A stretch of 64,000 nucleotides of DNA from Astropecten irregularis (lineage: Eukaryota > Echinodermata > Asteroidea > Paxillosida > Astropectinidae): positions 372,001-436,000 of the forward strand of contig OZ020261.1 of NCBI GenBank assembly GCA_963971285.1, given 5' to 3'. Both the position numbers and the translations under genes were made by a program. Positions 1-64,000 of the stretch are shown in pieces (positions within the stretch are counted from its first letter, which is position 1; every line of letters begins with the position of its first letter). The notes beneath the pieces are model-generated. The model saw only the letters and a list, made by a program, of their open reading frames with translations, did not search any database and was not told the origin of the DNA.

Positions 1-341
1 CATGGTTTGCGCGTTCGCTGTTGACTCAAGACCGACTCTCCAAAAGTCTTCCATTAAAGGAAAATCAGTTAGCCCACATAGATTCAGAGAATAGGTTTAA
101 AATATATTCAATGCCAGTGCACACATTGTATGACCTTCTTCCAGTCTGAATTACGGTCGTGGTAGGCAGTTCTCGGGGAATCGATCTGTCTTCTAGAATC
201 CACAGGCACAAGCTAAAAACCTTCATTCAGTGTCCTTCAATGTCCTTGATTAAGTGAAGGAAACAGGTCATAAAAATAGAGGCTAATTGACAATAACTAA
301 TAATCTGTGCCTTGGCATTTTGTTTCAAAGAAAATTTGGAG
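1..341. other. unique left flank, no gene seen
   Basis: No open frame, RNA or recognisable repeat. It ends where the 2.19-kb tandem array begins. Confidence 0.4.
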
Positions 342-765
342 TATATTGATCACCGTATCACGGTATTTCGGATATCGCTCGATCGAATCCCGCTCCAATG
401 TTTCTTTGTTAACTTTTCAATGACTAAAAGTCAGTCAGTTTCCTTTGTGGTTATTTGATGATCTATAATCCAAATTTTCATCTCCACTCGCGGGTACAAT
501 ATAATAAGGATCGTTTCCAAACGTGTTTAAATGGCGCATAGGCTGTGATAAGCAAAAGCCATAGCAAAAGCAAACAACCAGCAGCCAAAAATGTAACTCG
601 TGTCTAGTGGCGGGTCTAGAGGGGTTTTGAGCGTTAAGGATGCAACCCCACTTTAAAGGTTGTATTTACCGTTACTATCAACCACCCTCAGACTTAATAA
701 GTATAGCTACCCCAAAGCCCAATCAGGCTTTGTATGGATTATGGCATCTGTATGTACATGTATAG

Positions 766-1925
766 TTTGTGTGTGATTGATGGTAGCTAAACGTATGAAG
801 CCTGTGGGTGATTGATTGTAGCTATACCTATGAAGCCTGTGTGTGATTGATGGTAGCTATACGTATGAAGCATATGTGTAATTGATGATAGCTATACGTA
901 TGAAGCCTGTGTGTGATTGATGGTAGCTATACGTATGAAGCATGTGTGTGATTGATAGTAGCTATACGTATGAAGTATGTGTGTGATTGATGGTAGCTAT
1001 ACGTATGAAGCATATGTGTGATTGATGATAGCTATACTTATGAAGCATGTGTGTGATTGATTATAGCTATACGTGTGAATCGTGTGTGTGATTGGTGATA
1101 GTTATACGTAAGAAGCCTGTGTATGATTGATGGTAGCTCTACATATGAAGCCTATGTGTGATTGATGAAAGCTATACGCATGAAGCCTAGTGTGATTGAT
1201 GGTAGGTATACGTATGAATCCTGTGTGTGATTGATGGTAAGTATACGTACGAAGCCTGTGTGTGATTGATGATAGCTATACGTATGAAGCCTGTTTGTGA
1301 TTGATGATAGATATACGTATGAAGCCTGTGTGTGATTGATGGTAGCTATACGTATGAATCCGGTGTGTGATTGATAGAAGCTTAGCATAAGAAGCCTGTG
1401 TGTGGTTGATGGTAGCTTAGCATATGAAGCCTGTGTGTGATTGATGGTAGCTATACGTATGAATCCGGTGTGTGATTGATAGAAGCTTAGCATAAGAAGC
1501 CTGTGTGTGGTTGATTGTATCTTAGCATATGAAGCCTGTGTGTGGTTGATGGTAGCTTAGCATATGAAGCCGGTGTGCAATTGATGGTAAATATGAAGCC
1601 TGTGTGTTGTTGATGATAGCTATACGTATGAAGCCTGTAAGTGATTGATGATAGCTATACGTATGAAGCCTGTGTGTGATTGATGATAGCTATACGTATG
1701 AAACATGTGAGTGATTGATGATAGCTATACGTATGAAGCATGTGTATGATTGATGGTAGCTATACGTATGAAGCATGTGTATGATTGATGATAGTAGAGC
1801 CTGTGTGTGATTGATGGTAGGTATACTTATGAAGCCTGTGTGTGGTTGATGGTAGCTTAGCATATGAAGCCTGTGTGCAATTGGTGGTAGATATTAAGCC
1901 TGTGTGTGGTTGATGGTAGCACACA
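766..1925. repeat. 35-bp minisatellite, copy 1
   Basis: About 33 degenerate monomers of a 35-bp motif containing GATTGATGGTAGCTATACGT. The spacing is visible between successive ACGTATGAAG occurrences at 861 and 896. Because 35 is not a multiple of three, the apparent proteins rich in INHTQASY are frame-cycling artefacts. Some monomers carry AGCTTAGCATA in place of AGCTATACGTA, giving two monomer subtypes. Confidence 0.93.
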
Positions 1926-2957
1926 CAGGTTTCATATCCATTGCTACTATCAACCACCCCAAATTAATTTTACAAAAAATCCCAAAGCCGGATTTCCAAA
2001 CCCCAAATTCTAACACCCCCCCCCCCCACATGCTTTATATGTATACCTACCATCAATGACATGTGGCTGAAGCCTGTGTATGGTTGATGGTAGCTATGAA
2101 AATATATATCCATCCCCTCTATGGCAATTTAGAGCTATTTAATTTCACCCGTCCCATTTCCCAAAAGCTAGATGCGCCCGCCCCTGATATCTGCCCACGA
2201 TTATATTATAGCAAGCTCGTACAATCCGGATGATCCATTGTCAAGCCTTGTAAAGGGGGATTAATTCATTGAATGAAAGGAAACTGAAACATCACGAGTA
2301 ACATTGTGCTAGTATTTTAATAATGTGACACCTTGTTTGTAAAGAAATTGGTGATTTATTTTTAAAGAAATCTTTGAATATTTGATTTTAGATTTCAGAT
2401 AAATCAATTATTATTAAATGTTTACCAAATGAAACAGCACAATTTGCTGCCACTAGGTCCGAGTCCCATTGCAAAGCAACAACATAGGGGTTCCAGATCA
2501 TGGATACAGTATGGCTGTATGGAGTACGTTAGTTATATTGATCACCATATCACGGTATTTTGGATATCGCTCGATCGAATCCCGCTCCAATGTTTCTTTG
2601 TTAACTTTTCAATGACTAAAAGTCAGTCAGTTTCCTTTGTGGTTATTTGATGATCTATAATCCAAATTTTCATCTCCACTCGCGGGTACAATATAATAAG
2701 GATCGTTTCCAAACGTGTTTAAATGGCGCATAGGCTGTGATAAGCAAAAGCCATAGCAAAAGCAAACAACCAGCAGCCAAAAATGTAACTCGTGTCTAGT
2801 GGCGGGTCTAGAGGGGTTTTGAGCGTTAAGGATGCAACCCCACTTTAAAGGTTGTATTTACCGTTACTATCAACCACCCTCAGACTTAATAAGTATAGCT
2901 ACCCCAAAGCCCAATCAGGCTTTGTATGGATTATGGCATCTGTATGTACATCTATAG

Positions 2958-4115
2958 TTTGTGTGTGATTGATGGTAGCTAAACGTATGAAGCCTGTGGG
3001 TGATTGATTGTAGCTATACCTATGAAGCCTGTGTGTGATTGATGGTAGCTATACGTATGAAGCATATGTGTGATTGATGATAGCTATACGTATGAAGCCT
3101 GTGTGTGATTGATGGTAGCTATACGTATGAAGCATGTGTGTGATTGATAGTAGCTATACGTATGAAGTATGTGTGTGATTGATGGTAGCTATACGTATGA
3201 AGCATATGTGTGATTGATGATAGCTATACTTATGAAGCATGTGTGTGATTGATTATAGCAATACGTGTGAATCGTGTGTGTGATTGGTGATAGTTATACG
3301 TAAGAAGCCTGTGTATGATTGATGGTAGCTCTACATATGAAGCCTATGTGTGATTGATGAAAGCTATACGCATGAAGCCTAGTGTGATTGATGGTAGGTA
3401 TACGTATGAATCCTGTGTGTGATTGATGGTAAGTATACGTACGAAGCCTGTGTGTGATTGATGATAGCTATACGTATGAAGCCTGTTTGTGATTGATGAT
3501 AGATATACGTATGAAGCCTGTGTGTGATTGATGGTAGCTATACGTATGAATCCGGTGTGTGATTGATAGAAGCTTAGCATAAGAAGCCTGTGTGTGGTTG
3601 ATGGTAGCTTAGCATATGAAGCCTGTGTGTGATTGATGGTAGCTATACGTATGAATCCGGTGTGTGATTGATAGAAGCTTAGCATAAGAAGCCTGTGTGT
3701 GGTTGATTGTATCTTAGCATATGAAGCCTGTGTGTGGTTGATGGTAGCTTAGCATATGAAGCCGGTGTGCAATTGATGGTAAATATGAAGCCTGTGTGTT
3801 GTTGATGATAGCTATACGTATGAAGCCTGTAAGTGATTGATGATAGCTATACGTATGAAGCCTGTGTGTGATTGATGATAGCTATACGTATGAAACATGT
3901 GAGTGATTGATGATAGCTATACGTATGAAGCATGTGTATGATTGATGGTAGCTATACGTATGAAGCATGTGTATGATTGATGATAGTAGAGCCTGTGTGT
4001 GATTGATGGTAGGTATACTTATGAAGCCTGTGTGTGGTTGATGGTAGCTTAGCATATGAAGCCTGTGTGCAATTGGTGGTAGATATTAAGCCTGTGTGTG
4101 GTTGATGGTAGCACA
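2958..4115. repeat. 35-bp minisatellite, copy 2
   Basis: Same array in the second 2.19-kb unit, in the same monomer order as copy 1 and nearly base-identical. Confidence 0.92.
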
Positions 4116-5149
4116 CACAGGTTTCATATCCATTGCTACTATCAACCACCCCAAATTAATTTTACAAAAAATCCCAAAGCCGGATTTCCAAACCCAAATT
4201 CTAACACCCCCCCCCCACATGCTTTATATGTATACCTACCATCAATGACATGTGGCTGAAGCCTGTGTATGGTTGATGGTAGCTATGAAAATATATATCC
4301 ATCCCCTCTATGGCAATTTAGAGCTATTTAATTTCACCCGTCCCATTTCCCAAAAGCTAGATGCGCCCGCCCCTGATATCTGCCCACGATTATATTATAG
4401 CAAGCTCGTACAATCCGGATGATCCATTGTCAAGCCTTGTAAAGGGGGATTAATTCATTGAATGAAAGGAAACTGAAACATCACGAGTAACATTGTGCTA
4501 GTATTTTAATAATGTGACACCTTGTTTGTAAAGAAATTGGTGATTTATTTTTAAAGAAATCTTTGAAAATTTGATTTTAGATTTCAGATAAATCAATTAT
4601 TATTAAATGTTTACCAAATGAAACAGCACAATTTGCTGCCACTAGGTCCGAGTCCCATTGCAAAGCAACAACATAGGGGTTCCAGATCATGGATACAGTA
4701 TGGCTGTATGGAGTACGTTAGTTATATTGATCACCGTATCACGGTATTTTGGATATCGCTCGATCGAATCCCGCTCCAATGTTTCTTTGTTAACTTTTCA
4801 ATGACTAAAAGTCAGTCAGTTTCCTTTGTGGTTATTTGATGATCTATAATCCAAATTTTCATCTCCACTCGCGGGTACAATATAATAAGGATCGTTTCCA
4901 AACGTGTTTAAATGGCGCATAGGCTGTGATAAGCAAAAGCCATAGCAAAAGCAAACAACCAGCAGCCAAAAATGTAACTCGTGTCTAGTGGCGGGTCTAG
5001 AGGGGTTTTGAGCGTTAAGGATGCAACCCCACTTTAAAGGTTGTATTTACCGTTACTATCAACCACCCTCAGACTTAATAAGTATAGCTACCCCAAAGCC
5101 CAATCAGGCTTTGTATGGATTATGGCATCTGTATGTACATGTATAGTTT

Positions 5150-6303
5150 GTGTGTGATTGATGGTAGCTAAATGTATGAAGCCTGTGGGTGATTGATTGT
5201 AGCTATACCTATGAAGCCTGTGTGTGATTGATGGTAGCTATACGTATGAAGCATATGTGTGATTGATGATAGCTATTCGTATGAAGCCTGTGTGTGATTG
5301 ATGGTAGCTATACGTATGAAGCATGTGTGTGATTGATAGTAGCTATACGTATGAACTATGTGTGTGATTGATGGTAGCTATACGTATGAAGCATATGTGT
5401 GATTGATGATAGCTATACTTATGAAGCATGTGTGTGATTGATTATAGCTATACGTGTGAATCGTGTGTGTGATTGGTGATAGTTATACGTAAGAAGCATG
5501 TGCGTGATTGATGATAGCTATACGTATGAAGCATGTGTGTGATCGATGGTAGCTATACGTATGAAGCCTGTGTATGATTGATGGTAGCTCTACGTATGAA
5601 GCCTATGTGTGATTGATGAAAGCTATACGCATGAAGCCTAGTGTGATTGATGGTAGGTATACGTATGAATCCTGTGTGTGATTGATGGTAAGTATACGTA
5701 CGAAGCCTGTGTGTGATTGATGATAGCTATACGTATGAAGCCTGTGTGTGATTGATGATAGATATACGTATGAAGCCTGTGTGTGATTGATGGTAGCTTA
5801 GCATATGAAGCCTGTGTGTGATTGATGGAAGCTATACGTATGAATCCGGTGTGTGATTGATAGAAGCTTAGCATAAGAAGCCTGTGTGTGGTTGATTGTA
5901 TCTTAGCATATGAAGCCTGTGTGTGGTTGATGGTAGCTTAGCATATGAAGCCGGTGTGCAATTGATGGTAAATATGAAGCCTGTGTGTTGTTGATGATAG
6001 CTATACGTATGAAGCCTGTAAGTGATTGATGATAGCTATACGTATGAAGCCTGTGTGTGATTGATGATAGCTATACGTATGAAACATGTGAGTGATTGAT
6101 GATAGCTATACGTATGAAGCATGTGTATGATTGATGGTAGCTATACGTATGAAGCATGTGTATGATTGATGATAGTAGAGCCTGTGTGTGATTGATGGTA
6201 GGTATACTTATGAAGCCTGTGTGTGGTTGATGGTAGCTTAGCATATGAAGCCTGTGTGCAATTGGTGGTAGATATTAAGCCTGTGTGTGGTTGATGGTAG
6301 CAC
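5150..6303. repeat. 35-bp minisatellite, copy 3
   Basis: Same array in the third unit. Around 5495-5570 it has two extra monomers, and it lacks about two monomers further on. This is typical of unequal exchange or slippage inside the array. Confidence 0.92.
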
Positions 6304-7092
6304 ACACAGGTTTCATATCCATTGCTACTATCAACCACCCCAAATTAATTTTACAAAAAATCCCAAAGCCGGATTTCCAAACCCAAATTCTAACACCCCC
6401 CCCCCCCCCCACATGCTTTATATGTATACCTACCATCAATGACATGTGGCTGAAGCCTGTGTATGGTTGATGGTAGCTATGAAAATATATATCCATCCCC
6501 TCTATGGCAATTTAGAGCTATTTAATTTCACCCGTCCCATTTCCCAAAAGCTAGATGCGCCCGCCCCTGATATCTGCCCACGATTATATTATAGCAAGCT
6601 CGTACAATCCGGATGATCCATTGTCAAGCCTTGTAAAGGGGGATTAATTCATTGAATGAAAGGAAACTGAAACATCACGAGTAACATTGTGCTAGTATTT
6701 TAATAATGTGACACCTTGTTTGTAAAGAAATTGGTGATTTATTTTTAAAGAAATCTTTGAAAATTTGATTTTAGATTTCAGATAAATCAATTATTATTAA
6801 ATGTTTACCAAATGAAACAGCACAATTTGCTGCCACTAGGTCCGAGTCCCATTGCAAAGCAACAACATAGGGGTTCCAGATCATGGATACAGTATGGCTG
6901 TATGGATTACGTTAGTTATATGGATAATTGGCAGAGAAAAAAGCTGCAAAGGACACGGTTGCTAATCATGGCATCAACCACTCGCTACCGATGTGCTGAA
7001 GATGTGGCTACGCTACCATTATAAAGGTACTCATCACAATGTTGAATGAACTTTATTCATTCTTAACTTTTAAAAGATATGTCATCATTTAC

Positions 7093-7312
7093 GAGCCTTT
7101 ACGAAACCAGACTTGAGTATGCTTAAGACACATTTCGCTACAGCAATTTGAAGCCCTCAAAATGATATAAAGGTATTGTATAACATGTCAAAGCTGAAGA
7201 AAGAATTCAGCTTTGCCATGTATCTGTAACTCTTCATTTCATTTATGACACAAAATGGAGGGTAGCAAAATAAATCCCAAGCTTAGCGTCAAGCTTCATT
7301 ACATTAAGGCCC
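7093..7312. mobile_element. MITE with GAGCCTTTACGAAA termini
   Basis: Imperfect inverted repeat whose left end reads GAGCCTTTACGAAACC and whose right end falls near the complementary AAGGCCC. The interior (TTTGAAGCCC..CAAAATGA, GCTTTGCCATGTAT, CTTCATTTCATTTA) matches the element at 13378-13594, so this is a dispersed family. The termini resemble those of the GGCTCA-hexamer MITE family at 10605, 19140 and 51446. Confidence 0.6.
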
Positions 7313-8982
7313 GGTACACATTATTATAATTATAATAACCGAGGAGGTTTATTTGGGAATATATTCCCTTAGGGCCGTAACCAAAACTACATACATATTT
7401 CTAAACATCCTCCAAACTTATGAACTTGTTCATATTGAGAGCATGCTCAGTGTTCTAAGGTATTTCAAAGATAGCTGATACCTTACGGAGACATCGAAAT
7501 GTCTCCCTAATTCCCAATGTCTCCAGCCTTGTGAACAGTAAATGCGGTAGGTCTAATTATCCACAATACACCACGTACAATACATTTGTGAATGCACACT
7601 GCATCGTGTTTTTGTAATGCAGTAATTCAGTCCATACTGAGGTCCATACTTAATCACTGCTATTTTTGTTGTGAAAAAGTCATACAATATTGTCCCCACT
7701 TTTGCAGTGCATACATGTACATATTATGTCACTTCCTGTGGCGGGTATAGTTATAGTCTTGTGACACGGTCTGAAAACTGGACACCTGCCAGCAAAATAT
7801 CCAAACATACAATTTTGCTGGCATTGACAAGGATATTAAACAAAGTAGTTATTTTTATCTTATATGGTAAATGGGTACCACATGTACAATAATAGGCCTG
7901 CATGATCAGTATATTCACGATTAACTGATAAATGGGTACATTGAATCACATGTATTGTTAACAAATAATAACATGACCCAATGTCTTGCTCCAATTTATA
8001 CGTTTGTGAGAATACTGACGTGAATGAGGAATAGACGTAATGGATGTATTTTAAGTAAAAAGATACATGTAAATGTGTTTTACTTTCAATACACTTATGG
8101 CATGAAGTTGGACTGACACACAATTAACTGGCATGTGCAATAATTGCAAATTATCAGTGAAATAAGGGTAAATTGTATATACAATAATGCTAAATGAATA
8201 AAATAGTACTTAAAAAATAGTTTCACTGAACATTTATGCAATTGTTTCAATTCAAATTTCAAATGAGTGGCAGTACCGACAGTATTTTTCCTATACACAA
8301 CTTTGATGACGGTATGACAGTTGCTAAACAGAGATCTGTCAAGAGAAAATGAGTATAACAAGAAATGTTACAAATTCTTTGAAAATGTACTTGACTCCCC
8401 ATTAAATTGCGACATGGCGTCTACTCTGCTTATAGTCTGCTATAGTGGGAACCTTTCCCACATTTTGGGGTATCTACTTCCAGGAGAACACTCTATTTCC
8501 AGCAACAGTCATCTATTTAATCTTGGTCACTTTTTCAGCATCTATCAAGTAATAAATAGCCCCCTCTCTTGGCCACTACAATACCCCACATTACAAATGT
8601 GACATATCGCCCTCTATGTCAGTAATCAACCCATTTGCCAGTGCAGCCCAATAAACTTCCCCATTAGTTGTAGTGCTTAAAAGGCAATACAAAAAATAGA
8701 GATCTTCAACTTTCATTCTTTTCCGTACCGTCGGGGTACAAATTGCATTCAAGGTGAAAGAAATTCGAATAAATTTGGCAGGCTCAAAAACAGATAATTT
8801 GAGATAAAAACAGATAAATTCATTAGCAAGATTTTTATCCAGCTTCCCAATACTTGTCCAAATAGAGTGACCTACGGACCATATCATCAAAAGGCTGAAA
8901 CTGCGAGTCGAACGTCTAGGAACATAGTTCCAGCTTAATTTCAAACAGGAATCTAAAAGAAATGAATTCGCTATGATTCATG
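7313..8982. other. no gene recognised
   Basis: AT-rich DNA with only short open frames on both strands that overlap one another. None has a recognisable domain, splice-flanked structure or coding-like composition. Confidence 0.4.
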
Positions 8983-9391
8983 CGGAGCTCCACGAGTTCC
9001 ACTTATCCAGGTAATCACATAATTTATCTCGCCAAGTTGACTTTTAGAGTGGTAAAAGTTGTCTTGTCTCAATAATTATCTCAAAAAAAGCCACTTTCAG
9101 CGAAACGAGAATTCTGATAATTTATCTGACCAACGAAATGGATCTATAAAGTCGTCTTATCTTGATAAATAACGTCCGTTTTATTAAGGACAAGTCGACT
9201 TCCTTCTTTCAGTAAGTCTTGGCGAGATAAATTATCAGGATATGTTGACTTCTTAGTTTTTACTAAGTCATCTTGTCATAAATTATCTCGATAAGTCGAC
9301 TTTTAAGGCTTAATAAGTCGACTTGGCGAAATAAATTATGTGGTTATCTGGATAATTGGAATGACACTCGTGGAGCCCCATAGATTCAGCA
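8983..9391. mobile_element. foldback MITE with internal TAAGTCGACTT repeats
   Basis: The left arm (GGAGCTCCACGAGT, TTATCCAGGTAATCACATAA, CGCCAAGTTGACTT) is inverted at the right end (AAGTCGACTTGGCG, TTATGTGGTTATCTGGATAA, ACTCGTGGAGCCCC). The interior repeats AAGTCGACTT and ATAAATTATC motifs in both orientations. No transposase is encoded, so the element is non-autonomous. Confidence 0.75.
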
Positions 9392-11077
<1,686 letters not shown>

Positions 11078-11365
11078 CCAAATCATTGTGGAAAACGAAT
11101 TAACAGGCGTGGCGACGGCGACAGGGTGTTGCTATGGGCTTTTTCCAGAGCCAACCTGCATTAATGCACATTACCGTGATGCTGCCCTTGTTAACAGCCA
11201 CAGCTGGATCCGTGTTCTAAAAACTGAATATGGCAAGAAGCAAAACAAACAACGCCGGTACAGTAGACCAAAAGTATAATATTTTGAAACCGAGGCAAAA
11301 ACAAAAGTTTCTTACAAAATGGTACAATAAATCGAGTCTATTATTTTCCTTTTCCCCTCGTGGTC

Positions 11366-13240
11366 TCATCTGGAGTCCTTCTTTTTGTGGATGGGTGGTG
11401 GTGCAAGTTCCAGTTTGGCAAGACCGGATATGAGGTCATCGGGGACTTGACCCGTCTCCTCGTTCATTGCTGCAGATTGGTAAGAGAAAAAGACAATAGT
11501 GAACCGGAAGTTTGCAGTTGCTTTGGGCCTGTTTGTTAAACGCACATGATCCCATATTTGGGGATCCACGTCCTATGCAGGATACGCTGTCGAAATGGGA
11601 TCCTGATCGGTAGAATCCATGATCCAGTGCTTTAAACAAACAGACCCTTTATGTGCTGCATCCGACTGTGCAGTCGACAAAGTGTGTATCTTTCCACATG
11701 CGCAGTTTGTCGACAAAATTAATTTGGCGCATTGTAATTAGCCAACACATTGCAAACTCATCTAGACGTCTAGATCCTCTAATTACCTTCTTTCTTAATC
11801 CCCATTCCCCGAGGTCCATTCTTCCCAACCCCTTTGTAGTCTGGCAACTTTGATCTTGCCTACATGACCCCTCTTTGTCTGACCAATCCCCCCACCTAAT
11901 CCCCTCATCCATTCTTTTTTTTTTCTATTCACTTGCATGTTCTTGTCCTTCGTCATTTAGCCTTTGAGAAAGATCCTGCTAGGACCGAAATGCTTCAGGC
12001 CCTCCTAACTCTAAGCATTTTTAAAAGAGTGTTAACAGTAAGTATACTGAGGGGGAAATGTATGTACCTTTGTACTTTCTTGCTGGTCCCGAAATCTCTT
12101 TGTTTTTGGTCTCTTTATCTGGAAGTAGCTGTTTGTATTCCAGTATTTGCGTAACCAAGTCCGGACGACATATTTTCTCAAGTGCATGTTCCAGGTAGCT
12201 CCAGTTATCTACGGCATATGAAAGAAAGAATGAAATCATTGAACCAATTGAGTTGGCGAGCGGAGTGCAACAATCCAATGGCTTGGCTATGTCAGGTCAC
12301 GACATCTGCAGAACCCTTTGGCTGCTGAAGACGTAGCCACTAATGCCATATTGGTGTTCGTCATTAGTTGACTGTTAACATGTTAACTGCAAAAGGTACA
12401 CGATGGTATGATGGTATGATATAATTATACTTATGTGGGTTCGGAGGGCAGTGACTCCGTGTAATGTTCGTATTTAAGCACTTATTATTTCGTCACACTT
12501 CTCGTTAGGTCTCAACGTTTCGACTAGCCTGCCCTAGTCACCATTCGGGTCTCCTGATGATGACTAGAGCAGGCTAGTTGAAACGTTTAGACCAAACGAG
12601 CAGTTCGACGAAATAAGAAATGGACAAGTACAAACTAATATGACATGGTGTTACCGCAAACCGAACCCACATTTTATTTATGTCTTGTTTACCCTGGGGT
12701 TACCTGCTCAGTGAAACACTGTTTTCCAGAGGTTCCCAGCAATTACAATATGAATTGGAGGGGGCAACACGTGGCCGAGTAGCAGGCATTCATGGGCGCC
12801 CTTTGGCAGCCAGCCACATCAACCCATATGTGATCACAAAGCACTACCTAAGATCGAAAGCGTTTGGTTTTAGTGAAGGGAGGAAAACTGGAGAACCCGG
12901 AGAGAAAAACCCTCGAAGCATAGGAGAGAACCAACACACATAATGACCCCTGCGGGGATCGAACCCGGGCCACATTGGTGAGAGGAGAGTGCCTAACGCA
13001 CTTAGAAACATATGCCCCCATTCCCACCATGCAAAACCTCTTTCATAAGACAGTATGCTCCTTACCGCTGCCGAGCTTGCCTATCTTCTCCATGTACTCG
13101 AAGAGGTCTCGCTGCTTGTGTATCGTCTCCCTCACCTCGTTTGGGATGACGTCTTGACAGGCTGCTGCTAGGGACCTCAGCTCTTCCTCAGAGATGCTCT
13201 CACCAAGCTGCTTCAGGAAGTTGTGGAATGAGTCGCCCAT
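11366..13240 (-). CDS. PEA15-like: PEA-15-like death-effector-domain protein, 3 coding exons
   Basis: Predicted 139-aa adaptor from three coding exons: 13240-13066, 12208-12068 and 11469-11366 (stop TGA at 11368-11366). Donors GTAAGG and GTACAT and acceptors GCCGTAG and CTGCAG join with matching phase (175+141+104 = 420 nt). Exons 1 and 2 form one death effector domain (residues 1 to about 85). It contains SEEELRSLAAACQDVIP, DLFEYMEKIGKL and, across the exon 1/2 junction, KLGSDNWSYLEH, then an RPDL stretch matching the DED RxDL motif. The C-terminal tail (RKYK, LAPPP) follows the layout of vertebrate PEA-15 (130 aa), a cytoplasmic protein that binds ERK1/2 and FADD. Initiation at 13240 has good context (GAGCCATGG) just 3' of a possible UTR acceptor. 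I cannot confidently assign equivalents of the PEA-15 regulatory serines. Both introns contain mobile elements. FADD or another single-DED protein is less likely because of the tail. Confidence 0.85.
11525..11647. mobile_element. Harbinger-like MITE in DED-gene intron 2
   Basis: Ends GGGCCTGTTTGTTAAACGC and the complement GCTTTAAACAAACAGACCC are flanked by TTT on both sides. The interior shares GGATCCACGTCCTATGCAGG with the element at 27416-27535. A GGGC..GCCC terminus plus a 3-bp T/A target duplication is typical of the PIF/Harbinger group. The element is 123 bp and non-coding. Confidence 0.65.
11800..12020 (+). repeat. dispersed repeat F (stem-GAAACG family)
   Basis: Pyrimidine-rich lead followed by CTTGCATGTTCTTGTCC, TTTGAGAAAGATCCTGCTAG, then GAAATGC and CAGGCCCTCCTAACT. 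The same order recurs at 57470-57750, and the central stem at 23566, 26690, 27330 and 47555. It lies inside intron 2 of the DED gene, antisense to it. It may be a relic of a Penelope-like or other retroelement end; no coding remains. Confidence 0.5.
12434..12672. repeat. foldback element M with hammerhead-like core
   Basis: Inverted repeat of about 239 bp with ends TGTGGGTTCGG and CCGAACCCACA and arms matching through TTATTTCGTC, CTCGTT, GGTCT and CGACTAGCCTGC. It lies in intron 1 of the DED gene. The right half contains CTGATGA (12554-12560), a GACTAG/CTAGTT stem and GAAAC (12580-12584), the arrangement of a hammerhead ribozyme core. A second copy of the right half is at 19630-19760. Confidence 0.6.
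12760..13030 (-). mobile_element. tRNA-derived SINE in DED-gene intron 1
   Basis: Read on the minus strand, a tRNA-like head with a B-box (GGTTCGATCCC, from 12968) is followed by a body containing TCTCCGGGTTCTCCAGTTTT and CCTCCCTTCA. The head has GCGTTAGGCA and GGCCCGGGTTCGA. The T/C-rich CTCCGG..TCTCC body resembles a dispersed sequence common in deuterostome genomes (recalled, not checked). Confidence 0.5.
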
Positions 13241-13377
13241 GGCTCCGGTAAAACCTGCACACCATAGATAGCTTATAATTATGATGAAGTGAATGGCAAG
13301 TCGTGAGTGTCCAGTCCCACTAGGACGTGGCAGCCCGTGTTATATTTTCATTCTAACTTTAACATCAGCTATCTATA

Positions 13378-13594
13378 GGCCTTTGCGAAGCTAGGCCTGA
13401 AGCTAGGCTTGAGACTTATTTCACTACCGCCATTTGAAGCCCGCAAAATGAAACGAATGATTGGGCCACACGATGAAGCTGGGGAAAGGCTCCAGCTTCG
13501 CCATGTATCTCAAGCCCTTCATTTCATTTAGGAAACAAAGTGACGGTATTAATACAAATGCCAAGCTTAGCCTCAAGCCCTATTTCGTAAAGGC
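13378..13594. mobile_element. MITE, second copy of the family at 7093
   Basis: Left end GGCCTTTGCGAAGCTAGGC, right end TATTTCGTAAAGGC. The interior (CCATTTGAAGCCCGCAAAA, CTTCGCCATGTAT, CTTCATTTCATTTAG, AAGCTTAGCCTCAAGCCC) parallels the 7093 copy. Confidence 0.6.
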
Positions 13595-13904
13595 TCTATT
13601 CAAACTAGCACGCGGTCCTATTAAACACACCCTGAGCTATTTCAAGAAATGTTGTCCCATTTCAAACCATTACAGCCTTTTTCTATCACTGGGCCATGTA
13701 ATTGCTTGTAAGTATAGTGCTTTTGTTCTTGCATGTATAGCTTTAGTGACCCTGGCCTTGCATAGTCGGAGTCATTACCTGCTTCTCTCCTATTCCATGC
13801 CTACACACCTATGTGTCCTCTTTCTTTGTGCCCGTGGTGAACCAAATAGCTGGTAATCTGCTAATCACCAACTCATTGTAAACCTTGCGCCTCTTTAATG
13901 TATA

Positions 13905-14690
13905 CCAGCTCAGCATGCATGCATCCATTGGCCATTGAATTTTTTGCAACCTTCTGATATCTGCCTGGTTTATTGGCACCCTGCTCACACCAGCCACCCA
14001 AATTATTTTAACCTTTAGGTATCGTAGGTACCCTTGTACCCCATTCCTTAGCTTTCTAGCGCTAACCTGTACCCCTGCGTGCATACAGAGCAACTATTAC
14101 AAACTCAGCATGCATACACCCATTGGCCATTGCATCCATCCGCTTGCAAAATTCTGATGTCAGCCTGGTTTTATTGGCACCCCTGCTCACACCAGGTCAC
14201 CCACATTTACCATTTGGCAATCGTAGGTGCCCTTGTACCCATTCCTTAGCTTTCTAGCGCTAACCTATACCCCTGCGTGTATACAGAGCAACAAATTTCA
14301 AGCTCAGCATGCATACACCCATTGACCATTGTATCCCTCCGCTTACAATAATCTTATGTCAGCCTGGTTTTACTGGCACCCCTGCTCACACCAGGTCACC
14401 CACATTTACCCTTTGGCTATCGTAGGTGCCCTTGCATCCATTCCTTAGCTTTCTAGCGCTAACCTATACCCCTGCGTGTATACAGAGCAACACATTTCAA
14501 GCTCAGCGTACATACACCCATTTGGCCATTGCATCCCTCCGCTTGCAACAATCTTATGTCGGGCTGGTTTTATTGGCCCCCCTGCTCACACCAGCCACCC
14601 ACATTGTAACCTTTAGGTATCTTAGGTGCCCTTCTACCCATTCCTTAGCTTTCTAGCGCTAATGTGTACCCCCTGCATACAGAGCACACA
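13905..14690. repeat. four-copy 199-bp tandem repeat
   Basis: GCTTTCTAGCGCTAA occurs at 14051, 14249, 14449 and 14648 (spacings 198, 200 and 199). Each unit also carries CTCAGCATGCATACACCCAT and CTGCTCACACCAG. No gene is seen in it. Confidence 0.92.
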
Positions 14691-14699
14691 TGGATGCCG

Positions 14700-15170
14700 T
14701 ATAAATCCCCTCCTCGGGCCCCTACCTTGCTTCCCCTTTCCGTCTGCTTATACGAGTCGACATGATTGCGTGTAGAGAGAGAAGCGTCTAATTATGTATG
14801 CATGTCCATGAAAGGTCTTATCGTTAGGATAGTAAGCAACTTCCATAGCATTATTTGGAGGTGCACAGGGATCACAGTAGCCAACCAGGTACACCTGTAC
14901 CTTGTTTCTGATAGTCTAAGACCTAGTCCGATTAACGGCTACGCCCTTTGCTAAGACAGTGACGTGATGCCCGTAGCAACGGCCTTAAGAACAACTGGAA
15001 GCGGTAGCCGTAAAGGTGAACTTCGATCCTACTTTTTTGCAAACTGGATCTGACTCATGTCTAGTACACTGACTTGATATCATTACACGCGCACAATCGA
15101 AACTTGAAATGACTAAATATAATGTATAACAAGCTTTTACACAGTATCCTCCAACGGAATAACCGGGGTC
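14700..15170. other. no gene recognised
   Basis: Short open frames only, with no domain or splice structure. Confidence 0.35.
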
Positions 15171-15312
15171 GATTTCACCAAACTCATCGTAACTTACTGT
15201 CACTCGTAGGACTTATGATGCATTGTAGTCCTACGTAGGATAGAACCCCTACGGTTGGTTATCTTTCGTAACTCGAGTTACGATCGATCGTAGGGCTTCG
15301 TGAAATCAACGC
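15171..15312. repeat. dispersed foldback repeat I
   Basis: GTCGATTTCACCAAACTC at the left is inverted as TTCGTGAAATCAACGCC at the right. The interior is rich in TCGTAGG and CCTACG and contains GATGCATTGTAGTCCTACG and GTTACGATCGATCGTAGGGC. Copies at 48293-48420 and 61593-61690 share the GATTTCACGAAGCCCTAC end. Confidence 0.6.
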
Positions 15313-15744
15313 CTGATGTCTTTACTGCATTTCAACTCGCATTAAGTAATACATTAGTGTTTGCCTTTTATTCTGTAATTGCGCAATAACTTGTTCGTGA
15401 AGTAAGTCAATGAAAATATCCAAGGTGCCATTTCGGTTGGGAATCAACCCTATAAAATTCAAATTCCATACTCTTTTTCACTGCTTGTAATTTTGAAATC
15501 ATGTACTGTATAATTCTAATTTGGTAGTGAAAATGGAGGAGTGGAATGTTCGCGAAACACGAAACAAATCATCAGGGGAAATCAGATTTTGACCAAACGT
15601 TGCGAGTTTGTGCGTTGACTTAAGTCACCTTCCGCATCAATACCTTCTTTTGTCCACCGTTTATTCTAAGCTCTTCTATGATCGGCCTACTCGTTCTAAA
15701 CACGTACATTCGAATCCCTTTCTAGAGACGATCAGAACATGAAT

Positions 15745-16057
15745 GGTAACATTCCCAAACATAAATGCTCACAGATTTACAAATAACTTTCAGGGTATTA
15801 AGATGGTCCTGGTAGAAACAAGCCGTTAGAATATTTTTACCTGAAATCGTGTATTTATATAGAAAGAGTAAAATCAAACACCAAAAAGATTATTTGATAT
15901 TGGCAAGATTGAGTCGGGTTTTCGCTATTTTCTCGGGACTTAAATGTCCGTTTGAGCTCAAATTTGCACGGGTTTATCATTTCATGTACATGTTGGATTT
16001 GACACGCTGTGAGTGCTGTTCTGTGACTTTTACCAATCGTGTACTTTATCTATAAAG
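15745..16057 (+). mobile_element. TTAA-type MITE, subfamily B2 (partial)
   Basis: Contains the B2 signature GGTAACATTCCCAAAC, TTTCAGGGTATTAAGATGG, GTGTATTTAT, GAGTCGGGTTTTCGC and ATTTCATGTACATGTTGGA, seen intact at 30203 and 46134. The terminal AGGTA motif is lost. Confidence 0.6.
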
Positions 16058-16460
16058 AGGTATGTTATGGTAGCTGACAGTTAACTGCCATTTTCTTTTT
16101 TGCAGGAAAGTGTAGTGCATGTTTGTACTTGAAGGTTATTTGTGAGCAACGCGGTGTATTTTATGCAGGTAGGTTTTTGTCAAGTGCGGGAACGATTTTA
16201 AAATCAAATTGACATTTTGTCCAACTATACTACCACACGTGACCGCACAAACCTAATTGCACCCGGCAACATGCCAGATAATTGTTATTTTCTGTAGTAC
16301 CAAAGTGATTTCTGCAATCAGAAGCAAGCCATGAGCATTTGTTAAGAAGCTGTGAAACGCAAAACGTACCTACGTTAAATGTCGAGGTGCTCTAGGGGGT
16401 TTGAAAAGGGTCACTGCTAGTAACACGAGTGGACTATCAATGCACAGCACGAGCAATATA

Positions 16461-16890
16461 CAGGGTGTCCCAAAAAACGCAACACTTAGTGTCGAGAACT
16501 ATTATTTAAAAATTTAACTGTTTATCACTTCAAGATTCAGATATATGATACAGCCATGTCTTGGCTATCGCCATGTAGAATTTAAACAAAATAAGACCGA
16601 AATTGAGGGAAAAACTAAGACTAAATTACCCAACCTCAAAATCCGATTTTCATCTTTCTTTCAATACACCTTATGTGTATTGACCAATTCTAGAATACTG
16701 CAAATTTGTTTTTAAAGAGTACTCTTTCAATTGGTCATATTTTCGCAAATTTCAGCCCGATTTTGCTTATATTCTACATTGTGATAGTCAAGATATGGTT
16801 GTATCATATACATGAATCTTAAAGTGATAAGCATTTAAATTTTAACATAATGGTTCCCGACAAAGTGTTGCCAGGTTTTTAGGGACACGC
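16461..16890. mobile_element. Tc1/mariner-like palindromic MITE
   Basis: The left arm CAGGGTGTCCCAAAAAACGC, preceded by TA, is inverted at the right end (TTTTTAGGGACACGC). Arms match for about 150 bp (TTTATCACTTCAAGATTCA against TGAATCTTAAAGTGATAA). There is no open frame, so it is non-autonomous. The right terminus is degenerate. Confidence 0.7.
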
Positions 16891-17022
16891 ACAGCTTAAG
16901 TACTTGCTTCGGTGTATAACATTTACATTATACAGACTAAATTCAGCACGAAAATCTGTTTTTCTACGATTGTACCCCTAGTTAGAAAAGGTCACGATTT
17001 AATATCTTTCATGTATTTACAG

Positions 17023-17229
17023 CGTGTCTATCAAGCGAAGCTTACTTGGCCTTGGCTGTGTGTCATCTACGGCTCACCACCCCGAGGCACCTGCTATAAT
17101 TCCCCCACTATCCTCAGCGAAGACTGGCCCCTTGATACCGCCGTACAAATCACCGACTTGACCGTGAAAGCATTGCAATCATCAGCCCCGAGCCCGCGCA
17201 CCGATGGGAAATTGACTGCCTCCCCTTAA
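17023..17229 (+). CDS. candidate terminal exon, unrecognised
   Basis: After a plausible acceptor (ATGTATTTACAG, 17011-17022) an open frame of 68 codons runs to TAA at 17227-17229. GC content and third-position C use are much higher than in the flanking AT-rich DNA, which is why I list it. The predicted peptide includes WPWLCVIYGSPPRGTCYNSP and ILSEDWPLDTAVQITDLTVK. I recognise no family. A second frame is open for 45 codons, so the frame is uncertain. No partner exon was identified. Confidence 0.28.
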   Translation, partial: RVYQAKLTWPWLCVIYGSPPRGTCYNSPTILSEDWPLDTAVQITDLTVKALQSSAPSPRTDGKLTASP

Positions 17230-17289
17230 TACAATTTGGCAAATCAACAATTTCAAAATGCCCGCACCGTCTCTACAGAGACTGCATAA

Positions 17290-17580
17290 AGGGATAGCAC
17301 ATGATTAGTAAAATCTCAAAAACAAGAAAAAGAAGTAGAAATGAAAGAAAAAATAACAAAAACATAAACAAGACAAAGAAGTACAAATTAAAGAAAACAT
17401 ATCAAGAACAACAAACAAGAAAAAACAAGAACATTAAAAAATCAAACAAAAATTAAAAAGAAACAGGAAATGTAAAGGATAGAAACAAAAAGGAAACAAA
17501 AATTCAAGAACAAAAAATGAAAAGAAAAATAACAACAAAAATTATAAGTAAAACGACAGACGGAAAAAAATATACATCAA
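17290..17580. repeat. A-rich low-complexity tract
   Basis: Degenerate AACAAGAAAAA / AAAACAAAAA repeats on the plus strand, with no coding potential. It could be an old poly(A)-like expansion. Confidence 0.75.
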
Positions 17581-17973
17581 CATCAACAAAGTAACAATAT
17601 ACCTAATTAGCGATCAGAGAAAGTGACATATTTAATTTCGCCGTTAATTTCACGTTTTCTAGAAGTGGCTAATGATGTTTACTTTAAGGTAATGAAAATA
17701 TGGCTAATAATCTAGTAATTATTAATTGATTCCTTCCTCATGTTGCTCGCATAAAACGTAACTGTAACATTTGAACTGTTTAAGCGAATAGGCACAAATA
17801 TCACAATAAAGCTAAACACCTCGTAATATATATTTTGAAGGTTTGCATGTTGAAGTGTAAGGGAAAATGTACGGAGGCCTGCCATCTATCCAATAGATGG
17901 TTCTGCAACGAACACACAACTAACAGAGCACAGTACCTATCTTCTCGTTGCCAAAAGACTTCCTGCATGTTAA

Positions 17974-18330
17974 AGGTAGCATCATACTTTGGTAAGAGAC
18001 CAAAACAGAAATGTTCACAGATTTACGTATAACTTACAGGGTATGACGATGGTGGTGGTAGAAACATACTGTTAAAATTGTTCCGCTTGGAATGGTGTAT
18101 TTATCCAGAAATTAGTCAAACAACGACTGAAAATCTTTTTGATCTGTTAAAATATCAAAAATAAAAGAAAAAACACTTAAGAAATACTGTGGCAGTTTTT
18201 CGCTGTTTTCTCAAACAGTGGGCAACGTATGGGACTGAAATGTTCACAGATTACTTTTACTGTATCTTCCTTGATATTTTTGCCCACGAATCTGTATTTC
18301 TTTGACAAAAACCAAAGTATGATACTACCT
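17974..18330. mobile_element. TTAA-type MITE, subfamily B, complete copy
   Basis: Complete 357-bp copy flanked by TTAA (17970-17973 and 18331-18334). Termini AGGTAGCATCATACTTTGG and the complement CCAAAGTATGATACTACCT. The interior carries AGAAATGTTCACAGATTTAC, GTGTATTTATCCAGAAATTA and GTATGGGACTGAAATGTTCA. It is the reference for the other B copies in this window and has no coding capacity. Confidence 0.85.
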
Positions 18331-18620
18331 TTAAATGCACAGTGGTCACCTGCGTTAGTCATGATTTTTTATTTCAATCATTCAAATTGTCTGTTTTTCA
18401 AAATGCATATCATAACATTAAACTGTAAAGACTTCATCAAACCTTGCTTTTAAGTTTTTCCACAAATCAGAGAACGACGGTCAACTTTCTGCGCGTTTCT
18501 TCGGTTTTTAATTGGGATTGATTCAATTAAACTTTGTCACGGTTACAAAAGAACGTTATCAATTTTAACCTGTGAACCGAAACTGAGCAGAGCCGTCTTT
18601 ACTTTTAACAATTGTGTATA

Positions 18621-18927
18621 CAGGGTGAGTCAAAAAAAAGTTGACCGGGATTGGTGATGTTTTTCAAAACAAACAAATGACACTCAATTTTTATTTAAAT
18701 GTTAAGTAAAGTATACATTTAACGAACATTCCCTTATGGTTATTAGAAAAAAAGAATGAAACAAATTGATAATTCTTAAGATGAGCTATGTCTATTTTAT
18801 TAAAGGTACTCATTTTGCAAAAGAGAGTGTTTTTCAAAACAATAAAATGACAATCAAACTTCTACTTTACTGTATTTTTGAGTGTAATTCTTTTTTAAGG
18901 ACCATCTATCCTTTTGAACTCACCCTG
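18621..18927. mobile_element. mariner-like MITE with TA duplication
   Basis: Ends CAGGGTGAGTCAAAAAAAAG and TTTTGAACTCACCCTG, flanked by TA on both sides (18619-18620, 18928-18929). Subterminal GTTTTTCAAAACAA repeats occur twice. The 307-bp element has no transposase. Confidence 0.75.
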
Positions 18928-18939
18928 TATAATTTCTAT

Positions 18940-19135
18940 GGTTAGATTTCTATTTGAACACGAATGGACGGAGCCCTTAATATATCTATAATATTCTGGC
19001 ATACTGTCTTTCCATTCCATTTCTGTTCTTTTTATATCCTCATATTTAAGCACAGACCCCTGGCGTAAAATCCTTTCTATGTCCGGTAGCATGACGATAA
19101 AGAGTTCGAGCAGGCGATCGGTAGAACAAGATTAA
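18940..19135 (-). pseudogene. possible coding relic, unrecognised
   Basis: On the minus strand a stop-free stretch bounded by TAA near 19133 reads through LLELFIVMLPDIERILRQGS and EDIKRTEMEWKDSMPEYYRY. Its residue composition looks protein-like, unlike the neighbouring repeats. It runs into the end of the mariner-like MITE, whose terminal CAGGGTGAGT contains a donor-like GTGAGT. No family recognised; it may be an exon remnant or chance. Confidence 0.22.
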
Positions 19136-19139
19136 ACCA

Positions 19140-19386
19140 GGGCCTTTTTCTAAACATCGGCTTCGGCTCAGGCTCCGGCTCTGGCTCTGTCATTCATATC
19201 ATGCTGATAGGTTGAGATTTCCATTGAAGCTGAAGCTCAGTTTTCCTTTTCAAACTAGAGAATCTACTTCTGAACCGCAGCCAAAAGCCTCTTTTTTGAT
19301 ACCCGTCATTTTACAATGGATTCACGAATCGGAGCCAGAGCCGGAGCCGGAGCCAGAGCCGGAGCCGAGGTTTCTAAAAGGCCCCA
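19140..19386. mobile_element. hexamer-armed MITE, copy 2 (short arms)
   Basis: Left end GGGCCTTTTTCTAAAC then GGCTTCGGCTCAGGCTCCGG; right end CGGAGCCAGAGCCGGAGCC then GGTTTCTAAAAGGCCC. The centre has AGAGAATCTACTTCTGAACC and GCAGCCAAAAGCCTC. The arms are only a few degenerate hexamers long. Confidence 0.78.
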
Positions 19387-19629
19387 GGGCAGGATACTGA
19401 TGCATGATAGATAGGGAAGTGAATAGGCAGTGTCATTGACGTGTGTATTATCCCAAAGGTGGAGTGCAGGAACACGTGCAAGATTCACAATCAGTGCAGA
19501 GTACAGCATGCATGTATAATAAAGGCAAGTTAAAGGGTAACAATCTGATAAGAATCAGAAACACGGATTGTCTCTGCTCTGGGAACTTCCTAAATGTATA
19601 CTATCTGCAAGGATCATCCAAAATAACTC

Positions 19630-19760
19630 CTGATGAGGACTAGAGCAGGCTAGTCGAAACGTTGAGACCTTACGAGAAGTACGAACGGAATAGAAGTGCG
19701 AAAGTACGATCGATTCCTACGTGGTTTCAGCAAACCGATTCACATACCAATTGTCACTAT
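19630..19760 (+). repeat. half copy of foldback M with hammerhead-like core
   Basis: CTGATGA (19630-19636), stem GACTAG/CTAGTC (19638-19643, 19650-19655) closed by AGCAGG, then GAAAC (19656-19660), followed by GTTGAGACC as in the 12.5-kb copy. The right end reaches CAAACCGATTCACA. Confidence 0.55.
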
Positions 19761-19924
19761 GCAAAGCCTCAAATCTTTCTCAAAATAACTCTGGCTTTGC
19801 ATATTCTTTCCAACTAAATTCCATAATAATCAAATGTAAAACATGTATTTGGACACCTAAAATACTGTATCAGCTAATTCTGGTTGTTGCATGTTAGGAT
19901 CGAGCCGAAACGTATAAATAATAT

Positions 19925-20275
19925 AATATCCGCGGTAACAAACCAAAACAGAAATGTTCACAGATGTACGCATAACGTAAAGGGTATAAAGACGGTAATG
20001 GTAGAAACATACTGTAATATTTGTCTGCCTAAAATGTTGCATTTATTCAGAAAATAGTAAAACAAAACACCAACATTCTTGGAAAGATCAAACATGAGAT
20101 ACCTGTTCCCACATAATAGGCGTTTTAATTGCCACCGTTATCGCTGTTTTCTACAGTTTTCAATGATCAATTAAGCTGAAAATGTCACAGGTTTGTTTTT
20201 ATGACATGACAAATCGAATTATGAGCAGCCTGCAGCTGCTCTGTCACCTTTATCAATGTTGTACATGCCCTTTAA
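19925..20275. mobile_element. degenerate TTAA-type MITE relics
   Basis: The first part matches subfamily B (ACAAACCAAAACAGAAATGT, GGTAGAAACATACTG). The last part ends in GTTGTACATGCCCTTTAA, the inverse of the TTAAAGGGCATGTACAAC terminus at 48877. Confidence 0.5.
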
Positions 20276-20659
20276 AAAGCAAAAATATTATTGTTTTCGA
20301 AAAAAAACGATCATCGATTTCGTTAACAGGTAAGGGTAAAATTCATGCATTTCAAAATGTAGATTATCGAAATGAATACTATCTTCCGAGAAAAATCAAT
20401 ATGGCCAATTCGTCATACTGCCTTTAACTTTAAGTCCCAGGTCCCTAGAAAATGCATCTCCACATTATCATTTCCCCCTACACGAAGGCACAGGGCAGCG
20501 AGCATTTCCAAGGGATGTGCTCTGCCTGCTGATCCTCGAGAAATATCATCCCATAGGCTCACTGCAGTGGGGCCATTATCCGCTGTTTTACGTTGATTTA
20601 AGGTCGGTTTTATCACATTGATATATGAAATACAACCAGCCATTTCGCAGAGCTGAGAA

Positions 20660-20885
20660 TTTCACGGTATTTTCAAATCTATTCACATCAGTTTTGGTTT
20701 TCACCCAGAGATCAAAACTGTTTTCGCTCGTTGCATTACTAATTTCCGGATAAATACAGCATTTTAGGCGGAAAAAATTTAATCGGTATGTTTCTGCAAG
20801 CATCATCTTCATATCCTGACAATTTTATGTAAATCTGTGAACATTTCTGTTTGGGTATGTTACCAATCCTGTACTGTACCTCTAA
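20660..20885 (-). mobile_element. TTAA-type MITE B2, partial, inverted
   Basis: Reads as the reverse of the B2 left half: GAGATCAAAACTGTTTTCG, GGATAAATACAGCATTTTAG, AATCTGTGAACATTTCTGTT, GTTACCAATCCTGTACTGTA. Confidence 0.6.
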
Positions 20886-21364
20886 ACAAAAAATGCACAA
20901 ATTTTGCTCCCTCATCCAAATGCACAGAGGATAACTACGCATGGTTTCAGGTAGCTCAGTATGCCTATATGCGTATTAATAAGTTAACGAAATACGGTGT
21001 CTTTTTTAGTAACGGCTTCACAAAACCAGGAACAGATTTGGCTAACCACAGATTTGCAAAAACTGCAGCTCTATTCGAAGCCAAAGAAATGTTCCTGATG
21101 CTATACGTTATAGGTTTATGCAGCTGTAACGGTGTTCAAAGTCCAGCACATCATGTACAATCGTGTACCCTCCTCTGGCTACATGTATATGCATGGGCGA
21201 AACCACTGCTTCAGATATCTATGTTATAAGCCACATGTGTACATAATGTGAGCACCTATTAACCATCTCTGGGGTACAGATAGTATTCAAAAATTGTCAC
21301 AAAAATTGTCACAAAACCGTTATAATTTATATGTTTGCAGTAAAACTAATTAAATTGATTTTAA

Positions 21365-21720
21365 AGGTAGTATCATACTTTGGTAGTATACCGAAAAAGA
21401 AAACTTCACAGAGTTACCTATAAGTTACGGGGTACAAAGATGGTGATAGCAAAAACATACCGTTTAAGGTTTTCTGCCTGAAATGCTGTTTTTATCCAGA
21501 AAAGAGTAAAACCAGTGACCAAAATGATTTTTGATCTATACAAGATAAAAAATAAAAGAGAAAAGACTTAAGAAATACTGTGACCGTTTTTAACGGTTTT
21601 CTCAAAAAGTGGGCACCGTATGGGACTGCAATTTGCACAGATGACTGTTACTGTATCTTCCTTGATATTATTGCCCATGAATCTGTATTTCTTAGACAAA
21701 AACCAAAGAATGATATTACC
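21365..21720. mobile_element. TTAA-type MITE B
   Basis: Starts AGGTAGTATCATACTTTGG after TTAA (21361-21364) and ends CCAAAGAATGATATTACC followed by a mutated TTGA. About 356 bp, close to the 17974 copy in length. Confidence 0.8.
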
Positions 21721-21739
21721 TTGAATCATCATATAACAA

Positions 21740-21890
21740 TTAACAAGAGAAACTGACTGAATTTTAAAGCCATTGGAAAGTGAACAAGAGTCAGAAGCCA
21801 TGAAACCGCGCACATAACGCTATATCCCAGGGATCTTTTCATTTATACGCACAGCTTTCGGAATACTCCAACCTGAAAAACAGTACATGG
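21740..21890 (-). mobile_element. relic of tRNA-like foldback element
   Basis: GAAACTGACTGAATTTTAAA and GGAAAGTGAACAAG are the reverse of the SINE tail. They are followed by GTCAGAAGCCATGAAAC and CTATATCCCAGGGATC, which also flank the element at 58719. The tRNA-like part has been deleted. Confidence 0.5.
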
Positions 21891-21899
21891 GGATCACTC

Positions 21900-23015
21900 A
21901 AAGAGGATGCGCCTTTCTCATAAAGGAATTATTTCAATCGTTACGAATATACGGTCACAGATCATTCTTATGCAATGTCACAGCTGCAGGGTCACAACGT
22001 TATACACCAAGATGACGAGAACAATTGGGGGTCATCACTTCAAACAAAAGCACATTATTTAAATAATGTTTATTAAACATTCAAATATAGTGTTGAACGT
22101 AATGGAAATGGGCAATAATGTAAGCTATTTTGCCAATAAATGCCTATAACAATCGAACGTTTGGAAAAAAAATTTGAATTTGTTCACGTCGTAACTGTAG
22201 ATGATGTTTTGCAACATTTGCCCTCCCATGCAAACAACATTGTAAATAAACCAATGATAGAAATATGACTGCATGCCTAAATACATGGGAAGTACCATCT
22301 GTTCTGTAATATAGTGAAATATTTCAGTTACAGCTTTTCATAGCAGCTGTTTGGAAGTCTATCGACCTTCTATATTGTATGCAAATTGGAATCTCCATAT
22401 TCATGAGCAAAAATGTTTCATCAAAGTATAGAATGAGTCAGCTGAATCTCCCTTGCGCATGCCGCCCGGGGATTGCGTATTCCCTTTTTTACATGTATCT
22501 TTCAGTCGCACAAAAGAAAAGTATTTTTCGTACCAAGCTATGCCTTTCAAATGTCTCATTATAAATTTTCTTCTATGTTTTCCAGGGTTTATCTTTTTAA
22601 AGCCACCGAAAAACTAGGAAAAGACTATAGCCATCTTTTAATGCAAATTTTACAATGAGCTTGATAGAAAATTACTCCGTAGAAGCCGTTTGAAATTATT
22701 TCATAATACCCTACTTTCCAGTTTTCTGATTCTTTTCTCAGTCTGACATAAAATAACTTCTATTTGATTCTTAAAAGCGAAAACAGTATTCGCACAATTG
22801 CTCTTAAATCTCTAAGGGAAGGGGGATGGTGCGAGGGCTGCATTTTCAATTGCCAGTCTGAGACAGTCTGATAACACTCGGAGGCAGCTCAGCTAATCCT
22901 GTCCCACAGATGGGATCTGTCTTGCCAAGATGTAAATTCCAATACTGTCCCAAGACATTATCAAAGGTAGAACTGGCTGTGATGTCTTTTTTTGGAACAG
23001 AGGGTTCAGTTTTAT
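21900..23015. other. no gene recognised
   Basis: AT-rich; short open frames only, with no recognisable motif. Confidence 0.35.
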
Positions 23016-23019
23016 TTAA

Positions 23020-23360
23020 AGGTAGTATCATACTTTGAAAGCATACCGAAACAGAAATCTTCACAGATTTACGTATAACTTACGTTGTATAAAGATGGTG
23101 ATTGCAGAAACACACCGTTAAAAATAATTCTGCCTAAAATGCCGTATTTATCCAGAAGAGAGTAAAACATTTGATCAAAATTATTTTTGATCTTTTAAAG
23201 ATCAAAAATAAAAGAGAATACGCTTGAGAAATACTGTGGCTGTTTTTCACTGTTTTCTCTAAAAGTGGGCACCGTATGGGACTGAAATTTTCACAGATTA
23301 CCGTCACTCACTGTATCTTCCTTGATATTTTTTCGACAAAAACCAAAGTATGATATTACC
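23020..23360. mobile_element. TTAA-type MITE B
   Basis: AGGTAGTATCATACTTTGA follows TTAA at 23016-23019; the right end CCAAAGTATGATATTACCT is followed by TTAA at 23361-23364. Confidence 0.82.
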
Positions 23361-23565
23361 TTTAAATTCATACATGTATAATTGTTTTACAAAATTAATA
23401 ATAATCCAGCTTGGAATGTTATTAGAATTTATGTCGATACACACTGTAAAGAGAAAACTCAAGCAACGTTTTGTGCTTTTGATTTTGGTTTGCCTATTCA
23501 TTATTGTGTTGAATTTGCTCCATTTGAAGTCAGTCGGTGTGCCTTTTTTCGTCATGTATAATCGA

Positions 23566-23700
23566 TAAAGCTCCTGCTAGGATCGAAATGCGTCAGGCCC
23601 TCCTTACCCATAGCATTTTACAAAGTTCAGGTCATTATTTTGGCTTATGGGCAATTTGCAGCAGTTATAACTACTTGTATTTACTTGTATTTCAATTTTT
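23566..23700 (+). repeat. dispersed repeat F, partial
   Basis: TCCTGCTAGGATCGAAATGC, GTCAGGCCCTCCTTACC and TCAGGTCATTATTTTGGCTT match the F copies at 11.9, 27.5 and 57.6 kb. Confidence 0.55.
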
Positions 23701-25100
23701 AAAGTAGCTATCTCGAGTATAACAGCAATTCACAGAAAATCTTTCACAACTGTTTGGGTTCCAATGTGAATTTAAGAAAATATGAACTTTCGGACCCAAA
23801 ATGAGCAGTGTTTTTTTAATGTCCTTAATGATCTCGTGAAGATACCTTTCGTCGTCACAATTACTATCAGTTCAGTATTTATTTAAACCGAATTATACAG
23901 TGTGAAGACTGTATTGTAAAAAAATATATTAACAGATTAAATGTCTGCTAAGTGCCAAATGACAGCGTTGCACCAAAATGTAAAGGATTTGACATATTGA
24001 GCACCATAATCAGAAATCTACAGTCGTCTTTGGCAGTGGTATCTCTCAGAAAGCAAACACTTTGGTGTCCTTGCCAAGTGTTGTTCAAACAATGAGCTTT
24101 TTTAAGATGGCGTCGCACTTAGTTACACAAACAATGCATGCTGGGATATTCACCAGACGTGAGGTACTGTCATGCAGAGCCGCTAGTTCAGTGTCCGCCT
24201 ATACAAACACACTGCAAAGGTAAATTACTAATTGGTCCCGCCTCTCTGCTGGTTCCCGTTTAAAAGAGAATAGCAATATCATAAGCTCATACAACTGGCT
24301 CCCTGCTAACCGGATTTGCTAGGATAAACCTGCCAACAAAATCTATACCGAGTTCAGCTGCTTGGCTGCTTAAAGGTCTTAGGATCTAAGCTAAGTAGAT
24401 TTGCATCGCAAAGGATTGGCAGCCCAGACCCATTGGGATATTAAATAAGTTTAGCTGGTTTTACGTACCCATTACAGAAACAAACTAACCAGATTTGCTT
24501 TATAAAATCGAGGTACCGGCTAAAAACAAAGTCTGTATTGAAATCAGCTGGTTCGCAGCTCGTCATCGTGCCTTGAATGTGTTAATTAATTGGCAATTCT
24601 CCCAACCTGTCTTACACAATATGCATATTGGGCAGGTGTATTTAATTAGTGAATGAATACCTTTATCACAAGTAATCAGCTATGCGCTTAATCACAGAAT
24701 AAACATGGCAAGTAAAAGGAGTCTATAGTTTCTTTCCATTAGAGAATGATTTACAAAATGCTACAAGTAACTTCATGTTGTAGTGATGTGTTAAAAAAAT
24801 TCCAAAGATGAAAAATATCGTATTTTAAAGATAAAACTGTTTAAACAAATGTTATGTGTTGTGGCATTTTGTTTTAAGTTTAGTAAGGCAAAAGAAAAAC
24901 TCGTCAAATTCCTCAGCATATAATGATACATTTCTCAGAAATCATGTTAAAAAGCGAAGCACATTTCAACACGGATATGTTTAAAAGCAAATAAACAACT
25001 TCATTTAAACACGATTCCAAAATGCCATAAAAAGACCGCAGGTAAAACGGCGGTTTTTGCAGTGTTGTCATAAGTTTCAAAGTTTGGATTTCCACCAGCA
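23700..25100. other. no gene recognised; possible promoter-like patch
   Basis: Mostly unannotated AT-rich DNA. One patch is listed separately at 24092. Confidence 0.35.
24092..24165. promoter_or_regulatory. possible YY1 plus ZNF143/THAP11-like motif pair
   Basis: AAGATGGCG (YY1-like) lies about 30 bp from CAATGCATGCTGGGA (resembling the ZNF143/THAP11 site). In vertebrates both are core-promoter motifs. No exon was found nearby, so a chance match is quite possible. Confidence 0.18.
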
Positions 25101-25102
25101 GG

Positions 25103-25450
25103 GACCAATTTCATAGAGCTGCTTAAGCACCAAACTTAGCCTAAGCACTTATATATTGGTAAATAGAATCAGCATGGCAGCCAAAATACCTTGTGAATAT
25201 TTTGCTCAGCAAACAATGGCCGTATACATGTACAAGTCAAATGCAGTAAACATATTCAACAATTCTGGGTGGTAATCCTGTCTTTTGGGGTATGCTTGAG
25301 CAATATTTTGCTTAAAGGTAAAATCATACTTTGGGTTTTGTTAAAGAAATGCAGATTCATGTGCAAAAATGTCAAGAAGGATATAGTAACAGTCATCTGT
25401 GAAAATTGCAGTCCCATACGGTGCCCACTTTTTGAAAAAATAGAGAAAAA
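25103..25450. mobile_element. foldback element C with MITE B inserted at TTAA
   Basis: Element C starts GGGACCAATTTCATAGAGCT and proceeds through GCTCAGCAAACAATGGCCG to TTTTGCTTAA. At that TTAA the sequence switches to a MITE B half (AGGTAAAATCATACTTTGG, CCCATACGGTGCCCACTTTT) and does not return to C. The same C-then-B nesting occurs at 35.8 kb. Confidence 0.6.
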
Positions 25451-26058
25451 CGCTCACAACATCAACACTACGTGAATACACGCCACCAGTATTTTCACGC
25501 TTCGTCTCAAAATGTGTCTCACAAATATTGTCAGGGTTAAATTGCTACCAAGACAAATTTTCAGCCTATATAGCTTCCTACAACGTCAATTTATCAAATT
25601 GAAAAATTAAATTTCTTAGGGGGAGGGGCGATTCAATTAGCTTTAACCAAATGCAATTAGAATGTTATGCAAATTAGCTCTGCAGACGTTGTTGAATACA
25701 AAAATGTCACGGCATTCGCTTTTTAATAACACTTCCGTGTTGGTCTGGTCGTTATGTTCAACCGACCATGCAAAACCACTTGCCAGCAAGGCGCAGTTAC
25801 AATGCATGTCCCGACCTTGGTTAGGCCAAACCAGGAAAAAGTCATGTTTCTTCTATCTATTTTGCAAAAGCAAAGAGATGTGTTTTCAAAGGCTTTTCTC
25901 GTACATTGTACCAAGAGATAAAGGACGTCATTTTGTTTGAAGCAATTATTTAAAACGCTACTTTTCAGCATGCATTTCATAATACTTAGGCCTACCAGTG
26001 AAGATCTCGGGCTGTAGCTATGTTTAAATAAATTAACGATTTCTGTTTGTGAAATTAA

Positions 26059-26386
26059 AGGTATAATACAGTGATTTGTAAGGTCACATAATAGCAACCA
26101 CACTTTGTCTGATCAAACATGTACATGAAATAATGGACTCAATCGAACATTCAGAGTCACGAGAAAATAGCAAAAACCTGACTCAATATATCTTATAAAA
26201 CATAAAGAATGATTTTGCTCTTACACCGAGATAACTGTTTTCGGTCTTTGAATTTCTGGATAAATACATTTCAGGCGGAAATATTATAACGGTTTGTTTC
26301 TACCAGCACCATCTTCATACCGTAGGTTATACGTAAATCTGTGGACATTTCTGTTTGGCTATGTTACCAAATCCTGTACTGCACCT
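26059..26386 (-). mobile_element. TTAA-type MITE B2, complete, inverted
   Basis: Flanked by TTAA (26055-26058, 26387-26390). Ends AGGTATAATACAGTGATT and AATCCTGTACTGCACCT; interior matches the reverse of 30203. Confidence 0.78.
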
Positions 26387-26689
26387 TTAAACATTAACGG
26401 TTTATGTTTGTTAAATGAATCTAAAACACCTTTCTATTTTGTTCATTTCAATTATGATTTGCATTTGCAGGTGTTTGGATACATTTAGACTGTGTTCCCA
26501 AGATGCGATGATGTCCAATATTTCCAGGGGCCAATTTCCAAGCTGTTATTAAGCACAATAAAACTTGTCCTTAGCACAAAATGTCTTGCCCAATAAAACA
26601 AACCACCATTAAACATTCCATTTGATATTCATGGTCAGCAAAAACAGCCAAAGAACAATCGCAAGTGATACACAGCAGATGAAACTTTG

Positions 26690-26890
26690 GTTGTTAATCC
26701 TGTTTTTATTAAATGCTTGGAGTTAGGGGCCTGACGCGTTTCGATCCTAGCAGGATCTGTCTCAAAAGCATAGGTTTTAGCCTTTAAAAAGGAATGATTG
26801 AAACCAGTGATGGCCCTCCTAACTTCAAGCATTTTATATATTTCAGGTCATGTTTTGGCTAATGAGCAGTTTCCAGCATTTTATTATATG
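26690..26890. repeat. dispersed repeat F, foldback copy
   Basis: ATGCTTGGAGTTAGGGGCCT, GACGCGTTTCGATCCTAGC and AGGATCTGTCTCAAA are the reverse of the F motif, and CCTCCTAACTTCAAGCAT returns in forward orientation near 26815. The copy is therefore a partial inverted repeat. Confidence 0.55.
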
Positions 26891-27329
26891 TATTGACTAT
26901 TTTTATTAAGACAGACATTTCATGGTTAGCTAATTGTTGTGCTAAGCAGGACAGTGAAATTGTCGGGTTTCAGTAAACAGAATTTTATTTTGGACTAGCC
27001 TCAACATCCCCAGCAACGGAACTGAACTGAAGCTAATTAGCATACGGCTTTAATCGTGCATCGTATGCTGTATGTGTGTAGTCTATGCAGGCGCGCCAAT
27101 ATAGCATCCCTGAGCTTAGCAGTGCGTCTGAGTATCGCTTGTTAAATTTGTCTGTGACAGCTGACGTTTGTTCGGCAATAAACCAATGAACATTATAATA
27201 TTAATATTGTATATAATGAGCGTTCCAATGCTGTCTGTCTGAAAGTCATCTGTTTTTCTTGTTTTAAGCTTAATTCTTTTTCATGTTATCTTTACATGAT
27301 GCAGCATGTTTAGGTACCCATTTTGTGAT

Positions 27330-27660
27330 TGGAGTTAGGAGGGCCTGACGCGTTTCTATCCTCTTAGCAGGATCCCTCTCAAAGGTATCCTAGCAGGATC
27401 TTTCTCAAAGGCTAAGGGCATGTTTGTTTAACGCTCAGGATCCCTGATTCGCGGATCCACGTCCTATGCAGGGTACGCTAAAATGGGATCCGGATCCGCA
27501 GAATCCGTGATCCTTTGCGTTAAACAAACAGGCCCTAAGCCTTTGAGAGGGATCCAGTTAGGATCGAAACGCGTCAGGCCCTCCTAACTCCAAGCATTCT
27601 ATAAATTTCGGGTAATTTTGGGGTGATGCGCAGTGTTCAGCACTTGACTATGCATTTTGT
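27330..27660. repeat. dispersed repeat F, foldback copy interrupted by a MITE
   Basis: The left arm GGAGTTAGGAGGGCCTGACG..AGGATCCCTCTCAAAGG is inverted at the right (CCTTTGAGAGGGATCC..GAAACGCGTCAGGCCC..CTCCAAGCAT). The loop is occupied by the 120-bp Harbinger-like element at 27416. Confidence 0.65.
27416..27535. mobile_element. Harbinger-like MITE with TAA duplication
   Basis: Ends GGGCATGTTTGTTTAACGC and GCGTTAAACAAACAGGCCC, flanked by TAA at 27413-27415 and 27536-27538. It shares GGATCCACGTCCTATGCAGG with the 11525 copy. Confidence 0.75.
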
Positions 27661-27944
27661 AATAGATGGTATATTTTTATACTGATAATCATGAATGTCT
27701 ATTTCAGGATACACGGACCTGTTGATTAATAAGCTTTGAGGATCTGTGGCGCATTTGGTCTGATTGCGTGATGTTATTTTTGGAGATTATTATTGCTTCT
27801 TCGCTGGGATGAAAATGCTGACCGCAGCGAAATTACCCCCAACGAGTTTTCCTTAAAGCATAAAATGGGTTTTAAAAGCAACCCAAAGTGACCATGTGGC
27901 GTATTGTGGCCAATATCTACATTATTTCATTCATTCATTCATTG

Positions 27945-27969
27945 GGCGTTTACGAAAAGGAGGCTTTGC

Positions 27970-28032
<63 letters not shown>

Positions 28033-28180
28033 CAGCTCTGACATCCATATGCTGAAAATATATGTTGTGTTTTTTTGTTTATTTTCATTGAAACTGAAGC
28101 TCTGTTTTCCAGTTCAAACCAGAGAATCTACTTCAGAACCGCAGCCAAAAGCCAAATCCTTAGACTTCTTAGGGCGCTAT
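27945..28180. mobile_element. hexamer-armed MITE, copy 3
   Basis: Left end GGGCGTTTACGAAAAGGAGGC then about 11 GGCTCA hexamers (27969-28030) and CCATATGCTGAAAATATA. The family centre AGAGAATCTACTTCAGAACC and GCAGCCAAAAGCC follows. The right arm is missing, and a MITE B fragment takes its place. Confidence 0.72.
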
Positions 28181-28192
28181 ATTGGACGCCAT

Positions 28193-28537
28193 CTTTGATA
28201 AGAGACCAAAACAGAAATGCTCGAAGATTTACGTATAACTTTCAGGGTATGAGGATGATGCTAGTAGAAACCTTCCGTTAAGGTTTTTTCGCCTGAAATG
28301 GTGTATTTATCCAGAAATCAGTAAAACAACGACCGAAAATCTGTTTGACCTTTTAAAAGATCAAAAATAAAAGAGAAAAGACTTAAGAAATACTGTGGCT
28401 GTTTTTTCACCGTTTTCTCAAATATTGGGCACCGTATGGGACTGAACTTTTCACAGATGACTGTTACTGTATCTGTCGTGATATTTTTTACCATGAATCT
28501 GTATTTCTTTGATAAAAACCAAAGTATGATATTACCT
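28193..28537. mobile_element. TTAA-type MITE B, left end truncated
   Basis: Starts inside the element at GATAAGAGACCAAAACAGA and continues to CCAAAGTATGATATTACCT. It abuts the truncated hexamer-armed MITE, so one event probably removed both ends. Confidence 0.7.
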
Positions 28538-28539
28538 TT

Positions 28540-29090
28540 TAGCATGACTTAATGTACAACATTAATGGCGTGAATTGAACGCCCTCGTTAGATTGGTAAA
28601 TAAGTCATTGTTATACGCGAGGGAGTTTCTAGTCTACATGTCACTTAGAGATCGGGCAAAACTACGACATTCTCAGCACAGAAGGCATTTTCCAGAGTAT
28701 CTCACAGTCCCCAGGGAAAGTCTACGACAAATGAAAATGATTGTTTGTTTTTCGTCTAGATGACTGCCTGGAATTGAGCACCTGTAAATTACCTCGCGTG
28801 GATCGAGCTATCTTACAAGCAGTAAGTCAGCTGATGTCAATAACCTCCACGGCTCAGCCTCGACAAAGCAATATCTGTTGACTAAGACTTTCAATATCGT
28901 CTGGGATTTGTATCAGAGAAGTCATGATTTTAAATGTCATTGTACCTTTGAAAGCTCTTTTGCTCAGAGGGTGACGTAATGAGATAATAATCAAAATAGC
29001 CTATGCGATGCTTTCAATAAAAACATCAAACATTATGCCGTTTTATAGAATGGAAATAGCATTGCAAGCCTGCCAGATTACAATCATTAT
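28540..29090. other. no gene recognised
   Basis: A 62-codon plus-strand frame at 28575-28763 has a fairly protein-like composition but no recognisable family or splice signals. Confidence 0.3.
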
Positions 29091-29094
29091 AATT

Positions 29095-29375
29095 CATTGA
29101 AAAGTGAACAAGGAAAAATTAACTTGAGCGGGATTCGAACCAGCGAACATCGGAATACCGTACCGTATAGTCAATTATCTTTGTTAGTTGATCAGCTAAT
29201 TGACGATTTAGTATTACAGACACCACCAACATAGGACTGGATAGCTCAGTTGGTAAGAGCGCCGGTATGGTGTTCCGGAGGTCGCTGGTTCGAATCTTTT
29301 TCCAGTCAATTTTTCGCTGTTCACTTTTCAATGACTTAAAATTAACCAGTCAGTTTCCCTAGTTATCTAATGATT
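29095..29375. mobile_element. head-to-head tRNA-like SINE pair
   Basis: The left arm is the reversed tail and T-arm (CATTGAAAAGTGAACAAGG, GCGGGATTCGAACCAGCG). The right arm is a forward tRNA-like head and tail (TTCACTTTTCAATGACTT, CAGTCAGTTTCCCTAG). A linker containing TCAATTATCTTTGTT joins them. The same arrangement with the same linker recurs at 49148 and 56047. Confidence 0.7.
29235..29308 (+). ncRNA. tRNA-like SINE head, not a functional tRNA
   Basis: Acceptor halves GACTGGA and TCCAGTC pair, as do D-stem halves GCTC and GAGC, and a B-box GGTTCGAAT is present. The T-stem is broken (GCTGG against CTTTT) and the anticodon stem has a mismatch. The sequence runs into the SINE tail, so I treat it as a SINE promoter region. 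Confidence 0.6.
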
Positions 29376-29433
29376 ATATTTGGTTGTAAAACTGCATGAT
29401 ATTTTTTAAGTATTGAGAGCCTGTTACTAAATG

Positions 29434-29790
29434 TACTGTGAAGAGACCATCAGTCTTGTTTCAGTATAAGGGACTGGTTTCTACACACCATAGGGGTGGA
29501 GGCATTTATTGCTGCCTTGCTGTTGACTAGGTACCCTTTCCAGTCCTATTTATACTGTGAAAAGACCATCAGTCTTGTTTCAGTTTGAGGGACTGGTTTC
29601 TCCACACCATAGGGGTGGATGCATTCATTGCTGCCTTGCTGTGGACTAGGTACCCCTTCCAGTCCTATTTATACTGTGAAGAGACCATCAGTCTTCTTTC
29701 AGTGTGACGGACTGGTTTCTCCACACCATAGGGGTAGAGGCATTCATTACTGCCTTGCTGTGGACAAGTTACCCCCTTCCACTTATATCA
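29434..29790. repeat. three-copy 119-bp tandem repeat
   Basis: TACTGTGAAGAGACCATCAG begins at 29434, 29553 and 29672 (exactly 119 apart, one substitution in the second). Each unit also has CACCATAGGGGTGGAGGCAT and CTGCCTTGCTGT. Confidence 0.93.
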
Positions 29791-30202
29791 ATCCTCAAAT
29801 CGCCGTATTTTAGCAAAATTAATAACATTTCAGTTCTGCACAAAACATCACAATATCACAGAAGTATTGTATTCCTTTAATTTAAATTGCCTGCGTGGAT
29901 TTCTGTTTTTACGCCACTCTTGGTATACCTAATCCTGGAATATTATACGCGTTTATTTCTGACTTGTTCCACTAAAGATATTGCCTGAAACAGCGGTTAT
30001 ACTATTCCGATATTAAGTTCTGCCTTCATATGTCCGTTTATTATTAATATGGGATTCATAATTATTGCCTGGAGTGTGCATGGTATTACGTATCACGAGC
30101 ACATGGGCGAGTACCAAGTGCAAATCCAGTGGGTAAATCGGCTTCCCAGTCCCCAATCCTTTCGTCTTTCCCGTCGGGCTGAATTTTCAAATCAAGTCTT
30201 AA

Positions 30203-30549
30203 AAAGGTACAGTACAAGATTGGTAACATACCCAAACAGAAATGTTCACAGATTTCATTTTAACATTCAGGGTGTGATGATGGTGCTGGTAGAAACATAT
30301 ATGTTTCCACCTGAAATGGTGTATCTATCCAGAAATCAGTCAAACAAAGAACGAAAACAGTTTTGATCTCGGGGTAAGATCAAAACCATTCCTGACGATT
30401 TATAAGACAAAAATAGTCGGTTTTCCTCTATTTTCTCTTGACTCAGGTGTCCGAGTGGGCTCAAATTTGTTTGTGTTAATTCATGTACATGCTGGATTAG
30501 ATAACGTGTGAGTGTTGTTGTGAGACCTTTACCAATAATGTATTATACC
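30203..30549 (+). mobile_element. TTAA-type MITE B2
   Basis: After TTAA (30199-30202): AAAGGTACAGTACAAGATTG, CCCAAACAGAAATGTTCACA, GATCTCGGGGTAAGATC. The right end AATGTATTATACC lies beside TTAA (30550-30553). Confidence 0.78.
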
Positions 30550-31284
30550 TTAAATACCTGGAATGTAATACTATATAGCGCCTACGCAGTGATTCGATTT
30601 TTCCGAGTATTTCGCTCTTTGTGCCTCAAGGTATTGGGTTTGTGCATTCATTATAATAAAGATTCCTGCTGATAAACAGTATGGAGTCTGAAACACCAAT
30701 ATGTTTTCTTCTTGTTATAAGGCTTCCTACAGTGTTGTTTTTGTTTCAGTCAGGTTATTATTGCCTCCATACAGAGAATATACTGACAGATAATGAATGG
30801 CAAGTCTCATTTTGCTTCTGAATTATAGCTTTTGTGTTTTCCTTTGAATGCCTGGCTTTGCAAAATGGAGGGTTTTCATGCATGCTCATGTAGGGAAAAA
30901 CAGAAAAATATAATGAAACATAAAACATGAAAGAGGCAAACTTGACCCACAGACATGGTTTGGCAAAAGAGATACACCTCCAGTTGAGTGAAAGGAACAT
31001 TCGGCACAATAAAACTCATCGAGGAGGAAAAGGTCTGTCATAAAACAACCCCAACCTTGTGTTCACAAATCAATTTGGTTACTGCTCTCAGTTCCCCGGA
31101 TGACATCACAGTTTTGCTTATGAATATAAAAATTCTAATTATAGCATACAAACAAACAAAAACTGTTGTTAACCCTGAAACAGTGTGAGGAAGTGGGTAA
31201 AATCACAGGCCCATAAAACAGTTGCTTTTTGGCACATGTTCAAGCCATAATATTCATATTGCAGAGACTCTTTAAACTCCTGCT
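30550..31284. other. no gene recognised
   Basis: Short frames on both strands without domains. Confidence 0.35.
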
Positions 31285-31610
31285 TTGTAACTTGAGGTTC
31301 TATCATGTACTTTGGTAAGCATACCAAAAGAGAAATCTTCACAGATTTACCTAACTTACAGGGTGAGGGTAGAAACATACCATAAACAATTTTCTGCCTG
31401 AGATGCTGTGTAACCAAGAGTACAACCAATTGACCAAAACAGTTTTGATGTCCTAGTGAGATCGAAACTCCTGTGAATAGATTTGAAAATACCGTGAGTG
31501 CCGGGTTCACTGTTTTCTCAAAAAGTGGGCACAGTATGGGACTGGAAATTTCACGACTGACTGTTAGTGTATCGTTCTTGATATGTATGCCCATAAATCT
31601 GCATTTCCTT
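31285..31610. mobile_element. TTAA-type MITE B, diverged
   Basis: AGGTTCTATCATGTACTTTG, AGAAATCTTCACAGATTTAC, TCTCAAAAAGTGGGCACAG and GTATGGGACTGGAAATTTCA match the family in order. The right terminus is decayed. Confidence 0.65.
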
Positions 31611-32089
31611 GGCTAAACAAAAATTAAGCAAACAAATTCCTCCTAAACAATATCCATCTTAAGTCAAGCAAAATTGAGCCAAATGTCGGTACTTATATAG
31701 TACTTACCAATGGGAACTAAAATCAGACCTCCTTAAGCGGTTTTCTTGAATTTAGGTCATACACACCAGTCGATAAAATGGCACCAATGGGCCTCAGGGA
31801 TCAACACCTCTGTGGCTACCTGCGTCAAAAAGAAACCATCAAGACAACGTGAAATTGGTGAAAACCACAAAATAGTTTCTTTGCGATGACTCAAGTTGAC
31901 AAAATGAGTCATAAGTCGCCCAAGGTGATATTGAGTTACTACTCATTCAATAGAGGCACCATAATGCAAATCAATAGACACGTTGTGATGTTCTTAACCC
32001 ATTTACATTGTCAGCATGTAGACTTAGTTAATATCCAGAAACGAACAACGAAAAGGTCATCCGCCTGATGCAGAAATAAAATGTTTTAA

Positions 32090-32455
32090 AGGTATAATAC
32101 ATGATTGGTAAAGGTCACAGAGCAGCACTCACACTTTATCTTACCCATCATGTGCACGAAACGATAAACCTGTAAAATGTTTTTAAACAAAATTTGAGCT
32201 CAATCGGACATCTGAGTCACGAGAAAATAGCGAAAACGCAACTCGAAGTTTCCTTATAAAACATAAAGAATGGTTTTGATCTTACCCCAAGATCAAAACT
32301 GTTTTCGGTCTTTGTTTTACTAATTTCTGGATAAATATACCATTTCATGCGGAATTTTAACCGTGTGTTTCAACCATCTCCATCTTCATACTCTAAAAGT
32401 TATAAGTAAATCTGTGAACATTTATGTGGTATGTTACCAATGTTGTACTGTACCT
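32090..32455 (-). mobile_element. TTAA-type MITE B2, inverted, complete
   Basis: TTAA at 32086-32089 and 32456-32459. Ends AGGTATAATACATGATTGG and CAATGTTGTACTGTACCT. Confidence 0.8.
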
Positions 32456-32727
32456 TTAAAGTAAATATTGGCTTTAAGACTCATTTTGTGGGATCTGCTT
32501 TCATTGTATGTGTGAGGTAATTGTGAAAGTGCAATAACACCATGGCGCACATACAGTCGGCCCAACCTCGAAATTAGTATGACTCACCAGTGTTTTGACT
32601 GGAAGTGCTGGTACCTAATTTAATACCATTGCATCTATAATACTGACGGATTATTATTGGTTTCCATTGACAATGTGCTAGACTTGACAAAGTCCTTTGC
32701 TCAAAGACTATTATATAAACTCCTTAA

Positions 32728-32960
32728 AGGTAGTATCATACTTTGGTAAGAAACCAAAACAGAAATGTTCACAGATTTACGTATAACTTACAGGGTATGA
32801 AGATGGTGGTGGTAGAAACATACCGTTAATTTGTTTCCTTCTGAATGGTGTATTTATCCAGAAATTAGTAAAACGACGACCGAAAATCTTTTTTATCTTT
32901 TAAAAGATCAAAAATAAAAGAGGAAAGACTTAAGAAAAACTGTGGATTTTTTCACTGTTT
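32728..32960 (+). mobile_element. TTAA-type MITE B, right end lost
   Basis: Starts AGGTAGTATCATACTTTGG after TTAA (32724-32727). It matches the family through AAAAGATCAAAAATAAAAG and TTTTTTCACTGTTT, then diverges. Confidence 0.75.
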
Positions 32961-33091
32961 GCGTGTGTATAATCGGTCATACTGGAAAAACTTAGATATC
33001 CCTCATATTTTGCACAAAGTTTTCGGTTTTGTAATTAAGTATTTCAGACCAAAAGAATCTGGCTCTTGAAACACAATAATATTTTGTTTAA

Positions 33092-33444
33092 AGGTATAAT
33101 ACATAATTGGTAAAGGTCACGCCCGGGAACAGCACTCACACTTTGCCTGATCCATCATGTACATACAAAAATAAACCTGTGAAATCTTGAGCTCAATCGG
33201 ACATAATTCTGTGTCACAAGAAAATAGCGAAAACCCGACTCAATTTTTCTTATAAACATGAAGAATGGTTTTGATCTTACTGTTTTCGGTCTTTGTTTGA
33301 CTAATTTCTGGATAAATTCACCATTTCAGTCTAAGTATTTTTATTAACGGTATGTTTCTACCAGCACCACCTTCATACAGTGAAAGTTATACGTAAATCT
33401 GTGACCATATCTGTTGGGTATGTTACCAATCCTGTTCTGTACCT
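33092..33444 (-). mobile_element. TTAA-type MITE B2, inverted, complete
   Basis: TTAA at 33088-33091 and 33445-33448. Ends AGGTATAATACATAATTGG and AATCCTGTTCTGTACCT. Confidence 0.8.
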
Positions 33445-33685
33445 TTAATCATAACCATTATTTAACATCAACTGACTATGTATCCATATGTGTCCTAATA
33501 TAAGTTATGCATCGGGAAGTGACGTCATACGCGCATACTTCAACGATAGAAACATGCTGGTACCAACAGGCTCCCTAATTATTATTTGTTCTGAGGAAAA
33601 TCGGTTTCAATAATGAGGCAATTTCTTCCATGAAGAGACTAGGTACCAGTCTAAATTGAAGGTCTGTTATGGGGCTTTCCATCAG

Positions 33686-33915
33686 GGGCCAATTTCATAG
33701 ATCTTCTTAAGCAAACAAAATTTGCTTAAGCACCAAAAACCTTGGTGAATAAAAATCAATATGCCCGCAAAAACTGTGAACGTTATGCTCAGCAATGGCC
33801 GAATAGAAGTCAAAAGCAGTAAACATCACATGAAAATTTGGTTGGTAATCCTGTTTGATCAAGGAAGACTTTTCATGCTTTAGCAAATTTTGTGCTTTTC
33901 CAGCTCTATGAAATT
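33686..33915. mobile_element. foldback element C, complete copy
   Basis: GGGGCCAATTTCATAGATCT at the left is inverted at the right as AGCTCTATGAAATTGTCCCC. The interior has GCTTAAGCACCAAAAACC, GCTCAGCAATGGCCGAATAG and GGTAATCCTGTTTGATCAAG. About 230 bp, non-coding. Confidence 0.75.
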
Positions 33916-35166
33916 GTCCCCAGGTATATACAGGATTGTTTGACATTTTCCATGTGAATTCGTCGAGCTTGGCCCAACATTGTCTTGCCAACTGTGTACA
34001 TTCACAGCCTCTACGTGTTTGCACCTCCAACAGGTCTGAAAACAATTTATACTTAGGTGGCACAATAAAATAGAACAGAATAATTGACGTTTTCTAAATA
34101 GCATGGATTAACAAAACATGACTACACACCTGTCGAAATGGCCTTTTGTGCCTTTAGGGCTTAACATTCACTACACATGACCTCTGACCTCATCCACTGC
34201 ATCCGGAGGACGCCATAAGCCCAATCCCTTGACAACGCGATCCCAACCAGCCACAGTGTCAATGTTTGCACTCTTATTTGTCAAGTTTCGGGTTGCAAGA
34301 TCATGGTGGTCCCTGTAATACCTGTGCAAAGTTCGAGGACACAAGTCCCTAGTTTCGTTCTACTCAATGCGTGGTTCTGCCCCATTGTGTGCTGAAGAAA
34401 AAAACAATTTCCCCGTCTAGACGACCGCTGCGAGGGCCAGTCTATGTATTTGTATCGTGTACGGACGTGTTAAAGGGACATAGTGGGGGAAATAAAAGTG
34501 ATGTCTAATATTACTAGACAGGAGGACGCCGGTTCGAATCCCGCTCCAGTCAATCGTCATTTGTTCACTTTTCAATGACTTTAAATTCAGACAGTTTCCC
34601 TTGTGGTTATTTGATGATTATATTATTATTTTCACAAATGGGGTATTATTAGGGACTGGTTAGCGTCGAAAGTGAACATTATTTTGGGAGACATCAAGAA
34701 TTATGGTGGCATCTCGATACTATATATCGTGCTTTGAGTTGTTGAATATTTCATATGATGAATGAGTTAAAGTATAATATCATAATATAGGACATTTATG
34801 GTGCCCAGCAATATACTATATGAATGCACACTTTTATACTTTTATACAGAGCATAGGGCCTATCACAGTCAGATGTCTCTATGCGCGCATTATTATCCCT
34901 GGTCATTGGGCCATGCATGTATTTACATTTCTGAAACCATCTCAACTCCCTAGGGAGTATACAGCCCTGGCTGCTGTAAAGCGCACAAAATAATGCTATG
35001 CAAGCACAAACCCATCTCTACCTTCACAGGTACCCATTTACACCAGTGAAGAGGAGCAATATGTGCAAAGCATCTTGCCCAAGGACTGCAATTACACCAC
35101 CAGATTATGGCTGGACTCGAACCCACAATCAGTAGATTGACCACAAGATCTGGAGTACAACATACC
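33916..35166. other. no gene recognised; contains a SINE tail at 34520-34620
   Basis: The only recognisable feature is a SINE fragment with GGTTCGAATCCCGCTCCAGT followed by TTCACTTTTCAATGACTTT and CAGTTTCCCTTGTGG. Confidence 0.45.
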
Positions 35167-35208
35167 AGTGGCCAATTTCATGGAGATACTTAAGCACAAC
35201 ATGCTTAA

Positions 35209-35635
35209 AGGTTCACTGTAATCAAATTTGGGAAAGGAATGAAAGTGCTTTAAAAATTATTACTTAATACATAATTAATGGTAATTTAAATTATATTTTG
35301 TATAAGTGCTTAATTTTGACGAAACAGTTACAAAATCGATACCTGTATTCCCCGCCCCTCAAAAAAGTCCCCCTTGGAACCGACCCACGCAACAATAGCT
35401 TGTGACGTCACCTACAGAACAAGTATAGGCTCGTTCCGCAGTATTCTGCATGGTTTTCTGCACGGTGACGTAAGCAAGGTTTTTCGTCGCGAAAAATGGG
35501 GTGCTCAATGATGGGTCTAAAATACCGCCTTTCTCTATACACAATATTTTTAAGCACAAACAATGATAGCCAGGTTGAGTTTTATAAAAATACAGATGTA
35601 TTTAACTTCAGATGTGTTTTTATTACAGTAAACCT
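35209..35635. mobile_element. TTAA-type MITE D
   Basis: TTAA at 35205-35208 and 35636-35639. Ends AGGTTCACTGTAATC and ATTACAGTAAACCT. 427 bp with no coding region. The AGG terminus and TTAA target are shared with families B, B2 and B3. Confidence 0.78.
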
Positions 35636-35837
35636 TTAAGCATGAAGTCTTCCTTGATCAAACAGGATTGCCAACCAAATGTTTATGTGATGTTTACAGC
35701 GTTTGACTTGTATTCGGCCATTGTTTGCTGAGCATAACATTCACAAGGAGTTTTGGCTGGCATACTAATTTTATTTTCCAAGGTTTTTGGTGCTTAAGCA
35801 AATTGTGTGCTTAAAGGCAATGTCGTATTTTGTACTG

Positions 35838-35853
35838 CAGGCGCGTACGCAGG
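35838..35853 (+). repeat. left terminal inverted repeat of the transposon
   Basis: CAGGCGCGTACGCAGG, 14 of 16 bases identical to the inverted right end. Confidence 0.75.
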
Positions 35854-36187
35854 GGGGTGTTTTGGCTGTAAAACACCCCCCTTGATCGTCAGTAAAAAAA
35901 AAAAATATATAGGCCTATATAATAACAGACCTATGCGGATGGATGCCAAAATAAAGAAAAAGAGGAGAAAAAATAAAAACGAAATGAATTAAAAAGAAAG
36001 AAACTATAAATACCAAGTGTGAAACGAGGAGATTTATTGCTTTTATGGTGGTACGTAGCCGCAGCGCAGACCTCGGTACTTGTAGTGCATTCCGCGCTTA
36101 GCCTCCACGTATACACACACCGTATCGTATCCCCCGCGTACCACGACCATGACCAAGGACCAAAAAATATAATCTCAATGCTGACCA

Positions 36188-36362
36188 TTGTTAGTCTTGC
36201 TCCAAGACGTTAGTGCATCCATCGCTGTTCGTAGTTTCCCCTCGCACGATCGACTGATCATACACCACAACCCACTCGTGGGTTGTGATGGTCTGAATCT
36301 GTCGCGTGAGGGCGCACTACGGACAGCGATTGATCCACCAACGTCTTGGATAAAGACTAGCC
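36188..36362. promoter_or_regulatory. large imperfect hairpin upstream of the transposase gene
   Basis: Arms CCAAGACGTTAGTGCATCC and ATCGCTGTTCGTAGT are inverted as ACTACGGACAGCGATTGAT and CCACCAACGTCTTGG. The centre is the perfect hairpin CAACCCACTCGTGGGTTG. It lies just before the putative noncoding first exon and could serve as a transposase binding region or be an inserted small foldback. Confidence 0.6.
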
Positions 36363-36477
36363 AAAATAATTTTTTCTCCCACGTCCGCATTACACGAAGA
36401 AGCGTGAACGTGGCGCGAAGTCTGCAAATCTCAGCGTTTCTCTGATTGGAGCAGCTGCATTTCACGTTCTCTGGCAG
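36363..36477 (+). promoter_or_regulatory. putative noncoding first exon / promoter of the OTU-hAT gene
   Basis: CpG-containing stretch ending in CTCTGGCAG followed by donor GTATGT (36478). The next acceptor TTTCCAG (38301-38307) leads into the short exon with the start codon at 38333. Start of transcription is not visible; the left limit is arbitrary. Confidence 0.4.
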
Positions 36478-36839
36478 GTATGTATTCACCAAGACAATGT
36501 CAAGACCAAGTAGCCTATGATATAGATTAATCTTTGTAGTGCGTAGACAGAATATAGTTTTATTTAATTAATTGTGGGAAATGGAATTACATCACAGCGA
36601 GACAAGTCTGTATAGTTTCTTGTTTCTAACGGAAACGTTTAATTGTTATCAAGCTCAGAAGAATTTCAAGAAGCATAGTATGATGAGTAGGCCTTATTCT
36701 TTAAGAAGGTGGGTGGTCAGGTTGTGGGGTTGGGTATAGGGTAGGTGGTGGGTTGGTTTGTGAAGGGGAGGGGATGTCAAAAAAAGGGAAAGGAAAGTAC
36801 GTAGACTGATCGAATGACAGGGTTGGTCCGTTCGCGTAA

Positions 36840-37155
36840 AATAGTGACCGGGGGAACGGGAGGGGGTGGTGCGGTGGGGACGAGGAGGGGATGGTGCGGT
36901 GGGGACGAGGAGGGGTGGACAGTGTGGGGGGAGGGGAGGGGATGGTGCGGTGGGGACGAGGAGGGGTGGACAGTGTGGGGGGACGGGAGGAAGTGGTGCG
37001 GTGGGGACGAGGAGGGGTGGACAATGTGGGGGGACGGGAGGGGGTGGTGCGGTGGGGACGAGGAGGGGATGGTGCGGTGGGGACGAGGAGGGGTGAACAG
37101 TGTGGGGGGAGGGGAGGGGATGGTGCGGTGGGGACGAGGAGGGAGGGGGCGGTGC
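36840..37155. repeat. G-rich minisatellite
   Basis: Tandem units containing GGTGCGGTGGGGACGAGGAG and TGGACAGTGTGGGGGGA, about 65 bp each with a shorter variant. Many runs of three or more G on the plus strand make G-quadruplex formation plausible. The apparent Gly- and Pro-rich frames are artefacts of this repeat. Confidence 0.88.
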
Positions 37156-37239
37156 GATGATCCGATAAACTGTCAATACAATGTAAATTCAGGTATGAAG
37201 CGTATCAGCTCACAAACATAACCATTTTTAATGTTTAAA

Positions 37240-38200
37240 TATAGGTTTTCCCGCACATTTTATGTTTTTTTCATTCAATTTCCAAAGCGGTTAACTTCAA
37301 TTTGGTCTCGGAGATTCCTAACCTTGCATATCTCAATGTTCAATTTCGTCTTTGGTCCCCCATTTTGACACTTTGATCAACCAATTTTATTTGCCACTCA
37401 TTTTTATCAAAAACAATTCAATTTCGTCATTTTGCAATGAAATTCGTATAAATTTCATCTAAATACGTCACATGATTATATGCCGTCCTTCATTATTTTA
37501 CGTTTCATCGTTTCATGTTCACTTTAAAAGTTTAAACATTACTTTCTAGTGGCGGAGGAATATTTTGTCTGACGAAATGAGAATTTAGCATGTATGATGT
37601 GCTTTTCAAAAATAATGTTAGCCTATATGTGAATACATTCAGATCGGTATTCTTGTTTTGATGTGAAATTACGAATACAAAGTATTTAGCCCTGCTTATT
37701 TCTGGTATGCAAACTAAAAAAAACATCTTTCCTCTGTTTTTCCGGCAAAATAAAAACCGAAAAGCACATCATACATGGTAAATTCGCATTTCGGGTATGT
37801 TTCTGCGTCAGACAAGGTATTCTTCCGACACTAGAAAGTACTATTTAGTGAAAAATGACTGACGATGAAACGTAAAAAAAAAAAAATGAAGAACGACATA
37901 ATTTATAATCATATGACGATAGACCTATTTGACATTTATACGAATTTCAGTGAAAAATGACGAAATTGACAAGTTCGTCTATCATTGATTTCGTTTGGCA
38001 ACTGCGGTGCAATTGAATTTTATTTGATCAAAATTTTATGAAATTGGCAAATATATAAAATTAGTTGTCAGTGTCAAAATGGGGACTAAAGACGAAATTG
38101 AACATGGGATATGCAAGGTAATGAATCTTCGATATAAAATTGAAGTTAACCGCTTTGGAAATTGAATGAAAAATGTTTTAAAATCTTCGGGAAAACTTAT
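37240..38200. mobile_element. foldback element, about 950 bp, in the first intron
   Basis: Arms of several hundred bases. CATTCAATTTCCAAAGCGG and TTAACTTCAATTTGG at the left are inverted at the right as AATTGAAGTTAACCGCTTTG and GGAAATTGAATG. CAATTTCGTCTTTGGTCCCC pairs with GGGGACTAAAGACGAAATTG. CTAGTGGCGGAGGAATATTT and AGGTATTCTTCCGACACTAG flank the middle. No transposase. Confidence 0.8.
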
Positions 38201-38332
38201 AATAGGCCTATAATAATAACGCGACCGTATGTAATATGAACTGTGTACTGTAATATTAATAATTAATGAATAAATAGATATAATTTGTCATTCTCTCTCC
38301 TTTCCAGAAAAAAAGTCATACAGCAGACAACA

Positions 38333-41300
38333 ATGGCACAGGTATTGATTTCTTTTCAAGTTCCATTTTTCTTCTCAATCATTATTTGTTCTTTTTTGAG
38401 GGCATATTGGCATGTGCGATCTGGCCAAACTTTGCTTGTTATGCAGACCATTATTATAATATTATTGTATGCAGCGTTACTTTATTCGTGAAACTGGAAC
38501 TTGTGACTATTTCATCAGACTTTTGTTTTGTTCCAGATTACTATTTCGTTTTACCTCAAAATAAACGGGTTCCCGTTTACCTGTTCATTTACTATAAATG
38601 TATTTTTTGCTCCCTTAAACAGCATCAAACACGAAAGAAATCAAGGAAGCGACCTCAACAGCATACCCTGTTTTCCTATGGGGTACATACTTTATCTGGA
38701 GTCCGTGGCAAACGACCAAGACCATGTTCAGAAGCTGAAGGTGTGTTTTGAAACTGTAATCACTTGGGCAAGTTCAAGGTTACTTCAAGGGTCGGGCGCA
38801 TGGTGAAAGTTGATTTTGGGATTTTAAAAGTTACCTGATTTTGATTAATGTAACTTGTTGAATGTTACAATGTATAAACATTTCCAAAAATAATAATTCC
38901 GTTCTTCTGTGTGGGGCCTAAATACATGTACCACATCCTTTTTACAGATGGACCAATGGCACGTGCTCTACGGGATTCTGCTTTGGAGTCTAGCCGGAAA
39001 AATGCAAGATACCAAACTTACAAAGACCGCTTGCTACAAAACATGGATGCCGTCAGCATGGTACTCAGACAAGATGTGCCGGGTGATGGAAACTGCTTTT
39101 ACTACTGTGTACTGGATCAGATGGAACGACTAAGGATGGGATGTGGGAAAAAGCAAAGAACGGCTTCCAGCCTGAGAACTGACGTTGTTTCCTTCTTAGC
39201 TAATGTGGTTAGTGGGACTGGATATCTTTATATTTGAAAAGCACGAAATGCACAAATCGGGCCGTTTGTTTTCTTTCTGAAAGCTTTTTACCAGGAAAAC
39301 AATATTAAGGTCGCGCAAAACATTTTTAGGGTGATAGGATATTGCAATCTTATTGCCTTATGATAACACGCTTGCATGTTAGATTTCTGAAATTGGCACT
39401 ATATTTAAACCAAAAAAGGAATCCGTGATAGATAATCAAAAGTGTAAAGTTTTAATTTGGAATTTAACAAATACATTCCATACCTGACACTCAGTGCAAA
39501 ATTACGTCGCTCTTTCGTTGTCTGCTGTCAACTATACGCAGTCTGATTGTTCTTTCATCCATTTTATAACAGGATGAAAAGGACCCACTTAAGCCTTTTG
39601 CAACTGAAAGGTTTTTGTCTGAAACGAAGAAGGATGGGATTTGGGCCGACCATGTTATCATCCAGGCAATGGCGAGAATGCTCCATAGAGACATATGGGT
39701 GGTTACCAGTTGCCAGTCCTTGACCGAAAGGGGAAATCTCATCGAGAAGATTCCAAGTGGACATAAAGGAGACCCAATGATTTTGGGTCATCTCGGCCAA
39801 CTTCATTATTGGAGTTTAGGTAAGCGTTTATTATATATAATACGTATAGAATGAACTATAAAACACATTTTTACAAATATGAAGTATTCTATACATATTT
39901 CTTTTCTTAACCAACAGAACCGAAATCAATGTCAATGACTCGAAGTGACTTCCCACCACTATCTCCGTCGACTACGACACCGACACAGCCTCCGCCATCT
40001 CCATGGCCTGAGACCCAAACCCAAGCTCCGTCATCTCCGTGGCCCGAGACCCCACCACAAGCTCCGCCATCTCCGTGGCCTGAGACCCAAACACAGCCTT
40101 CGCCATCTCCGTCACCTGAGGCCCCACCACAAGCTCCGCCATCTCCGTGGCCTGAGACCCAAACACAGCCTCCGACATCTCCTTCGCCCGAGACCCCACC
40201 ACAAGCTCCGCCATCTCCGTGGCCTGAGACCCAAACACAGCCTCCGCCATCTCCGTCACCTGAGGCCCCACCACAAGCTCCGCCATCTCCGCGGCCTGAA
40301 ACCCAAACACAGCCTCCGCCATCTCCTTCGCCCGAGACCCCACCACAAGCTCCGCCATCTCCGTGGCCTGAGACCCAAACACAGCCTCCGCCATCTCCGT
40401 CGCCCGAGACCCCACCACAAGCTCCGCCATCTCCGTGGCCTGAGACCCCACCACAAGCTCCGCCATCTCCGTGGCCTGAGACCCAAACACAGCCTCCGCC
40501 ATCTCCGTCACCTGAGGCCCCACCACAAGCTCCGCCATCTCCGTGGCCTGAGATCACACCACAAGCTCCGCCATCTCCGTCGCCTGAGACCCAAACACAG
40601 CCTCCGCCATCTCCGTCGCCTGAGACCCCACCACAAGCTCCGCCATCTCCGTGGCCTGAGACCACACCACAAGCTCCGCCATCTCCGTCGCCTGAGACCC
40701 CACCACAAGCTTCGCCATCTTCATCGCCTGTTTTGCCAACGTCTCATCATCAGTTTGAAAGTCCACCAAATGACCTTGGTTTATTCATCGGTGAAAAAAG
40801 GGTAAGTTTCATCAAAAACACTGCAAAAAACAATGACAAAAAACTATTGTTAATGTGCATTGAAAAACCTCAAAATCACTCCTTAATGTCCTTTATAAAA
40901 TATGACCATCGATTGCGCCACTACCTAACTTTGTTTTTAGGTATCGCGAAACCTAATAATAAAATTGATAATGAAAAAATAATAATAATGATCGAGTGAA
41001 CAATGACCCTTTGAGTAGCTTAATCAGTTGCAGCATATTTCCTGCTGCTACATATAGGGATCTTTCTACATCTTACTTACAATGATTTTTTATTTCTTAC
41101 AATTACCTTTTCTTTCCAGCAGCTTGATAATGCTACTCGAGTTCGACTCCTCCGTCATACTTGGGTGCCCGAAAAAGATTATCATTTTCCAGTGGACGGC
41201 AAGCGAAACCTGAAATTTCAACATCGGTGGCTTCAGCGTTGGCCGTGGCTTGTTTACAGCTCGTCAAAACATGGTGCGTTTTGCAAACAATGTGTCTTGT

Positions 41301-43982
41301 TTGCGCCAGCCAATGTCGGAGGTCAACGACTCCGAAAGTTAGTGGCGGAGCCCTACACCAATTGGGGCAAGGCTATTGAGAATTTCACAGCACATGAAAA
41401 ACTGGAGTACCATAAGGCATGTATGGCAAGTGCTATTCGATTTCTGAGCATAGCCGAACAGAAGGAGACATCAATACGATATCAAGTGGACAGAGCGGCC
41501 AGAAAACAAGTGGAAGAGAATCGGAGACGAGTTCGCCCCATCATAGACACGATAGTCTTATGTGGAAGACAGGGGCTAGCACTCAGAGGACACCGAGATT
41601 CTGGCATGCTGAACTCTGACAAAGAACCGTTGGCGAATGAGGGGAATTTTAGAGCTCTCCTCCGTTATCGTTTACAGGCTGGTGACCAGGTTTTAAAGAC
41701 TCACTTAGAAAACTGCAATCGGAATTCTTCGTACCTGAGTCCCAGGATCCAAAACGACATAGTCAACTGTTGTAACATGGAAATTCGAGACAAAATTGTA
41801 AAACGGATAAATGCTGCCAAATGCTTCTCTGTGTTGGCCGACGAAACCACCGATGTGTCAAATGTGGAACAGTTTTCCCTGTGTGCGAGATACGTCGACG
41901 AACAGATGTGCCTGCGTGAAGACTTTATGCAATTCGTACCTATATACGACATGACTGGTAAAAATCTTGCCAAAGTATTGATGGAGAGTCTGAAGGGGTA
42001 TGGGGTCGACCTCCAGTACCTTCGTGGTCAGGGTTACGACGGGGCGGCCGCAATGAGCGGTCGATTTAAAGGTGTACAGACTCACATTTCACAAGAGTAC
42101 CCAAATGCCCCTTATGTGCACTGCGCGGCGCACAGTCTTAACCTGGCGGTGTCTGGGTCATGTGATGAGCGTCCAATAAAAGCCTGTCTGGGAACAATAA
42201 CAAGTGTTTACAACTTCTTTAACACTGCCAAGCGTCAAGCTGTACTTCAGCAGAAGGTAGAGAACGTGAGAGCACCCAATCAACGTGTGCAGAAACTTAA
42301 GCAAATGTGCCCAACAAGATGGATAGCCAGACATGATTCGGTATTGACATTTTTGGAATTGCTTCTTCCAGTAGTAGACTCACTGGAATCTATTTCAGAG
42401 TGGCAAGACAGAGTCTCATCTGCGAATGCTTCCCAGCTCCTCTGCGCTATTAGGCATACAGAATTCATAGTTTCTCTCCATGTACTCGCAAAGGTGTTTT
42501 CGAAGAGCCTGCCACTATGTAGAGACTTACAGAAAGAAGCGACTGATCTTGTTGCCGCAATGGCATCTGCAAAAATACTCGAAGAAGCCCTGTTAGAGAT
42601 GAGATGCAAAGCAGACGTAGACTTTAACGACATATTTCTCCAGGCTACCAAGACATGTGATGCAGTTGGGGTGACTGTAACTCGTCCAAGACTTGCAGGA
42701 AGGCAAACACAACGAAACAATGTGCAAACAAGCTCATCGGAAGAGTATTTCAGAATTGCTGTCTTTCTGCCATTTGTGGATCATTTCTTAAGCGAACTGA
42801 ATATCAGATTCTTAAGTCATGAGACCCTCCTTACAAGCTTCATGTGCTTGTTGCCATCTGAACAATCCCTGAAGGATTCTATGAGGCCATCACGCGAACA
42901 ATTGAAACAGCTACAGTCGCTTGTAGAAAAGTATACAGCTGACCTCGGTGGCAACCATCTTGCGGCTGAAGGCGAACTAGAAATCTGGTACCGCCTCGTC
43001 TCAAAATTAGACAACAAGCCCAAAAATGCACTGGAAGCGCTTTTGGCTTGCGACAAGATCAATCTCCCCTCTGTGCATATCCTGCTCAAAATACTTGCAA
43101 CTCTTCCAGTGTCGACAAGCTCCACTGAAAGGTATGATTTTGATTTTTAATTGTACAGTGCACTTTACAAAAGTCTATTGGATTACCCCGGTATGCAACG
43201 TGTTATTTTAAAAGGGACACAGTGCAAGCGCAATGATTTTTCCTAGAGGATCCCTTCAGGGATTGACGTAAATTCATAAATTTTGGTCATTCGACAGTGC
43301 TTAAAACAAGTGCGTGTAAATAGCTCGAGCACTGATCAAAACGAAAACTTCACACAATGAAAGAAATGCTAATCACACAAGGGACTTTTTAAATAAAAAC
43401 AGAGTCGAAAATTCGCAATTTAGATCATTTAAAACGATTATCAGAAGACTTAAACATAGTATAAATTCACTGCAAAGACACAAAAAACAAGGTTCATGTA
43501 ATATTTCTTTACAATAATACTTGAACCTCGCAATATTTGGGGGGGGGGGGAGGGGGGAATGATAATACACGCCACCCCCTCCCCCCACCTCAAATATTGG
43601 GGGGACATAATTATCTCCCCATCCCCCGGGATCGACACCCATGGACTGGTATTTTTATGATATGATGTAATTGATAAGGCACGTCAATAAAAGTAATACT
43701 CTCTAGTTGGAGTGTTCCTAAAAAAGTGATGAAAAAAGTGCAGTGAAAATGGGCGAATCTTAAAAACTAATCCGTAGATTTTGGTTCCTTTATTTCTTCT
43801 TCTGAAGGTCTTTTTCAACACTAAAACGGCTGAAAACGTACTTGAGAAACACCATGGGACAGGATCGCCTGAACGGCTTGGCAATGCTGAACATTCACCG
43901 GGAAACAGACATAAATGCAGAAGAAATCATCAACCGCCTTGCAGCAGATGCACCCAGAAGACTAAATTTCCGCCTCACATGA
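38333..43982 (+). CDS. OTU protease - proline-rich linker - hAT transposase fusion, 7 coding exons
   Basis: Predicted 1234-aa protein. Coding exons: 38333-38341, 38623-38740, 38948-39207, 39573-39819, 39918-40801, 41120-43131, 43808-43982. All introns are GT..AG and every junction keeps phase (3705 nt in total). Residues 7-13 (RKKSRKR) look like a nuclear localisation signal. Residues about 75-211 form an OTU cysteine-protease domain with DGNC at 89-92 (nucleophile C92) and candidate catalytic H207 in QLHYWSL. Residues about 225-490 are the repetitive Pro-rich linker. From about 530 a TTF-type zinc finger follows (C561-x2-C564, later HEKLEYH). Then comes the RNase-H-like hAT core: LADETTD with D747, GYDGAAAMSGRFKGVQ with D813, VHCAAHSLNLAVS and CPTRWIARHDS. 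The C-terminal dimerisation motif PVSTSSTER-SFSTLKRLK spans the last intron. The start has context ACAACAATGG. A host gene derived from a transposase is the main alternative, but the flanking inverted ends argue for a transposon gene. Confidence 0.85.
39990..40735 (+). repeat. in-frame 36-bp coding minisatellite
   Basis: About 20 copies of a 36-bp unit, alternating between types encoding APPSPWPETQTQ and PPPSPSPETPPQ. Because the unit is a multiple of three, the array keeps the transposase frame open and only changes linker length. The other five frames are also largely open, giving spurious ORFs on both strands. Confidence 0.93.
43132..43807 (+). other. last intron of the transposase gene, with a G/C-tract foldback
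   Basis: Donor AAAG|GTATGA and acceptor TTCTGAAG|G splice codon AG-G (Arg1177) inside the conserved STER-SFSTLKRLK motif, confirming the intron. At about 43530-43650 the intron carries a small palindrome: CAATATTTGGGGGG against CCCCCACCTCAAATATTGGG. Confidence 0.75.
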
Positions 43983-45239
43983 ATGAAAACGATTGAGCAA
44001 ACCTACCATGATTCGCATTTGAGTTGTCCAAATTCTTCCTCAACATTTCCCTTGCTATAGACCTTTTTCACGGTGCATCCATCCCCATTCAAAGCAGTGT
44101 AATCAAACCGAGGCTTGGATTCGAAATAGTCTGGTACCCGTTTTCTTTTGGGGAATTTGTGTTATCTTTTTCAACGGGTATACAAGGAAGGCGACAAACA
44201 TGGATGCGCCGTGAAAAAGGCGTTATACGCATTGCTGCATGACAACAAATCTGTAGTTAAGTTTGGCCAAAAATCCTTGAGTTCGTTCGTGTACTTTTGC
44301 ACACAACCACCAACGCAAACGTGATGCCCCGATTTACGTCAAACCACTCGCAAAGATTTATGCTAATTAGGCCCCTACTCGGGAAAATTCCACATAACAA
44401 GTCGTAGACACTCGTGCTTTGTCCGTCAACGCCGCAAAAAAAAGTATGACGGTACAATTCCGCCATCGCCGTTCATGCAACGTTCATAGCGCGGCATTTA
44501 TCCATATTATTATAACAGTCGTTTATGTGTATCTCTCCACGAAGTTCGTCGCGGTCCACGACTTGACAGTCACGTCCAACTACCAATATTCATACATACA
44601 ATGCTATATTATAATTATGTACATGTATAACGTTGTCATAGGGAGGGCCAATTTTATTGAGAATCATCCATTACAAGTATCGGCCTAGTGGTGTCTTTCT
44701 GCCGCTTTGTTTAATTTGACATATCGGGTCACCGGGTGTGAATATTGTCAAGTTTCGCGGTTGCGTAAAAATATTTCTTTGTTACGGGGCGTGAATGTTT
44801 TTTTTTGTAAGGGCTGCCAGGTAACCGGTAAAAAAAGTCATACCCCATGTCAAACATATAATATTCACCTGACAATAAACGAGCATTGACACTAGACAAA
44901 ATTGGCCATGTTTCTTCAAATTCATTTCATTCATTAATTTTCTTCAAAGAAATTTTATGGCGGAATGATTATTTCCGTTTGATCCTGCGTCTAAATTTTG
45001 CCATCCCAAAAAATAAGATCCAGTTAATTGGTCGAATGTGTGTAAAATCTGAAATTAAAAATGCAAAGAAAAAAATCCCATTCTATTTCCATGACAAAAA
45101 GCTATCAAAAAAAGGGCCATGAAATGCTCTAAAATGCATCACAGAGCATCTAATACCCAATTTTTTTCGGGGCCCTTAAGCGGGCCCCGAACCCCACGCC
45201 TTGGCTTCGCATTTTTTTTAACACCCCCCTTAACAAAAT
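43983..45239 (+). other. 3' part of the transposon, no further gene
   Basis: Downstream of the TGA at 43980 only short frames are seen. The last 80 bp hold GGGGCCCTTAAGCGGGCCCC, a palindrome near the right end that may belong to the subterminal region. Confidence 0.5.
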
Positions 45240-45255
45240 CCTGCGTACGCCACTG
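45240..45255 (-). repeat. right terminal inverted repeat of the transposon
   Basis: CCTGCGTACGCCACTG; inverted it reads CAGTGGCGTACGCAGG. Confidence 0.78.
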
Positions 45256-46133
45256 TTTGGTAGCATACCGAAACAGACATTTTCACAGATTTACCTATAA
45301 CGTACAGGTTATTAAGATGGTGATGGTAGATATATGCTGTTAATTTTTTTTCTGCCTGAAATGCTGTATTTATCCAGAAAAGAGTAAAACCAGTAACCAA
45401 AATTATTTTGGATCTTTTGTGATCAAACATATAAGAAAAAACACTTAAGAAATACTGTGGCCATTCTTCACTGTTTTCTCAAAAAGTGGGCACCGTATGG
45501 GACTGAAATTTTCACACACGACTATTTTTCTTGACATTTTTGCCTATGAATCTGTATTTCTTTGACAAAAACCAGAGTATGATAATACCTTTAAGCAGCT
45601 CTATGAAATTACCCCCAGACCATTAGGCCACAGCACCCCACTGTGTGAAAAAAACAACTTCTCGGAACAATTTAGTATCTTGGAGGAATCTTCCACTCTC
45701 GGCTGCAATCTGTGACCAAATGCCCCAGCTTTAATATGATGAGGTCTGTGAGATGCTGCCCTGCATATCGTAAGGACAGGAAAATAACACCAGACCAATT
45801 TCCTCTCGTTTTGTGAATCTGTCAAACCAGACCATTTCAAGCACTTTGCTTCGCCATTAAGCTAAAATTGTACGCAGTATAAAGTGCAAAATGCCCTAAG
45901 CGTGTCGCGCCTATGACGCCAGATGTGGCTTTCATGGCTTTTTTCCAAACTTAGGCTCAGGCTACGACTAAGGCTTCAAAAGACCTAAAACGACTTCAGG
46001 TTCTGAATTATTTCTTAATGTAAGAAGATAAGAACCGTGCAGACACTCTGTAAACATAATTAAAAACATAAATGCGTGGCAAATTCCCAAACACTGATTG
46101 CTGGGTAAATAGTATTCATTGCATACATGTTAA

Positions 46134-46473
46134 AGGTATAGTACCGGATTGGTAACATACCCAAACAGAAATGTTCACATATTTACGTATAACTTTTAGG
46201 GTATGAAGATGGTGCTGGTAGAAACATACCGTCACAATATATTTGCTTGAAAATTGAAATGTTGTATTTAACCAGAAATTGGTAAAACAACGACCAAAAC
46301 CAGTTTTGATCTCGGGGTAAGATCAACAATTGAGACAAGTTTTTGGTATTTTCTCGTGACTCAGATGTCCGGTTGAGCTCAAATTGTCACAGGTTTATCA
46401 TTTCATGCACATGCCAGATGAGACAAAGTGTGCGTGCCGTGTTCGGTGACCTTTACTAATCGTGTATTATACC
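46134..46473 (+). mobile_element. TTAA-type MITE B2, complete
   Basis: TTAA at 46130-46133 and 46474-46477. Ends AGGTATAGTACCGGATTGG and AATCGTGTATTATACC. Interior GATCTCGGGGTAAGATC as at 30203. Confidence 0.82.
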
Positions 46474-46499
46474 TTAAATGTTTCACAATATGTTTCGAG

Positions 46500-46885
46500 T
46501 AGTGCTGGGATTTTTATCCGGTTAGAGATTAACCGACCCGGATTAATTACACATTTTCACTAATCGTTAACCGAAACTGAAAGGAAAAAAGGGACCGTTG
46601 GCTCATGCTCAACAACCCAAAACGTGTAAACTGTAGAATTTCAGCCAGTTATATTGTCCATTTTGCCAAGTAGAAACATTTCACATACATGATGAAAAAG
46701 AAACATTGTGTACTTTGATCTAAATGTTTGATCTTAGGAATAACATTGTAAAAAGCATTCTGAAAGTGAGGATCACATGAAGACGTAAATCGCACACGTT
46801 GCACGTGATAACAAAGGTTAACCGTTAACCTGGAAAATTTTAATCCGTAACCGGATATTAAATTACCCGATTTTGCCCAGCACTA
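46500..46885. mobile_element. hAT-type MITE with perfect 8-bp target duplication
   Basis: TAGTGCTGGGATTTTTATCC at the left and TTTTGCCCAGCACTA at the right are flanked by identical GTTTCGAG (46492-46499 and 46886-46893). Internal inverted TTAACCG and CGGTTAA motifs. 386 bp, non-coding. The intact duplication implies a fairly recent insertion. Confidence 0.88.
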
Positions 46886-47143
46886 GTTTCGAGCTCCAGA
46901 CAGATACGAGTGCGACGAACCTTGCCTCGCTACAGAATCCGTTTAGTCAACCACGCCCACGTTATCAGAATAAGAGTAAACGTCTGCGGTTATTGGTTCC
47001 TATGAAACAGCATATCTGTCTGGACAGATAGGCCTACTGCATGGTTTATTCATCACGTCGTCGAACGATGGAAAAGATCGGGGAAACCCCCTCCCCCACC
47101 CTCCTTTCCCTGAATATAACAATGCAGATTAATATTCGTTTAA

Positions 47144-47493
47144 AGGTAGTATCATACTTTGGTAAGAAACCAAAACAAAAATTTTCAAAGATTTACGTAT
47201 AACTTACAGGATATGAAGATGGTAAGAAACATCCGTTAAAATTGTTCCGCCTGAAATGGTGTATTTATCCAGAAATTAGTCAAACAACGACCGAAAATCT
47301 TTTTGATCTTTTAAAAGATCAAAAATAAAACAGAAAAGACTTAAGAAAAACTGTGGCTGTTTTCACTGTTTTCTCAAAAAGTGGGCACCGTATGGAACTG
47401 AAATTTCCAAAGATGACTGTAATTGTATCTGTCTTGATATTTATGCCCATGAATCTGTATTTCTTTGATAAAAACCAAAGTATGATATTACCT
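47144..47493. mobile_element. TTAA-type MITE B, complete
   Basis: TTAA at 47140-47143 and 47494-47497. Ends AGGTAGTATCATACTTTGG and CCAAAGTATGATATTACCT. 350 bp. Confidence 0.85.
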
Positions 47494-47554
47494 TTAAGCT
47501 AAAACGCCGAGCTTTACAACGGTATAGGCCCTATATTCTAAAATGCTATCACCC

Positions 47555-47720
47555 AGTTTAATGCTTGGAGTTAGGTGGGCCTGACGTTTCGATCCTAGCA
47601 TAAACTTGAGGCCTTCGTAACTTCAAGCATTCTATATTATTATTTCAAGTCATTATTTTGGCTCATGAGCAGTTTGCATCGGTTGATTACTTGTATTTCT
47701 TGTACATCCTGTTTATGTAC
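47555..47720. repeat. dispersed repeat F, foldback copy
   Basis: AATGCTTGGAGTTAGGTGGG, CCTGACGTTTCGATCCTAGC then GTAACTTCAAGCATTCTATA and GCTCATGAGCAGTTTGCA. Confidence 0.55.
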
Positions 47721-48292
47721 GGTAAAAACAAAAAGACGTCCAGTGTTTAAGCAACGGTGAAACGATTTTAAGTCACATGTGTTAGGCGTTTATTTATGCA
47801 TATCAAACAAGACGTCTAGGAATAAACTTTCCATAAAACACATAAAGGGCTGGTTACCACTGTCATTCGTTTATGAATGTGTTAATAACTATGATACAAA
47901 ACAGTTAAGTGGCAGTAAGCATTTCAGCATATGGAAAAATGTTCAGATTGCAACGCGTTTCATTTAGGATACTACACAGTAAACGATAAAATGAGTTGAA
48001 ATACGTTGAAAATAATGTAAACATTACAACTGTTCGGAAATCAGTTCAGATACAAGTGGCGTTCAAACTTGATAATATGCTTCCATTCGTGTGTATTATA
48101 GAATGAACGATAGTTTCATAATATTATGATACACACACAAAAGTTCGTGCACTTTCTAACGCCACATCAACAGCTTAACCACAGGTGTATACATCTCATT
48201 TTCTTAATACGTCATAATCCTTGCATACAGTCTGTAATTCGTTCAGAAACACGAGAAAGTTCCAAATGTCAATTTACGATGTCACAAAAGGG
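47721..48292. other. no gene recognised
   Basis: AT-rich; two frames of about 65 codons without domains. Confidence 0.35.
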
Positions 48293-48420
48293 AGTCGATT
48301 TCACGAAGCCCTACGATCGATCGTAACACAAGTTACGAAGGATAACCCATCGTTTCCTAGGTAGGGCTACAATGCATCAGAAGTCCTACGATTTATAGTA
48401 AGTTACGTAAATAGTAAGTA
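48293..48420. repeat. dispersed foldback repeat I
   Basis: GTCGATTTCACGAAGCCCTA, CGATCGATCGTAAC, GGTAGGGCTACAATGCATCA and GTAAGTTACG match the 15171 copy in reverse order. Confidence 0.6.
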
Positions 48421-48876
48421 AGAGTGTGGTAAAACAGGTGTCACAAATCAGAAGAGAAATATTTTTCCAACTCAGACAAGCCGGGGGAGCTTTAAATCCT
48501 CCCCGTCCCTGAATGTTATCTGTCTGTTGAAACCAGACATTACAACGTGACAGCTCAGTAAAATATTACTTAATGGCTAGACAGGCCGGTGACGTTTAGC
48601 TACATTTTCTACATTCGTTTTTAGATTGGCATAACATATCTCAGAGTTTCCCTCAGACACTCGTTAATGAAAGTACAATACACTCTAATACAAATCACCA
48701 TTAATTTGGCACATTCGTGGGCAACAAAACAACGGCAGACGAATCGAAATGAAGCATGTTGCCGCCATGACAACAGACAGTGGATTGTATGGTCGTCAAG
48801 TTAATACTGCAAGTAATAACGTGTGGGTAATAAACTGCTTCAAACTGCTCATCAACTGATGTGGAATATATCATTC

Positions 48877-49000
48877 TTAAAGGGCATGTACAACATTAGT
48901 AAAGGTGACAGAGCAGCTGCAGGCAACTCATAATTCGGTAAACCATTTCTTACAGTTTTATAATGAAAAAGCACGTTTTCAAAGAAACGCTACGCAACGT
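48877..49000 (+). mobile_element. TTAA-type MITE B3, partial
   Basis: TTAAAGGGCATGTACAACAT, GTGACAGAGCAGCTGCAGGC and AACTCATAATTCG are the inverse of the segment at 20190-20275. The other end is not found here. Confidence 0.5.
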
Positions 49001-49147
49001 TTCAACTTCTTACAGATCCTTATCTATCTACATTAAGATAAATTGATATACTCGATTTAATAATTATAAATGTATATTGCGCTCTCTACATACAAATGAT
49101 CAAAATCACATATTACAATAAAAGACAACTAAGAGCATCAGTTTTAG
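49001..49147. other. nothing recognised
   Basis: Short AT-rich spacer. Confidence 0.3.
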
Positions 49148-49460
49148 TCACTGAAAAGTGAACGAAGAAAAAATTTACTTGCGCGGGATTCGAACCTTCG
49201 ACCTCCTGAAAACCGTACAAGCGCTTTACCATTTGAGCTATCCAGTCCTACTTTTGTGGTGACCCCAATAATCAATTATCTTTGTTCGTTTGGCAGTTAG
49301 AAACCCCAAAAAGTAGGGTTGGATACCTCAGTTTTTTAGAACGCCTGTACGGTTTTCAGGAGGTCGCTGGTTCGAATCCCGCTCCAGTCAATTTTTCTTT
49401 GCACACTTTTCAATGACTTTAAATTCAGTCAGTTTCCCTTGTGATTATTTGCTGATGACA
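49148..49460. mobile_element. head-to-head tRNA-like SINE pair
   Basis: Left arm reversed: GCGCGGGATTCGAACCTTCG, GAGCTATCCAGTCCTA. Linker: GGTGACCCCAATAATCAATT ATCTTTGTTCG. Right arm forward: AGGGTTGGATACCTCAG, GGAGGTCGCTGGTTCGAATC, TTTTCAATGACTTTAAATTC. Both arms retain A- and B-box-like segments. Confidence 0.75.
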
Positions 49461-49663
49461 TCAATTTTAAAGAGAGAGAAAAGACACAAGATGTGGGAGG
49501 CATGCAGTTTAAGATAAAAACAGATTGCTCGGTCATTGCCCAAACCGCAGTATGGGGCTATGTCTGTCCCGTCAGCAAGGAGTTAATACTTAGTTAAGCC
49601 TAACCCTGCTGACATCGGTAATTCTCTGGGGACAGACGTCTCGAATCCTACCTACATAATCGA

Positions 49664-49944
49664 AGGTACAATACATGATTTGTAATGTTCATAGGACAGC
49701 ACTCATACTTTGTCTGATCAAACATGTACATGAAATAATAAACCTGTGAAAATTTGACCTCAATCTGACATCTGAGTCAAGAGAAAACCGCGAAAACCTG
49801 ACTCAATTTTTCTTATAAAACATGAATAATGGTTTTGATCTTACCCCGAGATCAAAACTTGTTTCCTTCTTTGTTTCACAAATTTCTGGATAAATACAGC
49901 ATTTCAGTTGGAAATATTTTAACGATATGTTTCTACCAGCACCT
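49664..49944 (-). mobile_element. TTAA-type MITE B2, inverted, truncated
   Basis: AAGGTACAATACATGATTTG to GATATGTTTCTACCAGCACC; the left-half terminus of the element is lost. Confidence 0.68.
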
Positions 49945-49949
49945 TTGAG

Positions 49950-50690
49950 TGAAAGGGGATAACTAAAACAACTCAAAGGAGGGTCTCCTTTATGCTTGAC
50001 ACTAAATCTTGATTTCCTTGAAAACCCAACATCTGATGAACCAAGATTTCCCGTAGTGACTGTTTGCACTGTTTACGATCTGTTGAGTCCATTTTCTGTC
50101 ACAAACTCAATACATTTTTTGGAGGCCTTCCAAAACCTATACGCTCCCTTTAAATATCTAACTACCTGCCGTAGCAACCCTAGAAGTAGACGCAGAGACG
50201 TCTTAGCTGAGTCAGCATTTGATTTCATTTTTTCATTCCATCCCATTTCCATTGTCTTCCTCTAATCTTGCAGTTCACGGTACGCAACGAGTCCTTATGA
50301 CTTTTCCCAGCTTGCATAACGAGCATTTATAAATTAAAATCTAATTTACTTACTGGTTGTCCGAACGTCAGACTATAGTCAGCAATACGTGTTTTGATAG
50401 AGTACAGGATTGGTATTATAAGGATGAAATTGAAAAACATCATTGTTTACTTTCAGTCTGAAAGCTTAATCATTTTTAAAGTGACCTAGCAGAGCCAATG
50501 TTTCTGTGATTGCACTTATCTTGCACAATGTCTTAGAAAAACACATGTTGTTATTTGTTGCTTTCTCCAAAAACGAAAACACCGATTTGGGTGACATTTT
50601 CGCAGTTTAATATTGGGATGTGCATTTTGAATATAAGGTGACAGGAATCAATATTCTCTTTCAGAAAGTAACACACAGGGCCGATAATAA
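49950..50690. other. no gene recognised
   Basis: A plus-strand frame of 89 codons (49996-50265) has mixed composition, no domain and no convincing splice sites. Confidence 0.3.
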
Positions 50691-50699
50691 TGCTACTGC

Positions 50700-51145
50700 T
50701 TTAAGGCAATTTCATACTTTGGGTTTTTGTCACCTATTTGGATGACATTTTCGCAGTGTAATGCTGCTATGCGTTTTGAAAAATAAGGTGGCTGTAAATG
50801 ATGTTCTCTTTCAAAAAGGTAACATGCATGCATTGCTTTTAAGGCAATTTCGTGGTCATACTTTGGGTTTTGGTCACAGAAATGCAGATTCATGGGCTCT
50901 TATATCAAGAAATTTACAGTAACAGTCATCTGTGAAATTTCCAGACTTATACGATTCACAATTATTTTGTGTGAAAACAGTGAAAAACGGTATTTTCAAA
51001 TCTTTTCACGGGAGTTTCAATCTTCCTTAGATCAAAATTGTTTTTAATGGTTTTACTCTTTTCTGGATAAATACAGCGTTTCGGGCAGAATAATTTTAAC
51101 GGTATGTTTCTACCATCGCTATCTTTATTATACCCTGTAAGTTGG
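50700..51145. mobile_element. diverged TTAA-type MITE B relics
   Basis: TTTAAGGCAATTTCATACTT twice (near 50700 and 50838), AATGCAGATTCATGGGCTC, CAGTCATCTGTGAAATTT and GGATAAATACAGCGTTTCGG correspond to the inverted B order. Two copies appear to overlap. Confidence 0.55.
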
Positions 51146-51445
51146 TAGTATTTTTAAGGCAATTTAGTTTTCAATGGCATTACATCAACACAGAGTTCAT
51201 TGAACGAATACATGGTAAATTTGTTAAAAAAAAAATAATAATAATAAATAAAACAAAATCCACATCTGTCTCATGTTTACCATTGTCGGCCCGTGCTTGT
51301 TATGTATTTGAAACCACCTGTTCAATCGGGGTATATTAATAATGTATCATTCCATCCTGTGCAGTACATTTGAATTAATTAATGAAGAATCGATGAGTAT
51401 GACGTCATTTCAGGGTGCGCCCTCATCGGTGGACAATTCCAATGC

Positions 51446-51682
51446 GGGCGTTTACGAAACCTCGGCGTGGGCTCCAGCTCCGGTTTCGGCTCCATTTCTT
51501 ACATTCATTTTAAAGTAACAGGTATACAAAATAGAGGTTTTGGGGGTACGATTTCGAAGTACATACTCTGTTTCGAACAAGAACGGAACTTCAACCTCGG
51601 GGAAAATTCACAACCTGTATTTTCAGCTTTTTAGATGACAGAGCCTAAGCCCAAGCCTAATCCATCGTTTCGTAAAGGGCCA
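51446..51682. mobile_element. hexamer-armed MITE, copy 4
   Basis: GGGCGTTTACGAAACC followed by GGGCTCCAGCTCCGGTTTCG at the left. AGAGCCTAAGCCCAAGCC then CGTTTCGTAAAGGGCC at the right. The arms carry degenerate, unexpanded hexamers. Confidence 0.72.
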
Positions 51683-52850
51683 CAGTGTACCCAAAGATTC
51701 CCTTTTACTTTGTCCTTATTTTCTATTTTATGTATTTTTTACTTGCAGATTGTGATATTTTAACGTCAGAGGATCGGTCTTCGGGCCAATTGGCTACGGC
51801 GTGCACATGGATTACCATGGTTACCAGAACTGCCGCCATCTTTGACTGAAGTTACAGTAGGGGGCCTATCAGACGGTCACGATTTTAATTCATCAAAGTT
51901 GGCCAGGTGATCGTCAGTATTGTTTGCTGGCTATAATTAAACTATCAACACAAGCACTGCGTATTTAAGGAAGAACTTCTTTATCAGACTTATGAGCATT
52001 TAGTACAATGCGTATGCTTTAATAGCATACTGCAATATGCTACCGCCGAATGCACAACAACATTCAGAAACTGCATACACACGTGTGATATCACAAAGTA
52101 CACACAAAAACAGACGCCCCTCTATGTTCACGGAACAAACCGTTCGTCTTACCTTACTCTACGATCCGCCGCTGGTAGTTTACGAGATGTCAGAAGTCGA
52201 GAATATCTTAAGGATATCTCGAGGAAGTATGTATGTTATCCTACGGACAAGGAATAGCCCCTGAGCTACAGATACTACTGGCGATGTGTTCAATGTGTGC
52301 GAACGTGCACAACTGGATGTTTTTTACAGACGACACGACGTGGTCGTCGATATTCACTGTCGCTGTACACTACAGGGCTGATTAAAAAAAAACTGCCGTG
52401 CTCAAAGGGTTCACACGCAATATCCGTACATGCTCTGTCTCAACCATCTGGTGCTTGCATGGTTGTACTAGTGTTTATTATGATATGTTTGTTCGTAGGT
52501 TCAATAATGTAAGTGGTGATATGCAATGTGGGTATTCATAATATGCTTGTCGTTCCTGTGATTGTTTTTACTGGTGTGTGGTTGAGGTCTGGCTATTCAT
52601 GGGCAGATGCCGAGTGCGTGTTGTTGCATATTGATCTAATTATATACATCTCATTTCATGCATTATTAATTGATTGCGGATATAAGGGCATGCATCGGTC
52701 ACTAGCCCAGTTTGATATCAGTTTACTGTACACAATATCTCCAGTGCACATGAAATAGCTGTAGCGGTTGCATAATGTTATCCCATAAGACTTCCAATTA
52801 TTACTGTTTTCCCTTTGACAGGTGTTCTAAAATGGCCGGTTGATATACTC
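51683..52850. other. no gene recognised
   Basis: Several frames of 70-80 codons without domains. The one at 52513-52758 is hydrophobic but flanked by no gene-like signals. Confidence 0.33.
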
Positions 52851-52854
52851 ATTA

Positions 52855-52955
52855 AAGGTAGCGGCATACTTTGGTTAATTTTGCAAACGAAATGCAGATC
52901 CATGGGCAAAAATATAAAGAAGTACAGTAACAGACTAACAATCATCTGTGGAATT
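52855..52955. mobile_element. TTAA-type MITE B fragment
   Basis: TTAAAGGTAGCGGCATACTT, AATGCAGATCCATGGGCAAA, then the match ends. Confidence 0.55.
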
Positions 52956-53760
52956 TGTTTTGGGTTTTATCTTCATTCGTACCTCGTAGTCTGAAATCCT
53001 TACTATCAAATTTGGGGTATGGTAGGGGCTTAAGCATTGGTAAAGAGACGATGAAATTTGTGTAAGATTCTTTGGAAGTTTTTGTCCAATTAAAGCATTC
53101 TTGGTTATTACTAATAGCCTTTAAGAAAGGCCAATTGCTTTTTGCATGTCTGGCCCTCTTAAATCAAACTTGGTGGTTCAATGCATTCTTGTATTCAGAA
53201 ATGAATTGTAACAATGATATTGTGTGCTGATATTATATTGACAAATAACATTAATTTTGACAAGATAAAGTTTTGACATCATTAAGAAATGATATTTTCA
53301 TACAGTAAAATTCGACTTTTTATTACTACAATTATTACACTTCCATTTTAATTTTTCCAAAATAAATTGATTATGAAAGTCTTTTCTTGGAAAATAAATT
53401 TTCAGTTTGCAAATTATACGCTAAATAAATATATTATACTCTCCGTTGGGCTATAGTATCAGATATAAGCTACATTATCACAATGACCAAGGAGTTTCAT
53501 AATCCAGATTAATTACATTGTTTAACAATACATTGGTTTGGTTAAACTGTTTAAGTAGTCTGACAACTGATAGATTGATAATTGATAAACTGCATAACAT
53601 ATTGCGCAAAATCTACTATATCAAAATAAAAAAAGAAATCATGAAGTGACTGCGCCTATGAGAAACGGGGAATGGTGCAAAGATTCTAATAAGAAAATAT
53701 GACCACTCCACAATAACCGTGAATAGATCACTCTGATCAAATGTGATTTTTCTTTCATTT
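52956..53760. other. no gene recognised
   Basis: AT-rich, low-complexity stretches, no open frame of note. Confidence 0.35.
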
Positions 53761-53764
53761 CTGA

Positions 53765-54116
53765 CTAAAGGTAATTTCATACTTTTGCCAATTAAATGCA
53801 GATTCATGGGTAAAATATCAAGAAAGGTACAGAAACAGTGAAATTTCCAAACCCATACGGTGCCCACTTTTTGAGAAAACAGTGAAAAATACTCATGGTA
53901 TTTCCAAATCTATTCACAGGTGTTTTGATCTCCCTGAGACCAACACTGTTTCGGTATTTTGTTTTACTCTTTTCTGGACAAATACAGCATTTCAGACAGA
54001 AATATTTTAACAGTAGGCCTATGCCTCTACCATCATCTGGAAGTTATAGGTAGATATGTGAAGATTTCTGTTTTGTATGCTACCAAAGTATGGCGTTGTA
54101 CCGCTATACTTTTAAG
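53765..54116. mobile_element. TTAA-type MITE B, inverted and diverged
   Basis: TAAAGGTAATTTCATACTTT, CCATACGGTGCCCACTTTTT, GAGAAAACAGTGAAAAATAC, GGACAAATACAGCATTTCAG to GCTACCAAAGTATGG. Confidence 0.65.
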
Positions 54117-54624
54117 TATCGACCCATATTCTGTCTTTGGAATACAAAGCATGTGCAGTTACAATTTTAACAAGCCATTCAAGGTGATGAATACAAAGCA
54201 TGATGTTATTTGGTCTGGGCTCTCCCAAACTTGGACTTTCCAAATTGGAACATGTTCGAGACTCGCACTTTAAGAACATTAATACACACTAGTCAAAGAA
54301 AGAAACAATTCTGCAGACGACTTCCAAAATGCCCGCGTACTACGCGCACTTCTTTACAAAGCATTTTCTTCGCGGTAAAACTTGAAATGTCTCAGTCTCC
54401 GACTCGCAGACGACATTTGAATAGTGTACGAAGTTAACTTTGTTTTTATCACATGATAAAAGTGGAAGTCGTCTTCAAAATTCTGTCTCAAAAAGAAGGA
54501 AAATCTTACCAAGCGCATCTAACACCAGCTACCAATGTTCGTCGTCTATTTTCGAATAGCATGTGGACATAGATACCATGACGTACAATACGTAAGGTGT
54601 CTCCAGGGTACCAGACTACAGTCT
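54117..54624. other. no gene recognised
   Basis: Contains short frames; nothing recognisable. Confidence 0.3.
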
Positions 54625-54930
54625 AGATTACAGTAATCCGAAGGCAAGTTTTTGAGTGGCGCCCTCTTTTGATTAAAAGATAAACTATGGTGGTGTTTGC
54701 GCGATTTATTCCTGAAAGGAAAATGAACTGAGAAGAATATTCAGCATGGACAATATTTCTCGGATTTTCCCACAGATCTTTTGCTTATTATGAGCTTTCC
54801 GGCTTCTTAGATTCCAATAAAAGTTGATTGGCGGTGTGCAAATTATTATACTGACGCCATTGCATTTGCTTTTTCTTTTTTAATCAAAAGAGGGCGCCAC
54901 TCAAAAACTTGTGCTCGGATTACTGTTCTT
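54625..54930. mobile_element. MITE with CAGTAATCCGA termini
   Basis: ACAGTAATCCGAAGGCAAG, TTTTTGAGTGGCGCCCTC and TTTTGATTAAAAGA at the left are inverted at the right as TTTTTAATCAAAAGAGGG, CGCCACTCAAAAACTTG and CTCGGATTACTGT. Confidence 0.75.
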
Positions 54931-55042
54931 ATCGGAATTGATTGGTCGAAATGGAAGTTTTACCGAGGATGATTTGACAAAACTAGACCAGAAACATCCG
55001 ACATTACAGGACAACTTTGCGCTGGTTTACAGCTTCCAGAAG
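54927..55042 (+). CDS. candidate exon, unrecognised
   Basis: Open frame encoding LIGRNGSFTEDDLTKLDQKH and TLQDNFALVYSFQK, ending at a strong donor AAG|GTGAGT (55043). The frame extends left into the preceding MITE, where a pyrimidine tract followed by AATCAAAAG could act as an acceptor. A following piece at 55910 is in a compatible phase. The composition is clearly protein-like but I recognise no family, and the 5' boundary is unresolved. Confidence 0.38.
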
Positions 55043-55489
55043 GTGAGTACTTTCTGAAGCTTTAGAGAGCTTGACAACAAGAAACTTAGAACTGTATTAA
55101 GGAATTGTATATTAATTTTGCTGGCATCATTCTTCTGATCGGCCAATACTCAATACGTCATGCCAGCCTTCTTTCTCTAAAATATATTTTGCCGAAGATA
55201 CGTTCCTGCCGCCATGACATAGTGAATATTTGCCAGTCAGAGTAAAGTACATGTAACTGCAAAACAAGGTTTGCAGGAAGAATGCTGGTGCCTGCAAAAT
55301 ATACACTGCCTAAGGGTAATTGCTCTTAAGAGGATGTTTGTTTTTACTTGACCACATTAATAACACTACATGTTCATACTTACTGGAAAAAAACACTGCG
55401 TAGTTAGGCCTATTACATGTAGTTTCCAAGTAAACATCTTCATAAAATAACCACATGGTTAAGTTTAAACTGACTGGTATATTTTAAGT

Positions 55490-55570
55490 TATTGAAAAGT
55501 GAACAACGAAAAAATGACTGGAACGGGATTCGAACCAGCGACATCTTATGAAAGAAGAGCAGTATCATGC
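55490..55570 (-). mobile_element. SINE tail fragment
   Basis: TTATTGAAAAGTGAACAACG, AAAATGACTGGAACGGGA, TTCGAACCAGCGACATC: the reversed T-arm and tail of the tRNA-like SINE. Confidence 0.65.
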
Positions 55571-55636
55571 CAACAGAATTTTAATCCCCTTCTTCGCAAT
55601 GGCCATTCAAACCTACTTGTCCAATACATAAATTAA

Positions 55637-55769
55637 GGCCGTGTCCCAATTCTCTGGCTGCCACCGTAAATAACACACAAATCTATGGAAATGGCTGCAG
55701 TCACTGGCTAGTGGCTGCCATAGGTACATGCGTAATTTGCTGCCGCAGCCAGAGAATTGGGACACAGCC
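55637..55769. mobile_element. Harbinger-like MITE with TAA duplication
   Basis: GGCCGTGTCCCAATTCTCTG and CAGAGAATTGGGACACAGCC, flanked by TAA at 55634-55636 and 55770-55772. 133 bp. Confidence 0.82.
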
Positions 55770-55909
55770 TAAGGACTGACTATCATTTCAATTGTACACT
55801 TTGGTCATATGAACTACTATAGGATCATGAGTTTTAAATGTGAATTAATCTAAAGTAGATGCTACAGTATGTCTAACAAATTTAATCCATCTCTTGAACA
55901 TTTCTATAG

Positions 55910-56046
55910 GACTTAGTGACCTTCATGACATTTTTCAAAAACTGGCGGGCACAATACTTCTTTCCCAATGTATACTGCAATCGTTCCAATACGTTTTCCT
56001 GTGCATTTTTTGCATTACTGCAGCTGTTTAAAGATATCTCAATTAA
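55910..56046 (+). CDS. possible follow-on exon, unrecognised
   Basis: After the acceptor-like TTTCTATAG (55901-55909) the frame continuing phase 0 from 55042 reads DLVTFMTFFKNWRAQYFFPN and VYCN. It stays open until it enters the SINE pair (TGA near 56064). No clear donor. Listed only because phase and composition fit the 54927 exon. Confidence 0.2.
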
Positions 56047-56300
56047 CAAAGTCATTGAAAAGTGATCAAAGAAAAATTTACTGGTGCTGGATTCAAACCA
56101 GCGACCTTCTGAACACTGTAAAGGTGCTCTACCAACTGAGCTATCCACCCTACGTTGGTGGTGACCCAAATAGTCAATTATCTTTGTTCGTTTGGCTTCT
56201 GACTGCCAATTGGAATGGGTTCGAATCCCGTTCCAGTCAATTTTTGTTCACTTTTCAATGACTTTAATTTCAGTCAGTTTCCCTTGTGGTTATTTGATGA
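56047..56300. mobile_element. head-to-head tRNA-like SINE pair
   Basis: Left arm reversed (GTCATTGAAAAGTGATCAAA, CAAACCAGCGACCTTCTG, CAACTGAGCTATCCACCC). Linker TGACCCAAATAGTCAATTAT CTTTGTTCG. Right arm forward but lacking the D-arm (GGGTTCGAATCCCGTTCCAG, TTCACTTTTCAATGACTTT). Confidence 0.72.
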
Positions 56301-56866
56301 TCGTTTTATTAAATATTACTCTCAACTATAATAGTTTGTTACTATTGTAATCATTAGGACAATTTACTATCTCGGCGTTCATAAAGCAGTGTTAGACAAT
56401 GTTCTGAAATTATTTTCTTATTTACATTCACATTACATTGTATTATCACAAATAAGTATTAAGACATTAAACTATACCAATATCTGATGCCTAGATATTA
56501 CAAGTACATCATCAACCTCGCTCATTTGTACAGCTTAAAGTACATACATCAATATAAAATTATAAATAAAATTTGTTCCTTTCAACTATTAAATACAATA
56601 CATCTGAGCAAGTCACTAGATTAATATTCAAAATATCTGAAAAAATTACATTAAACTATTACACATTAGCAGTGAAATTAAATAGAATAGAATTGATTTA
56701 ATATTGTGAAAATTTAAAAACTACAACTTGATTTGATATTAATGTGGCTATGAGTTTCCCATGCAGCACCTGAAATCCAAGGCAGATTGTAATATTTGTA
56801 TGTATGTTTGTATAATTATATTTTTAGTTGAGAGCAAGGAGGGTTCAAATTCACATTTTCCACCTG
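56301..56866. other. no gene recognised
   Basis: Very AT-rich, no open frames of note. Confidence 0.4.
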
Positions 56867-57090
56867 TGGCCAATTTCATAGAGGTGCTCAAGCACCAAAA
56901 ACCTAGGTTAATACAATTTGTATGCCAGCCAAAACTCCTTACATGTGAATGTTATGCTCAGCAAACAATAGCTGAAAACAAGTCATAAGCAGTAAATGTC
57001 ACATGAAAATTTGGTTGGTAATCCTGTTTGATCAAGGAAGGCATTTCTTGCTTAAGCAATTTGTGTGCTCTATTAAATTGGCCCCCTAAG
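56867..57090. mobile_element. foldback element C
   Basis: GTGGCCAATTTCATAGAGG, GCACCAAAAACCTAGG, GCTCAGCAAACAATAGCTG, GGTAATCCTGTTTGATCAAG to CTATTAAATTGGCCCC. Confidence 0.72.
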
Positions 57091-57469
57091 CAGCCATTAT
57101 GCACTCTTGCATGTATGTTGCATCAAACACCCACTGGGTATTTAGTTTCAAAACTTTCCCAAATGTGCCCAAATCAAATACTGTGTATTATCCCTATTTT
57201 CTTTGGACTTGGACCAAGTTAGGCCATTAAGCCCTATTATGAAGCTCCGGCTCTCAAGTCCTGTGCCCTTTATATCATGTTTGCACATTTTTTTATGTAA
57301 ATTGTGACAACGTGGAAATGTTATAAAGATTTCAGTTTGGTTTCAATGGTACAGTAGCTGCTGGTTAAATAACACGAATAATGAGTTAATATAATTAAAT
57401 AGTAAATAGTAAATTCGTAAATTATTTGATCTGAGAAAGTAATTCCACCTTTGAACTTGCCTACCCTAC

Positions 57470-57750
57470 ACACCCCTTTTCCTTCTTTCCCTGCCACCTC
57501 TATCCTCTCTTTGTAGTATCCCAGCCTTATTACCTGCTATCCCTGGTCACTTTATCCCCATTGTTTTGATCCTCTCATCCATTCATTTGTATCATAACTT
57601 GCATGTTCTTATCCCCTTGTCATTAAGCCTTTGAGAAAGATCCTGCTAGGATCGAAACGTCAGGCCCTGCATGCTAACTCCAAGCATGTTATATATTTCA
57701 GGTCATCATTTTGGTTGATGAGCAGTTTGCAGCACTTCATTACTTGTATG
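57470..57750 (+). repeat. dispersed repeat F, longest copy
   Basis: Pyrimidine-rich lead (CCCCTTTTCCTTCTTTCCC, CCCTGGTCACTTTATCCCC), CTTGCATGTTCTTATCCCC, TTTGAGAAAGATCCTGCTAG, GATCGAAACGTCAGGCCCTG, CTCCAAGCATG and TTCAGGTCATCATTTTGG. Confidence 0.6.
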
Positions 57751-58718
57751 AAATAATTCCTACTTAAGAATAGAGAGCAATGGATACACTGACTTAAATC
57801 CTTATCCAACATATACATGAAACAAAACAACAGTGAGAATTACACGAGGTCAACATCATTTACCCAGGACCCTCAGTGTGCATCTGGCATGCCATACAAG
57901 GTGACTAAACCCCAGTTATTGGCCCAAATTCCATTACTAAAAACATCTCAACTTCTGAGATGCATCAAATCTGACACCCAGCTGCTGTAAGGGACACAAA
58001 GGCTAATCAAGCACAAGGACATCCCTACCCTCATCACATTTACCCATTTACCCCTGGGTGAAGAGGAGCAATATGTTACAAAGCGTCTTGCCCAAGGACA
58101 CAAGCACCACTAGTCCATGGCTTGTTTTAAACCCACATTCTGTAGAATGACCACAAAACCTTGAGTGCGACACCCCAAACCACTGCCATGGCGTTCCCAT
58201 ACAACATTGTACAATGGATGAAAACAGCCCCTTAAATGACAGAGGAATCTACTGATAACGATGATAATGACAAAAATGATCATAATCATGAAAGAATGCA
58301 ACAGGATTAATCCAACAGAGACAATGCAGCGATAAATATTACTAATAACTTAATATATCACTTTCATCCAAAATACACACACAAAATACTCATGAACTAT
58401 GTATACTTGTCCACAGTTGGTCAAAATTCAAACCAAAATAAGTACCAACGATGACTTGCGATAGGTCGTCCTGCCTGTTTTTATGAACATCCACAAGCAA
58501 AATTTAGTGCGTAGCTCAAATTTTAGACAAAATTGCAATTGCTGTTTTATAAAAATAAAAAAATAAAGCAAAACCTAGTAAACTTGTTTCATTATACAAT
58601 TGCCTAAACAAAAGCACACCACCAAATACATGTACATTAATGTGATACATGTAAATCATACCATAGGATAGCATGTACATGTAGAATCGGGTCGGTCCAC
58701 CAATTCTAGGCATGCATG
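57751..58718. other. no gene recognised
   Basis: No domain-bearing frame. A segment near 57960-58080 shares CTGCTGTAA..CACAA, CAAGCACAA.CCCAT and GAAGAGGAGCAATATG with 34975-35065, suggesting another dispersed repeat. Confidence 0.4.
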
Positions 58719-58935
58719 ACTGGAGCAAATTGACTGGAGCAGGATTTGAACCAGCGACCTCCGAAATACTGTACTAGCGCTCTTACCAACTGAGCTATCC
58801 AGCCCTATGTTGCCGGTCTCCCTATTAGCCAATTATCTTTGTTCATTTGTCAGTCAGAAGCCATGAAACAACTCGCATACCACTATATCCCAAGGATCAT
58901 TGAAGATACGCGCAGCATTAGGAATGCTGCAACCT
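58719..58935 (-). mobile_element. tRNA-like SINE, single copy
   Basis: On the minus strand: ATTGGCTAATAGGGAGACC, then a tRNA-like head GGGCTGGATAGCTCAGTTGG, TAAGAGCGCTAG, GGAGGTCGCTGGTTCAAATC, CTGCTCCAGTC. The acceptor and D stems can pair. The sequence 5' of the head (GCTTCTGACTGACAAATGAA) matches the linker of the head-to-head pairs. Confidence 0.65.
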
Positions 58936-59466
58936 GAGAAACTAGACTTGATTAACTTACATAATATGTATGTATCACTTGTATAGATACAGGTTCTCCT
59001 CATAAAATGCATAGAAAAAAAAAGTTAAAATCGCTGACGACATACATGTGACCCATTTCTCTTGATCAGGTCAGTGGTCACATTCAAGTATCAATGACTA
59101 TTCCATTTTTTTGTATTGCCATGGTTACAATTGATTATTCTCATTCATATGAATGCGTATTTGGTGGTGTGCTCCCATACAACTTAGTTAAGCATTTATT
59201 AACACATTTGTTAAGTTGCATTTTTGTGCCTAATTACAAAATTCTTTTCTGCATAGCAGAGACTTTGTTGATGGCATTTTTCTGCCGAACCATTTCAACC
59301 CGTACATGAGTTGATCTCCATCAGCCTTTCTGAGCGACGGCGCTGTTCGACGATTGTTTACACTGTGTACAGTAGCATACAGCAATCTCTTGCACTGTCC
59401 TTGAAAAATGATAATACCTGTGTCTATACACCAATCCGACGGAGAGATCATGGAGGTAGGAAACAC
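58936..59466. other. no gene supported; donor-like site at 59456
   Basis: A GC-richer stretch 59310-59456 ends in GATCATGGAG|GTAGGAAA and could be a 5' exon with a start codon at its end. No partner exon was found. Confidence 0.25.
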
Positions 59467-59641
59467 CCGCCATTACTGCAGTGTCCCCGCCTGCCTTTTG
59501 TCCGGCAACAAAAGAAATTACATCTGCCGCAGTCTATAATTGCAGGGTGTGTACATCCCCTAATCATGGGACGTACACCCTGCAATTATAGAGTGCGCCT
59601 TGCCGGACAAAAGACTGGCGGGGACACTGCAGTAATGGCGG
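59467..59641. repeat. 175-bp near-perfect palindrome
   Basis: CCGCCATTACTGCAGTGTCC, CCGCC and CTTTTGTCCGGCAA at the left, CTATAATTGCAGGGTGTGTA near the centre, are all inverted at the right (TACACCCTGCAATTATAG, TTGCCGGACAAAAG, GGCGGGGACACTGCAGTAAT). Mismatches are few, mainly an extra segment near 59515. Confidence 0.88.
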
Positions 59642-60810
59642 ACAGTATATCGTGCTGTCGGAAAAACTCCAAGCAATATTAACTGGCAACATCCAAGCAA
59701 TATTAACATTAACCTTGATACTTAGTAATTAGCCACAGGGGAGCTAGAAAAGCTTTTAAAGCGAACAAACCTGCTTAGCAAGTACCACTTAACAAACATA
59801 ATTCAATGTAATGTTTAACCCTAACCCTCCTGCATACCACAGTTTACCACATATTTTTTTTCTTGAGGTAAGCGTGGCATCCTGAATACCACAACACACC
59901 ACAGTGACGTTTGCATGGTAATGCATGGTTAATGATCCAGTCCCCCTGAGGAGACTGTGGTAATGTGTGGTAATCAGCTCTTCTCTTGTGTGGTAATTGT
60001 AGAAGATTGTGGCTGGTTCACAGTTTGATTATTTGCATGGTAGAAACACAACTGATGGATTGCACTTGCTGCTACCAATAGCGCTCCGCACTAATGACGT
60101 CACATGAGTGTACAAAATCCCAGTATGTCAGACAAACATTGACTCACACACACAGTGTATCATGTACACCACGCGCGCGCACACACCACACATTTGCATG
60201 GTTGCAATGTTTGTCTGAGCTAGTGTGCTATTTTTAGTGCAAGTGCGGAGTGCTATTGGGAAAATCAGCCATCTTTGCTGAAATGACATCATGTACTTTC
60301 ATCTGTTCATAATTAGACAGTGTGGAACTACAGTATGGCACCGTTGAAAAGTAGACCTTTTTAGTCAAGTTATAGCTATTAAACACTGTTTCTTAGTGAG
60401 CTTACTTGTCAATCCATCATACTCACTTTGTTCTCAAAACCACAAGCACATGTACATGTAAACAATTAAGAATACATGTGGAACACAATTTATTACGCCG
60501 CCCAAAATAAAATAAAATTCAATTTTCACAAAATAGAATTTAACCAAAAATATCTCCCCTTCAATTTAAGTTTTTGATTCCAAAAATTAAATTTCCGTAA
60601 ATATCATTCACATTCCAACAAAAATGATTAAACACATGAAAAAATCTGCGAAAATTCCCACCAAACCAATAAGCCAGTTTGGTATTTCATCTGTGCACGC
60701 ATGCATGCAATAGGTTTCATGTCATTTTTGGATAAAAACCCAATTAATTTTTCCTATAAATTGCAATGCAAAGCGTAGGGGCCTATGTGGGCGATGAAAC
60801 AATCTATACA
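59642..60810. other. no gene recognised
   Basis: Holds CACA-rich and GGTAATG-type low-complexity sequence around 59830-60010 and a short CGCGCGCACACAC run near 60173. No open frame of note. Confidence 0.4.
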
Positions 60811-61094
60811 CAAGGGCGGATCCAGGGGCGTTAGGGAGTGGGGACGTGCCCCCCTCTCTTTTTTCAGCAAAAAACAAAAACCAAAACCAAAAAAAATTGT
60901 TTTTTATTATGGAGAGGAAGCGACTCAAACAGATAAGAATAAAAGGAGGAGACACAATTACTTGGTCCGGCCCGCCGTAACCTGCTAGCTTTTATCGACC
61001 TGAAATGCATCTGTCTATTGTGAACTGTTGCATTTTTTTTCTGCGACCCACACCTCCCCCCTCCCCCCTTTGGAAAATCCTGAATCCGCCACTG
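60811..61094. mobile_element. hAT-type MITE
   Basis: Left end CAAGGGCGGATCCAGG and right end CCTGAATCCGCCACTG (inverted CAGTGGCGGATTCAGG). GGGGACGTGCCCCCC and CCCCCCTCCCCCCTTTGG lie subterminally. Ends resemble those of the OTU-hAT element and could belong to a related autonomous family. The target duplication is not clear. Confidence 0.7.
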
Positions 61095-61352
61095 ATACAT
61101 GCTGTTTTGCCAACGAGATGCAGGAAAATTTGCTCCCCTTCGCAAATTGGTATGAAGTACGAGCTTACGGGCTTTCGGATGATTGCAAAATGCACTCAAA
61201 GTAATTACAATCGGAATGTATTCTAAGTGTACAATCATAGGACATAACATTCACTGTTATACATATCCAGAATGACCTCTGACTTAGAAGACATGATTGA
61301 GGTACCAGACTGCATTATTGGAAAGGGCATGGTACCACGCATCGGGCCAATT

Positions 61353-61586
61353 TCACAGAGCTGCTTTACCACCAAAATTTGCTTAAACACCAAAAACCTT
61401 GGTAAATAAAATCATTATGCCAGCCAAAATTCCTTGTGAATGTTACGCTCAGCAGAAAATGGCCGAATACAAGTCAAAAGCAGTAAACATTACATGAAAA
61501 TTGGTTGCCAATCCTGTTTGGTCAAGGAAGACTTTTCGTGCCGAAGCAAATTTTGTGCTTAAGGAGCGCCATAAAAATTGACCCAA
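61353..61586. mobile_element. foldback element C
   Basis: GGGCCAATTTCACAGAGCTG, CACCAAAAACCTTGG, GCTCAGCAGAAAATGGCCG, GCCAATCCTGTTTGGTCAAG to CATAAAAATTGACCC. Confidence 0.75.
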
Positions 61587-61592
61587 AGGGTT

Positions 61593-61690
61593 GATTTCAC
61601 GAAGCCCTACAAGGAGGCCAGCAATGCATCATAAGTCAGGAACGATTTACAGCAAGCTACGTTGAGTTTGGTGAAATTGACCCCTGGGGC
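61593..61690. repeat. dispersed foldback repeat I
   Basis: GTTGATTTCACGAAGCCCTA, CAATGCATCATAAGTC and GTTTGGTGAAATTGACCCC: shortened version of the 15171 and 48293 copies. Confidence 0.55.
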
Positions 61691-61852
61691 CGATTTCACT
61701 AGGGCTTTCCTATCATCGCTAAAGCCCAAATCCATCGCTAAACGAAAAATCAATCGCTACTTTGCGTAGGCCTTATATAGCAAATTTCTATTTACAGATG
61801 GATTTTGGCTTTAGCATTGATCACAAAGTGTTAGTGAAATAGGCCCTGGGTG
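61691..61852. mobile_element. small MITE downstream of the lipase gene
   Basis: GCCGATTTCACTAGGGCTTT at the left is inverted as GTTAGTGAAATAGGCCC. CTAAAGCCCAAATCCATCG faces GATGGATTTTGGCTTTAGC. Confidence 0.7.
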
Positions 61853-61890
61853 CCAGACCATTTGTTCAAATACATATCCTTACGTGCAAA

Positions 61891-64000
61891 TTATTTGACC
61901 TCTGTTCCCAGCTCTGAAAACTCGTCCTCATTGTCTGTCGCGCCTTCCTGTTCCACCACCAGACCGTACAACACCTTCATGATGTGCTTCACGCAGACCA
62001 TGGAGGCCGCTTTGCAATCCTTACCAACCGGTGAGAACAGGAGGAACCCATGGGGGAGCTTATCGATGATCTCTACTTGGACAGGGCAGTCCAGGGACCG
62101 CAGCCGACGAGCAAACATGATGGAGTCATCCAGGAGAGGATCAAAGGTGCAACCCTGTTGGTGAGTGTAAAAAACAAAAATGTCATTTGAGGGAGAACTA
62201 AGAAAACTATTGGATATGATTGTGTCACAGTGTGATTAAAAATCATTTGTTTTATAGTAAAAGTAAATAAAATAGATAAATAAATAAATAGATAAGGGAG
62301 TTTCTTTAGTTGTTTTGAACCTCCCCCACTCTGAATGTAGCAGTCCAAAATGGTGTAGGTTGAGAATTTATGCAAATTATGGGAAATACATGGTTGAGTG
62401 ATTTGAACCTGGGCCCTCTCTAATACCACACCAGTGTTGGGAGTACTAGACCATTTAGTGCAAATATCATTTTTTTTGTTACAATTTCACGGTTGATAAT
62501 GTTGCCGATTTCCGATAAATTTTACATTGCAAGTATGAAGATCATCGGGAGTTTAGTAACCAATGGAGTTAGCAGCACAGTGTCATTTTCAATGTTTTAA
62601 AAACATAAATTTCTGAGAAGAGTGGCACAACATCCAATTATAAACATCTTTGTGAAACAAACTATAATTTGTTTGCCCTGTGCATTAATTGGTACTGTAC
62701 TCGGACGTGGACATGAACTTTGGTACTCAGACTCGGCCCAAAACTTAGACCTTGAAGTACTCGGAGTACTCTGTATTCCGATCTGAGGACTCTACTCCAA
62801 CACTGTACCATACCAGTGCTCCACCAACTGATTAATCAAACCAGATAGTACAGTTGCTAGTCAAAAGCAGCCTTAAGACAGAAACATTTTCACAGCATGT
62901 TTCGACCATTGCTGTCTTTAATACCCTGTAATTTAAAAATCTATGAATATTTTTGTTTTGGTTTGTTATCAATAATGTATACCCTTCAACAGTTTCCCCG
63001 TCTTGAGGTGACTTTCCAAGTGGCCAAACAAGCAGTATGACCCTATATCACTTTCCAATCTAACTCATGTCATTCGCTCAATCTCGCTACATGGTTCCAA
63101 GGGTCTTTTTCAGCACATCAGCTTAGGCTCTGGCTCAGGCTTCATCTGCATCATCTAAAATCTTAAAATATCACAACTTTGTGATTTTTCTTCAAAGTTC
63201 AAATTCTGTACTTCAACAGAGTATCTATTTATATGCCCTAGCCAAATGTCTCTTTTTTCATACGATTCAATACTTTCAAATAATTTACAAAAATGGAGCA
63301 GAAACCAGAGCCACAGTCAAAGCCGCAGCCGTAGCAGAGGTTTTATAAAGGACCCAAGCAAGATTCAAACTTACAATAATGTGAACAGGGGGCAGCCCCT
63401 TTAAGAGGTCATCTGTTGCAAACAGCGGAGACATGTATGAATTCGCCATGATGGGCACCTCACGCAGCTTCCTGATTGGTGAATTCACATAGGCCGATGG
63501 CGGCTCCGGCCCATCCTCGATGATAGGCCCAACCTCCAGGTCAAGGGTCGGGGGTTCCAGTTCCACCCCTGAGGAGGGATTGAGTTCAGCAACGCCCGGT
63601 AATAGTGAGTTCGTTGGAGGCGCGAGATTCCCACTCGCATCAGATAAGCTTTCAGTATGGTTGGTTTGATGCACGAACTTTGACCTCTGACCCGGAGAAT
63701 CAGGTGGCATGCTGGGATTGATAATGGCGACAGGTTCGGGTTCGTCGGAGGATGATGACTCACTCGGGCCAGTATCTCCATGCGCCATCTTGGAAATGGT
63801 CAACGAGATGCCACTATCCGGCAGCTTAAGCTCTTCCATATCGACGTCAGATGACCAAGCCGAGTCGGTCTGCTCCAAAGTCCGGAGGAATGCGTCCTCG
63901 TCCTCATCACCGCTCGGACGCACGCTGTCTCTTTCTTTGGTATCCTGCGACGATGTATCCTGACTGTCTGAGGACTCCGTGCTCATCAGGCTGCTTCCAC
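61891..64000 (-). CDS. LIPE: hormone-sensitive lipase, C-terminal part (two 3' exons; 5' part beyond window)
   Basis: Cytosolic and lipid-droplet lipase that hydrolyses diacylglycerols, retinyl and cholesteryl esters. Two exons are visible: 64000-63375 (open at the window edge, donor GTAAGT) and 62154-61891 (acceptor CAACAG, stop TAA 61893-61891). The phase-0 junction gives GLPPVHI-IGCTFDPLLDDS, matching the vertebrate enzyme across the splice. The last exon holds the catalytic Asp (DPLLDD) and the catalytic His in LPHGFLLF, plus MFARRLRSL. The larger exon ends in YMSPLFATDDLLKGLPPVH. Before that lies a long Ser/Asp/Glu-rich, probably disordered segment, the position of the phosphorylated regulatory module in mammals. 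The serine nucleophile and HGGG oxyanion motif must lie upstream of the window. The open frame continues past the ATG at 63986, so that ATG is probably internal. Confidence 0.93.
62380..62850 (-). mobile_element. tRNA-like SINE fragment split by a MITE (lipase intron)
   Basis: On the minus strand the D-arm part (TTAATCAGTTGGTGGAGCAC) is at 62808-62840, and the B-box part (CCCAGGTTCAAATCACTC) at about 62395-62415. The hAT-type MITE at 62432-62804 sits between them. Confidence 0.6.
62432..62804. mobile_element. hAT-type MITE in the last lipase intron
   Basis: CAGTGTTGGGAGTACT at the left and GACTCTACTCCAACACTG at the right, flanked by TACCACAC (62424-62431) and TACCATAC (62805-62812), an 8-bp duplication with one difference. 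373 bp, non-coding. Confidence 0.82.
63108..63356. mobile_element. hexamer-armed MITE, copy 5 (lipase intron)
   Basis: GGGTCTTTTTCAGCACATC then GGCTCTGGCTCAGGC at the left. CAGAGCCACAGTCAAAGCC then GGTTTTATAAAGGACCC at the right. It ends only about 18 bp from the splice donor of the upstream exon. Confidence 0.7.

Follow-up and report, generated by a model that had tools for sequence, protein, structure and literature searches.

An OTU deubiquitinase-like domain and a hAT transposase predicted to share one gene in Astropecten irregularis

Several eukaryotic DNA transposons carry enzymatic domains beyond their transposition machinery. In Ginger1 elements a single protein fuses a cut-and-paste transposase to a cysteine protease domain of the OTU or Ulp1 type, and their discoverers suggest that ubiquitin pathways play a part in transposition (PMC2836005). 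Helitron/Helentron elements encode OTU and VTD deubiquitinases, and the activity of VTD has been shown (PMC9741609). Fungal DNA transposons, including hAT7, bear a TET/JBP enzyme that possibly acts on host silencing marks (PMC12730594). Why eukaryotic transposons carry deubiquitinase-type domains is a matter for proposals only in the accessible text of PMC9741609 and PMC2836005. A first-pass annotation of the locus described here had mentioned OTU-like domains in other transposons, which agrees with these reports.

The locus lies in a window of 64,000 nucleotides from Astropecten irregularis, the whole stretch of DNA that was analyzed. Its predicted product resembles Ginger1 in combining a transposase and an OTU domain in one protein, but Ginger1 has a Gypsy-integrase-like transposase and a C-terminal OTU or Ulp1 domain; in the window protein, by Pfam, the transposase is of the hAT type and the OTU is N-terminal, and this intron-split OTU domain precedes a repeat linker. 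Helitrons and Helentrons likewise encode a deubiquitinase-type domain, yet they are rolling-circle rather than DDE elements, and of the Helentron hallmarks (giant ORF, Herpes_teg_N, OTU, DUF6570) the window protein has only the OTU by Pfam. The fungal transposons show hAT and other lineages carrying an enzyme possibly directed against host silencing, but that enzyme is a dioxygenase encoded by a separate gene upstream of the transposase, and the accessible part of PMC12730594 does not mention OTU. Animal DUF4371 hATs, annotated as zinc finger MYM-type protein 1-like (e.g. Apostichopus japonicus P0121), have the same core domains at no more than 69% identity to the window hAT; they differ in that a precomputed OTU Pfam domain is present in 0 of the 240 listed (120 of 736 and 120 of 135 found). 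The literature searched, in which OTU is known from Ginger1 and Helitron, yielded no report of an OTU domain in a hAT transposon.

The spliced model (38333-43982) joins seven exons through six GT/AG introns of 98 to 676 bp into 1234 amino acids plus a stop, with no internal stop. The first-pass annotation had described the same exons as free of phase conflicts, and at the sequence level its junctions 39207/39573, 39819/39918 and 40801/41120 are reproduced. The features are as follows.

38333..38341, plus strand: exon 1, putative first coding exon (MAQ), ATG context ACAACAATGG, donor GT; read from the sequence and least certain
38623..38740, plus strand: exon 2, basic N-terminal segment with TLFSYG, suggestive of the hAT N-terminal motif
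38948..39207, plus strand: exon 3, first half of the OTU (Asp89, Cys92), phase 1 in and phase 0 out; located by Pfam, with the split kept in gene 2 (see below)
39573..39819, plus strand: exon 4, second half of the OTU (His207, HYWSL), phase 0 in and phase 1 out
39918..40801, plus strand: exon 5, linker rich in Pro and Ser, made up of some twenty repeats of 36 bp (12 residues), with C-terminal PNDLGLFIGE; from repeat analysis and motif scan
41120..43131, plus strand: exon 6, hAT transposase with zinc-finger ligands, DUF4371, D747 and D813, stopping just past E1176; from Pfam, alignment and the borders in P0001
43374..43643, plus strand: high-copy repeat inside intron 6, mostly absent from the copy on contig C1; from repeat search and comparison with C1
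43808..43982, plus strand: exon 7, remainder of the hAT dimerization domain and stop; from exon model and Pfam
38521..44784, plus strand: region homologous to a decayed copy on contig C1, matching C1:11544-11570 kb on the minus strand

Pfam places an OTU domain at residues 87-183 (PF02338, 1.9e-9), DUF4371 at residues 624-824 (8.2e-27) and the C-terminal hAT dimerization domain (PF05699) at residues 1151-1208 (3.7e-10), all above the curated cut-offs; these are the domains that the first-pass annotation had proposed for the spliced protein. In frame are the OTU residues Asp89-Gly-Asn-Cys92 and His207 and the hAT residues Asp747, Asp813 and Glu1176; Asp89, Cys92, His207 and the hAT triad are presumably catalytic. 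A single PDB entry matches the AlphaFold2 model of exon 6 (pLDDT 74.5) at E<=0.001: 8sjd, the hAT transposase Hermes (E 8.1e-06, TM 0.35/0.46). Together with D747, D813 and E1176, this match indicates a DDE RNase H-like core of the hAT type. A complete hAT part had been claimed; this holds for the DDE triad, DUF4371 and the dimerization domain, while the TTF finger is not named by Pfam and is recognized instead by its expected C-x2-C and H-x5-H ligands, invariant across a 10-row alignment of relatives. Homology to P0001 (69% identical) starts and stops at the borders of exon 6. The hAT-family motif PNDLGLFIGE closing exon 5 was equaled by 0 of 20000 shuffles and scored highest among all windows of the 1234-residue protein. 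No homology found covers exon 1 (9 nt), the match to the C1 copy beginning at 38521, and therefore the start is the least certain part of the model.

OTU and hAT parts are kept together in two loci and in one decayed copy, and in the sister locus the OTU exons lie inside an element bounded by terminal inverted repeats (TIR) and a target site duplication (TSD). In the split and decayed copy on C1, the OTU exons, the repeat exon and the hAT parts follow one another in window order with stops and frameshifts; a counterpart of window positions 41743-42871 was not found, and about 23 kb of other DNA separates the two parts. Among the other copies found, no further one extends into the OTU region. 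When the whole genome was searched with the OTU of the window, too insensitively for that of gene 2 to appear, four matches resulted, namely the query's own two exons and two on C1. The outcome that the first-pass annotation had named as contrary to a fusion, OTU exons missing from every other copy, is thus not what the genome shows.

The sister locus, gene 2 (C25:140179-147671), is a second OTU-repeat-hAT gene about 263 kb away, with a hAT part 29% identical to that of the window. Its OTU is split at the same position, the order of parts is the same, and the intron phases around the OTU, 0,1,0,1, agree as well; in both loci the exon following the OTU opens in the same phase with Glu-Pro. The gene 2 OTU is the reciprocal best match of the window OTU (63.9 bits versus 48.5 for the best among 30 other OTU loci). 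A start exon for gene 2 was not located. The gene is enclosed by a 10,091-bp element (C25:138361-148451) with the 14-bp TIR CATGGGCGTCAATC and the perfect 8-bp TSD CTTGGATC, as is characteristic of the hAT superfamily. Two internally deleted relatives have the same ends, with the TSDs CTCATATG (L053) and ATGATGAT (L054/L059), so that the 8-bp duplication is perfect in all three copies having both ends; a fourth, L055, has the right end only.

Among the listed proteins, P0124 has OTU and hAT within a single 962-residue frame. It appears with 95% query coverage in the protein search; its OTU falls just below the Pfam cut-off, resembles that of gene 2 weakly (22%, 33 bits) and has no BLASTP match to the window OTU at E<=10, and the AlphaFold2 model of P0124 gives 10-residue mean pLDDT values of 22-66 (20 rows) over the OTU. 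P0207 combines an OTU-like sequence (weak, 11.2 bits) with hAT in one ORF. Given the C1 copy, gene 2 and P0124, the pairing of OTU and hAT is not a chance neighborhood. The OTU exons of the C1 copy and of the TIR/TSD-bounded relative strongly support a single fused gene at the level of sequence, as the first-pass annotation had proposed.

Whether the pairing arose once is less clear. In a serious competitor, which we place a little short of even odds, different hAT lineages would have captured an OTU exon module through exon shuffling on at least two separate occasions, in place of one old fusion. In a 37-row hAT tree the OTU-bearing rows fall into two deep clades (100/100 each), requiring at least four label changes. 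The OTU label is unclustered on the tree (500 of 500 shuffles reach a value as low); at 40% identity one hAT relative has no OTU, and the more distant one at 29% has one. The OTU module, exons 3-4 of the window model, is symmetric (phase 1-1) in both the window and gene 2, and the N-terminal motif stands before the OTU in the window model and after it in gene 2 (RRQETLHSFF). The window motif, TLFSYG of exon 2, resembles that of related hAT proteins (K/R-rich, TLxxYF) and ranks 8 among 48853 windows, but 130 of 20000 shuffles scored as well and the gene 2 counterpart sits after the OTU; a displaced hAT N-terminus was kept as a suggestion only. Against repeated capture, the order of parts and the in-frame repeat linker are alike in window and gene 2, and an OTU could mostly go unseen in the other rows: only 8 of the 240 listed proteins reach at least 150 residues upstream of the hAT core, and two of these eight have OTU-like sequence. 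At 1e-3, BLASTP matched the OTU regions of the window and gene 2 to none of the 240 proteins, and the precomputed Pfam domains miss the OTU sequence of P0124 and, more weakly, P0207. Used as a protein query, the OTU region of the 1234-residue protein gave 213 candidates, 0 at E<=0.001 (proteins of 0.55-1.75 times the query length). No OTU was found near other hAT loci (0 of 4 with upstream DNA read, 0 of 5 fragments on contig C11), and no hAT relatives were found in viral contigs. We tentatively suggest, with slightly more doubt than belief, that many ZMYM1-like animal hATs hide an OTU in small upstream exons, a phase 1-1 module having passed between lineages with an active site rewired to do without the acid at His+2.

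A profile of the three OTU-hAT OTUs retrieves OTUD1 (E 2.5e-12), OTUD3 and OTUD5 from the PDB. Cys92 of the DGNC motif and His207 line up with their counterparts in the two further OTU-hAT proteins as well as in other OTU loci; the Pfam match in the window protein ends ahead of His207. The residue at His+2, usually Asp or Asn, is W in the window protein, I in that of gene 2, and V in both P0124 and P0207; of the 30 other OTU loci of the genome, 27 have D there and 2 have N (one without a match). With the acid replaced in each of these four proteins, their OTU may be catalytically changed or inactive. The first-pass annotation took the catalytic residues of both parts as a sign of recent function; the complete hAT triad and the conserved OTU Cys and His bear this out, and the missing Asp/Asn after His does not. 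A catalytically dead or weak ubiquitin-binding module, recruiting or sheltering ubiquitinated partners without cleavage, is accordingly conceivable, though we lean against it. Between window and C1 the OTU exons differ by 5.8 and 8.2%, no less than introns (five of the six differ by 4.2-5.1%), and amino-acid changes are not depleted relative to introns, as expected of such a module. The synonymous excess in the OTU (dS 0.169, dN 0.050, Fisher p 0.0008) arises from high dS, not low dN, and purifying selection on the OTU was therefore not upheld. Against a dead enzyme, DGNC and HYxSL are kept in three complete OTUs at only 24-26% aligned identity, and some OTUs, e.g. A20, may draw the acid from another position.

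The window copy could also have been domesticated into a host gene, its OTU-hAT fusion now serving the host, with the sister at C25:138-148 kb as the mobile kind, but we consider this less likely than not. It would fit the single intact copy found, with an open frame of 1234 codons (aligned codons of the C1 copy contain 7 stops), the exon 6 borders shared with P0001, and the ends. TIR/TSD scans revealed no convincing ends around the window copy, and no recognizable element end is common to the window and C1 copies. A candidate element at 38460-44606 (TSD TATTATAA, TIR 11/14) was rejected, because it leaves out exon 1 and because homology to C1 continues to 44784, past the right-hand end of the candidate; shuffled controls gave 4 hits in 10 (first scan) and 0 in 3 (second). 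The TIR of the sister element shows no excess over chance in the window (3 matches with <=3 mismatches versus 4.05 expected), and the best match, at 43630, is part of the high-copy repeat of intron 6. On the other hand, the decayed second copy and the scattered hAT fragments on C11 resemble transposon remains, and the window hAT retains the full DDE triad, which is often lost in domesticated hATs.

That the OTU and hAT exons belong to two neighboring genes or separate mRNAs, making the fusion a paper construct, is very improbable: the introns are long enough to permit other splicing, exon 1 is unsupported and the gene 2 start was not located, but P0124, and more weakly P0207, join both parts in one ORF, the post-OTU exon keeps its phase and Glu-Pro in two loci, and the window repeat exon closes with a hAT-family motif.

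We favor, with a probability of roughly 0.57, the reading that the locus is a gene from a hAT DNA transposon of a kind equipped with an OTU, which would act on ubiquitin at the transposon ends and so aid the element. We infer that the window copy now constitutes, or once constituted, an element of this kind, and that its OTU would have deubiquitinase activity toward a substrate whose deubiquitination benefits transposition. In the product, a long flexible linker of Pro/Ser repeats would connect the N-terminal OTU deubiquitinase-like domain to a transposase part with zinc finger, RNase H-like DDE core and dimerization domain. Most likely the OTU would be carried with the transposase dimer to the transposon ends. 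Its target there, ubiquitin or some ubiquitin-like tag to be removed or bound, might sit on the transposase itself or on host proteins where the element is excised or inserted. The result could be a longer-lived complex, or repair and silencing steered to the benefit of the element; self-stabilization of the transposase or counter-silencing, as first proposed, would be plausible. Against the favored reading count the replaced acid at His+2, OTU exons no less diverged than introns, the lack of convincing ends around the window copy, the hAT loci with no OTU nearby, the unclustered OTU label on the tree and the weak similarity of the P0124 OTU. If, beyond this, many animal hATs do hide such an OTU, hAT would be a further type of transposon, after Helentrons and Ginger1, that repeatedly recruits deubiquitinases, and animal DNA transposons would quite generally have to shield their transposase or transposition complex against ubiquitin. 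Fusion to a cut-and-paste hAT transposase makes the role of the OTU testable in cis, with the same transposase with and without it. Accessory domains in short upstream exons can escape ORF-based annotation.

Acquisition of the OTU from the Helentron-type elements of this genome was considered and rejected, as the window and gene 2 OTUs are mutually nearest relative to the 30 other OTU loci and have intron positions in common; such elements may still be a remote source. These 30 Helentron-type loci share 21-30% identity with the window OTU. D or N occurs after His in 29 of them (the remaining one could not be matched), and 25 belong to open frames of 2864-3402 residues. The same genome contains at least 141 OTU matches, and all three giant ORFs tested have both Herpes_teg_N and OTU.

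The first-pass annotation described a seven-exon gene encoding 1234 amino acids, and this model was reproduced when the gene was rebuilt from the sequence: all six introns are bounded by GT...AG, and the spliced frame stays open for 1234 codons plus a stop, with no internal stop.

Exons of the window gene (OTU, repeat linker and hAT transposase)
38333-38341, forward strand, exon 1
38623-38740, forward strand, exon 2
38948-39207, forward strand, exon 3
39573-39819, forward strand, exon 4
39918-40801, forward strand, exon 5 (repeat exon)
41120-43131, forward strand, exon 6
43808-43982, forward strand, exon 7

The proposed domain composition was borne out by Pfam, which matched an OTU domain (aa 87-183, E 1.9e-9, 38.6 bits; cut-off 23.3 bits), DUF4371 (aa 624-824, E 8.2e-27) and a hAT dimerisation domain (aa 1151-1208, E 3.7e-10). 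The OTU part bears Asp89-Gly-Asn-Cys92 and His207, Cys92 and His207 being the expected catalytic residues; the hAT part bears the catalytic triad D747, D813 and E1176. A TTF finger had also been claimed, and its zinc ligands are invariant across 10 aligned relatives, but Pfam named no TTF finger in the window protein. For the structure of exon 6 predicted by AlphaFold2, only one PDB entry matched at E<=0.001, that of the Hermes transposase. Exon 5 contains a 36-bp tandem array (39961-40720, 20.3 copies, 72-bp higher-order unit) that reads in frame as 12-aa Pro-rich repeats.

Judged from the genomic sequence, the OTU-hAT fusion at this locus is real as a gene structure. The two parts are assigned to one gene because of the phase and terminal motif of exon 5, a decayed copy on contig C1, a second gene of the same architecture (gene 2, contig C25) and the database protein P0124. 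Exon 5 continues the reading frame of the OTU exon, and its last residues, PNDLGLFIGE, are a motif that directly precedes the zinc finger in related hAT proteins. At least 40 aa lie upstream of the core in 77 of the 120 relatives listed (of 736 found); in 70 of these 77, D[ILV][GASC] occurs within the last 25 aa before the core, as against 5.6% of shuffles; the PNDLGLFIGE segment is the top-scoring stretch of the whole protein, equalled by 0 of 20000 shuffles. P0124 (962 aa) carries OTU, DUF4371 and the hAT dimerisation domain in a single reading frame, its OTU scoring slightly below the Pfam cut-off of 23.3 (E 1.7e-4, 22.5 bits). P0124 shares 44% identity with gene 2 and has no full-length match in the A. 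irregularis genome, which points to another species as its probable source. Its OTU resembles that of gene 2 weakly (22%, 33 bits) and gave no BLASTP match to the window OTU. The N-terminus of a further database protein, P0207 (851 aa), resembles the second half of an OTU and is followed by hAT; the OTU-like part scored 11.2 bits (E 0.0043 among 240) with a three-sequence OTU profile, and Pfam named no OTU in this protein.

Gene 2 has the same OTU-repeat-hAT order and matching intron phases. The first clue was a weak match at C25:141847 in an OTU domain scan, upstream of a hAT ORF at C25:145626.

Exons of gene 2
C25:140179-140251, exon with AG/GT borders
C25:140860-141041, exon with AG/GT borders
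C25:141829-142072, exon with AG/GT borders
C25:142908-142970, exon with AG/GT borders
C25:143558-143624, exon with AG/GT borders
C25:144962-147671, last exon, extending to the stop codon

No start exon was located for gene 2. Its first four introns, counted from the missing start, have phases 0, 1, 0 and 1, as in the window gene; an intron interrupts the OTU at the equivalent position, and HYxSL-Glu-Pro spans the same phase 1 border in both. Gene 2 has its own in-frame array of 30-bp repeats, within which lies its one in-frame stop (codon 339 of the model). The two genes are about 263 kb apart, from the end of gene 2 to the start of the window gene, and their hAT parts share 29% identity. Among 32 OTU sequences of the genome, their OTUs are reciprocal best matches (26.6% over 143 aa, 63.9 bits; the other 30 reach 48.5 bits at most). 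For the gene 2 hAT, the nearest named relative among 120 of the 135 matches found belongs to the sea cucumber Apostichopus japonicus (60%).

Fragments of the gene 2 hAT type, 90-100% identical, occur at six other places on C28, C1, C9 and C29, and three were read. Two internally deleted copies (L053 and L054/L059) retain both ends; the third, L055, is also internally deleted and retains the inner left part and right end, its left end not being identified within the fetched DNA. The terminal sequence is CATGGGCGTCAATC at one end and its inverse at the other. On both flanks of the C25 element (138361-148451, 10,091 bp) stands CTTGGATC; the flanking sequence is CTCATATG for L053 and ATGATGAT for L054/L059, all three being perfect over 8 bp. 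The ends and flanking 8-bp duplications of the C25 element thus place the gene 2 OTU exons inside a hAT element, some 2.5 to 3.7 kb in from the left end. As read from the DNA, at least one bona fide hAT element, that at the gene 2 locus, carries the OTU as part of itself.

In the C1 copy, both exons of the OTU are present, as are the repeat exon, exon 7 and parts of exon 6. Its homology covers window positions 38521-41742 and, after about 23 kb of other DNA, 42872-44784. A genome-wide search with the window OTU, too insensitive to detect that of gene 2, returned four matches, two of them the window gene's own OTU exons and two those of C1. Five of the six introns differ by 4.2-5.1% between the copies; intron 6, which holds an insertion, differs by 13.3% over 211 aligned bases. 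Exon 2 differs by 5.5%, the OTU exons by 5.8 and 8.2%, the repeat by 10.0% and the hAT exons by 4.5 and 4.6%. There are 16 synonymous and 19 non-synonymous OTU codon differences (dS 0.169, dN 0.050, Fisher p 0.0008), 18 and 29 in hAT (dS 0.078, dN 0.037, p 0.02), and 20 and 43 in the repeats (p 0.46). Constraint on the OTU is not proved by this comparison, since one of the copies is decayed and OTU dN equals or exceeds the divergence of the introns. The C1 copy bears frameshifts and stops, seven of the latter in aligned codons (4 OTU, 2 hAT, 1 N-terminal) versus none in the window; the intact frame is the better sign that the window copy has been kept, or was active for longer. The C1 copy also lacks 195 aligned bases of the exon 5 array.

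The window copy could represent an old transposon whose ends are eroded or distant, or else a domesticated gene. The one candidate with terminal inverted repeats (TIRs) and an 8-bp target site duplication (TSD), at 38460-44606, was rejected, because C1 homology extends rightwards beyond it, as far as 44784, and exon 1 lies outside it; in shuffled controls, the first TIR/TSD scan gave 4 hits in 10 and the second 0 in 3. The closest relative of the window hAT among 120 of the 736 found, P0001 (69% identity), has homology that starts and stops at the exon 6 borders with intron-like residues outside, so its gene seems to share introns there. Immediately upstream of exon 1, nested imperfect inverted repeats form a long fold-back element (37240-38201; longest arms 69, 42, 40 and 35 nt, 86-94% complementary). 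Intron 6 holds a high-copy repeat (43374-43643) found in at least 33 other places at 71-83% identity; its right end, GATCGACACCCATG, has 2 mismatches to the TIR of the C25 element; matches of this kind are no commoner in the window than chance would give. A small MITE-like insertion of about 164 bp (44060-44223), with 21-nt inverted repeats at its ends, is missing from the C1 copy.

The tree of 37 rows places the four hATs with an OTU in two deep clades; at least 4 label changes are needed, and the OTU label clusters no more than shuffled labels. Absence of an OTU in other rows is poorly documented because most of the database proteins consist of one ORF. Upstream of the core, fewer than 40 aa are present in 89 of the 240 relatives listed (120 of 736 and 120 of 135 found), and at least 150 aa in only eight, two of which have OTU-like sequence. 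No OTU was present near four of four other hAT loci of this genome read about 5 to 8 kb upstream; the loci read are a subset of the hAT matches listed for the genome. Another hAT family has two copies with an uninterrupted 810-aa frame (C16:10411061-10413043 and C1:11291613-11293595), and the 5 kb read ahead of the C16 copy contain no OTU. Short hAT fragments cluster at C11:19.2-21.9 Mb; the five read span about window 41407-41748 or part of it, share stop codons, have no OTU nearby in the fetched DNA, and were apparently amplified as part of something else.

A profile built from the window, gene 2 and P0124 OTUs matched solved structures of OTUD1 (2.5e-12), OTUD3 (6.7e-9), OTUD5 (8.3e-9) and viral OTUs. 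Asp-Gly-Asn-Cys, Leu-Arg, Gly-His and His-Tyr-x-Ser-Leu are invariant in the three. The residue two after the OTU His is normally the third triad residue. It is Trp in the window, Ile in gene 2 and Val in both P0124 and P0207; among 30 other OTU loci of the genome it is Asp in 27 and Asn in two, one having no match. Lacking Asp or Asn here, the domain would take its acid from elsewhere, have weak activity, or serve in binding only. The active site is unusual and the function putative. We favour an active or binding ubiquitin module that would act in cis on the transposition complex, with catalysis itself at about even odds.

Transposon-borne OTUs are already known; the fusion to hAT appears to be the new part. 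Ginger1 transposases have a C-terminal OTU or Ulp1 (PMC2836005), Helitrons carry OTU and VTD domains, VTDs having been shown to be deubiquitinases (PMC9741609), and hAT7 elements of fungi bear a TET/JBP gene (PMC12730594); in the parts seen of PMC12062965 and PMC9017028, OTU is unmentioned or denotes sequence clusters. No report of an OTU-hAT fusion was found in the open-access literature, so an earlier description not indexed there, in Repbase, preprints or subscription papers, is possible. Genome-wide, OTU domains gave at least 141 matches (150 of 162 candidates scored), and 25 of 30 loci fetched lie within open frames of 2864-3402 aa. All three giant frames tested matched Herpes_teg_N, OTU and DUF6570 (the last below cut-off in two); such frames are predicted to be Helentron-type transposons with two deubiquitinase-type domains.

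Elsewhere in the window, three near-identical units about 2.19 kb apart (768-6301) each hold a 33.6-copy array of a 35-bp repeat, and two tRNA-family matches exceed the Rfam gathering score (29235-29308 and 58731-58804).
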